From: an uncultured Planctomyces sp.
GTDB lineage: Bacteria > Planctomycetota > Planctomycetia > Planctomycetales > Planctomycetaceae
Direction of reading: 5' to 3'
DNA length: 43,085 bases
Assembly (NCBI GenBank): GCA_937904325.1
Contig: CALGTK010000344.1
Location: 1-43,085 of the forward strand
The translations under genes and the position numbers were made by a program. Under the pieces are notes generated by a model, which saw nothing but the letters and a program-made list of their open reading frames with translations, did not search any database and had not been told where the DNA came from. Shown in pieces: positions 1 to 43,085 of this stretch; positions within the stretch are counted from its first letter, which is position 1; every line of letters starts with the position of its first letter.

Positions 1-526
1 ACCGGTCGAGTTCAAGTTTCTCGGGGCCGACGTACTTCGGATCGCTGAAGTAGATGCGGCCTTTACGATCGATGACCAGGTCGTTGGGCGAGTTGAATCG
101 ATTTCCTTCGAACTTCGACACGATCGGCTGAACGGTTCCGTCAGAGAGAAATTCAACCAGTGCACGATGTCCGCCGAGCGGGGACGCGCAGCAGCCGATC
201 AGTTTTCCGCCGCGTGTAAACATCAGGCCGTTGCCCATCCCGCTGTCCGGGCAGTGGACGGTGATCTTCTTTGACTTCGGATCGAACTTCATGACTCGAG
301 CCGGGCCTGAGTCAAACGGCTGAGCGAAATCGCTGAAGTAGATACAACCGTCGGAGCCAGAAGCGGCGCCCTCGGTAAAGCCGCCGTCTTCCCACAGAGT
401 CTCCAGCGTTGCGCCAGCAGCAACGATTCTTGAATCGCCAGACACACTCAACTCTGCGGCTTGACCATTCGATAACGATGCGGCCATCAGTGTTCCAATC
501 GTCAAAGCGGTGATCGATCGAGTCAT
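1..526 (-). CDS. SMP-30/gluconolactonase family protein (3' end outside window)
   Basis: The first 175 codons of a gene that runs off the left edge. The start ATG (524-526) is followed by a likely signal peptide with a hydrophobic ALTIGTLMAASL core and cleavage near GQAA, so export is inferred. The body shows the SMP-30/gluconolactonase (YvrE-like) beta-propeller pattern: LWEDGGFTEGAASG, a YFSDF blade, and the family signature FNSPNDLVIDRKGRIYFSDP near residue 150, where the Asn and Asp usually bind a divalent metal. Family members hydrolyse sugar lactones or related esters; the substrate here is unknown. It starts 2 bases after the stop of the upstream transporter gene, so the two are probably co-transcribed and translationally coupled. 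Family is firm; enzymatic role is inference. Confidence 0.85.
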   Translation of the reverse strand, partial: MTRSITALTIGTLMAASLSNGQAAELSVSGDSRIVAAGATLETLWEDGGFTEGAASGSDGCIYFSDFAQPFDSGPARVMKFDPKSKKITVHCPDSGMGNGLMFTRGGKLIGCCASPLGGHRALVEFLSDGTVQPIVSKFEGNRFNSPNDLVIDRKGRIYFSDPKYVGPEKLELDR

Positions 527-528
527 GT

Positions 529-1575
529 TCAGGGACCTTCGGTTTGAGGCGTGTTCAGTTCAGGGGGAGTTTTGGATTCGTCCGGTTTTCTCGCGAACCG
601 ATCGGCAACAATTGTATCGATAAAGAGTTGGCTGGCGTGGAACATCAGCATCGGGAAGACGGCGAATGGTATCGCGATTCCACCAGCGACGGACGCTCCC
701 CCAAAGATCTCTGGATCTGTTGCGAGGTACACACCGATCGGCAGCGTCTTCTGGCTTCCGGCGAACGATGCGGCGATGCGGTCTCGACGGTCGAAGCCGA
801 AGCATCCCCCTCCGTACCATGCAACAGCCAGAGCGACAACGTGCATAGCGACGCAGCAGGCCCAGACGAACAGCACTGCGGTGAGTTGCGTTCCGATGTC
901 GGCCTTCTGAAGTTGCACGCCGCCACCGAGAGCACTCAGAAAGACGAGCGCCAGAATGCAGGACTGAGCGACGACGCCGATTGGCGTTTTGTTTCTGGTG
1001 GCAAAATCAGAGGCCTTCTTTGGAAACCGCAAGGCCTGACCAAGCAGTGTCGGAATTAACACAACCAGCACAAGCCGTTGTGAGAGGTAACCAGCATCAA
1101 GACTCGCCGATTGCGAAGTTCCAAGATTCAACCAGAACGGCGTCAGTGCAAAACACGCCGTGTTGGTGACGAGTGTTGTCAGCAGTGAAACGGCATCGTT
1201 CCCGCCAGCTTTGCGTGTCCACACCGAGGCCGCGGCCAGAGTGCAGGGAGTCGTCGCGGCGATCATCAGGCCGATGCGAAAGTCGGGCGTCATCTGAATC
1301 CGCATCAGAAAAACGCCCATTATCGGCAGTAGTCCGAAGTTCACCAGGCACGCCCAGATAACCGGCGTCGGAGCTTTGAACGACGCTTTCAATTGCTGGC
1401 TGTTCAGGCTGAACGCCATCAGAAGCAGCACGAATGCAGTCAGGGGTCGAGTAGGGACGAGCGATTTGAAACTCTCAACTGACTCTGGCGAACTTTGCGA
1501 ACCGATCACCAGACCTGACGTGATCAACGTCAGAAGCGAAAGCAGGAACCAGCGGCGTTTTGCCAACTCAAGCAT
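529..1575 (-). CDS. Bile acid:sodium symporter (BASS/SBF-like) family transporter
   Basis: A 348-residue polytopic membrane protein with about nine or ten hydrophobic segments. It carries the SBF-like motifs TTPCTLAAASVWTRKAGGN (crossover region) and FAGSQKTLPIGVYLA, typical of BASS proteins that import organic anions with sodium. The substrate cannot be read from sequence. The open frame extends to 1659, but the extra 28 N-terminal residues are polar and unlike the family. I prefer the internal ATG at 1575, which gives the usual start of a few residues followed by KRRWFLL and the first helix; neither site has a strong Shine-Dalgarno. The C-terminal 20 residues are a charged, Pro-rich cytoplasmic tail. 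It is followed after 2 bases by the SMP-30-like gene, suggesting uptake and hydrolysis of a common substrate (inference). Confidence 0.85.
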   Translation of the reverse strand: MLELAKRRWFLLSLLTLITSGLVIGSQSSPESVESFKSLVPTRPLTAFVLLLMAFSLNSQQLKASFKAPTPVIWACLVNFGLLPIMGVFLMRIQMTPDFRIGLMIAATTPCTLAAASVWTRKAGGNDAVSLLTTLVTNTACFALTPFWLNLGTSQSASLDAGYLSQRLVLVVLIPTLLGQALRFPKKASDFATRNKTPIGVVAQSCILALVFLSALGGGVQLQKADIGTQLTAVLFVWACCVAMHVVALAVAWYGGGCFGFDRRDRIAASFAGSQKTLPIGVYLATDPEIFGGASVAGGIAIPFAVFPMLMFHASQLFIDTIVADRFARKPDESKTPPELNTPQTEGP

Positions 1576-1686
1576 GAATGCAGTCTCACTCAGGCTGTAA
1601 ATGAACGCAGAAAGACGCTGAATACACGAAAGAACATAACGTAAATCTACCTGCATCATTTCCGTGTTGGTGGATGTTGAAGTCGG

Positions 1687-2340
1687 TTAATCGTTGGGTT
1701 TCTGAAGGTGTTGGACCCAGGCCGGTGGAATGTTGAGGAAGACCCAGTCTCGCCGGATTCTTTGTTTTGCACAGTAGTCGTGCATTGTTTTGTCGATGGA
1801 TTTCAGGCGGGATCGTTCGGACTTTGCTCCGACACGCGTTCTGATTGACCGGACGAACTGGTATTCGAAGTACGACAGAACTCCGCCAGGGGTCAGGTGT
1901 TTGAAATAGTGTTCGAAGATGTCGTCGACCAGGTCGGCCGGGAAGTTGTTAAGTGGCAAGCCCGAGATGACGAAGTCGTACGGGCAATCTGACGTAAATT
2001 CCTGAAGCGGTGCCACGTGGACAGTTGACTGCTCGGCGACGCGATTCCAGTCGTTGGCGGTTTCGAATCGTTGTTTGAGATGCTCGGCGAACGCTTCGTT
2101 CAGTTCGACAAGGTCGAAGCGGTCGTTTTCGCGGATGTGCTTAACGATAGTGCCGGTGACAGCGCCGGTGCCGGGGCCGATTTCAAGGACTCGGACGGGC
2201 GGACCATCAGCCGGTCGGGCTTGCAGGTAACGCGTCATTGACCGGGCAAGAAACCGACTGCTGGGTGCAATCGCGCCGGTCGTTTCGAAGCGTTCCCGGA
2301 ACTGGCCGAAGAATGTGGCGTACTCTTTGAGTGATGACAT
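1687..2340 (-). CDS. Class I SAM-dependent methyltransferase, PmtA-like
   Basis: A 217-residue soluble Rossmann-fold methyltransferase. The SAM-binding motif I is VLEIGPGTGA at residues 51-60, and an acidic residue after strand 2 (DLVELNEAF) would hold the ribose. The N-terminal TGAIAPSSRFLAR and the central SGLPLNNFPADLV are characteristic of bacterial phospholipid N-methyltransferases (PmtA, making phosphatidylcholine precursors) and close KsgA-like relatives, rather than of small-molecule methyltransferases. Phosphatidylethanolamine methylation is therefore the best guess but not proven. It lies upstream of the transporter gene on the same strand. The start ATG at 2340 opens directly with the family's N-terminal helix. 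Confidence 0.8.
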   Translation of the reverse strand: MSSLKEYATFFGQFRERFETTGAIAPSSRFLARSMTRYLQARPADGPPVRVLEIGPGTGAVTGTIVKHIRENDRFDLVELNEAFAEHLKQRFETANDWNRVAEQSTVHVAPLQEFTSDCPYDFVISGLPLNNFPADLVDDIFEHYFKHLTPGGVLSYFEYQFVRSIRTRVGAKSERSRLKSIDKTMHDYCAKQRIRRDWVFLNIPPAWVQHLQKPND

Positions 2341-2413
2341 TTACCGGGCGGCTAAGCAAAAGGGCAGGGCGGGAATCGGACTTCAATCGTGATCTATGCA
2401 GACGCTGACTGAT

Positions 2414-3346
2414 TTACCCACAGCGTTCCTGTGCTGCCAGGGCAGCCTGCTGCACAATATCGACTCCCACCAGGTCGCTCCAGGCAGTGATCAATTCCTG
2501 AAAGGCAGGACCGGGTGTGCCATCGCCGATCATCTGGTCGTTGAACTTCGTCACGGGCAGGAGGCAACAGGTAGTTGAAGACGTCATTGCTTCATTGGCT
2601 TCCGCAAGATCATCAAATGTAATTGCCGACTCCTGCCAGTCAAATTCAAGGTGGGCAGCGATCTCTTTCATGACCATCTGACTGATTCCGCCGAGAACGA
2701 GTTTCGCAGGCGGTGTGTGGATGGTTCGATCTTTGACGAGGTAGAAATTGCCGGCTGCGGTTTCCGTGATGTAACCGTCCGGGGTTGCCAGCAGAGAAGA
2801 TGCCGTCGGGAAACGAACCCGTGCTTCTTTATCGGCACGCAACCAGTGAAGCCGATTTCGATGCTTTGCCTGCGGAGGGACCGAGTCGTTTGGCAAGGGC
2901 TGAATGCTGACTGATGCCAGGATCTGGCCAGTGGATTGTTTCTCAGCCCACAGTTCAAACGGCAGTGGAAAACTATGAACGCAGACCGTGCCTTGTGAGG
3001 CGACATCGCGACCGACGGCTCCGAGGTAGGTCAGATTCTGGCCTGCGGACACAAAGATGATGATCCCAAGATCTTGGTTCTTCGGGATCAACGCGGAGTT
3101 GTGCGTGACGATTTCTGCCACGGCGTCTTCGAGCTGCTCGCGGGCGACCTCGGTCGGAAAGCCGCATAGCGCAAGCGAACCAAATAAACGATCAATGTGC
3201 TCACCAAGGCGGAACGGCACATGTCCGAAAGTGCGGATCATCTCGGTGACTGACGCTCCCGCGACGACGGACAGGTCGGTCACCGGAACGGCAGCACTGG
3301 ATGCTGGAACGATTTCGCCGTTCAGAAATGCGATGGGCTCGGGCAT
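2414..3346 (-). CDS. Class IV aminotransferase (BCAT/D-amino-acid aminotransferase/ADC lyase fold)
   Basis: A 310-residue PLP enzyme of fold type IV. The N-terminus matches the family start (FLNGEIVPASSAAVPVTDLSVVAGASVTE). The PLP lysine is in AKHRNRLHWLRADKEAR, and the phosphate-binding region is YITETAAGNFYLVKDRTIHTP, equivalent to the ITE-x-x-x-x-N motif of IlvE and PabC. The family includes branched-chain aminotransferase, D-alanine aminotransferase and aminodeoxychorismate lyase. Residues deciding among them are not clear here, so no symbol is given. It is about 70 bases upstream of the methyltransferase on the same strand. The start ATG at 3346 fits the family. Confidence 0.85.
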   Translation of the reverse strand: MPEPIAFLNGEIVPASSAAVPVTDLSVVAGASVTEMIRTFGHVPFRLGEHIDRLFGSLALCGFPTEVAREQLEDAVAEIVTHNSALIPKNQDLGIIIFVSAGQNLTYLGAVGRDVASQGTVCVHSFPLPFELWAEKQSTGQILASVSIQPLPNDSVPPQAKHRNRLHWLRADKEARVRFPTASSLLATPDGYITETAAGNFYLVKDRTIHTPPAKLVLGGISQMVMKEIAAHLEFDWQESAITFDDLAEANEAMTSSTTCCLLPVTKFNDQMIGDGTPGPAFQELITAWSDLVGVDIVQQAALAAQERCG

Positions 3347-3555
3347 TCTCTTGAGTTCTCATCCTGCTTTTGTCGCAGGCGGGACGGGGTGTTGATACAA
3401 ATGGTCAGCGACTGTGCTGAAATGTTCGCTCGAGCACCCCGGTGTGGGAGCTGGCAACGACGCTTGCCACAGTCTGTGGGTTCAGTGAACCAATTTCTAC
3501 AACACCTGTCTGGATCCCGTTGCGACCGAAGATTCTTCCCCCGTCAACCGGTCGA

Positions 3556-3584
3556 GTGACTTCGAAAATGGCGGCCGATATACT
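3556..3584 (+). promoter_or_regulatory. Candidate sigma-70 promoter for the beta-hydroxyacid dehydrogenase gene
   Basis: GTGACT (3556-3561, 4 of 6 to TTGACA) and TATACT (3579-3584, 5 of 6 to TATAAT) are separated by exactly 17 bases. A transcript would begin near 3591, about 48 bases before the start codon at 3639. The surrounding spacer 3347-3638 (292 bases, between divergent genes) holds no credible gene; it also contains a small GGCAA/TTGCC hairpin near 3452-3467. Confidence 0.4.
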
Positions 3585-3638
3585 CCCGCTCAGCGTGGAT
3601 GACGGCAACTTTGGCTACAGTACAAGGAACGACCAGAG

Positions 3639-4553
3639 ATGGCATTGGTGATTGCTCCGGGAACGACAAAAATTGGCTGGATCGGCACTGGAGTCATGGG
3701 CTCCAGCATGTGCGGGCACCTGATCGACGCTGGATACTCGGCCACGGTCTTCTCCCGCACAAAATCGAAAACCGAATCACTGGTCGCCAAAGGTGCCACC
3801 TGGGCCGAATCCCCCAAAGCTGTCGCGGAAGCATCGGACGTAATCTTTGGAATTGTCGGATTTCCTTCGGACGTGCGTGAAGTCTTTCTGGGAGAATCCG
3901 GAGCACTGGCCGGTTCCAAAGAAGGCAACGTGCTGGTTGACATGACGACGAGCGAGCCGTCGCTAGCCGTAGAAATCTACGAAGCTGCCAAAGTAAAAGG
4001 CGTTGCAAGTGTCGACGCTCCCGTTTCAGGTGGAGACGTCGGAGCAAAGAACGCTGCCCTGTCGATCATGATCGGCGGCGAAAAAGAAACAGTCGCCGCA
4101 CTGCAGCCTTGCTGGGATGCGATGGGCAAAACCATCGTCCATCAGGGCAGGGCAGGAGCCGGTCAGCATACGAAAATGGTCAATCAGACGCTGATTGCCA
4201 CCAACATGATTGGCGTCTGCGAAGCATTGCTTTACGGCTACAAAGCGGGTCTTGATCTGCCGACAGTTCTGCAGTCGGTTGGATCTGGAGCAGCCGGAAG
4301 CTGGTCGCTGTCGAACCTCGGCCCTCGAATCATGGACAACAATTTCGATCCGGGTTTCTTCGTCGAACATTTTATCAAAGACATGGGCATCGCGCTGGCT
4401 GAATCCAGAAACATGGGCCTTTCGCTGCCGGGTCTGGCGTTGGGGAACCAGCTGTACATGGCTGTGCAGGCTCAAGGGCACGGTCGAGACGGTACTCATG
4501 CGTTGCAGTTGGCACTGGCCAGCTTATCTGGTGTTGATTGGAAAGGCCGCTAG
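3639..4553 (+). CDS. NAD(P)-dependent beta-hydroxyacid dehydrogenase (3-hydroxyisobutyrate / tartronate semialdehyde reductase family)
   Basis: A 304-residue cytosolic oxidoreductase. The N-terminal Rossmann motif [13 protein letters not shown] and the cofactor-switch segment [11 protein letters not shown] (Ser-Arg-Thr instead of an acidic residue) suggest NADP preference. The substrate motif [11 protein letters not shown] and the catalytic lysine in [14 protein letters not shown] are both present. Members reduce or oxidise 3-hydroxyisobutyrate, tartronate semialdehyde, glyoxylate or succinic semialdehyde; the exact substrate is not decidable. AAGGA lies 10 bases before the ATG at 3639, supporting this start. 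dapA follows after 103 bases on the same strand. Confidence 0.9.
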
Positions 4554-4656
4554 GCCATTTGTGATTTTGACGGTGTATGCACCGCCGAAACCAGGAAAAA
4601 CAGAGCGATTTACTCCGTCAGGCTAAGCTTGACCTAAAAGAATGTGAGGCATTCCT

Positions 4657-5547
4657 ATGGCACGACGAGGTGAACAGTTTGCAGGGCTTACAGTAGCTCT
4701 GGTGACTCCGCTGAAAGACGGGCAGATTGACGAAAATGCGCTCCGACAACTGGTCGACTTCCAGGTGGAAGCTGGCACAGAAACCGTCAGTCCGGTTGGA
4801 ACGACCGGCGAAAGCCCGACGCTGACTCACGAAGAGCACGAGCGAGTCATCAGCATCGTCTGCGAGCAGGCTGCCGGACGGATCAATGTCATGGCCGGTA
4901 CGGGTTCAAACAGCACGGCCGAAGCGATCCGCCTGACGAAGTTTGCCAAGGGCGCCGGCGCCACGGCAGCGTTGCTGGTCGCCCCGTACTACAACAAGCC
5001 GACTCAGGAAGGCTTCTTTCAGCACTACAAGGCCGTGTCCGAAGCTGTCGACATTCCGATCGTTCTTTACAACATTCCGGGACGAACGGCGAAGAACGTC
5101 GAAGCCGAAACCGTCGCTCGCATTGCCGAAGCCTGCCCGAACATCGTCGCTGTGAAAGAATCGACCGGCTCGATGGACCAGGCTTCTCAGACGCTGTCAC
5201 TTTCTGATCTGACAGTACTGTCCGGCGACGACAGCCTGACATTGCCGTTGCTGGCTCTTGGCGGCAGCGGAGTCGTATCGGTCGTCGGAAATATCGTTCC
5301 GCAGGACGTGCGAGCGATGATCGCGGCCTGGAACGCGGGCGAAATTGGCAAAGCTCAGGAACTGCATCACAGGCTGTTCCCACTTTGCCGCGACCTTCTG
5401 GGTATCGCCACAAATCCAATTCCGATCAAAGAAGCGATGGCGGAGCTCGGCCGCGATACTGGCGAAGTTCGCCTGCCCATGACGCCGCTGGACGCAGGTC
5501 AGCGCGAAGCACTGCGGGCGACTCTCAACACATATGGCCTGCTGTAA
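4657..5547 (+). CDS. dapA: 4-hydroxy-tetrahydrodipicolinate synthase
   Basis: A 296-residue TIM-barrel aldolase. It condenses pyruvate with aspartate semialdehyde in the lysine/diaminopimelate pathway, supplying cell-wall precursor. The Schiff-base lysine is K167 in VAVKESTG and the proton-relay tyrosine is Y138 in VLYNIPGRT. The GTTGES motif (residues 48-53) binds the pyruvate carboxylate, and [10 protein letters not shown] follows at 110-119. Length and motif order are normal for DapA. Closely related N-acetylneuraminate lyases and KDG aldolases share the fold, but the YNIPGRT and GTTGESPTL motifs favour DapA. GAGG stands 7 bases before the ATG. The spacer after it (5548-5704) contains a short GACAG/CTGTC hairpin at 5629-5642 and repeated TTTGAT hexamers, and no gene. 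Confidence 0.92.
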
Positions 5548-5704
5548 TGGTGGATTCGGTCGACCTCTGCCGGCCGTAGATCGATTAAGGGATCGTTTCA
5601 TTTTCGGCGAGGCAGCATAAAGCGGCTCGACAGTGTTCTGTCTTAAAAGTCGTCGTTATGTTTGATCTGCTTATTTGATTGTTTGATTCGATGGGAGTAA
5701 CGGC

Positions 5705-7081
5705 GTGGGTTTATTCAGCAGAAACAACAACGACGATGACGATTCAGAAGAGGAGATTGAGTACGTTCTTTTTCAAGGGGCGACGAATGGGCAGGAAGCG
5801 AATCTTGAAGAGAACCGCAAACTAGCCGCTGCTGGGCTGCCGCTCGCCAAAGAAGTGGTAACCGAGGCGCTGGCGTTACGGGCCGAGATGTTCAAAGTCG
5901 AACCGCAAGGCCCCAAAGCGCTGGTGACGTTCTTCGTCGACGGTATGAAACGTCCAGGGCCGCGGCTGCCAATTCAGAGAGCGAACGCGTTGGTTCAGAT
6001 GCTCAAACTGCTCGGCGGCGGTGACGTCAAAGTTCGAGACAAACCGCAACGATGCGGAGTGAACGCCGAATATCGTGAACTGCCGTTTGAACTGTCAATC
6101 AAGACTCGGCCAGCCCCACCAGCCAAGGGGCAAAAGGCACCAGCAGAGCATCTGACGGTCGTCTTTCGAAACACAAAGACAAATCGAGCGACTCCGGAAG
6201 ACATTGGAATTCCTGAAGTTGTCAAGGAAAGAGTCCGCCATTATGGCAAGTTGAATGCGGGAGTCATACTTGTCGTTGGAGCGCCAGAATCGGGCCTGAC
6301 AACGACAGCATTATGTGCCCTGCGATGTGTCGATTCGTACATGTACCAGTGCTATATTATGGGCGATCCTGGCACGCGAACGGTGCTGAATGTGCCAGTC
6401 TTTGAGCCGGAAGATGGGCACACTCTGGAACACACCTTCAAGAGAATTCAGCGGAACGAGGGCAACCTGGTCTACATGGTCGAACTGACCGATCCCGATG
6501 TCGTCAAAGATGTCATACAGGGGTCGATGGAAATGACTTTCATGTCCGAGTTGTACGCCCGGGATGCCGCTGACGGGATCACGAAGTTTGTGGAACTCGT
6601 CGGTAACCCGACACTTGCTGCCGAGCAGTTGCGGATGGTGATGAGCCACAGGCTGATTCGAAAACTCTGCCCGAAATGTAAAGAGGCGTTTCGCCCCAAT
6701 CCAAAGCTGCTTGCTCAAGTCGGGCTGCCGGAAGACACCGAGACGCTGTACCGGAAAGCTCGACCACCAGAGCCGGATGAAAAAACCGGCGAACTGCCAG
6801 AACCGTGTCGGGCCTGTGAAGGAACTGGCTTCCGGGCTCGCGCTGCGGTCTTTGAAATGATCGACGTCTCTGAAGAGATGAAAGCTGTCATAGCTGGCGG
6901 AGGCGATTCGGCCGCCATTCGAAAGCAGAGCAAAGAAGAGAAGCAGTTGAGTTGCCAGAAAGATGCGTTGCGTCTTGTGCTGGATGGTGCGACAGGCCTT
7001 GACGAATTGCAGCGGGCATTTGCACCGCCTGGTGGACCCCGCCGCAAAAAGAAACCCGCTCGACGTCGACCACCCGAGTAG
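5705..7081 (+). CDS. GspE/PilB-like secretion/pilus ATPase with degenerate Walker motifs
   Basis: A 458-residue protein of the type II secretion/type IV pilus assembly ATPase family, from a GTG start with GGAG 7 bases upstream. The N-terminus has an acidic stretch (DDDDSEEEIE) and an N2-like domain around residues 35-165. The P-loop is at residues 192-200 as GAPESGLTT: the invariant lysine is replaced by leucine (L198). The Asp-box/Walker B region reads VYMVELTDPDVV where typical members have VGEIRD. The C-terminal zinc region is intact: KLCPKCKEAF paired with EPCRACEGTGF, then a normal FEMIDVSEEMK end. It therefore looks like a folded but possibly non-hydrolysing paralogue. No gsp or pil genes are adjacent. 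The basic tail RRKKKPARRR is unusual. Family assignment is firm; activity is doubtful. Confidence 0.85.
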   Translation: MGLFSRNNNDDDDSEEEIEYVLFQGATNGQEANLEENRKLAAAGLPLAKEVVTEALALRAEMFKVEPQGPKALVTFFVDGMKRPGPRLPIQRANALVQMLKLLGGGDVKVRDKPQRCGVNAEYRELPFELSIKTRPAPPAKGQKAPAEHLTVVFRNTKTNRATPEDIGIPEVVKERVRHYGKLNAGVILVVGAPESGLTTTALCALRCVDSYMYQCYIMGDPGTRTVLNVPVFEPEDGHTLEHTFKRIQRNEGNLVYMVELTDPDVVKDVIQGSMEMTFMSELYARDAADGITKFVELVGNPTLAAEQLRMVMSHRLIRKLCPKCKEAFRPNPKLLAQVGLPEDTETLYRKARPPEPDEKTGELPEPCRACEGTGFRARAAVFEMIDVSEEMKAVIAGGGDSAAIRKQSKEEKQLSCQKDALRLVLDGATGLDELQRAFAPPGGPRRKKKPARRRPPE

Positions 7082-7120
7082 GCAAGTCATCCGCAATCGC
7101 GAATTGTTCGAGAGTCTTTA

Positions 7121-7151
7121 AACGGCCTGTCGTTTGTTACGGCAGGCCGTT
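7121..7151. terminator. Shared hairpin terminator between convergent genes
   Basis: A 9-bp perfect stem (AACGGCCTG at 7121-7129 with CAGGCCGTT at 7143-7151) continues inward past one mismatch with two more pairs and closes on a 7-base loop, TTTGTTA. The loop contains the stop codon of the minus-strand VWA gene (7137-7139). The plus-strand ATPase gene ends 40 bases before it. Only short T runs flank the hairpin, so it may act bidirectionally or protect transcript ends; termination itself is inferred. Confidence 0.55.
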
Positions 7152-9680
7152 CAGTTTGCGCACTACCCATTCTGTGGTCAGCAGGGCGAAGAAGAGCAAT
7201 AGAAATATCCAGTGATCCCACAAAGTTGTTTCTTCGCGGGATTGAGCCAACTGCTCGGGAGGCTTCAACAATCCTGCAATCCGGTTGATTTCGTCTGGCA
7301 TAATCAGTTCGCCGCCCGACGCATCAGCTAATTGCGTCAGCAAGTCTCGATTGGCACTCAGGTCACTCAGTTCCCCTGTCAGAGGTTCGCTGACATAAAG
7401 TGACGTGCGGACTTCGCTGCCGAGGTTTGCATTTTCGACGGTGACTTTGGCGGTCCAGGTACCGGAAGGAAGCCCGACGGCTCTCGCCTGAAAGAGCAGG
7501 GGGCTTCCGTCAATCGGTGTGAGTTCAATCCGAGTGAACGGTTTTTCGCCCGGAATTTCAGGATCCTGGTAGATCTCGATCGATGCCTTCAGGTCTGGAT
7601 TCAAATCGAGAAACCGTTTTTGCCAGCGGGCCTCAAAGATCGCATCGTCTCCGACAGATAACTGGCTGTTTTGGACGAGCAGTCGGACGAAATCGTTGCC
7701 GGCGGAAGCTTTGTTGCGAGCGGCCCAACGCGCCAACTGTGCCCAGAAGCGGTGGTGATACTTATCACCGATGCGATGTCGCCATCGCCACGTGCTGTCG
7801 ATGCCGATCCACAGCACCTGTCCGAAACCGAAGTACTGATGCACGATCATGGCGTTGTCGCGTTCGGTTTCAAGCGAAGGTTCGTCCGGCTGATGAGCTG
7901 CCGCGAATACAGTCGCTCCCGGCTTCGCCGTCCCGGTCAGGCCCCAGACATGCCCCGGCAACTGTGACCAGACGCGGCGGTTTTCGGAGCTGTTCGTATC
8001 GAATTGAAACATCGCGTGTCGATCGGCGTCCGGCGTCAGTTGCAATCGAAAACCGCGGTCAAGTGGCGCATCGTCCGTTCCGGATTGAGAAAGATCGATT
8101 TCTCGCAGATTCGTGACAGGAAGCAACTGCCGAAGTTCCAACGACGTATGTCTTGTCGGGAACTGATTTTTTCCGGCGAGTAGAACCAGTGTGCCGCCTT
8201 GCTCCCGCACAAACTCATCGATCACTTCCCAGACATTCGAATCAACATTGGATGGCGAGACATCTCCGATGACCAGAAGATCAAGCTCCGTCATTTTCGA
8301 TTCAGAAACGTCCTCTCGACTTGTCGGTAATTGAAGCCGCTTCGGGAAGAACGTCGTCGGCAACACTCCGATGTGCGGCTGATCAAAAACAACCCGCTGC
8401 AGATCAACTCGTTCATCGCGGCTGAGTGCATTGTCGATAAACCGAAATTCCCAACGCGCTTCACCTTCGACCAGCAGTACGTGTGACTGATCGTCAACGA
8501 TTTCAACGGCGAATGATCGTTGATTGTTGTCGTCTCGGGTCTCACCTTCCTGGACAGCCGTCCAAAGTTTGTACTCATCACGACCGATGGTCTCTGCCTT
8601 CAACGGAAAGTCGACATCAACAAAAGGTGTACCCGCAGCGTCGGGAGGCACTCTGACAACGCGGGATACTTCCGTTCCGTCGGCGTGCTGCAGAATGACG
8701 GTCAGCTCTTTGTTGCGAAATCCATCGGCGGCAAGTCTCGCTTTGACGACTGGAGTGTCGTTCTGAAAAACGACTCGTGGATGGTCCAGCGAGACGACAG
8801 AAATGTCTATTGGCCGAAGCTCTGACCCGATCATGACGGGAATCATCGGAGTGTTAAGTGTTCCTAATCGCATTGCCGCTTCCAGCGGATCTTTGTCGGC
8901 ATTGTGACGACCGTCTGTCAGCATGACGACGCCCATCACCTTTGAAGTGTCATCCGCGATGTTGAGGGCAGTGGCGACTCCCAGGTCAGACTGCTGAGGA
9001 AGGAGTGACGGTCTCGGCCCGGTGAGCGACTCTTCGAGAAGCGATTCATCCAGTGTTTCCACTTTGGCAGCGAAGGCCCGGACCTCGACAGCACCTATTT
9101 CGTTGAATTGTTTCAGCAACGGCTGCGAGGTTGCATTCAACAGGCGAGTGGCGATTTCCCGGCGGGGCAGGGCACGCACGGTTTCGATGACCTGCTCAAC
9201 GTTGGCTTTGCGAAGTCGAGTCAGCTCTGCTCGACTGGCTGCGGTTGCCGCTTCTGATGCCTGGATCCAAGTGGGTTCCAGGCCGTTTTCAAGTTCTGAG
9301 ATCCAACGGTCCAGTCGATCATCAGTGGTCGCGTTGCCGATCAGCTCCAGACTTCTGGCCCAACGCAGCAGTGATGCTTTATCGGCATGCGCATCGGCAG
9401 TGTCCATGCTCTCAGAAACGTCGACGGCGACGATGATTTTTGCCGAGCGGTCGCGGTCGAGTACCCATGTTACGACCGGTTGCAGAAATGTCAGACAAAG
9501 TAGAGCAAGGACGGAAAGCCTGAGTGCAAGCAGAGTATTGCCGACTCGCGAATTAACCAATGTCCGCTCGTACTTCAGCAGCAGGCCAACACAAACGGCG
9601 GCGATGACACACACGACAGCACAAAACCAGAACCAGCCGGATGTCGCCAGTCCTTGAAGAATGAGTTCCCGGCTGTGCAT
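7137..9680 (-). CDS. Membrane-anchored VWA-domain protein with glutamine-amidotransferase-like domain
   Basis: About 847 residues. Two N-terminal membrane helices precede a von Willebrand A domain with the MIDAS motif DVSES in IIVAVDVSESMD and a second VWA strand GVVMLTDGRHN. Next come immunoglobulin-like regions and a class I glutamine-amidotransferase-like domain (LLVEGEARWEFRFIDNAL, LDLLVIGDVSPSN, GGTLVLLAG) whose catalytic cysteine is not evident. A C-terminal helix (IFLLLFFALLTTEWVV) ends the protein. This architecture is common in planctomycetes, often beside MoxR/BatA-type genes, none of which is visible here. The role is unknown; a surface or periplasmic scaffold is plausible. The frame is open to 9758. 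I prefer the ATG at 9680 because the first helix follows directly, but no convincing Shine-Dalgarno marks either start. Confidence 0.8.
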   Translation of the reverse strand: MHSRELILQGLATSGWFWFCAVVCVIAAVCVGLLLKYERTLVNSRVGNTLLALRLSVLALLCLTFLQPVVTWVLDRDRSAKIIVAVDVSESMDTADAHADKASLLRWARSLELIGNATTDDRLDRWISELENGLEPTWIQASEAATAASRAELTRLRKANVEQVIETVRALPRREIATRLLNATSQPLLKQFNEIGAVEVRAFAAKVETLDESLLEESLTGPRPSLLPQQSDLGVATALNIADDTSKVMGVVMLTDGRHNADKDPLEAAMRLGTLNTPMIPVMIGSELRPIDISVVSLDHPRVVFQNDTPVVKARLAADGFRNKELTVILQHADGTEVSRVVRVPPDAAGTPFVDVDFPLKAETIGRDEYKLWTAVQEGETRDDNNQRSFAVEIVDDQSHVLLVEGEARWEFRFIDNALSRDERVDLQRVVFDQPHIGVLPTTFFPKRLQLPTSREDVSESKMTELDLLVIGDVSPSNVDSNVWEVIDEFVREQGGTLVLLAGKNQFPTRHTSLELRQLLPVTNLREIDLSQSGTDDAPLDRGFRLQLTPDADRHAMFQFDTNSSENRRVWSQLPGHVWGLTGTAKPGATVFAAAHQPDEPSLETERDNAMIVHQYFGFGQVLWIGIDSTWRWRHRIGDKYHHRFWAQLARWAARNKASAGNDFVRLLVQNSQLSVGDDAIFEARWQKRFLDLNPDLKASIEIYQDPEIPGEKPFTRIELTPIDGSPLLFQARAVGLPSGTWTAKVTVENANLGSEVRTSLYVSEPLTGELSDLSANRDLLTQLADASGGELIMPDEINRIAGLLKPPEQLAQSREETTLWDHWIFLLLFFALLTTEWVVRKLNGLP

Positions 9681-9935
9681 GATCGTGTGATTCGACTTGT
9701 GTTTCGTTAGACGTTCTGGCAGAGATCTCACCGTAGTAAACGGCTTGGCATAACGCATTCGACGGCGCTGGTCGAGTAACGGACGATTTGTCCGCTCCTT
9801 GATTCGCTGAACACTGTTGACGATAACCCGTCTGGTTCGCGATTCGTAGCTTTGCTGTCACTGACAGAGATCGTTGGGATTCTTGTGCCAGGTCAGTTCC
9901 TTACCACTGTATGTTCAGGATGCTCGGAGTTCACG

Positions 9936-11108
9936 TTGGCTGGAAAGAGTAAGAAAAAGTCGCTTCGGGAGAGAAAAGCTGCCATTCGCGCAGACGTTGC
10001 GGACAAATTTCCCGGATGGAAAAAGCCACTTCGCCCAATCGAACAGTCTTTTTTAGAGGTGGCGGACGAAATCCGGGGCGAGCGGATCGTCGTGGTATCC
10101 AATGCCGGGGCGCAGGCTGCTGCTGAGATTGCTAAGAAGAACCCAGACGCCAAAGTTGTGTGCAATTTTCTCGACGCATTTCTGGCTGATTCAGCTCGTG
10201 CGAGAAACGAAGGCGTCGAGAATCTCGAAATTACCTGCCTGCCAGATCTCCCGGACGGCACGTGCAATGCCGCCGTGATCCCATTCCCAGCCAAAGGCGA
10301 AAGCGACCTGGCTCGTGAATACCTGCAGCAGACGGTGCAGCAACTCGCGCCGGACGGGCGGCTGTTCGCGTCTTCTGACAATGTGAAAGACCGTTGGCTG
10401 CACGACCAGCTACAGGCATCGTTTCAGAAGGTAACAAATCGAGGAACGCCGAATGGACGGCTTTACATCGCCAGACGCCCGAAGCCGCTGAGAAAGGTCA
10501 AGAACTTTGGTTGCTGGTTCGCCTTTCGTGACGGTGAACGATTGATTCACGCGTGCAGCCGTCCGGCCGTTTTCAGTCATCGCCGAATGGATAATGGGGC
10601 GAGAGCGCTCATTGATTCTTTGACAGTAGAGGATGGTCCGAGGGCAGGGGAGGCGGTTAAAGACAACTTTCGAGTTCTGGACATCGGTTGCGGAAACGGT
10701 AGCGTGGGGTTCGCCGCTGCTCTGCGAGCGGAAAACGTTCAGGTGCGAGCAATGGATGCGAACGCTCGAGCCGTGCAGTGTGCGGCGATGGGTGCAGAAA
10801 AGAACGGGATTTCAGCATTTTCAACCCAACTCGAAGCTGCGGGTCGATGTGCAGAACCAGGTGAATTTGACCTCGCTCTGGCAAATCCGCCTTATTTTTC
10901 GAACTTCCGAATCGCAGAAATTTTCGTCCGGGCGGCGTTTAACTGTCTGAAAAGCGGTGGACGCTTACATTTCGTGACAAAACAGCCTGAATGGTTCGCC
11001 GATCGGTTCGTTCAACTGTTTGACGAAGTCAGTGTGTTGGAATCTCGCGGCTACTTTGTCGTCAAAGCGACTCAATTGAATTCGCAGTCAGAATCAGTTT
11101 TGGGCTGA
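9936..11108 (+). CDS. RsmC/RlmG-like rRNA guanine-N2 methyltransferase
   Basis: About 390 residues with two methyltransferase-like halves. The C-terminal half holds the SAM motif VLDIGCGNGSVGFAAAL (from about residue 247) and the catalytic NPPYF motif (residues 317-321), which marks enzymes methylating exocyclic amino groups of nucleic-acid bases. The N-terminal half looks like the degenerate, non-catalytic domain seen in RsmC and RlmG. I infer a 16S or 23S rRNA m2G methyltransferase, without deciding which. The frame extends upstream to a TTG at 9852. The TTG at 9936 has CGGAG ending 6 bases before it and begins with a lysine-rich segment, so it is the better start. The gene is isolated between a minus-strand gene and the next plus-strand gene. 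Confidence 0.8.
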   Translation: MAGKSKKKSLRERKAAIRADVADKFPGWKKPLRPIEQSFLEVADEIRGERIVVVSNAGAQAAAEIAKKNPDAKVVCNFLDAFLADSARARNEGVENLEITCLPDLPDGTCNAAVIPFPAKGESDLAREYLQQTVQQLAPDGRLFASSDNVKDRWLHDQLQASFQKVTNRGTPNGRLYIARRPKPLRKVKNFGCWFAFRDGERLIHACSRPAVFSHRRMDNGARALIDSLTVEDGPRAGEAVKDNFRVLDIGCGNGSVGFAAALRAENVQVRAMDANARAVQCAAMGAEKNGISAFSTQLEAAGRCAEPGEFDLALANPPYFSNFRIAEIFVRAAFNCLKSGGRLHFVTKQPEWFADRFVQLFDEVSVLESRGYFVVKATQLNSQSESVLG

Positions 11109-11284
11109 CTGCTCGCTTACTTTGTCAGTTTGCGTCAGAAATTGACGGTCTCGACTGCAAAGTTCCTCTTGCTGGATAGATCCGCGTCTAGTTCAATTCG
11201 TTGTCCGCGAGGTTCGTGACGTATCTGAACTAAGCCGTCGAATGATCTGTCTCAGTTTTGCCTGCGAGCAACGGAGATTCTGTT

Positions 11285-11980
11285 ATGAATTATCTTCTGG
11301 TTCTTGCACTCGCCGGAGCTAGCCCGTCAGCCTCTTCGACTGAAAATGTCGAGGTAACGTCTATCGCTGAGGCTGCTTCTGAGTTACGCCCGATGCTCAA
11401 AACAGGAACGTTGCTGGTCTCTAAGGGTGATTGCCTGGCGGTTCGCGTTTATACGCAAAGCCCCTTCACGCACATCGCGGCTGTGATTCGGCGAAACGGT
11501 CGACCGTTTGTATACGACGCTGCAAACGGAGTCGGCGTGCGGTGCCAGACGCTGGAAAACTATCTGCAAATTCAGAGCCCCGACGAATTGCACATCTTTC
11601 AGCCGACTCGGCCACTGAATTCAAGTCAGCAAAAACAGCTGGCTGGTTGGCTCGACGGACAGCTCGGTCGGCCTTACGCGGTTGCTCATCACATCTCTGG
11701 CGAGCGTGGCAAAGGAGTTCACTGTGCCGAGTACGTGGCTGAAGCGCTCTACAAATGTGGACTGATCAAAGTGAAGAATCCCGCAAAGGTATCGCCAGCC
11801 AGCCTTGTTAAGGGGATCACGATTTACAACGTGTATTTGCAAACGGAAACCGTTCACATCATTGCCCCGATACGAGAGCCGACACCGTCGTCTACGTGGT
11901 ACGGACAGGCGTGGCGATCCACGAAGACCTGTACCGCCACGTGCATGTCAAAGTTCCGTCGTTGCGTGCTTTGCCAGTAG
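11285..11980 (+). CDS. YiiX/YebB-like NlpC/P60-family cysteine hydrolase, exported
   Basis: A 231-residue protein from the ATG at 11285 (GGAG 8 bases upstream). The N-terminus is a probable signal peptide (MNYLLVLALAGASPSASS). It then shows the permuted papain-like pattern of the YiiX group (PF05708): GTLLVSKGDCL, the likely catalytic histidine H63 in TQSPFTHIAAVI, and the likely catalytic cysteine C147 in GVHCAEYVAEAL. The family is thought to cleave amide or ester bonds of peptidoglycan or lipids; the substrate here is unknown. The last 18 residues contain four cysteines in a C-x3-C-x6-C-x2-C pattern, which I do not know from the family. The stop lies 22 bases from the convergent TlpA-like gene. 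Confidence 0.7.
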   Translation: MNYLLVLALAGASPSASSTENVEVTSIAEAASELRPMLKTGTLLVSKGDCLAVRVYTQSPFTHIAAVIRRNGRPFVYDAANGVGVRCQTLENYLQIQSPDELHIFQPTRPLNSSQQKQLAGWLDGQLGRPYAVAHHISGERGKGVHCAEYVAEALYKCGLIKVKNPAKVSPASLVKGITIYNVYLQTETVHIIAPIREPTPSSTWYGQAWRSTKTCTATCMSKFRRCVLCQ

Positions 11981-12002
11981 CGGCTTCGCGATGCTTCCCC
12001 GA

Positions 12003-13376
12003 TTATTTTCTGGGGGAGCGTTTTTCGCGGATGAGCCGAACGATGACCGCATCGAGGTCGCGGAGGCCTTCATCCGGATTGATCGGGTAAACGCCGACGT
12101 GAAAGTCCGCAATTTTTCCATCCGGGTCGACAACGACCCACAACGGCAGGCTCGCGTCAAGTTGCCGTGGGTCTCCCAGTTGCTTGATGAAATTTCCGCC
12201 GTCCAGCGCGATCGGGTACCCGAGGTTCATGAAGTCTCGAAGTTTTCTTACCGAACGTTTCGCGGCAGCCAGAGTTTCAGGTTTTGCGAATCCTTCGTTG
12301 ACGGCGACTCCGACAGCACTGACGCCAAGGCGTCCTCGGCGATTGAGCAGGAAATCGAGGTAGCCGACCTGGCCGTACGGTTCTTCGAGCGGCTCTCCCT
12401 GATACTCCCAGAAGTGCAGAACGGTGATCTTGCCTTTCAGTGACGCGGAGTCAAGCTGTGCTCCTTTGAGCGTTGGCAGGACGAAGCCGGGCAACTGCTG
12501 GCCGACAAATTTTTTCTTAAGACTGGTGACATCCCCCGCTCGTTGTGACTGGGCACGCACATCGCGAGACATGGCGACTACCAGTTTTGTTAATGGCAAA
12601 CCTTCAGTTTGATCGACAAGGGCAGGCAGCACGGCCGACGCCTTTTCAATCTGGGCGGGCGACAGCTCGGGCTTGGTCGTCCCCTCGGAACGTTCCAAAG
12701 CTACCTGGAGTTTTTTCAATGACGCAACGGCGGTGCTTGTTTTTGCAGCTTCGGCAGTCTCAAGCATTTTTGATCCGGTAAGCGAGACTCGCAACGTGAA
12801 CTCATCACCTCGCCCCATGAAGACTCGCCGTTCAGCAGCGACGAGAATCGGCTCGTTGTCCGCAACGAAGAACTTCTGACGACGGCCGAAGTTGTCGACG
12901 GCTTCGACTTCCCAGCACTGCCTTTTGGCAATTTTCGTCTGGCCTTTGACTGAGTATTCAAGACGTCCAGAAGTCCAACTTGCGTTGTTTGCAAGCTGGT
13001 CAGCAAATTCAAACAAGGGCAGCGGAGTCTCTACCGGATATTTAACGCCGTCATGAGAATGCAGCACGTGCGGTGGTCGGCCGCCGGATCGCCGATTATT
13101 TCCATCAATCGTTGCCGTTCCAAAACGTTCAGGCCACGCCCAGGCACCGCCGCCTCGCTCGGAAACGAGATGAAAACATTCCTGTCCGCCCCTGGCCGGA
13201 GTCAGCAGTGTGTACAGCTCGAACTGCTTGACTGGAGCAGAGGCCTCGCCGTTGCGAATCTTCTGGGTGAGCGTTCCTGAGTACTGTAATTCGCGAGTTT
13301 GTGCCGAAACGCTTTGTGTCAGAACTCCAAGCAAAATGACTGGCAAAAGGGCTTTCTGGTGAGAATTTTTTAGCAC
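12003..13376 (-). CDS. Secreted TlpA/AhpC-like thioredoxin-fold protein lacking CxxC
   Basis: A 457-residue exported protein with a signal peptide (KALLPVILLGVLTQSVSA). Residues 25-300 form a planctomycete-type domain of unknown function rich in beta strands. The C-terminal third is a TlpA/AhpC-like thioredoxin fold: GQQLPGFVLPTLKG, then LKGKITVLHFWEYQGEPLEEPYG, then LPLWVVVDPDGKIADFHVG with the cis-proline region. Where redoxin family members have WC-x-x-C after HFW, this one has EYQGEP, so it lacks redox cysteines. A structural, chaperone or ligand-binding role is more likely than disulfide exchange (inference). It is divergent from the adaptor gene at 13729 across a 352-base spacer. Confidence 0.75.
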   Translation of the reverse strand: MLKNSHQKALLPVILLGVLTQSVSAQTRELQYSGTLTQKIRNGEASAPVKQFELYTLLTPARGGQECFHLVSERGGGAWAWPERFGTATIDGNNRRSGGRPPHVLHSHDGVKYPVETPLPLFEFADQLANNASWTSGRLEYSVKGQTKIAKRQCWEVEAVDNFGRRQKFFVADNEPILVAAERRVFMGRGDEFTLRVSLTGSKMLETAEAAKTSTAVASLKKLQVALERSEGTTKPELSPAQIEKASAVLPALVDQTEGLPLTKLVVAMSRDVRAQSQRAGDVTSLKKKFVGQQLPGFVLPTLKGAQLDSASLKGKITVLHFWEYQGEPLEEPYGQVGYLDFLLNRRGRLGVSAVGVAVNEGFAKPETLAAAKRSVRKLRDFMNLGYPIALDGGNFIKQLGDPRQLDASLPLWVVVDPDGKIADFHVGVYPINPDEGLRDLDAVIVRLIREKRSPRK

Positions 13377-13651
13377 GGGAAGTCATCCTTTGCCGGGCGG
13401 CACTCGGGAGGAAGGAGCGGATTGTCATTTCGGAACTACGGAAAGCCTGAAACGATACATTACGATTTGTGGATGCGAAATCATTGTCCCTGGCAGGAGC
13501 TGGCACAAGGAAAGTGGACCCTCAAACGTGACGATATCGGCGTGAGGTGGACTCGGCCAATTTCGGCGTGGCCTTGGAGCTGCCAATTCAGATCAAAGAT
13601 CTTTGCGAATCGAACAGTCGTGTGATCGGGCAGGGCAGGTGCAATCGCCCG

Positions 13652-13680
13652 TTGACACCTGTCACAGCCAGCCATACCTT
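13652..13680 (+). promoter_or_regulatory. Candidate promoter with operator-like inverted repeat over the -35 box
   Basis: In the 352-base divergent spacer 13377-13728, a perfect TTGACA (13652-13657) lies 17 bases before TACCTT (13675-13680, weak match to TATAAT). The -35 hexamer is part of a perfect inverted repeat TGACA-CC-TGTCA (13653-13664), a layout expected for a repressor or activator site. Transcription would start around 13690, about 40 bases before the adaptor's TTG start. The rest of the spacer holds no gene. Confidence 0.35.
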
Positions 13681-13700
13681 AGACTTTTCGGAAAGTATGG
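13672..13700 (+). other. Leader hairpin upstream of the adaptor gene
   Basis: CCATAC (13672-13677) and GTATGG (13695-13700) are perfectly complementary. The stem continues inward as T-A pairs after one C/A mismatch and closes on a loop of about 11 bases. It lies at the expected 5' end of the adaptor transcript and overlaps the proposed -10 region, so it could be an operator or an RNA leader structure. Confidence 0.3.
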
Positions 13701-13728
13701 TACGGACGACCTTTACGGAGAATCTCAG

Positions 13729-14859
13729 TTGGCTCGATATTTCCTGATCCCAGCGTGTGTTTTGTGCATGGTCGCTGGAGATGAGACTGTGGCTCAGCAA
13801 CCCGCTGTTGACCAGCAACCCGCTGGTGTCCAGCAACCCGCTGGTGTCCAGCAACCAGTCGTGATTCTCCGACAGATGATTCGCTTAACCCCGCCTGACG
13901 ACTATCAGTTTGCGATTTCATTGCGGGCTTCTCGTGAGCTGACTGTGCGTGCCCCATTTAATGCGAAGACGCGAACCGTTTCGGCTCAAGTTGGAAAGAA
14001 AGTGTTGCCTCAGGCAGAACTGGTTGCTCTGGAAAGCAAGCGTCTGGAGCTGACTCATAAGCGGGCGATGGCTGCTCTGGATGTAGCAGAAGGCTTGCTC
14101 CGCGCTGCGCGGAGTGGTGGCAAAACTGAGCAGGTACAACTCGGTGAGGCTCAGGTAGCCTTCGCCAAATCTGAACTGGCGCTGACTCTTTACGATAACG
14201 CGCAAACATCGTTGCGGGCACCATACGAAGCGTCAGTGTTGAATGTTCACGTTCAAAACGGACAGAACGTCAAGCAGGGTGATCCGGTTGTCACAATCGG
14301 CGATCTAACCAGTCTGCAATGTCGAGTGCCCGTAGACCGAAAGACAGTCAAGGTCGGTCAAACCATATCCCTGACGGTTGAAGACTCAGTTATCGTGGGG
14401 ATTGTCAAATCCGTCGAACCGGTCAGTGAAGATCAACAGCGATTGAGGGATTTGGCGGTCTCTGTGGCGATGGCTGTGGTGTCGATCAGAAACGCCGATG
14501 GAATACTCGCTCGCGGCCAGGCGGTGTATCCAGATATTGTGCCGAACGATCCTGTCACTCGTGTTCCGCTTGAATCGGTCACAACAACGACGGGTGGGCA
14601 TCGAATTGTTCAGGTATTACGAGAGCATGTCGTACGAAACGTGCCTGTCGTTCTACACGGACAGATCGGGAAGGGCGACGTATTCGTGAGTGGGCCGTTT
14701 ACAAAGCATGACGAGGTTATCATTTCTACATCGGCCGAACTGGCTGACTCGACTGCGGTGCTGCCAGCAGTTGCACGGGCATCGCCGTCTAACGCCGCCG
14801 GATCGCGTCAACCCGCAACTTCGACTCAGTCGAAGAAGGCAGGGGCTGCAGGTTTCTAA
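13729..14859 (+). CDS. HlyD/RND-type periplasmic adaptor-like protein
   Basis: A 376-residue exported protein from a TTG start with GGAG 8 bases upstream; the frame is open further upstream but that part lacks a signal peptide. After MARYFLIPACVLCMVAG comes a cleavage-like TVA-QQ and a QQPAGV repeat. The body has the membrane-fusion-protein order: a first barrel-sandwich strand (LTVRAPFNAKTRTVSAQVGKKV), an alpha-helical hairpin (residues 90-155), the second half-lipoyl motif (TSLRAPYEASVLNVHVQNGQNVKQGDPVVTI, split here for description), a beta-barrel region and a C-terminal KGDVFVSGPFTKHDEVII. Such adaptors normally sit beside an inner-membrane pump, but none is present. The next gene, 76 bases downstream on the same strand, is a Ser/Thr kinase. 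Confidence 0.75.
   Translation: MARYFLIPACVLCMVAGDETVAQQPAVDQQPAGVQQPAGVQQPVVILRQMIRLTPPDDYQFAISLRASRELTVRAPFNAKTRTVSAQVGKKVLPQAELVALESKRLELTHKRAMAALDVAEGLLRAARSGGKTEQVQLGEAQVAFAKSELALTLYDNAQTSLRAPYEASVLNVHVQNGQNVKQGDPVVTIGDLTSLQCRVPVDRKTVKVGQTISLTVEDSVIVGIVKSVEPVSEDQQRLRDLAVSVAMAVVSIRNADGILARGQAVYPDIVPNDPVTRVPLESVTTTTGGHRIVQVLREHVVRNVPVVLHGQIGKGDVFVSGPFTKHDEVIISTSAELADSTAVLPAVARASPSNAAGSRQPATSTQSKKAGAAGF
13795..13860 (+). repeat. 18-bp in-frame tandem repeat (QQPAGV)
   Basis: Three full 18-base units (13795-13812, 13813-13830, 13831-13848) and a 12-base partial fourth unit (13849-13860). Units 2 and 3 are identical (CAGCAACCCGCTGGTGTC); unit 1 differs at its last residues (QQPAVD). It encodes a flexible Gln-Pro linker just after the signal peptide, and its copy number may vary between strains (inference). 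Confidence 0.85.
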
Positions 14860-14935
14860 TGCTGCGGCTCATGTATTCAATTTACGGCTCTCTCAGTAAA
14901 ACCCACGCGGATTCGTCAATCAGGGAAACAGTACA

Positions 14936-16510
14936 GTGTCAGACGACCCGAATGACCAGAATAAAATCGATGACTACATCCTCATTGCTCCGATCGCGTC
15001 CGGGAAATCAGGGATCGTCTGGGAAGTCATGCATGAGCAGAGCAACCAGATGTTTGCCATGAAACTGCTCAATAAGAACGCTATGCAGGATCCCGACGAA
15101 AAGGCGTTGCTGAAACTGGAAGCAAAGCTCGGTGCGATGATGGAGCATCCAAATCTGATCAGGAACCACGGAGTAGTGATTCGAAAAACCGAATGCTACT
15201 TGCTGATGGATTTGTTCAAGACTCCTAATTTGAAGGCGTTTATCAATTCCGGCATAGATATGGTGCATACGAACTTCCGGCAGCTTGTCGAAGGGATCTG
15301 CGCTGGTTTGGGGCACATGCATGGCAAAGGCTGGGTGCATCGTGACCTTAAACCGGAAAATATTCTGTTGAACCGTGCTGGTGAGGTTCGACTGATTGAT
15401 TTCTCGCTGGCAGTAAAATCAGCAGGGGGGCTTGGCAAACTGTTGGGAGGTGGCCGAGGGCCGATCCGAGGAACGCGGACGTATCTTGCGCCAGAGACAA
15501 TTCGGAAACAGGCGACCACCCCGGCAACAGATATCTACAGTCTGGGCATAACATTCTTTGAATGCTTAACCGGAACGACACCATTCAAAGGCGATACTCC
15601 ACAAGACCTCCTGCGAAAGCACATCGCGTCGGTTCCGCCACTTCCGTCAATGAAAAATGACAAGGTCACTCCCGAGATGGACCGCTTCATTCTGAAGATG
15701 CTGGCGAAGAAGCCCAGGGACCGGCACCAATCGATGGACGAAGTTCTCAGAGACTTCAACAACTGTCAGATTTTCAAGAAGGACGAAAATGCGGAAGAAC
15801 GTCAGCAGGAAGAAGCTGCAAAACGCGCACGTGAGAAAGCCTCGGGGTCGGACCTCAGTGCCGCGCAAGCAGAAGAACTTCGAGAGCTAATGGGAAGTCG
15901 CCGTGACAGCCGTGCTGACGCTCGAATACAGGCGATGGTCAAATCGAATCCGGCGATGCAACGTGAGTACGAAGCTATTCAGCTTGAACTAAAACAGGAA
16001 GAAGAGAAACGCCAGGCTGAGAGAGAAAGACGAGCCAACGCAAGCACCAAGGGTGAAGCAGCTGAGCCCGACCAAAAGAAGAAGCTCAAAAAGAAACGCA
16101 AGGCACCGAAGGCACCGACGCAGCAACAGCAGCCGATGATGCCGCCGCCAATGCAGCAGCCGATGATGCCGCCGCCAATGCAGCAGCCGATGATGCCGGG
16201 TTATGCGATGCCACCACAGGGGTATCCGCAGCAGCCGATGATGCCACCTGGGATGCCCATGCAGCAGGCTGGTGTTCCACCTCAGCAACCGGGGATGCCT
16301 CCGCCAGGAATGGCACCACCACCTGGCATGCCACCGCAAGGGATGCCTCCGCCAATGCAACAACCGATGGCTCCGGCTCCTCAACAGTCAGCACCGGCAG
16401 CCCAGCAGTCACCGACTCCTGGTCAACAGCCTGCAGTACCTCAGGCTGATGCTGATACAGACGAGGGTGAAAGCATGGATTTCATGACGGACCTTCCAGA
16501 AATCGAATAA
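14936..16510 (+). CDS. Cytosolic Ser/Thr protein kinase with Pro/Met/Gln-rich tail
   Basis: A 524-residue Hanks-type kinase from a GTG start (AGGGA 9 bases upstream). The kinase domain spans about residues 12-285: glycine-loop region IASGKSGIVWEV, ATP lysine K43 in FAMKLL, catalytic loop WVHRDLKPEN (H135, R136, D137, N142), then DFS at 155-157 instead of DFG, and GTRTYLAPETIRKQ as activation-segment end. APE and the DIYSLG helix are intact, so it is probably active despite the Gly-to-Ser change. Residues 285-390 are charged and helical, likely coiled coil. Residues 395-500 are a low-complexity Q/P/M/G tail with a 9-residue repeat. No membrane helix is seen, unlike PknB-type receptors. It follows the adaptor gene at 76 bases and precedes accA by 152 bases. 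Confidence 0.9.
   Translation: MSDDPNDQNKIDDYILIAPIASGKSGIVWEVMHEQSNQMFAMKLLNKNAMQDPDEKALLKLEAKLGAMMEHPNLIRNHGVVIRKTECYLLMDLFKTPNLKAFINSGIDMVHTNFRQLVEGICAGLGHMHGKGWVHRDLKPENILLNRAGEVRLIDFSLAVKSAGGLGKLLGGGRGPIRGTRTYLAPETIRKQATTPATDIYSLGITFFECLTGTTPFKGDTPQDLLRKHIASVPPLPSMKNDKVTPEMDRFILKMLAKKPRDRHQSMDEVLRDFNNCQIFKKDENAEERQQEEAAKRAREKASGSDLSAAQAEELRELMGSRRDSRADARIQAMVKSNPAMQREYEAIQLELKQEEEKRQAERERRANASTKGEAAEPDQKKKLKKKRKAPKAPTQQQQPMMPPPMQQPMMPPPMQQPMMPGYAMPPQGYPQQPMMPPGMPMQQAGVPPQQPGMPPPGMAPPPGMPPQGMPPPMQQPMAPAPQQSAPAAQQSPTPGQQPAVPQADADTDEGESMDFMTDLPEIE
16127..16198 (+). repeat. 27-bp in-frame tandem repeat in the kinase tail
   Basis: Two identical 27-base units (16127-16153 and 16154-16180) encode QQPMMPPPM, and a third partial copy (16181-16198) encodes QQPMMP. 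It continues into degenerate QQPMMPPGMP and PPPGM copies up to about 16380. The repeat forms the core of the kinase's disordered tail and is a likely site of length variation. Confidence 0.85.
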
Positions 16511-16662
16511 ACCTTGCCTCTCTTCTGCTACGAAGTTCAAAATGCTGCCGCAACCGTTTCATCAACCTGTCGCAACACTCTACTTTCCATATAACCACAA
16601 ATCGCAGCCCTGGCGAAATCTGTAACGCATCGGCTGGTGACTTGCTTCTTAGAACTATTCTG

Positions 16663-17667
16663 ATGGCTGATTCAAAACCTCGTCGCAAAAAGATTCCCGT
16701 TCCGCCACTTCCGTTTGAGAAAACTATCTTCGCGATGGAAGCTCAGCTGGAAGAAATCGAAGCGCAGGCTGATCTAACACCAGCCAAGCGTGACACGATT
16801 CGCAATATGCGGGTCGAAATCACCAGGATGAAACGTGAAGTTTTTGACAACCTCGACGCATTCGAGACTTGTAAAGTTGCGAGACATGGCGAGCGACCGC
16901 AAGTTCTTGACTACATCGAACTCGTGTTTGACGAGTTCGTCGAACTTCATGGTGACAAAGCGATCGGTGACGACCGAGCCATCCTGACGGGCTTCGGCAA
17001 ACTTGGCGATGAAAAAGTCATGTTCGTAGGTCAGCACAAAGGCCGGGATATCGACGAGCGAACTGAACACAACTACGGAATGCCACATCCCGAAGGATAC
17101 CGCAAAGCGCTCAGTAAGATGGAACTGGCTGCTCGGCACAAACTTCCGATCGTCTGCTTCATCGACACTCCTGGTGCCTATCCGGGTCCTGCTGCTGAAG
17201 AGCGCGGACAGGCCTGGCTGATCGCAACCAGTCTCCGTGAAATGGCCCGACTCAGCACTCCGATCGTGTGCGTGGTAATCGGCGAAGGCGGATCGGGCGG
17301 TGCACTTGGAATCGGCATTGGCGATCACATCGCCATTCTTCAGTTTGCCTACTATTCAGTGATCAGTCCTGAAGGCTGCGCTGGCATCCTCTGGAAAGAT
17401 GGCAAACATGCTGACAAGGCGGCTCACGCGCTCAGGTTCACTTCGCGAGACTTGCTGGGATTTGGAATCGTGGACGAAGTGATTCCCGAACCACTTGGTG
17501 GTGCTCATCGAAATCATCGGCAGATGGCGATGAACCTGAAGGGCTCATTGATCACTGCGATTCGGGAATTGAAGCAGATTCCCGAAGACGAACTGGTCGA
17601 ACGCCGTTATCAGAAATTTCGAGGCATGGGTGTATTCGAAGAGCAGCTTGCCGCAGAAGCTGAATGA
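16663..17667 (+). CDS. accA: Acetyl-CoA carboxylase carboxyltransferase, alpha subunit
   Basis: A 334-residue protein that, with AccD, transfers the carboxyl group from biotin to acetyl-CoA to make malonyl-CoA, the first step of fatty acid synthesis. It has the AccA N-terminal helical region (FEKTIFAMEAQLEEIE), the crotonase-fold core with VGQHKGRD, PEGYRKALSKM and FIDTPGAYPGPAAEERGQA, and the oxyanion-region motif GEGGSGGALGIG, followed by YSVISPEGCAGILW. Starting from the ATG at 16663 gives the usual length; an in-frame TTG at 16642 would add seven residues. Neither has a strong Shine-Dalgarno. It is monocistronic or the last gene after the kinase; accD is not in the window. The downstream spacer of 235 bases contains no gene. 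Confidence 0.95.
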   Translation: MADSKPRRKKIPVPPLPFEKTIFAMEAQLEEIEAQADLTPAKRDTIRNMRVEITRMKREVFDNLDAFETCKVARHGERPQVLDYIELVFDEFVELHGDKAIGDDRAILTGFGKLGDEKVMFVGQHKGRDIDERTEHNYGMPHPEGYRKALSKMELAARHKLPIVCFIDTPGAYPGPAAEERGQAWLIATSLREMARLSTPIVCVVIGEGGSGGALGIGIGDHIAILQFAYYSVISPEGCAGILWKDGKHADKAAHALRFTSRDLLGFGIVDEVIPEPLGGAHRNHRQMAMNLKGSLITAIRELKQIPEDELVERRYQKFRGMGVFEEQLAAEAE

Positions 17668-17902
17668 TGAACTCAGTTCGGTTCTGCTTCCTGGTGACGA
17701 ACGCGTCAGATCTGCTGTCGCCACTTTGTGATCGATCAACCAACGACTGGATGTGAGCATCAGTAAATTGACCAGCAACGTCCGATAATGTCTGTTATGT
17801 TAAATTAAGACTACGCGAAACCCTTTGTTTTACAGCGATTTCCACTGACGACAGTTCTGAGCTGGTTGCGCTCCACCCTGCTGGAAGCGTCTAAGTTGAC
17901 CG

Positions 17903-18460
17903 CTAAAGCGTAAACTGAAACGACTGATTAATTGGCAGGCCAGATGCTGGTTCGTTCAGGGAAATAAGAGCCTTCTGGAGAGCATTGGCCAGTTTCTCTG
18001 GAAGCATTGGTGCGGTGAACTGAATCGTATGATTCGTGACCGCGCCAGTTGCTGATTCTTTGATCATGGTATGGGTTGATGGTGCCATGATCAGAAGCAG
18101 GCAGGTAACAGCAAGGACAAGGATCATTCCTTTGATCGCACCAAGAATGGCGCCCCAGTGGCGGTCGTATTCGATGAATTTGACTTTTTCCAGCCAACCG
18201 CGAATTGTTCGCGCCAACACAAACACGACCAGTGAGATTCCGGCGTAAACAGCGGCCAAAGCGACCCAATGCCTGAGTGGTTGAGCGAATGGGATTTCCT
18301 GCTCGAGATGTGGTGTTGCCTCGCCGGCGATCAGAATGCACCCGAAGATTGACCCCAGCACAGCCAGTTGCCAGATGGCCCCCTTGGCCGCACCTTTCCA
18401 TGCAGCGATGGCGATCACAAGAACTGCACAACCGTCAAGCCACATATCGCATGATTCCAT
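17903..18460 (-). CDS. CvpA family inner-membrane protein
   Basis: A 185-residue protein with four predicted membrane helices: LVIAIAAW, LAVLGSIFGCILIAG, WVALAAVYAGISLVVFVLA and MILVLAVTCLLLIM. The order and the RHWGAILGAIKGM loop before the last helix match the CvpA family (colicin V production/envelope integrity). The biochemical role of the family is not settled. The ATG at 18460 or the in-frame ATG five codons later could start it; no clear Shine-Dalgarno. It is convergent with accA and lies downstream of dtd on the same strand, separated by 102 bases. Confidence 0.75.
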   Translation of the reverse strand: MESCDMWLDGCAVLVIAIAAWKGAAKGAIWQLAVLGSIFGCILIAGEATPHLEQEIPFAQPLRHWVALAAVYAGISLVVFVLARTIRGWLEKVKFIEYDRHWGAILGAIKGMILVLAVTCLLLIMAPSTHTMIKESATGAVTNHTIQFTAPMLPEKLANALQKALISLNEPASGLPINQSFQFTL

Positions 18461-18562
18461 AAGGTAAAGAGAGCTGACGAATCGTGGAGGTTAGTTCCGA
18501 AAACTAGAGGAGTCCATGCCAGCGTATTTGCTGCTCCAGTAGCGAGGAAAGTTGATCCAAAC

Positions 18563-19012
18563 TCAGAACGTCTTGCGACTATCCAACAGCAAAGTGACGG
18601 GACCATCATTGACCAGTCTCACATCCATGTGTGTTTGAAATCGGCCGGTCTCAACATGAATTCCCCGCCCTCGAACTTCGGCCACGAATGATTCGTAAAG
18701 TCGCTCTGCTTGCTCTGGCCGAGCTGCGTCAACAAAGCTTGGTCGTCGACCTTTGCGGCAGTCACCAAACAGCGTGAACTGGCTGACGACCAGCATTTGG
18801 CCATCAACATCGTTCAACGCAAGGTTCATCTTTCGATCGTCGTCCTCGAAGACTCGCAACCCCGCGACCTTTTCCGCGAGGGTGACGGCGTCGGCATCAG
18901 AATCGCCCGTCCCAACGCCGAGTAGCACTAGAAACCCACGCTCGATCTGACCGACGACTTCGTCTTCGACTTTTACACTGGCAGAAGCAACTCTCTGAAC
19001 GACCGCTCGCAC
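18563..19012 (-). CDS. dtd: D-aminoacyl-tRNA deacylase
   Basis: A 149-residue protein that hydrolyses D-amino acids (and glycine mischarged on tRNA-Ala) from tRNA. From the GTG at 19012 it begins [13 protein letters not shown], the canonical Dtd start. GGAGG lies 6 bases upstream, so the longer open frame to 19033 is not used. The hallmark motifs are present: [17 protein letters not shown] (active-site region; most relatives have ADTRKG) and [12 protein letters not shown] carrying the Gly-cisPro chirality filter. Length is normal. It is 58 bases downstream of the metallophosphoesterase-like gene and may be read through from that cluster. Confidence 0.95.
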
Positions 19013-19070
19013 AACACTCCTCCAGGACAACAATGTTCGATACGTCAGGCGTGGAATTCATGTTCGGCAT

Positions 19071-19883
19071 TCAGTACCGGCCATATCGACGTTCTTTTCC
19101 AGGAAGCACTTCCAGGCACGTCGTCCACCATCCTTCGAGGATCGTTTTTGAGAATTCGTCTGGCAAGTCTTCGGCTCGCATTTCTGCTGCAAGCTGCTCG
19201 TAATCATAGATAAGGGGGATGAACTCAAGCAGAACGGCATTTGAGGGAGAACTCGAGTCGCCCCCATGTTCAGCTCTGCCCGTGTCAATAATCGTGTACC
19301 AGACGTTCGTTTTACCATCGTTTTCAGGGCGACCGAGCACTCCAACGTTTGCGAACAATCGTTCGTCCTTCAACCGTCGCTGCCAGTGGATTCCGGAATG
19401 TGTGCCCAGCACGACGTCAGCCTTCGCGTCCTTGAAAAGTCGCTCCAGGAAATGCGTGCTGGTGGTGGACTCCCACAGAAACTCGTTAGTTTTTCGAGGG
19501 CTGCCGTGGCACAGCAGAAATCGTATGCCGTCCACATCGAACCTGATCTCCGAAGGCAAGGCACGCATCCACTGGCGGTTTTGAATCGAAGTGTTGGCGT
19601 ATGTGTAGTTGTAACTGATCTGAGCGAACCAGTTGTCTCGCGGATCTGTGTAGCCGCACTGACAATCGTGGAGATCGTTTCCGATGCTGTTGTCGTAGTT
19701 TCCCTGGACGCACTCAATCGCATTATCCTGCAATAACGGAAACACCCGATTGGGATACGGGCCAAACGCTCCGAGATCGCCGAGACAGTACATCCGGTCG
19801 ACACCGCGTTGGTTTGCGTCTTCAATAGCCGCTTCGAGAGCCAGATAGTTGTTATAGATTCCGCCGAAAAACGCAATTTTCAC
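19071..19883 (-). CDS. Metallophosphoesterase-like protein with a degenerate first metal motif
   Basis: A 270-residue calcineurin-like fold protein from a GTG start. Motif II (CLGDLGAFGPYPN, D36), motif III (GNYD at 61-64), motif IV (LLCHGSP, H126) and the C-terminal histidine motif (GTHSGIHWQRRL, H162 and H166) are present. The first motif, normally SDIHGN, reads GGIYNN at residues 7-12, so both metal-binding residues Asp and His are replaced by Gly and Tyr. Activity is therefore uncertain. GGAAGG lies 9 bases upstream of the GTG, inside a 16-codon ORF whose stop overlaps this start by 4 bases. It is the last gene of the flavoprotein/radical-SAM cluster. It could be a pseudoenzyme or use an altered metal site (inference). 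Confidence 0.8.
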   Translation of the reverse strand: MKIAFFGGIYNNYLALEAAIEDANQRGVDRMYCLGDLGAFGPYPNRVFPLLQDNAIECVQGNYDNSIGNDLHDCQCGYTDPRDNWFAQISYNYTYANTSIQNRQWMRALPSEIRFDVDGIRFLLCHGSPRKTNEFLWESTTSTHFLERLFKDAKADVVLGTHSGIHWQRRLKDERLFANVGVLGRPENDGKTNVWYTIIDTGRAEHGGDSSSPSNAVLLEFIPLIYDYEQLAAEMRAEDLPDEFSKTILEGWWTTCLEVLPGKERRYGRY

Positions 19884-19930
19884 AAGTGTTTACCTTCCCG
19901 GTCGTTCCAGTTGATCGCGTTGGATGCCAT
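19880..19930 (-). CDS. Possible 16-residue peptide gene between radical SAM and metallophosphoesterase genes
   Basis: A 17-codon open frame encoding MASNAINWNDREGKHL. Its ATG shares bases with the stop of the radical SAM gene (TGATG) and its TGA overlaps the GTG start of the next gene (GTGA), so it exactly bridges the gap and would be translationally coupled on both sides. A purine-rich GGAAGG inside it also serves as Shine-Dalgarno for the downstream gene, so it may be only a coupling device or chance. Next to a radical SAM gene, a short peptide could also be a modification substrate. This is inference from position only; I recognise no precursor family. Confidence 0.25.
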   Translation of the reverse strand: MASNAINWNDREGKHL

Positions 19931-20835
19931 CAGCTTTCCATCGAGCTTGATGCGGCGTTCGTACAGATCGCTCCGTATTGAAAGCAGGTAAAGCACGCGC
20001 CGTAGGCCAGGGGGAACTCACGATTGGCTTCATCGAGTGTCTCGCCCATGATCGCTCCGGGCGAATCGAGAAGGATCGGGCAAACAGCGATGCCTCGGTC
20101 GGTAACAACCCGACTGTGGTTACAAATAAGTTGTCCCATATCGAATTCTTCAAGTAATTCATGGGTCACCCGGTCGAACTGGCCGTAGCCTTCTGTCCGT
20201 TCAGCCTCCGCACCGATCTTTAGTCGCGGGAGGATCTTCAACCTTGCGCGACTGTAACCGCGGTCTGCCAGCACTTCTCGAAACTGTCCGAGGACCTTCT
20301 GATCGTCAGTGTCGTCCCAGACCCGAGTCATCGTGATAATGGGCAGGAAGCCATGCTCGACTAATAATGCCACGCCCTGTACAGCCTTTTCAAAGGTCCC
20401 TTCCCCACGGATCGGGTCATTGGTTGAGGCGTCTGGACCGTCGATCGAGACCCTGAACTCAAGGCAATAGCTGCTGGCGTCCTCAGCTTGCCTCAAACGC
20501 TCAACCCACTCCGACTTCAGAAAGGTGGCATTGGTCAAGACTGTCGCGGGTCCGTACTGCAACGTCAGTTCGAGGATTGGAACCAGTTCTTTGTTCAAGA
20601 ACGGTTCGCCTCCGGTGAAGTAGTATTCGCGCACGCCGTACCGGACCGAATCTTCCAACTGGCTTCGCACAGTTTCCAGTGACAGGTGCCCGAATTTGTC
20701 ATTGGTCGGGCTGCAACTGATGAAGCAGTGACTGCATTCCAGATTGCACCTGGTACCCGCGACTTGAAACCACAACTCGTCGAGTGACTCCATCGCGACG
20801 CCTGGGCATTTCGTGAAGTTGGTTTCAGCCTTCAT
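19930..20835 (-). CDS. Radical SAM protein with cysteine-rich (SPASM/twitch-like) C-terminus
   Basis: A 301-residue radical SAM enzyme. The cluster motif is C30-x3-C34-x2-C37 in GTRCNLECSHC. The SAM-binding GGEP motif is in YYFTGGEPFLN, and RVSIDGP and PRLKIGAEAE continue the partial TIM barrel. The C-terminal 70 residues carry a second set of cysteines: ICNHS, VCPIL, then GACFTCFQYGAIC. This arrangement resembles SPASM or twitch domains binding auxiliary Fe-S clusters in peptide-modifying and dehydrogenating enzymes. The substrate is unknown. Its ATG overlaps the stop of the upstream FAD oxidoreductase (ATGA), and its stop overlaps the start of a 16-codon ORF. Codon use looks like that of the neighbours. 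Confidence 0.85.
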   Translation of the reverse strand: MKAETNFTKCPGVAMESLDELWFQVAGTRCNLECSHCFISCSPTNDKFGHLSLETVRSQLEDSVRYGVREYYFTGGEPFLNKELVPILELTLQYGPATVLTNATFLKSEWVERLRQAEDASSYCLEFRVSIDGPDASTNDPIRGEGTFEKAVQGVALLVEHGFLPIITMTRVWDDTDDQKVLGQFREVLADRGYSRARLKILPRLKIGAEAERTEGYGQFDRVTHELLEEFDMGQLICNHSRVVTDRGIAVCPILLDSPGAIMGETLDEANREFPLAYGACFTCFQYGAICTNAASSSMES

Positions 20836-22070
20836 GCCGCCTCCGCTGCGATAAGATCAAACGCGGATTGAATTTGTTCCAGTCCGATTCGCAATAGAAA
20901 CCGCGAATCGCGACCGTAACTTTTCGCCCCAAGTATGTAGAAGCCGGGTTCAGGATTCTTCAAAGTGTCCGTTCCGGGACTGCTCTGTGTCATACAGTTC
21001 GCAGAAGATTCACCCATCAACGCTGCCGCCAGTTTCATTGGCCCCTGACTGGCGTAGCACTCATGAATCTGTAGTTCTTCATAGAGTGACCGGTCTGGAT
21101 GATACCCGACATTTGCGATGACGTTGTCAATGGTCAAGACCTTACAGTTTGCACCACCCTGCTCTGTATTTGTTTCGATGGTGACTTGAATGCTGCCATC
21201 ACTGGCTTTCCCGATTTGACGGACGTACGACGCAGGAAACCAGTTGATTTTCGAGGCTGCGTTTGCCGCAAGTTCATTTGCTCTGGCCGTCAGGTCGGCC
21301 CTGCCACGCAGAGTGTCGCCGTCGATACCGGAGAGTGGCGTATCGGTTGACTTGCGTGTCAGCCAGAACACCTCAGTGTCATAATTCTGTTCAGTCAGAC
21401 TTCCAAGTGCGACGATCACCGTAGCGGCTGAGTAGCCGCTACCGACAACCAGATTTCGGCGACCAGCAAATCGAGATTCATCTTTGCCGGTGATGTCCGG
21501 CAGGAGATAGTCGATCCGCTCGGAAAGTTGGCGTTCACCAAGTGCCGGAACACCACCATCGCCAAGCCAGTTGTGGTTTCCAAAAGTTCCAGAGCAGTCG
21601 AGAACGAAATCGGCTTCGATGACTTGCTCACCATTCTGCTGTGACTCAGTCAGCAACGTAAATGGTGATTCCAGTCGCGAGCGCCGGCCGATCGCATCGC
21701 CCTTCCAGAAATGGCGCTTTCCGATTGTGAGGACGCGAGTATTCTCTTGAATGCAACCTTGAAGGCGTGGATGCTGGCTGAGCGGAAGCAAGTATTGCCC
21801 GAAAAACTCGACTCCGGTCAGCAGGGCGTCAGCAGCGGGTAAGTCTGCGTCTGGCAGTGCTCCCCTGCCCCACTCCGACGAGTTGATTCCGAACGGGCTG
21901 AACAGTCGCACGTGCCCCCATGACCGAACGTTGTCCGCAACATTACCCTTCTCAAATACTACAACCTCGAAGTCTCGCAGCCGCGCGTACAAGGCCGCTT
22001 CCAGTCCAATCGGCCCTGCTCCGGTGATCGCAATCCGTTTGCCTGGCATTCCGTCGCTCCAAATCGACAT
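20832..22070 (-). CDS. FAD/NAD(P)-binding oxidoreductase (flavin monooxygenase-like)
   Basis: About 412 residues from the ATG at 22070, 24 bases after the ThiO-like stop. The frame is open to 22358, but that region overlaps ThiO and has no flavoprotein features. The FAD Rossmann motif ITGAGPIGLEAALYARL is at the N-terminus. A conserved RSWGHVRLFSPFG follows, and DFVLDCSGTFGNHNWLG marks the second FAD segment. NLVVGSGYSAATVIVALG is an NAD(P)H-binding motif as in flavin-containing and N-hydroxylating monooxygenases. The C-terminal YILGAKSYGRDSRFLLRIGLEQ resembles the FAD-closing end of the family. A hydroxylase or dehydrogenase role on a small molecule or peptide is plausible. The 4-base overlap with the radical SAM gene indicates a shared operon. 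Confidence 0.8.
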   Translation of the reverse strand: MSIWSDGMPGKRIAITGAGPIGLEAALYARLRDFEVVVFEKGNVADNVRSWGHVRLFSPFGINSSEWGRGALPDADLPAADALLTGVEFFGQYLLPLSQHPRLQGCIQENTRVLTIGKRHFWKGDAIGRRSRLESPFTLLTESQQNGEQVIEADFVLDCSGTFGNHNWLGDGGVPALGERQLSERIDYLLPDITGKDESRFAGRRNLVVGSGYSAATVIVALGSLTEQNYDTEVFWLTRKSTDTPLSGIDGDTLRGRADLTARANELAANAASKINWFPASYVRQIGKASDGSIQVTIETNTEQGGANCKVLTIDNVIANVGYHPDRSLYEELQIHECYASQGPMKLAAALMGESSANCMTQSSPGTDTLKNPEPGFYILGAKSYGRDSRFLLRIGLEQIQSAFDLIAAEAA

Positions 22071-22093
22071 CCAGCGTTCCAAGTAGCTCGCTA

Positions 22094-23242
22094 CTATTGT
22101 TGCTGACTTTGTGTTGCCACCAACTCCTCGATCGACGCGTCCTTTGATGCAAGAGCTGATCCCACCAAACCGTAAGGGCTCATTGGAATTGACGATTCCT
22201 GTCCCAGCAGCATTTGGCGGACAAGAACAGCCGTGCCGGGCGACATTTGCAATCCGGATCGGAAATGCCCGGTAGCAACAAACAGATTGTTTTGGGCGGG
22301 CAAACGTGTAATGAAAGGTTCTTCGCGGCCCGAGAAAGGTCTCAACCCGGACCAGCATCTTTCAATTTCCGCCGAAGCCAATGCAGGGACGACCGACACG
22401 GCGAATTTAAGCAGACTTTGCACGCCGTCGACTGTGTTCTGTTTGATAAACCCGACTCGTTCTTCGGTGGAACCAATAAGAATCCGCCCGTCAGTTCGCG
22501 GTACCAGATATCTTGCTCCATCCTGAATGACATGCCGAAATGGAAGCGGCGAGCATCTAAGCAGCACGATTTGACCACGCATGGGCTCGACGTTTAGTTC
22601 CACGCCGGCTTCCTGAGTCAACTGACGAGACCACGCTCCACTGCAAATCACAAATTGCCCGGCCGCGTAATCAGCACCTGCTGTGCGAATGTGGGTGACA
22701 CGATTTCCGGACACCCGCCATCCACAGGCTGCCGCGCCTTCAAGAAATTCGACACCGACTTCCGCACACGCTGCCGCGAGCGCTTTCAGATGTCGAGGAT
22801 TTCGCACCTGGCAAAATTCATCAAGACGGTAGGCGTCTTTGATGCTTGACGAGATTGCCGTTTCAAAGTGCCGTCGCCGATCGTCGCTCAGCAACTCAAC
22901 TCTGTTACCGGAGGCTTTCCATGTGTTTGCTTCATCCAGCAGACCGCGGTCAAACGATACTTCGATCGCCCCGCAGTTCTGGTATCCATTGTCGATGCCC
23001 GTGGCTTCGCGAAGGGATTGAGTCCACTCGGCCCAAAGTTCACAACTGAGCGCTCTCAGCCGCCCTTCCCCGCTGGTTTCACCGGCAAGATTACCAGGCG
23101 GCAGCATGCCCGCTCCTGCCCAGGATGCTTCCTGGCCGATCATTCTCTGATCGATTATTTTGACGGTCGCGCCGTGGCTGGCAAGTTCCCAGGCGGCTGA
23201 GAGGCCAATCACTCCTCCACCGACAACAATCACATCTGACAT
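22094..23242 (-). CDS. ThiO-like glycine/D-amino-acid oxidase (DAO family)
   Basis: A 382-residue flavoenzyme of the D-amino-acid oxidase/glycine oxidase family. The N-terminal GGGVIGLSAAWELA binds FAD. EASWAGAGMLPPG is the covalent/ADP-proximal segment typical of ThiO. PMRGQIVLL, YLVPRTDGRILIGSTEERVGF and ATGHFRSGLQMSPGTA follow in the right order. ThiO oxidises glycine to the imine for thiazole synthesis in thiamine biosynthesis. No other thi gene is in the window and the gene opens a flavoprotein/radical-SAM cluster, so a role in that cluster is an alternative. The last 25 residues (ASKDASIEELVATQSQQQ) are a non-conserved tail. It begins the cluster; upstream is a 257-base spacer. Confidence 0.85.
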   Translation of the reverse strand: MSDVIVVGGGVIGLSAAWELASHGATVKIIDQRMIGQEASWAGAGMLPPGNLAGETSGEGRLRALSCELWAEWTQSLREATGIDNGYQNCGAIEVSFDRGLLDEANTWKASGNRVELLSDDRRRHFETAISSSIKDAYRLDEFCQVRNPRHLKALAAACAEVGVEFLEGAAACGWRVSGNRVTHIRTAGADYAAGQFVICSGAWSRQLTQEAGVELNVEPMRGQIVLLRCSPLPFRHVIQDGARYLVPRTDGRILIGSTEERVGFIKQNTVDGVQSLLKFAVSVVPALASAEIERCWSGLRPFSGREEPFITRLPAQNNLFVATGHFRSGLQMSPGTAVLVRQMLLGQESSIPMSPYGLVGSALASKDASIEELVATQSQQQ

Positions 23243-23418
23243 GCGTCCTGAACTTTCCGTGCTCCGTACGTCTTCAGCGTGTGTAAGGGACAGTTTACCC
23301 TTGATGACCAGAACTTACTCAATGCCGCTTTCGAGGGGACAGTCGCAGTATAGAACTGCCGTCACTGAGTGTCACACCTGAGGCACAATCGGTAGCGGAC
23401 CAGGAGATCACGTTACGC

Positions 23419-23449
23419 GGTCCTGCGAATACTGCCGCTCAACAGGACC
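23419..23449. other. Hairpin in the spacer after the diheme protein gene
   Basis: GGTCCTG (23419-23425) and CAGGACC (23443-23449) form a perfect 7-bp stem with a 17-base loop, about 50 bases beyond the stop of the minus-strand diheme gene and upstream of the ThiO-like gene. No T tract follows, so it is not a classic intrinsic terminator. The 257-base spacer 23243-23499 holds no gene that I can support. Confidence 0.3.
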
Positions 23450-23499
23450 TTCATCTACCAGACGACCCCGAGAGACATACTCCTGTGCCCGGCCCTGCG

Positions 23500-25365
23500 T
23501 TACCGAAGACTGTTGAGGTACGCCGTGCCGAGACTCTTGATATCTGTCGAATAAACAGCACTTGCCGCTGCTCCCATATTCGCGCCGGACTGCAGTCTGG
23601 AGATGAACTGACCAAACTTTCGCCCGCCCCCCGCCTTGATCATGAATGAAACTACCGAATAGCCAACCGGACCGACTTCGCCTGGCCCGAACCGCCCATC
23701 CGTGAAAACATCTTCCGGTCGCTCGATGCCCTTGAGCGCGTCCAGAACCTGCGATCCCATGCCAGCCACATAGGAATTGGAGCCAACAACTCGCCCGGCC
23801 ATCGCCAGACCTGTTCCTCGAATGACCCACTGTGGCAGATTCGTTCCTGGTTTCTGCAGGTAAGCGCCAGTGATGTGGTCAATCACGCTGAGGTGAAGGC
23901 CGCCATGAGTCTCGCCGGGGTCATCACCCACGTCTTCTACGGCGATGTATGCGTCTTCAAACCCCGTTGTGATATGAGCATGCCCATGCATGTCGCGAGC
24001 CGTGCTTCGGCTGTGCAGAACCTGGTTTAACTCCGTGTAACCAAAACGGTCTTTCATTACGAAGATCGTCAGCCGACCTTTCCAGACTGGCCGTTGCTGA
24101 ATGCCGAACATCGATCGCAACTCACCCAGATACTGTCCTGCCCAGTCGCTGACCTGTTTCAAACGATCTTCTGACGCGTCACCGTACACGTAGAACTCGT
24201 CGCTGGTCACGTATCGAGCGGTGACTCGAGCTGACACTCGTTTCCATTGGTCTTCGGTTCGCTGTTCACGCATCTGGCGAAACTCGTCTGGCGACAACGC
24301 GGCGAGACGTTCCATAGCCAGTTCATCTTCCGTCGGCACGAGGCGTCGAAGTGGGAGCTTCGGATCACCGCCGTCGAATTTGGCACCTTCCTCGATCCAT
24401 GTCCGAAGGTCAGCGTGGAACTTGCGAGTGATTCTGGCTTGCCCCTGAGGCATCCGAGGTTGCTCCCCTGCCCCGACGAGTTGCCACAATCGACTGCCGT
24501 CCAGATTACCCGCGACGATTACTCGTCCGCTGTCACCGCCACGCATCAGGTTCTCAAAAGTTTCGACGTTCAATCCACTGTTAGGATCATTGCCTCGGTG
24601 ACAGCCGGTGCAGAGATTCACTATGGTCGGTGCGATGTCTCGAACGAACGAAACTTTTTCTGTACCCGTGGCTTTGGTAATCATGACTGGTGGAGCGTCC
24701 GGTTCTTTGCTTCCGTCCGACTTTAACTCTGCCAGGGGGGTTGCCTCGTTGTTGCCGTCAAAGATCGCTCCCTGATTAATCCAGGTGTAGATTTTCTCCA
24801 GCTCGGGACGATCAAGCGCATTACCATTTTTGGGCATTCGAGCCTGAGCATCCTGTGTAACCAGCCTGAGCATAAGCAGGCTGCGTTGAGCCTGTTTGGG
24901 AACGAGCAGTACGCCATTCTGTCCGCCGCGTTTCATCGTTGCGAAGGATGTTAGATTCAGTCGGCCTCGCGGGTTGTCGCTCCCGTGGCAGTTACCGCAG
25001 CGTTGATCCAGAATCGGAGCGATCTCACCAGAGAAGCTGATCAGCGTGGGGTCTGGTTTACCAAGGGCTTTCGCCACTCGTTGACGGTTGACTGTGAGAA
25101 GTTTCTTAAGTGACGAAACCGCCCGATCTGTCGGAGACAGTTGAGCGTCGGCAATCAACTTCATCGCCTGCTCATGCAGCTCTTCGAGCTTCTTTTCGGC
25201 CTCTTCGTAATTCTTACGACGAATCAGCGACGAGACGGTCGCAACCTCCTTTTGAATCGCTGAAAGCTGTTTCCGCTGCTCGGGAGTTGGAGCCGCCTGA
25301 GAATTCGAAACCGACAACACTAATATTGCTAATCCGAGTGTGACGCACGCACAGAGTTGACGCAT
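23500..25365 (-). CDS. Secreted protein with two planctomycete cytochrome-c-like domains and a peptidase-like C-terminus
   Basis: About 621 residues from the ATG at 25365 (GAGG 9 bases upstream; the frame runs to 25452 without a signal peptide). A signal peptide (LGLAILVLSVSNSQA) leads into a helical region. Two domains of the PSCyt1/c-type type follow: FSGEIAPILDQRCGNCHG (heme motif C123-H127) and FVRDIAPTIVNLCTGCHRG (C252-H256), each with a distal RMPK or RMPQ methionine as candidate axial ligand. The C-terminal 270 residues resemble DUF1570-type peptidase-like domains: RLTIFVMKDRFGYTELN, GETHGGLHLSVIDHITGAYL and LPQWVIRGTGLAMAGR, without an intact HExxH. Covalent heme binding and periplasmic location are inferred from motifs. 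Electron-transfer partners are not in the window. Confidence 0.8.
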   Translation of the reverse strand: MRQLCACVTLGLAILVLSVSNSQAAPTPEQRKQLSAIQKEVATVSSLIRRKNYEEAEKKLEELHEQAMKLIADAQLSPTDRAVSSLKKLLTVNRQRVAKALGKPDPTLISFSGEIAPILDQRCGNCHGSDNPRGRLNLTSFATMKRGGQNGVLLVPKQAQRSLLMLRLVTQDAQARMPKNGNALDRPELEKIYTWINQGAIFDGNNEATPLAELKSDGSKEPDAPPVMITKATGTEKVSFVRDIAPTIVNLCTGCHRGNDPNSGLNVETFENLMRGGDSGRVIVAGNLDGSRLWQLVGAGEQPRMPQGQARITRKFHADLRTWIEEGAKFDGGDPKLPLRRLVPTEDELAMERLAALSPDEFRQMREQRTEDQWKRVSARVTARYVTSDEFYVYGDASEDRLKQVSDWAGQYLGELRSMFGIQQRPVWKGRLTIFVMKDRFGYTELNQVLHSRSTARDMHGHAHITTGFEDAYIAVEDVGDDPGETHGGLHLSVIDHITGAYLQKPGTNLPQWVIRGTGLAMAGRVVGSNSYVAGMGSQVLDALKGIERPEDVFTDGRFGPGEVGPVGYSVVSFMIKAGGGRKFGQFISRLQSGANMGAAASAVYSTDIKSLGTAYLNSLR

Positions 25366-25617
25366 TCTTACAGTCCTCAATTCATCGAGTTGACGAATCT
25401 TCTGAATCGATCCACGTTTGACAGTTTTGACCCAGTATAAGTCTGCTGCCATGCTGAAGAAAGACTTGAAGCATTGGCCTCATTGCTCGAACGTACCGGC
25501 GCAACGCTCACTGTTAACCTCACTGAGACGACCCAGCTTCGCCAGAATTTGAACGATCAAAGGCAGATTGTCGAATTCGGCGTGCCTTGTGACGAGGTCG
25601 TCAGCCTGTGTTAACAG

Positions 25618-25642
25618 AAAAGCCCGCCGAATTCGGCAGGCT
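25618..25642 (-). terminator. Rho-independent terminator of tpx
   Basis: Read on the minus strand, AGCCTGCCG-AATT-CGGCGGGCT is a 9-bp stem with one G-U wobble and a tetraloop, immediately followed by TTT and CTGTT. It lies 33 bases after the tpx stop codon, the expected place. This is the clearest intrinsic terminator in the window. The remaining spacer to 25452 shows no gene. Confidence 0.85.
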
Positions 25643-25675
25643 GTCCCGTTTGTCAAGATGTCCGGCTCAGGCTGA

Positions 25676-26191
25676 TTACTGAACAGCCGCGAGTGCCGCG
25701 TCGTAATTCGGATGGTCGGCGATTTCGCTGACATATTCGACATGTGTCAGTTTTCCGTCGACGTCGGCGACAAACACGGCACGTGCGAGGCAACGATGCA
25801 GCGGTCCGCCCTGAATCAGGACTCCGTAGGCTTCGCCGAAACCTGTGCAGCGGTGGCCACTCAGAGCTTTGATGTTTTCGGCAGACTCTGCTCCGCACCA
25901 GCGTTTCTGGGCGAACGGAAGGTCCATGCTGACGACCAGAATTTCAACATCGGCTAGATTGCCGGCTTCGTCGTTAAAGCGTTTGGTTTCCTGATGACAG
26001 GTCGGAGTGTCCAGAGACGGCACCGTAATGACAATCCGCTTCTTGCCTGCACTATCAGCCAGTGTTACATCGCCGAGGCTGTTGTTCTGAAGCTTGAAAT
26101 CGGGAGCCGCGTCACCGGCTTTCAGTTCCGGTCCTGCCAGATCAACCGCGTTTCCTTTGAGAGTGACCGCCGCGCTTCGAACATTCGCCAT
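25676..26191 (-). CDS. tpx: Thiol peroxidase (atypical 2-Cys peroxiredoxin)
   Basis: A 171-residue cytosolic peroxiredoxin reducing hydrogen peroxide and organic peroxides with thioredoxin. The peroxidatic cysteine is C65 in PSLDTPTCHQETKRFN and the resolving cysteine is C99 in LPFAQKRWCGAE, the spacing of the Tpx subfamily. GDAAPDFKLQNNSL and LARAVFVAD are also typical. The frame is open to 26266, but the ATG at 26191 has GGAGG six bases upstream and gives the standard start, so it is the real one. It is a single-gene unit with its own terminator, divergent from the sulfatase at 26410. Confidence 0.95.
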   Translation of the reverse strand: MANVRSAAVTLKGNAVDLAGPELKAGDAAPDFKLQNNSLGDVTLADSAGKKRIVITVPSLDTPTCHQETKRFNDEAGNLADVEILVVSMDLPFAQKRWCGAESAENIKALSGHRCTGFGEAYGVLIQGGPLHRCLARAVFVADVDGKLTHVEYVSEIADHPNYDAALAAVQ

Positions 26192-26409
26192 TTGTTTCCT
26201 CCAGATAGATGTCTCGGAATTTTCCACTAGTTGTCGCGCGGGAGTATGGCGGAACTCAGGCAGCAATTCCAGGGACGGGAATCAGCCATTCCCGAGTGGC
26301 CCAATGAGTTGACGACACTGTTCATAAACAGCCAGAATTTGTTTTGACCGGACAGATTTCCGGGAGTCATTGACCATAACTGAATCTACGACGTGCAGGA
26401 ACTTCGACG

Positions 26410-27861
26410 ATGCCGGTGTCATTTCGAGAATTCTACTTTGCAGGCCTGGCAGTTCTCGCTTGCTTGACGAATGCGTTCGACATAAGTGCCGCTGATGATG
26501 TGACAAAGCAGCCGAACTTTCTTTTCATTATCGCGGACGACTGTACGCATCGAGACATCGGCTGTTACGGCGGACAGGCAAAGACGCCAAATATCGATCA
26601 GCTTGCAAAGGAAGGCATGCGATTTACGCAGTGCTTTCAGGCCGCTCCAATGTGTTCGCCGACCAGGCATAACATCTACACGGGTCTGTACCCTGTAAAG
26701 AGTGGCGCCTACCCGAATCACACTTTCGCAAAAGACGGCACGAAAAGCATTGTTCACTACCTGAAGCCGCACGGATATCGAGTCGCTCTTAGCGGTAAGA
26801 CCCACATCGCGCCTAAAGAAGTCTTTGCTTTCGAGTATTCCGGCGGTAAGAATCCCGACCTGAAGGCCGTCGAGAAACTGTTCGAAGAGAGCGACAAATC
26901 CGGAACGCCGTTCTGCCTGTTTGCATGCTCGAACGAGCCACACACTCCGTACACGATGGGCGATCCATCGAAGTACGACGAGGCGACATTGAAGCTGCCA
27001 GCAAACTTTGTGGACACGCTGGAGACGCGAACTGAGTACGTCAAATACCTCGCCGAGATTTCCTACTACGACTGGCAGGTTGGCGAATGTCTGCGGCTTC
27101 TCGATAAACACGGTCACGCAGACAACACGCTTGTCGTCGTCGTCAGCGAGCAGGGTTCCAGTTTTCCGTTTGCAAAATGGACGTGCTACGACTCCGGACT
27201 GCAAAGCGCGATGATTGCTCGCTGGCCAGGTAAGATTATCGCAGGCACAATCAGTGACGCTATGGTCGAGTATGTCGATGTCCTCCCGACGTTTTTAAAC
27301 GCAGCGGCCCTGGATCGTCCAGGTGTGCTCGACGGACGAAGCTTTCTGCCTGTGTTGACTGGCAAGGAAACAAAGCACAAGGACTTCGTGTTTGGCATGA
27401 TGACAACGCGAGGGATCAATAATGGTTCCGATCACTTCGGCATTCGGTCTGTTCGATCTGACAAGTACAAGTATATCCTCAATTTGACTCCCGAAATTAC
27501 ATTTAAGAATGCGTGTGTGAAGCTGCCTTCTTTTGTCTCGTGGAAGAAGAAAGCAGTCGCTGGTGATGCGGTCGCGGCAGAAGTCGTTCGGCGATACGAA
27601 CATCGTCCGGCCGAAGAACTTTATGATGTCACTCAGGACACGCTCGAATGGACGAATCTTGCGGATGACCCAGAACTTTCGGAAGCCAAGGCTGAGCTGA
27701 AGAACCAGCTTGCCATCTGGATGAAAGCTCAAGGTGACAAGGGCGTTCAGACTGAAATGGAAGCATTGGAACACCAGGGCCGAAATCGAAAAAAATCCCG
27801 CAGACGTCCTGCAACAAAGGGAAAGAAAGCGGGCAGCAAGAAGAAGGCCCTTCTCCAATAG
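26410..27861 (+). CDS. Formylglycine-type sulfatase, exported
   Basis: A 483-residue member of the alkaline-phosphatase superfamily. A signal peptide (FAGLAVLACLTNAFDISA) is followed by the metal motif NFLFIIADDCTHRDIG (D43, D44) and the formylglycine motif C82-S-P-T-R in APMCSPTRHNIYTGLYP. The cysteine would be oxidised to formylglycine by a separate FGE. SGKTHIAPKEVF and SNEPHTPY provide further metal and substrate residues. Planctomycetes carry many such enzymes against sulfated algal polysaccharides; the substrate here is unknown. The C-terminal 25 residues are strongly basic (KKSRRRP, KKAGSKKK). AGGA stands 9 bases before the ATG. It stands alone, with an ABC-ATPase remnant directly downstream. 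Confidence 0.9.
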   Translation: MPVSFREFYFAGLAVLACLTNAFDISAADDVTKQPNFLFIIADDCTHRDIGCYGGQAKTPNIDQLAKEGMRFTQCFQAAPMCSPTRHNIYTGLYPVKSGAYPNHTFAKDGTKSIVHYLKPHGYRVALSGKTHIAPKEVFAFEYSGGKNPDLKAVEKLFEESDKSGTPFCLFACSNEPHTPYTMGDPSKYDEATLKLPANFVDTLETRTEYVKYLAEISYYDWQVGECLRLLDKHGHADNTLVVVVSEQGSSFPFAKWTCYDSGLQSAMIARWPGKIIAGTISDAMVEYVDVLPTFLNAAALDRPGVLDGRSFLPVLTGKETKHKDFVFGMMTTRGINNGSDHFGIRSVRSDKYKYILNLTPEITFKNACVKLPSFVSWKKKAVAGDAVAAEVVRRYEHRPAEELYDVTQDTLEWTNLADDPELSEAKAELKNQLAIWMKAQGDKGVQTEMEALEHQGRNRKKSRRRPATKGKKAGSKKKALLQ

Positions 27862-27913
27862 AAGATTTGCAGCTCAGTTTCTTTACCGTGCCGCATCGCT
27901 TCGAGATGTTGTG

Positions 27914-28045
27914 ATGACCGCTTTTGCCCTCGAACTTGTAAATGTCATCAAGACTTACGTTGACGGCAGCGTGAGAGTTTCCGTCTTGAAGGGGCTTGTC
28001 GCCAGTATTACCTCCGTTGAGCGGGTCGCGGTTTTGACTCACTGA
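27914..28045 (+). pseudogene. N-terminal remnant of a LolD/MacB-type ABC transporter ATPase
   Basis: A 43-codon reading frame starting at ATG 27914 reads MTAFALELVNVIKTYVDGSV and continues RVSVLKGLVASITSVERVAV, then LTH and a stop. This closely follows the start of LolD/MacB-family ATPases (aromatic-stacking Tyr in KTY, DGS-x-x-V-x-VL-x-G, and ERVAV just before the Walker A). It stops exactly where the P-loop GxxGxGKST should begin. I find no Walker A, signature or Walker B in any frame of the remaining 219 bases before the carbonic anhydrase gene. I read it as a decayed gene fragment left by deletion. Alternative: a chance match, but the run of aligned residues makes that less likely. Confidence 0.5.
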
Positions 28046-28264
28046 AAGCGACGGGTGTGGAAACTGACTCAGCCGTCGGACTCCACGAACCGTTGACTGC
28101 ACCAATGTCTGTGTTTCCTGCGTGGCTGCCTCTCAGCGTTTCAGCCTTTTGCCGTGTCGTCACGACAGTCGCCGCTTTCTCTACCGCACGTTGAGTTACA
28201 CGGTTCGATTCCGTGCAGGCTCTCCGTCAAGACTGACGGTGGCGGGTAGAAACTGACCACACCC
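28046..28264. other. Hairpin-rich spacer following the ABC remnant
   Basis: This spacer between convergent genes is framed by an inverted repeat, GGGTGTGG (28053-28060) and CCACACCC (28257-28264), and by a direct repeat GAAACTGAC (28060-28068 and 28249-28257). Inside are a TGTCG-TCA-CGACA hairpin (28155-28167), a tRNA-T-arm-like CACGG-TTCGATT-CCGTG hairpin (28199-28215) and CCGTCA-AGAC-TGACGG (28224-28239). No coding region is supported. It may be a small inserted element, an RNA structure, or the paired 3' ends of the two transcripts. Confidence 0.4.
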
Positions 28265-29173
28265 TCAGCGAATTGCAGGGCCTGTCACCGCACGTTCATT
28301 GAGTGGCTGGACCGGGCGGTTGTTACCGTCGATGATTTTTTTGAACTTTGTGATCTGCAGTTCTGATAGTTCGACCGGAGTCTTCAGGATCATCCAAAGC
28401 ACATTCTCTGTGCAAGGCGGCGTCGTGAACGATCCGGTGTAGCGATAATAGTTCTGGTCGGTGGGGAGCAACGTTGCTGCGTCGATAGTCAGACTTTCTT
28501 TGCGCTCTCGATTCGTTTTGGTCGGCAGATAATTCCACACCTGATCGAAAGCAGGGTTGTCGGCTCCTTCTTCGATCAGAACTGCGATCACTGCGATGGT
28601 TCCATCGTCGCTCTTGTGGACGAGGTGCATTTCCATGGCCGAGTGGCGGCCTTTAACGGTGTGTTCACTCGGTGAGTGAAAGTGGAATTGCTGGAGCGTA
28701 TATCGCTTGCCAGCGACCGAAATTGAGCTGTGATGGTCTTCGATTTCTTCCACGGTGTGGCCGTTATAAACAAGGTCGATCAGCGAAGGGCCGTAAGCAA
28801 AATCTATCGCCGACATGGACGCCGGCTCGACGGTTCCAATGTCGATTGGCGACTGTTGGCGGCCCGTTTTTGCAAGCACGTATTCAGGACTGAGGTCGCC
28901 CCAGTGGCCAGGGCCTGTCTCACCGGTGTATCCCCATTCAGCTGAGTGAGGCTGTTCTTTCTTATGAAGATAATGGTGGATCGGCTCGTCGCTGTTTCCG
29001 ACAACGTTCACCGCCGGTGTTTCGTCGAGATTTGCAGTTGCCGGCAATGCACTATCTGGAACATTGCCGGCCGGAGTTGAATTGCTTGCCGGTGGAGCAT
29101 CACTGCATCCCAATTGCAGAACGCTCAAACAAATGATTCCGAACAGCGAACTGGAAACTCGGTCGCAAAACAT
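28265..29173 (-). CDS. Alpha-type carbonic anhydrase, lipoprotein
   Basis: A 302-residue protein that interconverts CO2 and bicarbonate outside the cytoplasm. The N-terminus ends in a lipobox (SVLQLGC, lipidated C23), followed by a Pro/Ala/Asn-rich linker to about residue 70. The alpha-CA domain shows WGYTGETGPGHWGDL, QQSPIDI, and the zinc histidines H164 and H166 (LQQFHFHSPSEH) and H183 (EMHLVH), then the substrate-pocket SFTTPPCTENVLW. All catalytic features are intact. AGAGGA lies 8 to 9 bases upstream of the ATG. It is followed upstream on the same strand by a gene for a secreted HExxH protein, 60 bases away, so the two may be co-expressed. Confidence 0.92.
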   Translation of the reverse strand: MFCDRVSSSLFGIICLSVLQLGCSDAPPASNSTPAGNVPDSALPATANLDETPAVNVVGNSDEPIHHYLHKKEQPHSAEWGYTGETGPGHWGDLSPEYVLAKTGRQQSPIDIGTVEPASMSAIDFAYGPSLIDLVYNGHTVEEIEDHHSSISVAGKRYTLQQFHFHSPSEHTVKGRHSAMEMHLVHKSDDGTIAVIAVLIEEGADNPAFDQVWNYLPTKTNRERKESLTIDAATLLPTDQNYYRYTGSFTTPPCTENVLWMILKTPVELSELQITKFKKIIDGNNRPVQPLNERAVTGPAIR

Positions 29174-29233
29174 TAGTTGGTTCCTCTGGTGATGTAATTT
29201 GTTTCGAGCGTTTTCTTAATACGCGGAACGAGT

Positions 29234-30145
29234 TTACTTCCGAGCACTCGCCTTCGCTCTGATGTCCTTGCGAGATTTATCGAGTCGAGGCGGCCAGACG
29301 AACGACGGTGCAGATTTCGGATCGTAGCCAGCAAGATGCCCTGTTAATCGAGTGATTGGTTTCGCGTAGACGAGTTTCGTATCTCCAAAGACTTCTTCGC
29401 ACAATTCAGCCAGACCAGGATCGTATTCGCGGAGTTCTTTTCGTGTATCGACATGGTTGTGATCGTGGTCTGGTGGGCGATTGTTGTTGAACCACGACTG
29501 GACCCCTTCTGCGAAGTACTCTGCGTGGTTCGTGGACGCGTACTTTGTTTTCCACAGCCCAGCTTTCATTGCTCGGTTGTAGCTTGCTTTCAGCCGCTCA
29601 TCGAATGTCGGATCCACGACGATCATCCCGCGCAGGTGGATATTGTGAGCAAACTCGTGAATCAGAATGTTTTCCGCGAAGTAGGGATCGCCGCCCAGAC
29701 CGAGCAGGTTTTCTTCCCCACAGGAACACACGGGGTCACGTTTTGATCCGCCGAGGCCTCTCGCTCGTGCGTCCCAGAAATCTTTCGGTTTCATGTGTGA
29801 ATGCTCGGGCACGTCCGTCGTGAACTCGTCATGAGCCATAACGACAAGCCGCGAACCACCGTCGATCATTGCTTTGCGAACGTCGGGACGCCTGGCCAGC
29901 ATCATGTCGGCAAGGTACGCCGCTTCTTTTAATGCGTAATCGTTGACCTTGCTGGAACTTACAATCGGATAGCCGCTCGCCGAAACGTACTTCCTGTAAA
30001 ACGGTGACAGCTTCATGGCAGCTGGCGGCGCAGTGACTTCGTAGGTGGTTTGCTCGTGATCAGAACGGGGTTCAGCGGTGTGGGTATCGACACCGAGGGA
30101 CAGTGCCAGCCCTGCAGCCAGAATCAGACGTGTTGCCAGAATCAT
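29234..30145 (-). CDS. Secreted HExxH metallopeptidase-like protein, function unknown
   Basis: A 303-residue protein with a signal peptide (LILAAGLALSLGVDTHTA). The central ILIHEFAHNIHL contains a zinc-metalloprotease HExxH. About 55 residues later, TNHAEYFAEGVQSWF could supply the third zinc ligand (glutamate of the gluzincin type). A preceding SKRDPVCSCGEENLLGLGGD holds a C-x-C pair. DHDHNH is a His/Asp-rich loop. I do not recognise a named family beyond gluzincin-like peptidases. A periplasmic or surface peptidase is likely. It precedes the carbonic anhydrase gene by 60 bases, both on the minus strand. Confidence 0.7.
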   Translation of the reverse strand: MILATRLILAAGLALSLGVDTHTAEPRSDHEQTTYEVTAPPAAMKLSPFYRKYVSASGYPIVSSSKVNDYALKEAAYLADMMLARRPDVRKAMIDGGSRLVVMAHDEFTTDVPEHSHMKPKDFWDARARGLGGSKRDPVCSCGEENLLGLGGDPYFAENILIHEFAHNIHLRGMIVVDPTFDERLKASYNRAMKAGLWKTKYASTNHAEYFAEGVQSWFNNNRPPDHDHNHVDTRKELREYDPGLAELCEEVFGDTKLVYAKPITRLTGHLAGYDPKSAPSFVWPPRLDKSRKDIRAKASARK

Positions 30146-30275
30146 AGTATCCTCGTTAGCTCAAACCACGACCAGGGACACTTCGATAGCCCTTTCACAA
30201 GTTGTACTTTAGCAGCTCGACCGGTTCTGACGACGAAGTCGGCGCCCGGCACACAGATTCAATCATCCAGTCGGT

Positions 30276-30306
30276 AACGTTCGGAATTCTCCAAGGGCGG
30301 AACGTT
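30276..30306. other. Inverted repeat in the divergent spacer 30146-30530
   Basis: AACGTTC (30276-30282) and GAACGTT (30300-30306) form a perfect 7-bp inverted repeat with 17 bases between, placed between the divergent peptidase-like and DUF1549 genes. It could be an operator. The rest of this 385-base spacer holds no gene and no promoter I can defend. Confidence 0.3.
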
Positions 30307-30530
30307 TATTCTTCGATAATCCAATGAGCGAACCATACTGGCCGTGGACTTCGCAGTTCTAAATGCATTCTAACTGGTGAAGGGCACAAACTGAGCCTTT
30401 GGACTTGCCCGGAAACACTATTCTGCCCAACATATTCCAGTAAATTGAGATCGATGGGGAAACCGCCCTGCTCATCATATTTGCGTCTTTCCCGACTCCC
30501 GCCCCGCTCTGCCCACCCGGAATATTCGCC

Positions 30531-32714
30531 GTGAACGATCTGCAAGCCTGCGTTCTGAAAGCGACCATCATCTTTGCCATTCCACTGGTCACTGTGTTTT
30601 CAACCGATCTTGCAGCACAGGGAATTGGTCCTGACAAGCTCTCGGGTCTGGTCATTGACGACACGAAGGCAGAACTCGTCGGCGAGTGGTTGTCGAGTAC
30701 CAGCATCGGACCGTACCTCGGTGAGTCGTACATCCACGACCAGGCGACTGGCAAAGGCGAGAAGTCGGTCAAATTTACTTTTCGCGTGAAGAAGCCCGGC
30801 GAGTATCAGTTGCTGATCGCCTATTCGTCGACGGGAAACCGCGCCGCAAAAGTTCCCATCACTGTGACTTCGGGCGATCAATCCGGGACGAGTTTTCTCA
30901 ACCAGAAGAAGCGGCCTGAACTGGCGACTGGCTTCACGCCTGTTGGGGCGTTCGTACTTGCTGCTGACAGCGAGACGACCGTGCTGATTGAAACCAAAGG
31001 GACGACGGACCACGTCATCGTCGACGGCATTCGGCTTCTGACCGACTCCGAATTGAAGACTGCTCGGACGGCAGAGAAGACAATCCCTAAGGGGATCGTG
31101 ACGGTAAAGCCCGCCGTGAAGAAGAAAGCAGGAACGAAGAAAGAGTCACCTCCGCCAGTCGCTCCCACGTATGTTCGCAAGAAAACCACAAAGACCTTTG
31201 CACAGCTTACGCCATCCCAATTTGATCGCCTGCTGGGACTTGATGAGTCGAGCGAGCTGGAACTTGTTGATGACGTTCGTTTTTTTCGACGCGTTTCGTT
31301 GGACCTTGTGGGAAGGCAGCCAACGCTTGACGAGTACCGAGCGTTCGTGAAAGACGATTCGCTCAGTCGACGTGAGCGGACGATCGAACGGCTGCTTGAT
31401 TCCGAAGACTTCGGCCGCAACTGGGGGAACTACTGGAGCGATCTGATCGCGATGCGGCAGCCGGAGCCGCAACTCACGTTCCTGAATTATCAGCCCTTCC
31501 GGGGATGGCTGGCGGCCCAGTTCAACAAAGGTGCTGGTTGGGACGAAAGTGTCTTCCGCATGGTGACCGCCGTCGGCAAGATCGGTGACGGCCCTCAAGG
31601 CACATTTGTCGGCTTTCATCAGGGTGAAGGAAATCGAATTGCGGGTGAGCTATCGCGAGTTTTCCTTGGCGTTCGCATTGCCTGTGCCGAGTGTCACGAT
31701 CACCCGTTCGTGGACATGCCCCAGGAAACGTTTCACGGCATGGCGGCATTTTTTACACGAGTGAAGGTCGACGTCGCTCAGAACAACAGCGACTTGATCA
31801 ACGTTACGAGTAAGGAAAAGGGCGAACATAAGATGCCCGGCGCGAAGGAGTCGATGAAGCCGACGATTTACCGCGGAGAATCGCTGGAACTCGGTCTCAG
31901 CGATATCGACCGCCGCGAACAGCTCGGATACTGGGTAGTCGACGGCGACAACCCATTTTTCGCTCGAGCCTTTGTGAACCACATCCAGGCCCGGCTGATG
32001 GGGCGAGGATTCTTCGATCCGGTCGACGATCTCGGCGAAGGTGCTGAGCCGCTACTCGCAACAGCTCACGACGCTCTTGCTGGTCACTTCGTCGCTTCTG
32101 ACTTTGATGCTCGCTCAGTCTTTCGAACGATCGTCAATTCGCGAGCGTACCAGGCCGCTGGTCGAGCTGCGCCAACAGTCTCGGCTGACTCAACGGAATC
32201 ACCGAAAGACTCACCGCAACTGGCAGCCTTCACAGGGGCTCGTCCGAAGAAACTCCGCGGCGACGAAGTCTTCGACTCATTGGTTACTGCGGTTTCGCTT
32301 CCAAACACGAAGGGGAAAACTGGCAAGAAAAGCGAAGCTGTTCGGTTTCCTATTCCACCGAAGAGTACGAGAGACCTGGTCAACGAGGCCTTTGGTTACG
32401 ATCCTGCATTCCGCGACGCACTGATTAACCGCACGATGGATCAGGCGATGTTCCTGATCAACAACGACCAGATCCTCAAACAGGTCGACGCTAGAACTGA
32501 CAGCGCAACTGTGCTGGCAAAACTGGTCAAGGACGAGCCGGATAACCAGATAGTGGCGGACGTACTTTACGCACGTGTGCTCGCTCGCCAGCCAACAGTT
32601 CGTGAGCGAGCCATCGTGTTGAAGCATGTCGAGGCTCTGGCTGATCGAGAACGAGCATTTGAAGACGTCCTCTGGAGCCTGCTTAACAGCGCTGAATTCA
32701 CAACACGGCACTAA
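30531..32714 (+). CDS. DUF1549/DUF1553 (PSCyt2/PSD1) protein with golvesin-like N-terminal domain
   Basis: A 727-residue exported protein from a GTG start, with signal peptide IIFAIPLVTVFSTDLAAQ. Residues 35-165 resemble the golvesin/Xly carbohydrate-binding-like beta domain (VKFTFRVKKPGEYQLLIAYS, NRAAKVPITV, VIVDGIRLL). A basic linker leads to DUF1549 (FFRRVSLDLVGRQPTLDEYRA), which contains the heme-like motif CAECHDHPF at about residues 384-388. DUF1553 (FFARAFVNHIQARLMGRGFF, then DVLYARVLARQPTVRE) ends the protein. The function of these families is not established; a redox or polysaccharide-related envelope role is usually suggested. The DUF1501 gene follows 60 bases downstream, the standard planctomycete pair. 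Confidence 0.85.
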   Translation: MNDLQACVLKATIIFAIPLVTVFSTDLAAQGIGPDKLSGLVIDDTKAELVGEWLSSTSIGPYLGESYIHDQATGKGEKSVKFTFRVKKPGEYQLLIAYSSTGNRAAKVPITVTSGDQSGTSFLNQKKRPELATGFTPVGAFVLAADSETTVLIETKGTTDHVIVDGIRLLTDSELKTARTAEKTIPKGIVTVKPAVKKKAGTKKESPPPVAPTYVRKKTTKTFAQLTPSQFDRLLGLDESSELELVDDVRFFRRVSLDLVGRQPTLDEYRAFVKDDSLSRRERTIERLLDSEDFGRNWGNYWSDLIAMRQPEPQLTFLNYQPFRGWLAAQFNKGAGWDESVFRMVTAVGKIGDGPQGTFVGFHQGEGNRIAGELSRVFLGVRIACAECHDHPFVDMPQETFHGMAAFFTRVKVDVAQNNSDLINVTSKEKGEHKMPGAKESMKPTIYRGESLELGLSDIDRREQLGYWVVDGDNPFFARAFVNHIQARLMGRGFFDPVDDLGEGAEPLLATAHDALAGHFVASDFDARSVFRTIVNSRAYQAAGRAAPTVSADSTESPKDSPQLAAFTGARPKKLRGDEVFDSLVTAVSLPNTKGKTGKKSEAVRFPIPPKSTRDLVNEAFGYDPAFRDALINRTMDQAMFLINNDQILKQVDARTDSATVLAKLVKDEPDNQIVADVLYARVLARQPTVRERAIVLKHVEALADRERAFEDVLWSLLNSAEFTTRH

Positions 32715-32774
32715 GCGACATTTCGAAAGTTATTACGGCAATCTCAGCTAGCGATAAGAAGTCGGAACAGCAGA

Positions 32775-34097
32775 ATGATTACTCCTTTCTTACAAGCGTG
32801 GGCTGACCGACGTGGCAACGTGCGGCGACGCGATTTTATTAAGCAGCTCAGCATTCCGGCGGCGGCGTCTGGCGTCTGCCAGCTTAGCTGGCGCGATATG
32901 CTGATTGCCCAGGCGGCCGAGCTTCGTAAGAAGCAGAAGTCAATGATCCTGCTATGGATGGACGGCGGTCCGAGTCAGTTTGAAACCTTCAACCCAAAAC
33001 CGGATTCCCAGAATCAGGGACCGGCGAAGACAATTTCGACAAAGCTTCCGGGAACAGCCTTTGCTGAGTTCTGGCCGAAGGTTGCGAACATCGCCGATCA
33101 GATCAGTTTCATTCGGTCGATGAAAACCGGTGAAGCAGACCACTTTCGAGCCATCAAACTGGTCCGAACGGGCTATCCAATCAACCCGACGATCGCCTAC
33201 CCAACGTGGGGATCAGTCGTTGCCCACGAGCGTTTTGAAGCGGCATTCGAGCTGCCAGCGTTTGTTCGGATTGGTGACCCGAGGATCAAGACGCGTGATG
33301 TAAACTCGGGCGTGCTCGGCGCCAGGTACGACTCGTTCAAAATCAAACAACCCGGCGAACTACCAGACGACGTCCGACTGCGCCTTGAATCTGACGTTCT
33401 GCATCGCCGGCTTGGACTGACTGACGCACTTGATGCTGAGTTTGCTAAGACGGGCGCTGACGACGTCGTTAAAGAAAAACGAGACATCTACAACCGGACT
33501 TCACGGTTCCTCACGAGCCCTCGTCTCAAGACGTTCGATCTTGCTGAAGAACCTGCACCACTCAGAGACGCTTACGGCCATACTCGATTTGGTCAGGGTT
33601 GCCTGTTAGCTCGACGTCTGGTTGAAGAAGGAGTCAGCTTCGTCGAAGTCTTCAGCCACGGAGATTCCTACGACGCTGGCTGGGACACTCATAAGGCCGG
33701 TTTCCGTGACACGCCGAAACTTTGCGGCGAGGCTGATCCAGCATTCGCGACACTCGTCACGGACCTCAAAGATCGTGGCATGCTGGATGACACGCTGGTC
33801 GTATGGATGGGTGAGTTTGGCCGAACTCCGAAATTAAAGAAAGACGGCGGCCGAGACCACTACGCCAAAGGATGGATCACCGCGATGACTGGCGGCGGAG
33901 TCCAGCCAGGGCGTGTTCTCGGAGCGACTGACAAAGACGGGATCGATGTCACAGAGCGGCCGGTCGACATTCCTGAGCTGTTCACGACTTTCTGCCACGT
34001 ACTCGCCCTTGATCATGAGCATGAGTACGTCACTCCCGAAGACCAGCCCCTGAAACTGGTAAACAAAGGCGGCAAGAAGATTGAAGAGCTGTTTTGA
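32775..34097 (+). CDS. DUF1501 family protein, Tat-exported
   Basis: A 440-residue protein with a twin-arginine signal (VRRRDFIKQLSIPAAASG). It has the alkaline-phosphatase-like fold features of DUF1501 proteins: MILLWMDGGPSQFETFNPKP, FIRSMKTGEADH, and near the C-terminus VVWMGEFGRTPKL and GGRDHYAKGW with possible metal ligands. Tat export suggests a folded, perhaps metal-loaded precursor. Function is unknown but it is invariably paired with DUF1549/DUF1553 proteins, here the gene 60 bases upstream. The start ATG at 32775 fits the signal. Confidence 0.85.
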   Translation: MITPFLQAWADRRGNVRRRDFIKQLSIPAAASGVCQLSWRDMLIAQAAELRKKQKSMILLWMDGGPSQFETFNPKPDSQNQGPAKTISTKLPGTAFAEFWPKVANIADQISFIRSMKTGEADHFRAIKLVRTGYPINPTIAYPTWGSVVAHERFEAAFELPAFVRIGDPRIKTRDVNSGVLGARYDSFKIKQPGELPDDVRLRLESDVLHRRLGLTDALDAEFAKTGADDVVKEKRDIYNRTSRFLTSPRLKTFDLAEEPAPLRDAYGHTRFGQGCLLARRLVEEGVSFVEVFSHGDSYDAGWDTHKAGFRDTPKLCGEADPAFATLVTDLKDRGMLDDTLVVWMGEFGRTPKLKKDGGRDHYAKGWITAMTGGGVQPGRVLGATDKDGIDVTERPVDIPELFTTFCHVLALDHEHEYVTPEDQPLKLVNKGGKKIEELF

Positions 34098-34133
34098 GGA
34101 ACGTGTCGCAACTTGCAGAAAGACGCCGCCAAC

Positions 34134-34607
34134 ATGGCCAAAGCCAACTGGAAAACTCAGCCGTTCAACGTCATTCAGAGCCTGCTCTTCAATAATCCAG
34201 ATCGAGTCATCGAATACAGTGTTCGCGATGAAAACGGCGAATGGAAAGATCGGGCAGACGATCCCGCTCCCGTCGTCAGGCTGTACGAGCATGAGGCTTC
34301 TGGAGATCGCACTTGTCTCCAGACCGTTCAATTCGTCCATCACATGCTGATTCCGCCTGGTGGTCGGCATGTCAAGGAACTGCACATTCACCCGGATGCC
34401 GAAGAACTGGTCGTCATTACTCGCGGAACCGGAACCGCGTTGATCGATGGCAAGTCAACTGACGTCTCGGCCGAAGATGTGGTGTACGTCCCGCCGGGAG
34501 TCGAGCACGAATTCCGTAACACCGGTGAAGAAATGCTGGGCGTTCTCTTTGTGTGCGTTCCCGTCGGAGCCGGTCTCGACAAACTGGCCAATGCGCAACA
34601 ATCTTAG
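34134..34607 (+). CDS. Cupin domain protein
   Basis: About 157 residues. The cupin metal motif 1 is HIHPDAEELVVITRGTG and motif 2 is PPGVEHEFRNTG, forming a double-stranded beta-helix with a likely divalent metal. The N-terminal half (VIEYSVRDENGEWK, TVQFVHHMLIPPGG) is a partner beta layer. Cupins of this size are often isomerases, dioxygenases or sugar-binding regulators; nothing decides here. The frame extends to a TTG at 34113 only 15 bases after the DUF1501 stop. Neither start has a convincing Shine-Dalgarno, so the N-terminus is uncertain by seven residues. Confidence 0.75.
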   Translation: MAKANWKTQPFNVIQSLLFNNPDRVIEYSVRDENGEWKDRADDPAPVVRLYEHEASGDRTCLQTVQFVHHMLIPPGGRHVKELHIHPDAEELVVITRGTGTALIDGKSTDVSAEDVVYVPPGVEHEFRNTGEEMLGVLFVCVPVGAGLDKLANAQQS

Positions 34608-34759
34608 TCTTTGCCCGTCTGTCGTGACGCTTACTTGCCTCGATTCTCTCTGAGGTAATCATACGCCCTGCCCTTTTACTGGCGGGACAATGAAGCAGCG
34701 ATCGAACTGTGACTGCTGTTCCTTCAGGACTCGACGCTTTATCGAATTGAGAATCCAGA

Positions 34760-35119
34760 ATGCCGTTTATCGACGTCAACGATTACGAGCCGGTTGAGCC
34801 TGTACCCGGTTGCAGGATGCGAACGCCTCACCTTGAGAAGCTAATGCTTTCGTATCTTCAAATGGAAGAGGGGGCGGAAGTTCCGCTGCACAACCATCCG
34901 CACGAACAGGGCGGCATGCTGATTTCTGGTCGGATGCAGCTGACGATTGGCGAGGAGACGCGAATCTGCGAGCCGGGATCGCTGTATCTGATTCCGGCCG
35001 ACGTTCCTCATCGAGCCGTTGCCGTTGATGGTCCCGCCGTCGTCCTCGACATCTTCAGCCCGATTCGAGAAGACTACGCCGAGATGGCCAATCGCTACAT
35101 TCCCAGCACCGACGCGTAG
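34760..35119 (+). CDS. Small cupin domain protein
   Basis: A 119-residue single-domain cupin. Motif 1 is PLHNHPHEQGGMLISGRM (three histidines and a glutamate as metal ligands) and motif 2 is PADVPHRAVA. It ends in a conserved VVLDIFSPIREDY, as in the many small 'cupin 2' proteins. The role is unknown. It is the second cupin in a row on this strand, 152 bases after the first, and dihydroorotase follows after 135 bases. No gene is seen in either spacer. Confidence 0.8.
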   Translation: MPFIDVNDYEPVEPVPGCRMRTPHLEKLMLSYLQMEEGAEVPLHNHPHEQGGMLISGRMQLTIGEETRICEPGSLYLIPADVPHRAVAVDGPAVVLDIFSPIREDYAEMANRYIPSTDA

Positions 35120-35254
35120 GGTATGACGAGCGAAGCACTGACGTACCATTTTATTCGTTCTTTTGCTTGAAACAGTTGCACGATGGCACGCCTGCGCTTC
35201 GCTTGGCAATGCCCTGCAAATGCCGACCTTTACCACTCACTTTGAGCAACTTCT

Positions 35255-36592
35255 ATGCGAACTCTGATTCGAAACGCGACGACGGTTCTGCCTTCGGGAA
35301 CTCAACAAGCTGACGTGCTGATTGAGGATTCGAAGATACTCGGCATCGATCCTCCAGGTGGAGCGGCCTGCGACGAAACCATCGATGCCGAAGGGCTGCA
35401 CCTTCTGCCCGGAATCATCGATGACCATGTTCATTTCCGTGATCCCGGTCTCACTCACAAAGAGGATTTGCACACCGGCAGTCTGGCATGTGCGGCCGGT
35501 GGTGTGACGACCTTCCTGGAAATGCCGAACACGATGCCTCCGACAACGACGCAGGAGATTCTGAATGCGAAGCTGGACATTGCGGCTTCGAAAAGCGTCG
35601 TTAACTATGGCTTCTACATCGCCGCTTCCACCGAGAATCTTGATGAGTTGAAAAGGGCCAATCGAACGCCAGGGATCAAGATTTTCATCGGATCAAGCAC
35701 CGGTAATCTGCTCGTCGATGACCAGGACGCTCTGGAAGCGATCTTTGCGGAAACGACATTGCCGATCACTGCTCACTGCGAGGACGAGGAGACTGTAAGG
35801 GCGAATCAGGCTCGCATCGAAGCAAAGGGCTTCACTGGGCACAGTGATCACTCGCTGATTCGAAACCACGAAGCTGCCAGACTTGCCACGGCTCGCGCCG
35901 TTGATTTGTCGAGGCGACACGATCATCGCTTTCACGTCGTTCACGTTTCGACTGCTGATGAGATTGAACTTTTCGCCGATCATGGTGGCCTGTTGACGGC
36001 CGAAGTGTGCCCCCACCACCTGTTCTTCAACGTCGACGATTATGAACGGCTCGGGTCTAAAGTGCAGATGAATCCGGCGATTAAGACAAAGGCCGACAAC
36101 GCGGGATTGTTTGCGGCGTTGCTCGACGGAAAGCTTCAGGTGGTGGCGACCGACCATGCACCGCACACTCTGGAAGAAAAGGATCAGCCCTACCCTGAGT
36201 CTCCTTCCGGGCTACCGGCCGTTGAGAATTCGCTGCCGTTGATGCTTGACCAGGTTCAGCGAGGAGCATGCAGTCTTGAACAAGTCGTTTTATGGATGTG
36301 TGACGCCCCGGCCCGAGTCTGGGACATGGTCGGCAAAGGGCGGATCCAGGAAGGCTATGACGCTGACCTCGTGCTGGTTGATTTGGCCCAATCGGCTGAA
36401 ATCCGCAACGAGAACCAGCAGACGAAGTGCGGCTGGAGCCCGTGGCACGGGACTATGCTTACCGGCTGGCCGGTTCGCACGATCGTGATGGGGCGGACGG
36501 TATTTGCGGATGGTAAGTTCGACGACACTCCGGCTGGTACAGAAGTACTCTTTGAGCATGGGCGAGGCGGTTTCTGGGCGACCAATTCATAG
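35255..36592 (+). CDS. pyrC: Dihydroorotase (amidohydrolase, class I type)
   Basis: A 445-residue cytosolic zinc enzyme cyclising carbamoyl aspartate to dihydroorotate in pyrimidine synthesis. Metal-binding DHVHFRDPG (H58, H60) is followed by MPNTMPPT, the segment [26 protein letters not shown] and the catalytic [26 protein letters not shown] and [18 protein letters not shown] complete the class I pattern. The related hydantoinase/allantoinase families share the fold; the RDPG and TDHAPH motifs support dihydroorotase. The gene lies downstream of the two cupins but is probably its own unit. Confidence 0.88.
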
Positions 36593-36632
36593 GCCAGGGT
36601 CTGCCTGACGGAATTTAACCGTCCTCGCTGAA

Positions 36633-37316
36633 ATGCCTTGCCGCATTATTTCTTCGAAACACGAACAATTCTCAAATAAATCGACCAGGTCGCGCGTCGT
36701 TGTCCCGAGCCAACACTTGCAGAGTTGGCTCATTACTCAACCTGACGAGTCTTCTACTGCTGTGTCAAATTCTGACGATGAGGCAAATTCTGACGGTGAG
36801 GATCGGATCGAGCCGGAATCTGTTGCGGGCCTGTACCGCCAACATGCGGGTGAGATGCGAGCGTTCCTTGCCGGCGTCCTCAGGGACCGGGAGCTGGCTG
36901 ACGAGGTACTGCAGACGGTTTTTCGAAAGGCGTTGGAGAAGGGCCACACGGCGACGCAGAATATTCGAAGCTGGCTGTTCAAAGTCGCTTGGAATGAAGC
37001 GATGCTGGTTCGGAGAGTCCAGAATCGACGGACTGGTGGGCTTCAGAAAGCGGCTCGAAGTCGCGGTGTTTCGGAGCAGACTCCTGAAGTGAGTGAGTCG
37101 ACAGCGGTTCGAAAGGAAACGGTCGACCAGGTTCGCCAGGCGATTCAACAACTTCCTGATGAACAGCAACTGGTTGTCAGGATGCGGATTTACGAGGAAA
37201 AGAAGTTCGCGGTGATTGCAGAAGAGTTGGGGCTTCCATTGGGAACCGTCCTGAGTCGGATGCGGGCGGCGGTGATGAAACTGGAAACGTCACTCGGACG
37301 ACATTTCGATGAGTGA
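36633..37316 (+). CDS. ECF-type RNA polymerase sigma factor
   Basis: Up to 227 residues. Region 2 is LYRQHAGEMRAFLAGVLRDRELADEVLQ... with the core-binding helix, and NIRSWLFKVAWNEAMLVRR the -10 recognition part. Region 4 is AIQQLPDEQQLVVRMRIYEEKKFAVIAEELG followed by the helix-turn-helix LPLGTVLSRMRAAV (quoted in parts). It lacks regions 1 and 3, as expected for ECF factors. The first 55 residues (Ser/Asp-rich) are unusual and the true start may be a later codon. It is followed by a membrane protein likely to be its regulator and then by secreted proteins, including a DUF1549 gene, which may form its regulon. Confidence 0.85.
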   Translation: MPCRIISSKHEQFSNKSTRSRVVVPSQHLQSWLITQPDESSTAVSNSDDEANSDGEDRIEPESVAGLYRQHAGEMRAFLAGVLRDRELADEVLQTVFRKALEKGHTATQNIRSWLFKVAWNEAMLVRRVQNRRTGGLQKAARSRGVSEQTPEVSESTAVRKETVDQVRQAIQQLPDEQQLVVRMRIYEEKKFAVIAEELGLPLGTVLSRMRAAVMKLETSLGRHFDE

Positions 37317-37364
37317 ATTCATAGCGATACCGATCTGTAAGCCGGGCATCGTCGGAAACCAATC

Positions 37365-37952
37365 ATGTCGGAAGTAATGAAACAATCTGAGCTGAATGAT
37401 GAGCCTTTGAGCTGGCTCGCGTGCCGTTATATCTCCGACGAGATGTCTGATACGGAATTGGACGCGTTCGAGTCTCGCCTGAATCCGGACTCCTCAGCGT
37501 TTGAACTGGCTGCCTGCGAAGCGGTCGCTCGGGCAGTTCAGCTCAATGATGCCGTCGCTGTTGCCTCTGAAGCAATCGCCCAGCCCGCTCCGCAGATAGC
37601 TGGGGAACAGACCAGTCGCCGTGATGTGGTTGCTCGTCGAGTGAGCCTGGTCGCCGCATCGGTCACCGTGCTCGCAGTCGGTTGGGCTTTGACACTGCCA
37701 ACATCTCCGCAACGGGAAGTGGTTGACTCCCCTGCCCCGCAGCCAGTTGAGTCGACGTCTGACCTGTCCGGCGAGTTGGTCCTGATTTGGGCAGATTCCG
37801 GCGACAAACTGTTGTCGGCAGTTGAAGAGGCTCACGTGCTCCCCGGAGACGACCTGCCGGAGTATCTCAGCCCGGACGTTCCTGATTGGTTGATAGCAGC
37901 CGTCCAGACGAGCGACGTTTCCTCAACCAGTCCTGAAGTGATGGAGAATTGA
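37365..37952 (+). CDS. Single-pass membrane protein, putative anti-sigma factor
   Basis: A 195-residue protein with an N-terminal cytosolic helical part (WLACRYISDEMSDTELDAFESRL), a membrane helix (VSLVAASVTVLAVGWALTLP, residues 91-110) and an extracytoplasmic acidic tail. The layout and position 48 bases after the ECF sigma gene indicate an anti-sigma factor. However, the zinc-binding H-x3-C-x2-C of ZAS-type anti-sigma factors is missing, leaving one cysteine. Its helical N-terminus still resembles an anti-sigma docking domain. Function is inferred from context. Confidence 0.6.
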   Translation: MSEVMKQSELNDEPLSWLACRYISDEMSDTELDAFESRLNPDSSAFELAACEAVARAVQLNDAVAVASEAIAQPAPQIAGEQTSRRDVVARRVSLVAASVTVLAVGWALTLPTSPQREVVDSPAPQPVESTSDLSGELVLIWADSGDKLLSAVEEAHVLPGDDLPEYLSPDVPDWLIAAVQTSDVSSTSPEVMEN

Positions 37953-37953
37953 C

Positions 37954-38751
37954 GTGAAGCAGCCTTACCGAATGCTTCATTCACTGCTCGCAGGCATCGT
38001 TGTCGTTGGCTTTCTGGCCGTGACAACGCTCGCTGAACCTCCACGCACTTCCGCAAAACGTCCTGCAAAGAAGAATGCCAGTCGCGCGACCACAAGCCCG
38101 ACCTCTGCATCGAAGTCTCCCGCCAGTTCCAAAGCATCGACGAGAACTGGCAATAGCGTCGAAAAACGTCCTGAGCCAATCAGCAAAGAACGAGCAGAGG
38201 CCGCAGTACGATTCGCGCGCAGACACCACTCTGAACTGGCAAAGCTGCTGGAAGGGCTTCGAAAGTCGAACGATCGACATTTTCAGACCGGATTGCGAGC
38301 CCTGACACGAGACGCGGAACGTCTCGCAAAAATGAGCGAACGTAAGGACGACCGTTACCCTGTTTCGTTGGAACTGTGGAAACTGGATTCTCGGATTCGG
38401 TTAGAGATTGCACGGCTGTCCATGTCGCCGGACCAGAATTTCGAGCCTCGACTTCGGCCACTGATGGAGAAACGGCAGGCGGCCCGTGTACAACTGGTCA
38501 AAATGGAACTGCAACGGACTACTGAGCGGCTTGCGAAATTCGACGAAGAACTGAAAACTCTACAGTCAGGATCGGACGGACTGGTCGGTTCTGAAATTGA
38601 GCGATTGAAAAAAATGATGGCGGCACGAGTTCGATTAAAAAGCTCGCGTGAGGCCACTTCCAACGAGACTGCTGCCGCCCCCAAAAAACGGAAGCTTTCG
38701 AAGTCGAAGGTTTCTCGTCCTGCAAACTCACCCACCACTTCGGCAGACTGA
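37954..38751 (+). CDS. Secreted coiled-coil protein of unknown function
   Basis: A 265-residue protein from a GTG start located one base after the stop of the putative anti-sigma gene, so translation is coupled. A signal peptide (LLAGIVVVGFLAVTTLAEP) leads into a Lys/Ser/Ala/Thr-rich linker. Residues 75-235 are highly charged and helical (heptad-like AEAAVRFARRHHSELAKLLE, then LEIARLSMSP, QLVKMELQRTTERLAKFDEE). A basic Pro/Ser tail follows. It resembles periplasmic helical sensors or chaperones of the CpxP/Spy type only in shape. Its place in the sigma operon suggests an envelope-stress or regulon role. Confidence 0.6.
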   Translation: MKQPYRMLHSLLAGIVVVGFLAVTTLAEPPRTSAKRPAKKNASRATTSPTSASKSPASSKASTRTGNSVEKRPEPISKERAEAAVRFARRHHSELAKLLEGLRKSNDRHFQTGLRALTRDAERLAKMSERKDDRYPVSLELWKLDSRIRLEIARLSMSPDQNFEPRLRPLMEKRQAARVQLVKMELQRTTERLAKFDEELKTLQSGSDGLVGSEIERLKKMMAARVRLKSSREATSNETAAAPKKRKLSKSKVSRPANSPTTSAD

Positions 38752-38846
38752 CACCAGTCAGGCTGCCGCCCACCTTTGGCGACGGTTTTCAAGTTTCGAA
38801 ATTACCCCGCCCGATAGTTTATCGATCTAACGAATTGAGGAGTGCC

Positions 38847-41549
38847 ATGAAGAGCCACTTCGGACTTACGCTGCTGATTGTTGCAGCTTCTACGGCGAAC
38901 GTGCTTGCGGCTGGTGCTGCAAAAGTCCTTCCGCCTGCAGTAGAACGATTCAGCTCGATCGACGTTGAAGAAGTACCAGACTTCCGACGTCACATGGTGC
39001 CACTACTCGGAAAACTCGGTTGTAACAGTCGAGCGTGCCACGGATCGTTTCAGGGCCAGGGTGGCTTCCGGCTATCGCTCTTTGGCTACGACTTCAAGAT
39101 GGACCACGAAGGTCTTGCTGATCGAGTCGACTCAGAAGATCCGACAGGAAGCTACGCCATTCAGAAAGCTCTTCTGGAAGAGCCGCACAAGGGCGGCAAA
39201 CGCTTCGACAAAAACTCCTGGGAGTACAATCTGTTCGTCAGATGGATCGCTGGCGGTGCTGAGACGATCGACGTCGAAAAAACTCCGCGATTTGAAAGAC
39301 TGGAAGTCACTCCCAAAGAACTTCGCTTCAAGCAGGACGGCGAAAAGCTTCAACTGAAAGTCGTGGCTGTCTGGTCTGACGGAAGTCGTGAAGACGTGAC
39401 CTGCCTCAGCCGTTTTCAGACGAACGACGAAGTCATCGCGGACATCTCCAGGACAGGCGAAGTCGCCAGTCACCAGGCCGGAGACACGCACGTCGTCATC
39501 TTTTACGACAACGGTGTTCTACCAATCCCAGTCATCCGCCCTGTCAGTTCGCAATTCGGCAAGAGCTACCCGCTGGTCGAATCGAATTCAAAAGTCGACG
39601 AGCTGGTGATTCAGAAACTGGCCAAGCTGGGTGTCGTTCCTTCAGACATTGCTGGTGATTCCGAATTCCTGCGTCGCGTATCGCTCGACATGGCCGGCAC
39701 ACTGCCAAGTCCGCAAGAGATCCGGGAATTTGTTGCCGACAAACGAAAGAACAAGCGAGCATTGAAAGTCGACGAACTTCTTTCGCAGCCAAGCTACGCC
39801 GCCTGGTGGGCGACTCGTTTTGCTGACTGGACAGGCAACAGCGACGACCAGCTCAACAACGTTACGCCGGTCCGGGCATCGGCATCTCGCGACTGGTATG
39901 AGTGGCTGCGGGTTCGCATCGAGAAGAACATGCCATACGACGAAATTGCAGAAGGGTTTGTTCTTGCTGGAAGTCGCGAGGAAGGAGAGAGCTATCTCGA
40001 ATACTGCGAAAATATGGCTCCGCTTTACAAGAAAAAACCGGAAGGTACCTACGCTGACCGATCAACGATGCCGCACTACTGGGGGCGTGCAAACTTCAAA
40101 ACATCAGAAGATCGAGCCATCGGGTTTGCATACAACTTTCTTGGAATTCGAATCCAATGTGCACAGTGCCACAAGCACCCGTTTGATCAATGGACGATGG
40201 ATGATTTCCATGAATTCAAGAACTTCTTCGTAAACACACGCTTTCGCGGGAGTCCAGGTTCAAAGGAAGGTGCTGCGAAGATTCTAAAAGAACTCGACGT
40301 CGATCCGAAGCTGAGAGGAAACACTCTTCGCAGAGAACTACGAACGCAGATTGCAGAAGGAATCGTTACGCCATTTGACGAAGTGTGGACGGCCCGCCCC
40401 GAAGCTCCGAAAAAAGACAAACGAGGAAAGGTAATACGCAGCCGGTCTCGAACTGTTGGTAAGGCAAAACTACTTGGCGACGCCGAAGCAACTGATCTGA
40501 CTCAATACGACGATCCCCGCCAGCCGCTGATGGACTGGATGCGGAATGACGAGAAGCAACTGTTCGCCAGGTCTATGGTCAATCGAATCTGGTCGTGCTA
40601 CTTCAATATTGGCATCGTTGAGCCACCGGATGACCTGTCGATGGCCAATCCGCCGAGTAACGCAGCATTGCTCGACTACTTGACCAGGGGCTTTGTGGCG
40701 AATGGATATAACCTGAAATGGGTTCACCGCCAGATTGCCAACAGTGCAACTTACCAGCGAACCTGGGTCCCTAACGAAACGAACCGTTTGGATGAGCGGA
40801 ACTTCAGTCACTCGATTCCCCGCCGAGTTCCCGCAGAAGTCGTCATGGACGCTTTGATCGCCGCCACGTCTTCGGACGACGAGTTCTCAAAAGTGCATCA
40901 CGATGTGCTGGACCGTAACATTGCAGAAATGTCAGCTGGTGCCCGGTACAACGAAAACGCTCAGAACTACGCGCTGTCTGTCTTCGGCCGGTCAATTCGG
41001 GAGTCAAACTGCGACTGTGACCGTTCTCAGGAGCCAAGTCTTCTGCAGACAGTCTTCCTGCAAAATGACGCTGAAATTTATAACCTGATGGATCGCGGAA
41101 AAGGTGGCTGGATCAACCAGGTCGCTTCCAGTCTGGACCTTCGACAGACGCGAGTCGCTCAGAGAAACAGAAGTTCGACCGCGCGACAGGTCGCTTCGCT
41201 GCAGGCTCAGATTAAGCGAGCGAAGGGCCTGCTGAACAAGGCACAAAAAGGTAGCAACGAGAAAACAATCGCTCAGGCCAAGCGGAGAATTGCCGGGCTT
41301 CGTAAGGCACTCGAAAAAGTCAGTCCGCAAAGTGCGAGTGGTGATTCTGGATTTGTGCAAAAGGCTGATCCAGAAAAACTTCAGGAGGCTGTTCGTGAGA
41401 CGTACCTCCGAACGCTCAGTCGGGAGCCGAAGAGGGACGAACTGGATAAGGCACTCGCCTATGTGGAATCGTCTGACGATCACCTCAACGGTGTTCGTGA
41501 TCTGCTCTGGGCTCTGCTTAACACGAAAGAGTTCATCGTCAATCACTAA
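38847..41549 (+). CDS. DUF1549/DUF1553 (PSCyt2/PSD1) protein with Big_2-like domain
   Basis: A 900-residue exported protein from the ATG at 38847 (GAGGAG 4 bases upstream; a TTG at 38835 is less likely). The signal peptide is followed by a cytochrome-like domain with C59-x4-C64-H65 in LGCNSRACHGSFQGQGGFRL. A bacterial Ig-like domain follows (FERLEVTPKELRF, LKVVAVWSDGSREDVT). DUF1549 (FLRRVSLDMAGTLPSPQEI) contains a second motif, CAQCHKHPFDQW, at about residue 437. DUF1553 (LFARSMVNRIWSCYFNIGIV, then TYLRTLSREPKRDEL) ends the protein after a coiled-coil stretch near 770-840. Function of the family is unknown. It pairs with the DUF1501 gene 86 bases downstream and lies downstream of the ECF operon. 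Confidence 0.88.
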   Translation: MKSHFGLTLLIVAASTANVLAAGAAKVLPPAVERFSSIDVEEVPDFRRHMVPLLGKLGCNSRACHGSFQGQGGFRLSLFGYDFKMDHEGLADRVDSEDPTGSYAIQKALLEEPHKGGKRFDKNSWEYNLFVRWIAGGAETIDVEKTPRFERLEVTPKELRFKQDGEKLQLKVVAVWSDGSREDVTCLSRFQTNDEVIADISRTGEVASHQAGDTHVVIFYDNGVLPIPVIRPVSSQFGKSYPLVESNSKVDELVIQKLAKLGVVPSDIAGDSEFLRRVSLDMAGTLPSPQEIREFVADKRKNKRALKVDELLSQPSYAAWWATRFADWTGNSDDQLNNVTPVRASASRDWYEWLRVRIEKNMPYDEIAEGFVLAGSREEGESYLEYCENMAPLYKKKPEGTYADRSTMPHYWGRANFKTSEDRAIGFAYNFLGIRIQCAQCHKHPFDQWTMDDFHEFKNFFVNTRFRGSPGSKEGAAKILKELDVDPKLRGNTLRRELRTQIAEGIVTPFDEVWTARPEAPKKDKRGKVIRSRSRTVGKAKLLGDAEATDLTQYDDPRQPLMDWMRNDEKQLFARSMVNRIWSCYFNIGIVEPPDDLSMANPPSNAALLDYLTRGFVANGYNLKWVHRQIANSATYQRTWVPNETNRLDERNFSHSIPRRVPAEVVMDALIAATSSDDEFSKVHHDVLDRNIAEMSAGARYNENAQNYALSVFGRSIRESNCDCDRSQEPSLLQTVFLQNDAEIYNLMDRGKGGWINQVASSLDLRQTRVAQRNRSSTARQVASLQAQIKRAKGLLNKAQKGSNEKTIAQAKRRIAGLRKALEKVSPQSASGDSGFVQKADPEKLQEAVRETYLRTLSREPKRDELDKALAYVESSDDHLNGVRDLLWALLNTKEFIVNH

Positions 41550-41635
41550 CAACGAATTGCCGATTCAGAACTCAATTAAAATGACAAACACAAAAGCTAT
41601 AATTGCCCAGTGGGCGCCTCTGAAAGGACTTTCTT

Positions 41636-42937
41636 ATGACGCTTCATTCAAACTGTGAAGGTGCGACCCGACGTGATTTTCTCAAGGTCGGAGCCATCGG
41701 CGCTACTGGCCTGACCATGTCCAACTATCTTCGGATGGCAGCAGCCGGGCAGGTCAAAGAAGCTAAGGCCAAGGCCGCAATCTTTGTCAATTTAAACGGC
41801 GGTCCGTCTCATATGGACACGTTTGATCTAAAGCCAGACGCACCGGATACGCACCGCGGTGAGTTCAACCCGATCGATACCAACGTGCCCGGTATTCAAA
41901 TTTCTGAGCACCTTCCAAAGCTCGCTCAGTGCCAGAACCTGTTCACAATTCTTCGCGGCGTTAGCCACACGCTCGGTGCTCATCGCCTCGGCACTGAATA
42001 CGTGAATTCAGGGAATCGTCCGCTGCCGTCACTGGAGTATCCTGGTTACGGGGCCGTGATCAGCAAAGAAATGACAGCTCCACGTGATATGCCACCGTTC
42101 GTGGCCATTCCGAAGAGTGCTCAGAAGCCGGGCTTCCTGGGTGTTCGTTACGCGGCTTTGAATACGGGATCGACTCCTCAGTTCGGACAACCTTACAGCG
42201 TGCGGGGCATCAAGCTGGGTAATGGCGTGACGATCTCGGAAGTCGAGAAACGCCAGAACCTGCTTCGCGACCTCGATACGACGTTTCGCAGCGTCGAGAG
42301 AGACAATCAGCTGCTCGACGGTCTGGATCGGTTTTCGCAGCAGGCCTACTACATGATCACGTCAAAGGCTTCTCGTGAAGCCTTTGACATCAGTCGTGAA
42401 CCGAAAGAATCCGCGAATCTCTTCGGCGAAGATGGTTTCGACCAGAGTTGCCTCCTGGCGACGCGACTCGTCGAAGCGGGTACTCGTTTTGTCACAGTCA
42501 CACTCGGCGGATGGGACACGCACCGCGATGGTTGGAACGCTTTGAAAGATCGCAGATTGCCGGTGCTCGACAGTGGTCTCGCGGGACTGTTCCAGGCATT
42601 GGAACTGAAAGGGTTGCTCGAAACGACGACCGTTTATGTGACTGGCGAATTCGGCCGCACGCCAAAAATTAACACCGAACGCGTTGGTCGAGATCACTAC
42701 CCGCGTTGCATGTTCATGCTGATGGCCGGTGGTGGAGTTAAAGGTGGCCAGGTGCTTGGCGAATCAAACGAACTCGCCACGTTGCCGAAAGATGAAGTCG
42801 GGTACTCACCGGACGATGTCGCTGCATCGCTCTATCACACGCTGGGCATTGATCATCACACTGAATACGACACGAACACTGGTCGTCCAATTATGGTTGT
42901 GCGAGACGGCAACGTTATCAAAGAGCTGTTCAGTTAG
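41636..42937 (+). CDS. DUF1501 family protein, Tat-exported
   Basis: A 433-residue protein with a twin-arginine signal (ATRRDFLKVGAIGATGLTMS). NLNGGPSHMDTFDLKPDAPD, ILRGVSHTLGAHRLGTEYV and VTGEFGRTPKINTERVGRDH are the conserved DUF1501 segments, equivalent to those in the gene at 32775. AAGGA 7 bases before the ATG supports this start. It pairs with the DUF1549 gene upstream. After its stop, 148 bases remain to the window edge without a gene; a weak CGTG/CACG hairpin followed by T-rich sequence (42953-42995) may terminate it. Confidence 0.88.
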   Translation: MTLHSNCEGATRRDFLKVGAIGATGLTMSNYLRMAAAGQVKEAKAKAAIFVNLNGGPSHMDTFDLKPDAPDTHRGEFNPIDTNVPGIQISEHLPKLAQCQNLFTILRGVSHTLGAHRLGTEYVNSGNRPLPSLEYPGYGAVISKEMTAPRDMPPFVAIPKSAQKPGFLGVRYAALNTGSTPQFGQPYSVRGIKLGNGVTISEVEKRQNLLRDLDTTFRSVERDNQLLDGLDRFSQQAYYMITSKASREAFDISREPKESANLFGEDGFDQSCLLATRLVEAGTRFVTVTLGGWDTHRDGWNALKDRRLPVLDSGLAGLFQALELKGLLETTTVYVTGEFGRTPKINTERVGRDHYPRCMFMLMAGGGVKGGQVLGESNELATLPKDEVGYSPDDVAASLYHTLGIDHHTEYDTNTGRPIMVVRDGNVIKELFS

Positions 42938-43085
42938 ATCAAGATCACTCATCGTGGACGTCACGCTGGCGGTTTTCTGCATATTTTTCTTTTCTGACAG
43001 GGTTTATTGCAAGACTCACGTCAGGCGAACCGGCTGGCTATTTAGACAGAATGCATTGATGCTTTGCTCCAGCAAAGTCGAGTAG

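Follow-up and report, generated by a model that had tools for sequence, protein, structure and literature searches.

A compact run of four genes on one strand of a contig (CALGTK010000344.1) from an uncultured Planctomyces sp. raises the question of whether these genes form a single biosynthetic route and, if so, what the product is. A sequence-only reading had proposed a shared pathway in which a peptide or amino acid is oxidised and modified. The window (i.e. the whole stretch of 43,085 nucleotides) contains the following features around this locus.

18563..19033, minus strand: dtd, D-aminoacyl-tRNA deacylase (TIGR00256, 185.1 bits versus 101.5; conserved part from ~19009)
19071-19883, minus strand: metallophosphoesterase-like protein, 270 aa, GTG start (calcineurin-like family Metallophos_2, PF12850, 43.3 bits versus a gathering score of 27)
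19930-20835, minus strand: radical SAM protein, 301 aa (Radical_SAM, 73 versus 29.5)
19963..20124, minus strand: C-terminal cysteines C238, C252, C281, C284 and C291 of the radical SAM protein, invariant in 15 sequences
20725..20748, minus strand: CX3CX2C motif (C30, C34, C37) of the radical SAM protein, invariant in 15 sequences
20832 to 22070 or 22049, minus strand: FAD/NAD(P) oxidoreductase (FADox), 412 or 405 aa (Pyr_redox_3, 33.3 versus 30)
22094-23242, minus strand: ThiO, glycine oxidase, 382 aa (TIGR02352, 284.1 bits versus a cut-off of 250.8)
23500..25452, minus strand: PSCyt1 planctomycete cytochrome c protein, upstream of ThiO (PF07635)

Coordinates and family matches confirmed the compact arrangement that had been described: ThiO and FADox are separated by 23 bases, or by 44 if FADox starts at 22049, FADox and the radical SAM gene overlap by 4 bases, and 46 bases lie between the radical SAM and phosphoesterase genes. 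Beyond the phosphoesterase gene are dtd and cvpA on the same strand, followed by accA on the opposite strand. The mechanically called FADox reading frame extends to 22358, i.e. into ThiO.

The conserved unit comprises three genes

The phosphoesterase family was detected at 447 loci in one scan, of which the best 80 were read. FADox, radical SAM and phosphoesterase genes occurred together at 58 of the 93 loci with a phosphoesterase-family member, and 56 of these 58 shared one gene order and orientation, indicating that their juxtaposition is not due to chance. The same cassette is found in Planctomycetota, KSB1 and Calditrichota. FADox was not seen in the fetched stretch at 20 of 78 radical SAM plus phosphoesterase loci, including three of the six from the window's own family, and was not beside these two genes in three (i.e. 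G024, G137 and G194) of 14 genomes with full-strength phosphoesterase matches. This 14-genome set leaves out four weaker matches (G033, G145, G160 and G187; E values of 4.9e-32 to 1.1e-47). One of the four, G187, carries ArsS, the radical SAM enzyme discussed below. In the cultured Thalassoglobus neptunius KOR42 (locus L089), the radical SAM sequence is identical to that of G194, a genome without an ArsS match, and FADox again does not adjoin the radical SAM and phosphoesterase genes. The conserved unit is FADox, the radical SAM protein and a degenerate phosphoesterase; the four-gene unit proposed earlier stood for these three members and failed for ThiO, which is not part of it in the window's family.

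ThiO was present in 29 of 31 own-family genomes and in 37 of 41 genomes of a second family (i.e. that of genome G121). Among the 30 own-family ThiO loci read, ThiO directly adjoined dtd, with nothing between, at 13; the remainder had FADox beside ThiO (six), radical SAM beside it (one), dtd at 1.1 kb (one) or none of these within 1.5 kb (nine). At cassette-free sites dtd adjoins ThiO, and the PSCyt1 gene was seen beside ThiO at sites both with and without the cassette. The window's genome encodes thiG on a different contig (ThiG, 332.4 bits). As ThiO occurs with or without a cassette nearby, exceeds the ThiO cut-off and is accompanied by thiG elsewhere in the genome, it was judged to be an ordinary vitamin B1 (thiamine) gene, a resident neighbour outside the cassette. 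On the cassette's other side dtd is likewise a resident gene, and the PSCyt1 gene is a resident neighbour.

One pathway of all four genes, with ThiO oxidising an amino acid, would be in keeping with the presence of ThiO at 24 of the 78 radical SAM plus phosphoesterase loci and, in G121's family, with its pairing with a TIGR04282 transferase at 19 of 30 loci read and with FADox at 12 of 30. However, 12 of these 19 TIGR04282 pairs had no FADox within 1.5 kb, no ThiO was present in the fetched stretch at 54 of the 78 loci, ThiO is found in nearly all genomes of both families surveyed, and the window's ThiO passes the ThiO cut-off in a genome that contains thiG. The ThiO-dtd sites and the ThiO survey in G121's family led to rejection of this pathway, which we regard as very improbable.

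Three divergent proteins

The predicted structure of FADox (pLDDT 94.4) had its best matches among YpdA/Bdr (best PDB match 7a76; TM 0.69/0.86) and ferredoxin-NADP reductases. FADox is ~80 residues longer than YpdA/Bdr and scored 38.9 bits against a cut-off of 339.9 for the YpdA bacillithiol disulfide reductase family (TIGR04018), so that the likeness is one of fold: the predicted fold is YpdA/thioredoxin-reductase-like.

Both the CX3CX2C motif and the extra C-terminal cysteines noted earlier in the radical SAM protein proved genuine, and the latter probably hold an auxiliary Fe-S cluster of a twitch/SPASM-like type. The protein did not fall into a characterised family with an unrelated substrate. 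In hmmscan its radical SAM core was closer to the Rv1681 family (NF049973; 96.4 bits versus a cut-off of 380) than to ArsS (TIGR04167; 44.3 bits versus a 300-bit cut-off, with residues 18-163 only aligned), both scores being far under the cut-offs. A full-length profile alignment to ArsS, the sole SPASM family compared, gave an E value of 5.6e-15 and placed the five invariant ArsS cysteines in the same order, whereas the C-terminal half alone did not align significantly (E 0.15). Orthology to ArsS, as raised by the full-length alignment, was therefore not upheld by the C-terminal test. In a quick tree that included 5 of 20 ArsS rows, the radical SAM family stood apart from those five. The protein also differs from ArsL of arsinothricin biosynthesis, which, in the available text of PMC8552651, has 428 aa, its motif at 194-201 and only three conserved cysteines; the window's protein has its motif at 30-37 of 301 aa and further invariant cysteines.

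The predicted phosphoesterase structure (pLDDT 81.6) best matched SapH (Spr1479; PDB 3qfm), an asymmetric Ap4A hydrolase with the same fold (TM 0.75-0.81; Foldseek E 3.6e-18) and, by its PDB title, an adenosine-nucleotide enzyme; a literature search for SapH found no paper. Enzymes of the calcineurin-like family carry a two-metal site, for which we take the motifs to be DxH, GD, GNH, H and GHxH, with ligand roles assigned accordingly. The two-metal site is incomplete in the cassette protein. Metal-1 ligands were replaced (G8, Y10 and G164) in 14 of 14 aligned sequences, DxH reading GxY and GHxH ending in Gly instead of His, indicating that metal site 1 is gone. Alignment to 3qfm showed that the metal-2 ligands D36, N62, H126 and H162 (i.e. 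those of GD, the N, the H and the first H of GHxH) were retained. Unlike SapH and the calcineurin-like enzymes, the cassette protein combines this loss with invariant cysteines (C33, C74, C76, C125 and C256) and a DCxCGYTDPRDN block.

The cassette is associated with arsenic genes

An ArsM-type methyltransferase gene lies between the radical SAM and phosphoesterase genes at five KSB1/Caldithrix loci and nearby at six more. In 14 ORFs the radical SAM domain is fused to ArsM, 5 of the 14 falling inside the cassette clade (quick tree; fork support 85). In five Brocadiaceae-like fusion genomes the phosphoesterase was not matched at 1e-30 and the fetched stretch contained no FADox, so that these two proteins may be dispensable for the radical SAM step.

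The distributions of TIGR04283 and ArsM were examined in 294 genomes of the phylum. TIGR04283 (E <= 1e-30) was present in 13 of the 14 full-strength phosphoesterase genomes (10 over the cut-off), 30 of 38 with the radical SAM family and 69 of 91 with ArsS, as compared to 11 of 165 with neither the radical SAM family nor ArsS. A single ArsM query, of the ArsM_long type, matched 8 of 14, 12 of 38, 48 of 91 and 5 of 165 genomes, respectively, leaving 6 of the 14 phosphoesterase genomes without a match to this query. The names of TIGR04282 and TIGR04283 (the latter an 'arsenosugar' transferase) presumably derive from association. The window's genome shares this company with its relatives: it encodes ArsM_long, TIGR04282 and TIGR04283, here all on contigs other than that of the cassette. 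ArsM, TIGR04282 or TIGR04283 was in the fetched stretch at only 17 of the 78 radical SAM plus phosphoesterase loci.

The same 294 genomes included 38 with the radical SAM family (E <= 1e-20) and 91 with ArsS (E <= 1e-60; 90 over the cut-off), with an overlap of 0 (hypergeometric P 2.3e-7, genomes being counted without correction for kinship). Within 17 genomes of the window's own family, six had the radical SAM and phosphoesterase genes, nine had ArsS, none had both and two had neither (P 0.0023); the window's genome had no ArsS match at 1e-60. Eight families contain genomes of both types, with no single genome holding both. Avoidance was incomplete in a wider sample: 4 of 50 other phosphoesterase-family genomes, including the complete genome of Adhaeretor mobilis and the full-cassette genome of locus L067, also had ArsS, and all four had the radical SAM family. 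These 50, from 80 named genomes, comprised 15 outside Planctomycetota by title, 15 without radical SAM at the phosphoesterase locus and 20 others. Association with ArsM, TIGR04282 and TIGR04283 together with avoidance of ArsS points to an arsenic function, and the three cassette genes seem to take the place of ArsS, the builder of arsenic-containing sugars.

A putative ArsS-independent route to arsenosugars

The cassette probably encodes an ArsS-independent route to arsenosugar-type organoarsenicals. The cassette itself is probably mobile or repeatedly lost, and on this contig it sits between the resident genes thiO and dtd. Sequence evidence provides the gene order, the family identities, the co-occurrence and fusions, the ArsS avoidance and the lost ligands; from these we infer every chemical step, above all those of the flavoprotein and phosphoesterase. 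Arsenite would be methylated by the ArsM encoded elsewhere in the genome. The flavoprotein may use NAD(P)H to hold the arsenical, or a thiol carrier, in a reduced state or may supply electrons to the radical SAM protein. The latter, with its auxiliary cluster, is proposed as the C-As bond-forming enzyme in ArsS's place, attaching a SAM-derived group to arsenic; this group would most likely be 5'-deoxyadenosyl, as for ArsS, which adenosylates arsenic according to the available text of PMC12159101. The phosphoesterase-fold protein, having lost one of two metal sites, might then bind or process the adenosyl-arsenical, in which As occupies the position of P in AMP, and the sugar would be completed by the TIGR04282/TIGR04283 transferases encoded elsewhere.

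This route would resemble the ArsS pathway in its radical SAM core, the ordered C-terminal cysteines and the partner families present in genomes that mostly hold one system or the other. It would differ in the low score of the radical SAM protein against the ArsS model, the additional FADox and degenerate phosphoesterase, and, among cassette relatives, the fusion of ArsM to the radical SAM domain. Another comparable system, that for arsinothricin (arsQML), likewise pairs a radical SAM enzyme with ArsM, both acting on arsenic on the arsinothricin side. The earlier view is sustained in that the genes are compactly arranged, probably serve a common biosynthesis and match no described pathway that was found. 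In the available portions of open-access papers found with arsenic and ArsS-type names (including PMC8552651, PMC12159101, PMC5552862, PMC9312934 and PMC13188914), the radical SAM family, FADox and phosphoesterase were nowhere tied to arsenic.

It is unlikely that the cassette makes an organoarsenical of another kind, such as an arsenolipid head group or an ACP-arsenical resembling arsinothricin, and that TIGR04282 and TIGR04283 are shared for other reasons. FADox and the phosphoesterase had no match at the 20 ArsS loci read, which suggests extra chemistry, and one KSB1 ArsM tested (L095) matched the arsinothricin ArsM model best, at 376.8 bits, below its cut-off of 500, with 136.9 for arsenosugar ArsM. 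However, a Calditrichia ArsM (L097) scored highest against the general arsenite methyltransferase model, and the same ArsM family occurs, as ArsM_long, at 14 of the 20 ArsS loci (53-60% identity), so that ArsM does not discriminate; moreover, TIGR04283 is tied to the cassette no less closely than to ArsS, and the radical SAM protein lacks the ArsL layout described in the accessible part of PMC8552651. Still less probable is a non-arsenic function with the arsenic links as by-products of shared ecology. The unlinked positions of ArsM, TIGR04282 and TIGR04283 in the window's genome would suit such a function, but the radical SAM-ArsM fusions, the presence of ArsM within the KSB1/Caldithrix operon, the enrichment of TIGR04283 and the avoidance of ArsS argue against it. 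The first suggestion, that a peptide or amino acid is oxidised, found no support, the genomic associations pointing to arsenic instead. RiPP or SPASM peptide maturation was set aside on the basis of neighbours, as the recurrent ones are metabolic and the arsenic links fit better.

An arsenosugar route independent of ArsS would have wider consequences, as ArsS is a natural genetic marker of arsenosugar formation. More tentatively, and with distinctly less confidence, the cassette may represent a second, widespread route to the arsenosugar C-As bond, in which a radical SAM family for which orthology to ArsS was not upheld, and which is often fused to ArsM, replaces ArsS within bacterial families; in the cassette form, a phosphoesterase fold would have turned from phosphorus to arsenic, binding an arsenical analogue of AMP through the remaining half of the metal site together with invariant cysteines. 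The ArsS-independent route would provide a case of radical SAM enzyme replacement inside a pathway, and possibly of a phosphoesterase fold repurposed for arsenic. If the radical SAM family does the work of ArsS, arsenosugar formation would extend to many genomes of Planctomycetota, KSB1 and Calditrichota, and to some anammox-like ones, in which ArsS seems to be missing, and estimates of organoarsenical producers would change, the phosphoesterase alone occurring at those 447 loci.

A conserved three-gene cassette beside a resident ThiO gene

The window is one entire contig (C344) of a 7.97-Mb genome in 488 contigs, planctomycete judging by its named relatives. The spacing given by the sequence-only reading (i.e. 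a 23-base gap, a 4-base overlap and a 46-base gap) was correct for the first four genes listed here:

22094-23242, minus strand: ThiO
End 20832, start 22070 or 22049, minus strand: FAD/NAD(P) oxidoreductase (FADox)
19930-20835, minus strand: radical SAM protein
19071-19883, minus strand: phosphoesterase-like protein
Beyond the phosphoesterase-like gene, minus strand: dtd (D-aminoacyl-tRNA deacylase), then cvpA
Beyond cvpA, opposite (plus) strand: accA

Window proteins were compared by tblastn with 31 regions around radical SAM relatives and the best 80 of 447 phosphoesterase loci. Records with Planctomycetota, KSB1, Calditrichota or GN15 in the title repeatedly showed the FADox-radical SAM-phosphoesterase arrangement; Bacteroidetes and Gemmatimonadetes records held radical SAM and phosphoesterase genes only. 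In a profile count of 93 loci (13 radical SAM regions and the same best 80 of 447), all three genes were present at 58, with 56 sharing order and strand and 46 contiguous; radical SAM and phosphoesterase alone were found at 20 and a lone phosphoesterase at 15. The radical SAM gene lay elsewhere in 12 of the 15 genomes with a lone phosphoesterase, and in total was found in 14 of 17 genomes searched (i.e. these 15 and two with it at the locus). The four-gene cluster originally proposed was upheld for FADox, radical SAM and phosphoesterase and failed for ThiO, a resident; the conserved unit (the cassette) is three genes, not four.

Of 31 genomes in the window's family, 29 have ThiO. At the 30 ThiO loci read there, it directly adjoined dtd at 13 (L175-L178, L181, L183-L185, L187, L191, L195-L197), lay ~1.1 kb from dtd at one (L174), and adjoined FADox at six (L170-L173, L179, L198) and radical SAM at one (L188); at nine, none of these three genes was within 1.5 kb. 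Three cassette-free ThiO sites came from genomes with ArsS, the known arsenic-adenosylating radical SAM enzyme (G152, G216, G257), and these genomes gave no radical SAM or phosphoesterase match. In the family of genome G121, ThiO was present in 37 of 41 genomes and was paired with the arsenosugar-associated transferase TIGR04282 at 19 and with FADox at 12 of 30 loci read (L200-L229); 12 of the 19 TIGR04282 pairs had no FADox within 1.5 kb. The thiG gene of the window's genome is on another contig. ThiO is therefore a resident gene that does not need the cassette, be the cassette-free sites ancestral or the result of deletion.

In G266 (L031:7871-9512) two unrelated genes, Uma2 and DUF1963, interrupt the cassette by separating FADox from radical SAM. 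Directly upstream of FADox, L037 (11841-13460), L038, L040 and L041, loci from two families, each carry a gamma-glutamyltranspeptidase-like gene, identified by Pfam for the L037 copy and by clustering for the others. A formylmethanofuran--tetrahydromethanopterin formyltransferase gene, identified by NCBIfam on the L101 copy (2948-3850), lies upstream of the cassette at three loci, the other two being L088 and L106 with similar ORFs.

Links between the cassette and arsenic genes

An arsenite methyltransferase (ArsM)-type gene lay between radical SAM and phosphoesterase at five KSB1/Caldithrix loci (L093, L095, L100, L110, L113), and ArsM genes were found at six further loci (L042, L083, L097, L105, L128, L130). 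NCBIfam was searched with four ArsM-type proteins, those of L095, L097 and L053 and the L045 fusion. None reached the 263-bit cut-off of the arsenite methyltransferase model (197-238 bits); the arsinothricin ArsM model scored higher for L095 (377 bits) and L045 (243), with a cut-off of 500. In 14 ORFs of distant relatives (L045-L049, L057, L060, L061, L246-L251) the radical SAM domain was fused to an ArsM domain, and TIGR04282- or TIGR04283-like domains, some weak, occurred in the fetched stretch at nine of these 14 loci. At L055:8607-9980 and L250:6621-8495, a single protein next to the radical SAM gene combines both kinds of domain. Five fusions from family f44, which we take from its cytochromes to be Brocadiaceae-like, fell inside the cassette clade in a quick tree (fork support 85). 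Nine large fusion ORFs (837-1423 aa; L057, L060, L061, L246-L251) contained ~240-290 residues between radical SAM and ArsM without a match to the profiles used.

The window's genome encodes ArsM_long on C488, with cysteines common to the ArsM of cassette and ArsS genomes, and TIGR04282 (C388) and TIGR04283 (C394), both above cut-off. Twenty ArsS loci were read, drawn from 19 of the 91 ArsS genomes; 17 carried ArsM, TIGR04282 or TIGR04283, and 14 the same ArsM_long family. Planctomycete ArsM has been noted before, as group IV (PMC5552862).

Cassette genomes seldom carry ArsS

Among 294 genomes of the phylum, the radical SAM family (E <= 1e-20) was present in 38, ArsS (E <= 1e-60) in 91 and both together in none. 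The phosphoesterase (E <= 1e-130) was present in 14, adjoined by radical SAM in all and also by FADox in 11. For avoidance of ArsS, P was 2.3e-7 for the 38 radical SAM genomes and 0.005 for the 14 phosphoesterase genomes, values that treat genomes as independent and are too small owing to kinship, but eight families holding both kinds of genome (f1, f2, f44, f48, f56, f60, f61, f67; counted by hand) still showed no genome with both (P = 0.0023 for f1, the window's own family, alone). TIGR04283 (E <= 1e-30) occurred in 13 of the 14 phosphoesterase genomes (three below the curated cut-off), 30 of the 38 radical SAM genomes and 69 of the 91 with ArsS; of the 165 genomes that had neither radical SAM nor ArsS, it occurred in 11.

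A second sample of 50 named genomes, all carrying the phosphoesterase, yielded ArsS in four, against ~15 expected at the phylum rate (binomial chance of <= 4, 1e-4), the 50 being hand-picked and partly from other phyla. All four also had radical SAM, split over two contigs in one (G367). This sample tells against strict exclusion of ArsS by the cassette.

Proposed role of the cassette

The radical SAM protein has a CX3CX2C motif and five invariant C-terminal cysteines. Its profile alignment with ArsS covered 271 columns, almost the whole length (E 5.6e-15), but the radical SAM core, which gave E 2e-17 by itself, accounts for the signal, and the C-terminal half by itself gave E 0.15; the protein was therefore not called an ArsS. 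The FADox model (pLDDT 94.4) best matched YpdA/Bdr, followed by ferredoxin/flavodoxin-NADP reductase; in 53 sequences C359 was invariant and H336 and C338 were conserved in at least 90%. The phosphoesterase model (pLDDT 81.6) best matched SapH, an asymmetric Ap4A hydrolase. Compared with 3qfm, DIH is replaced by GIY or GVY and GHIH by TH(T/S)G, whereas GD, GN, the CHG histidine and the leading histidine of the final motif are kept; with the metal-ligand roles that we assume for these residues, one metal site is predicted to be lost and one kept. Cysteines 33, 74, 76, 125 and 256 were invariant in 14 sequences.

According to PMC12159101, radical SAM enzymes both adenosylate arsenic on the way to oxo-arsenosugars and carry out the ACP transfer that leads to arsinothricin, and PMC8552651 describes ArsS working with ArsM in Synechocystis. 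As the cassette radical SAM family keeps company with ArsM and the transferases and is rarely found in the same genome as ArsS, it would most simply take ArsS's step, joining an adenosyl-type group to arsenic. FADox might in that case serve as reductant for the arsenical or as an electron donor, and the phosphoesterase fold might act on, or simply bind, an AMP-like adenosine with As in place of P. In the f44 fusion genomes no phosphoesterase match was obtained and the stretches read there contained no FADox; the radical SAM step may thus do without either protein. No description of this family in arsenic metabolism was found in the papers searched, and the proposal is a new form of arsenosugar-type pathway in which a different radical SAM enzyme is joined by two further proteins. 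The complete genome of Adhaeretor mobilis (G383, L120) has ArsS, radical SAM and phosphoesterase, the last two far apart, and would be useful for asking whether both routes coexist.
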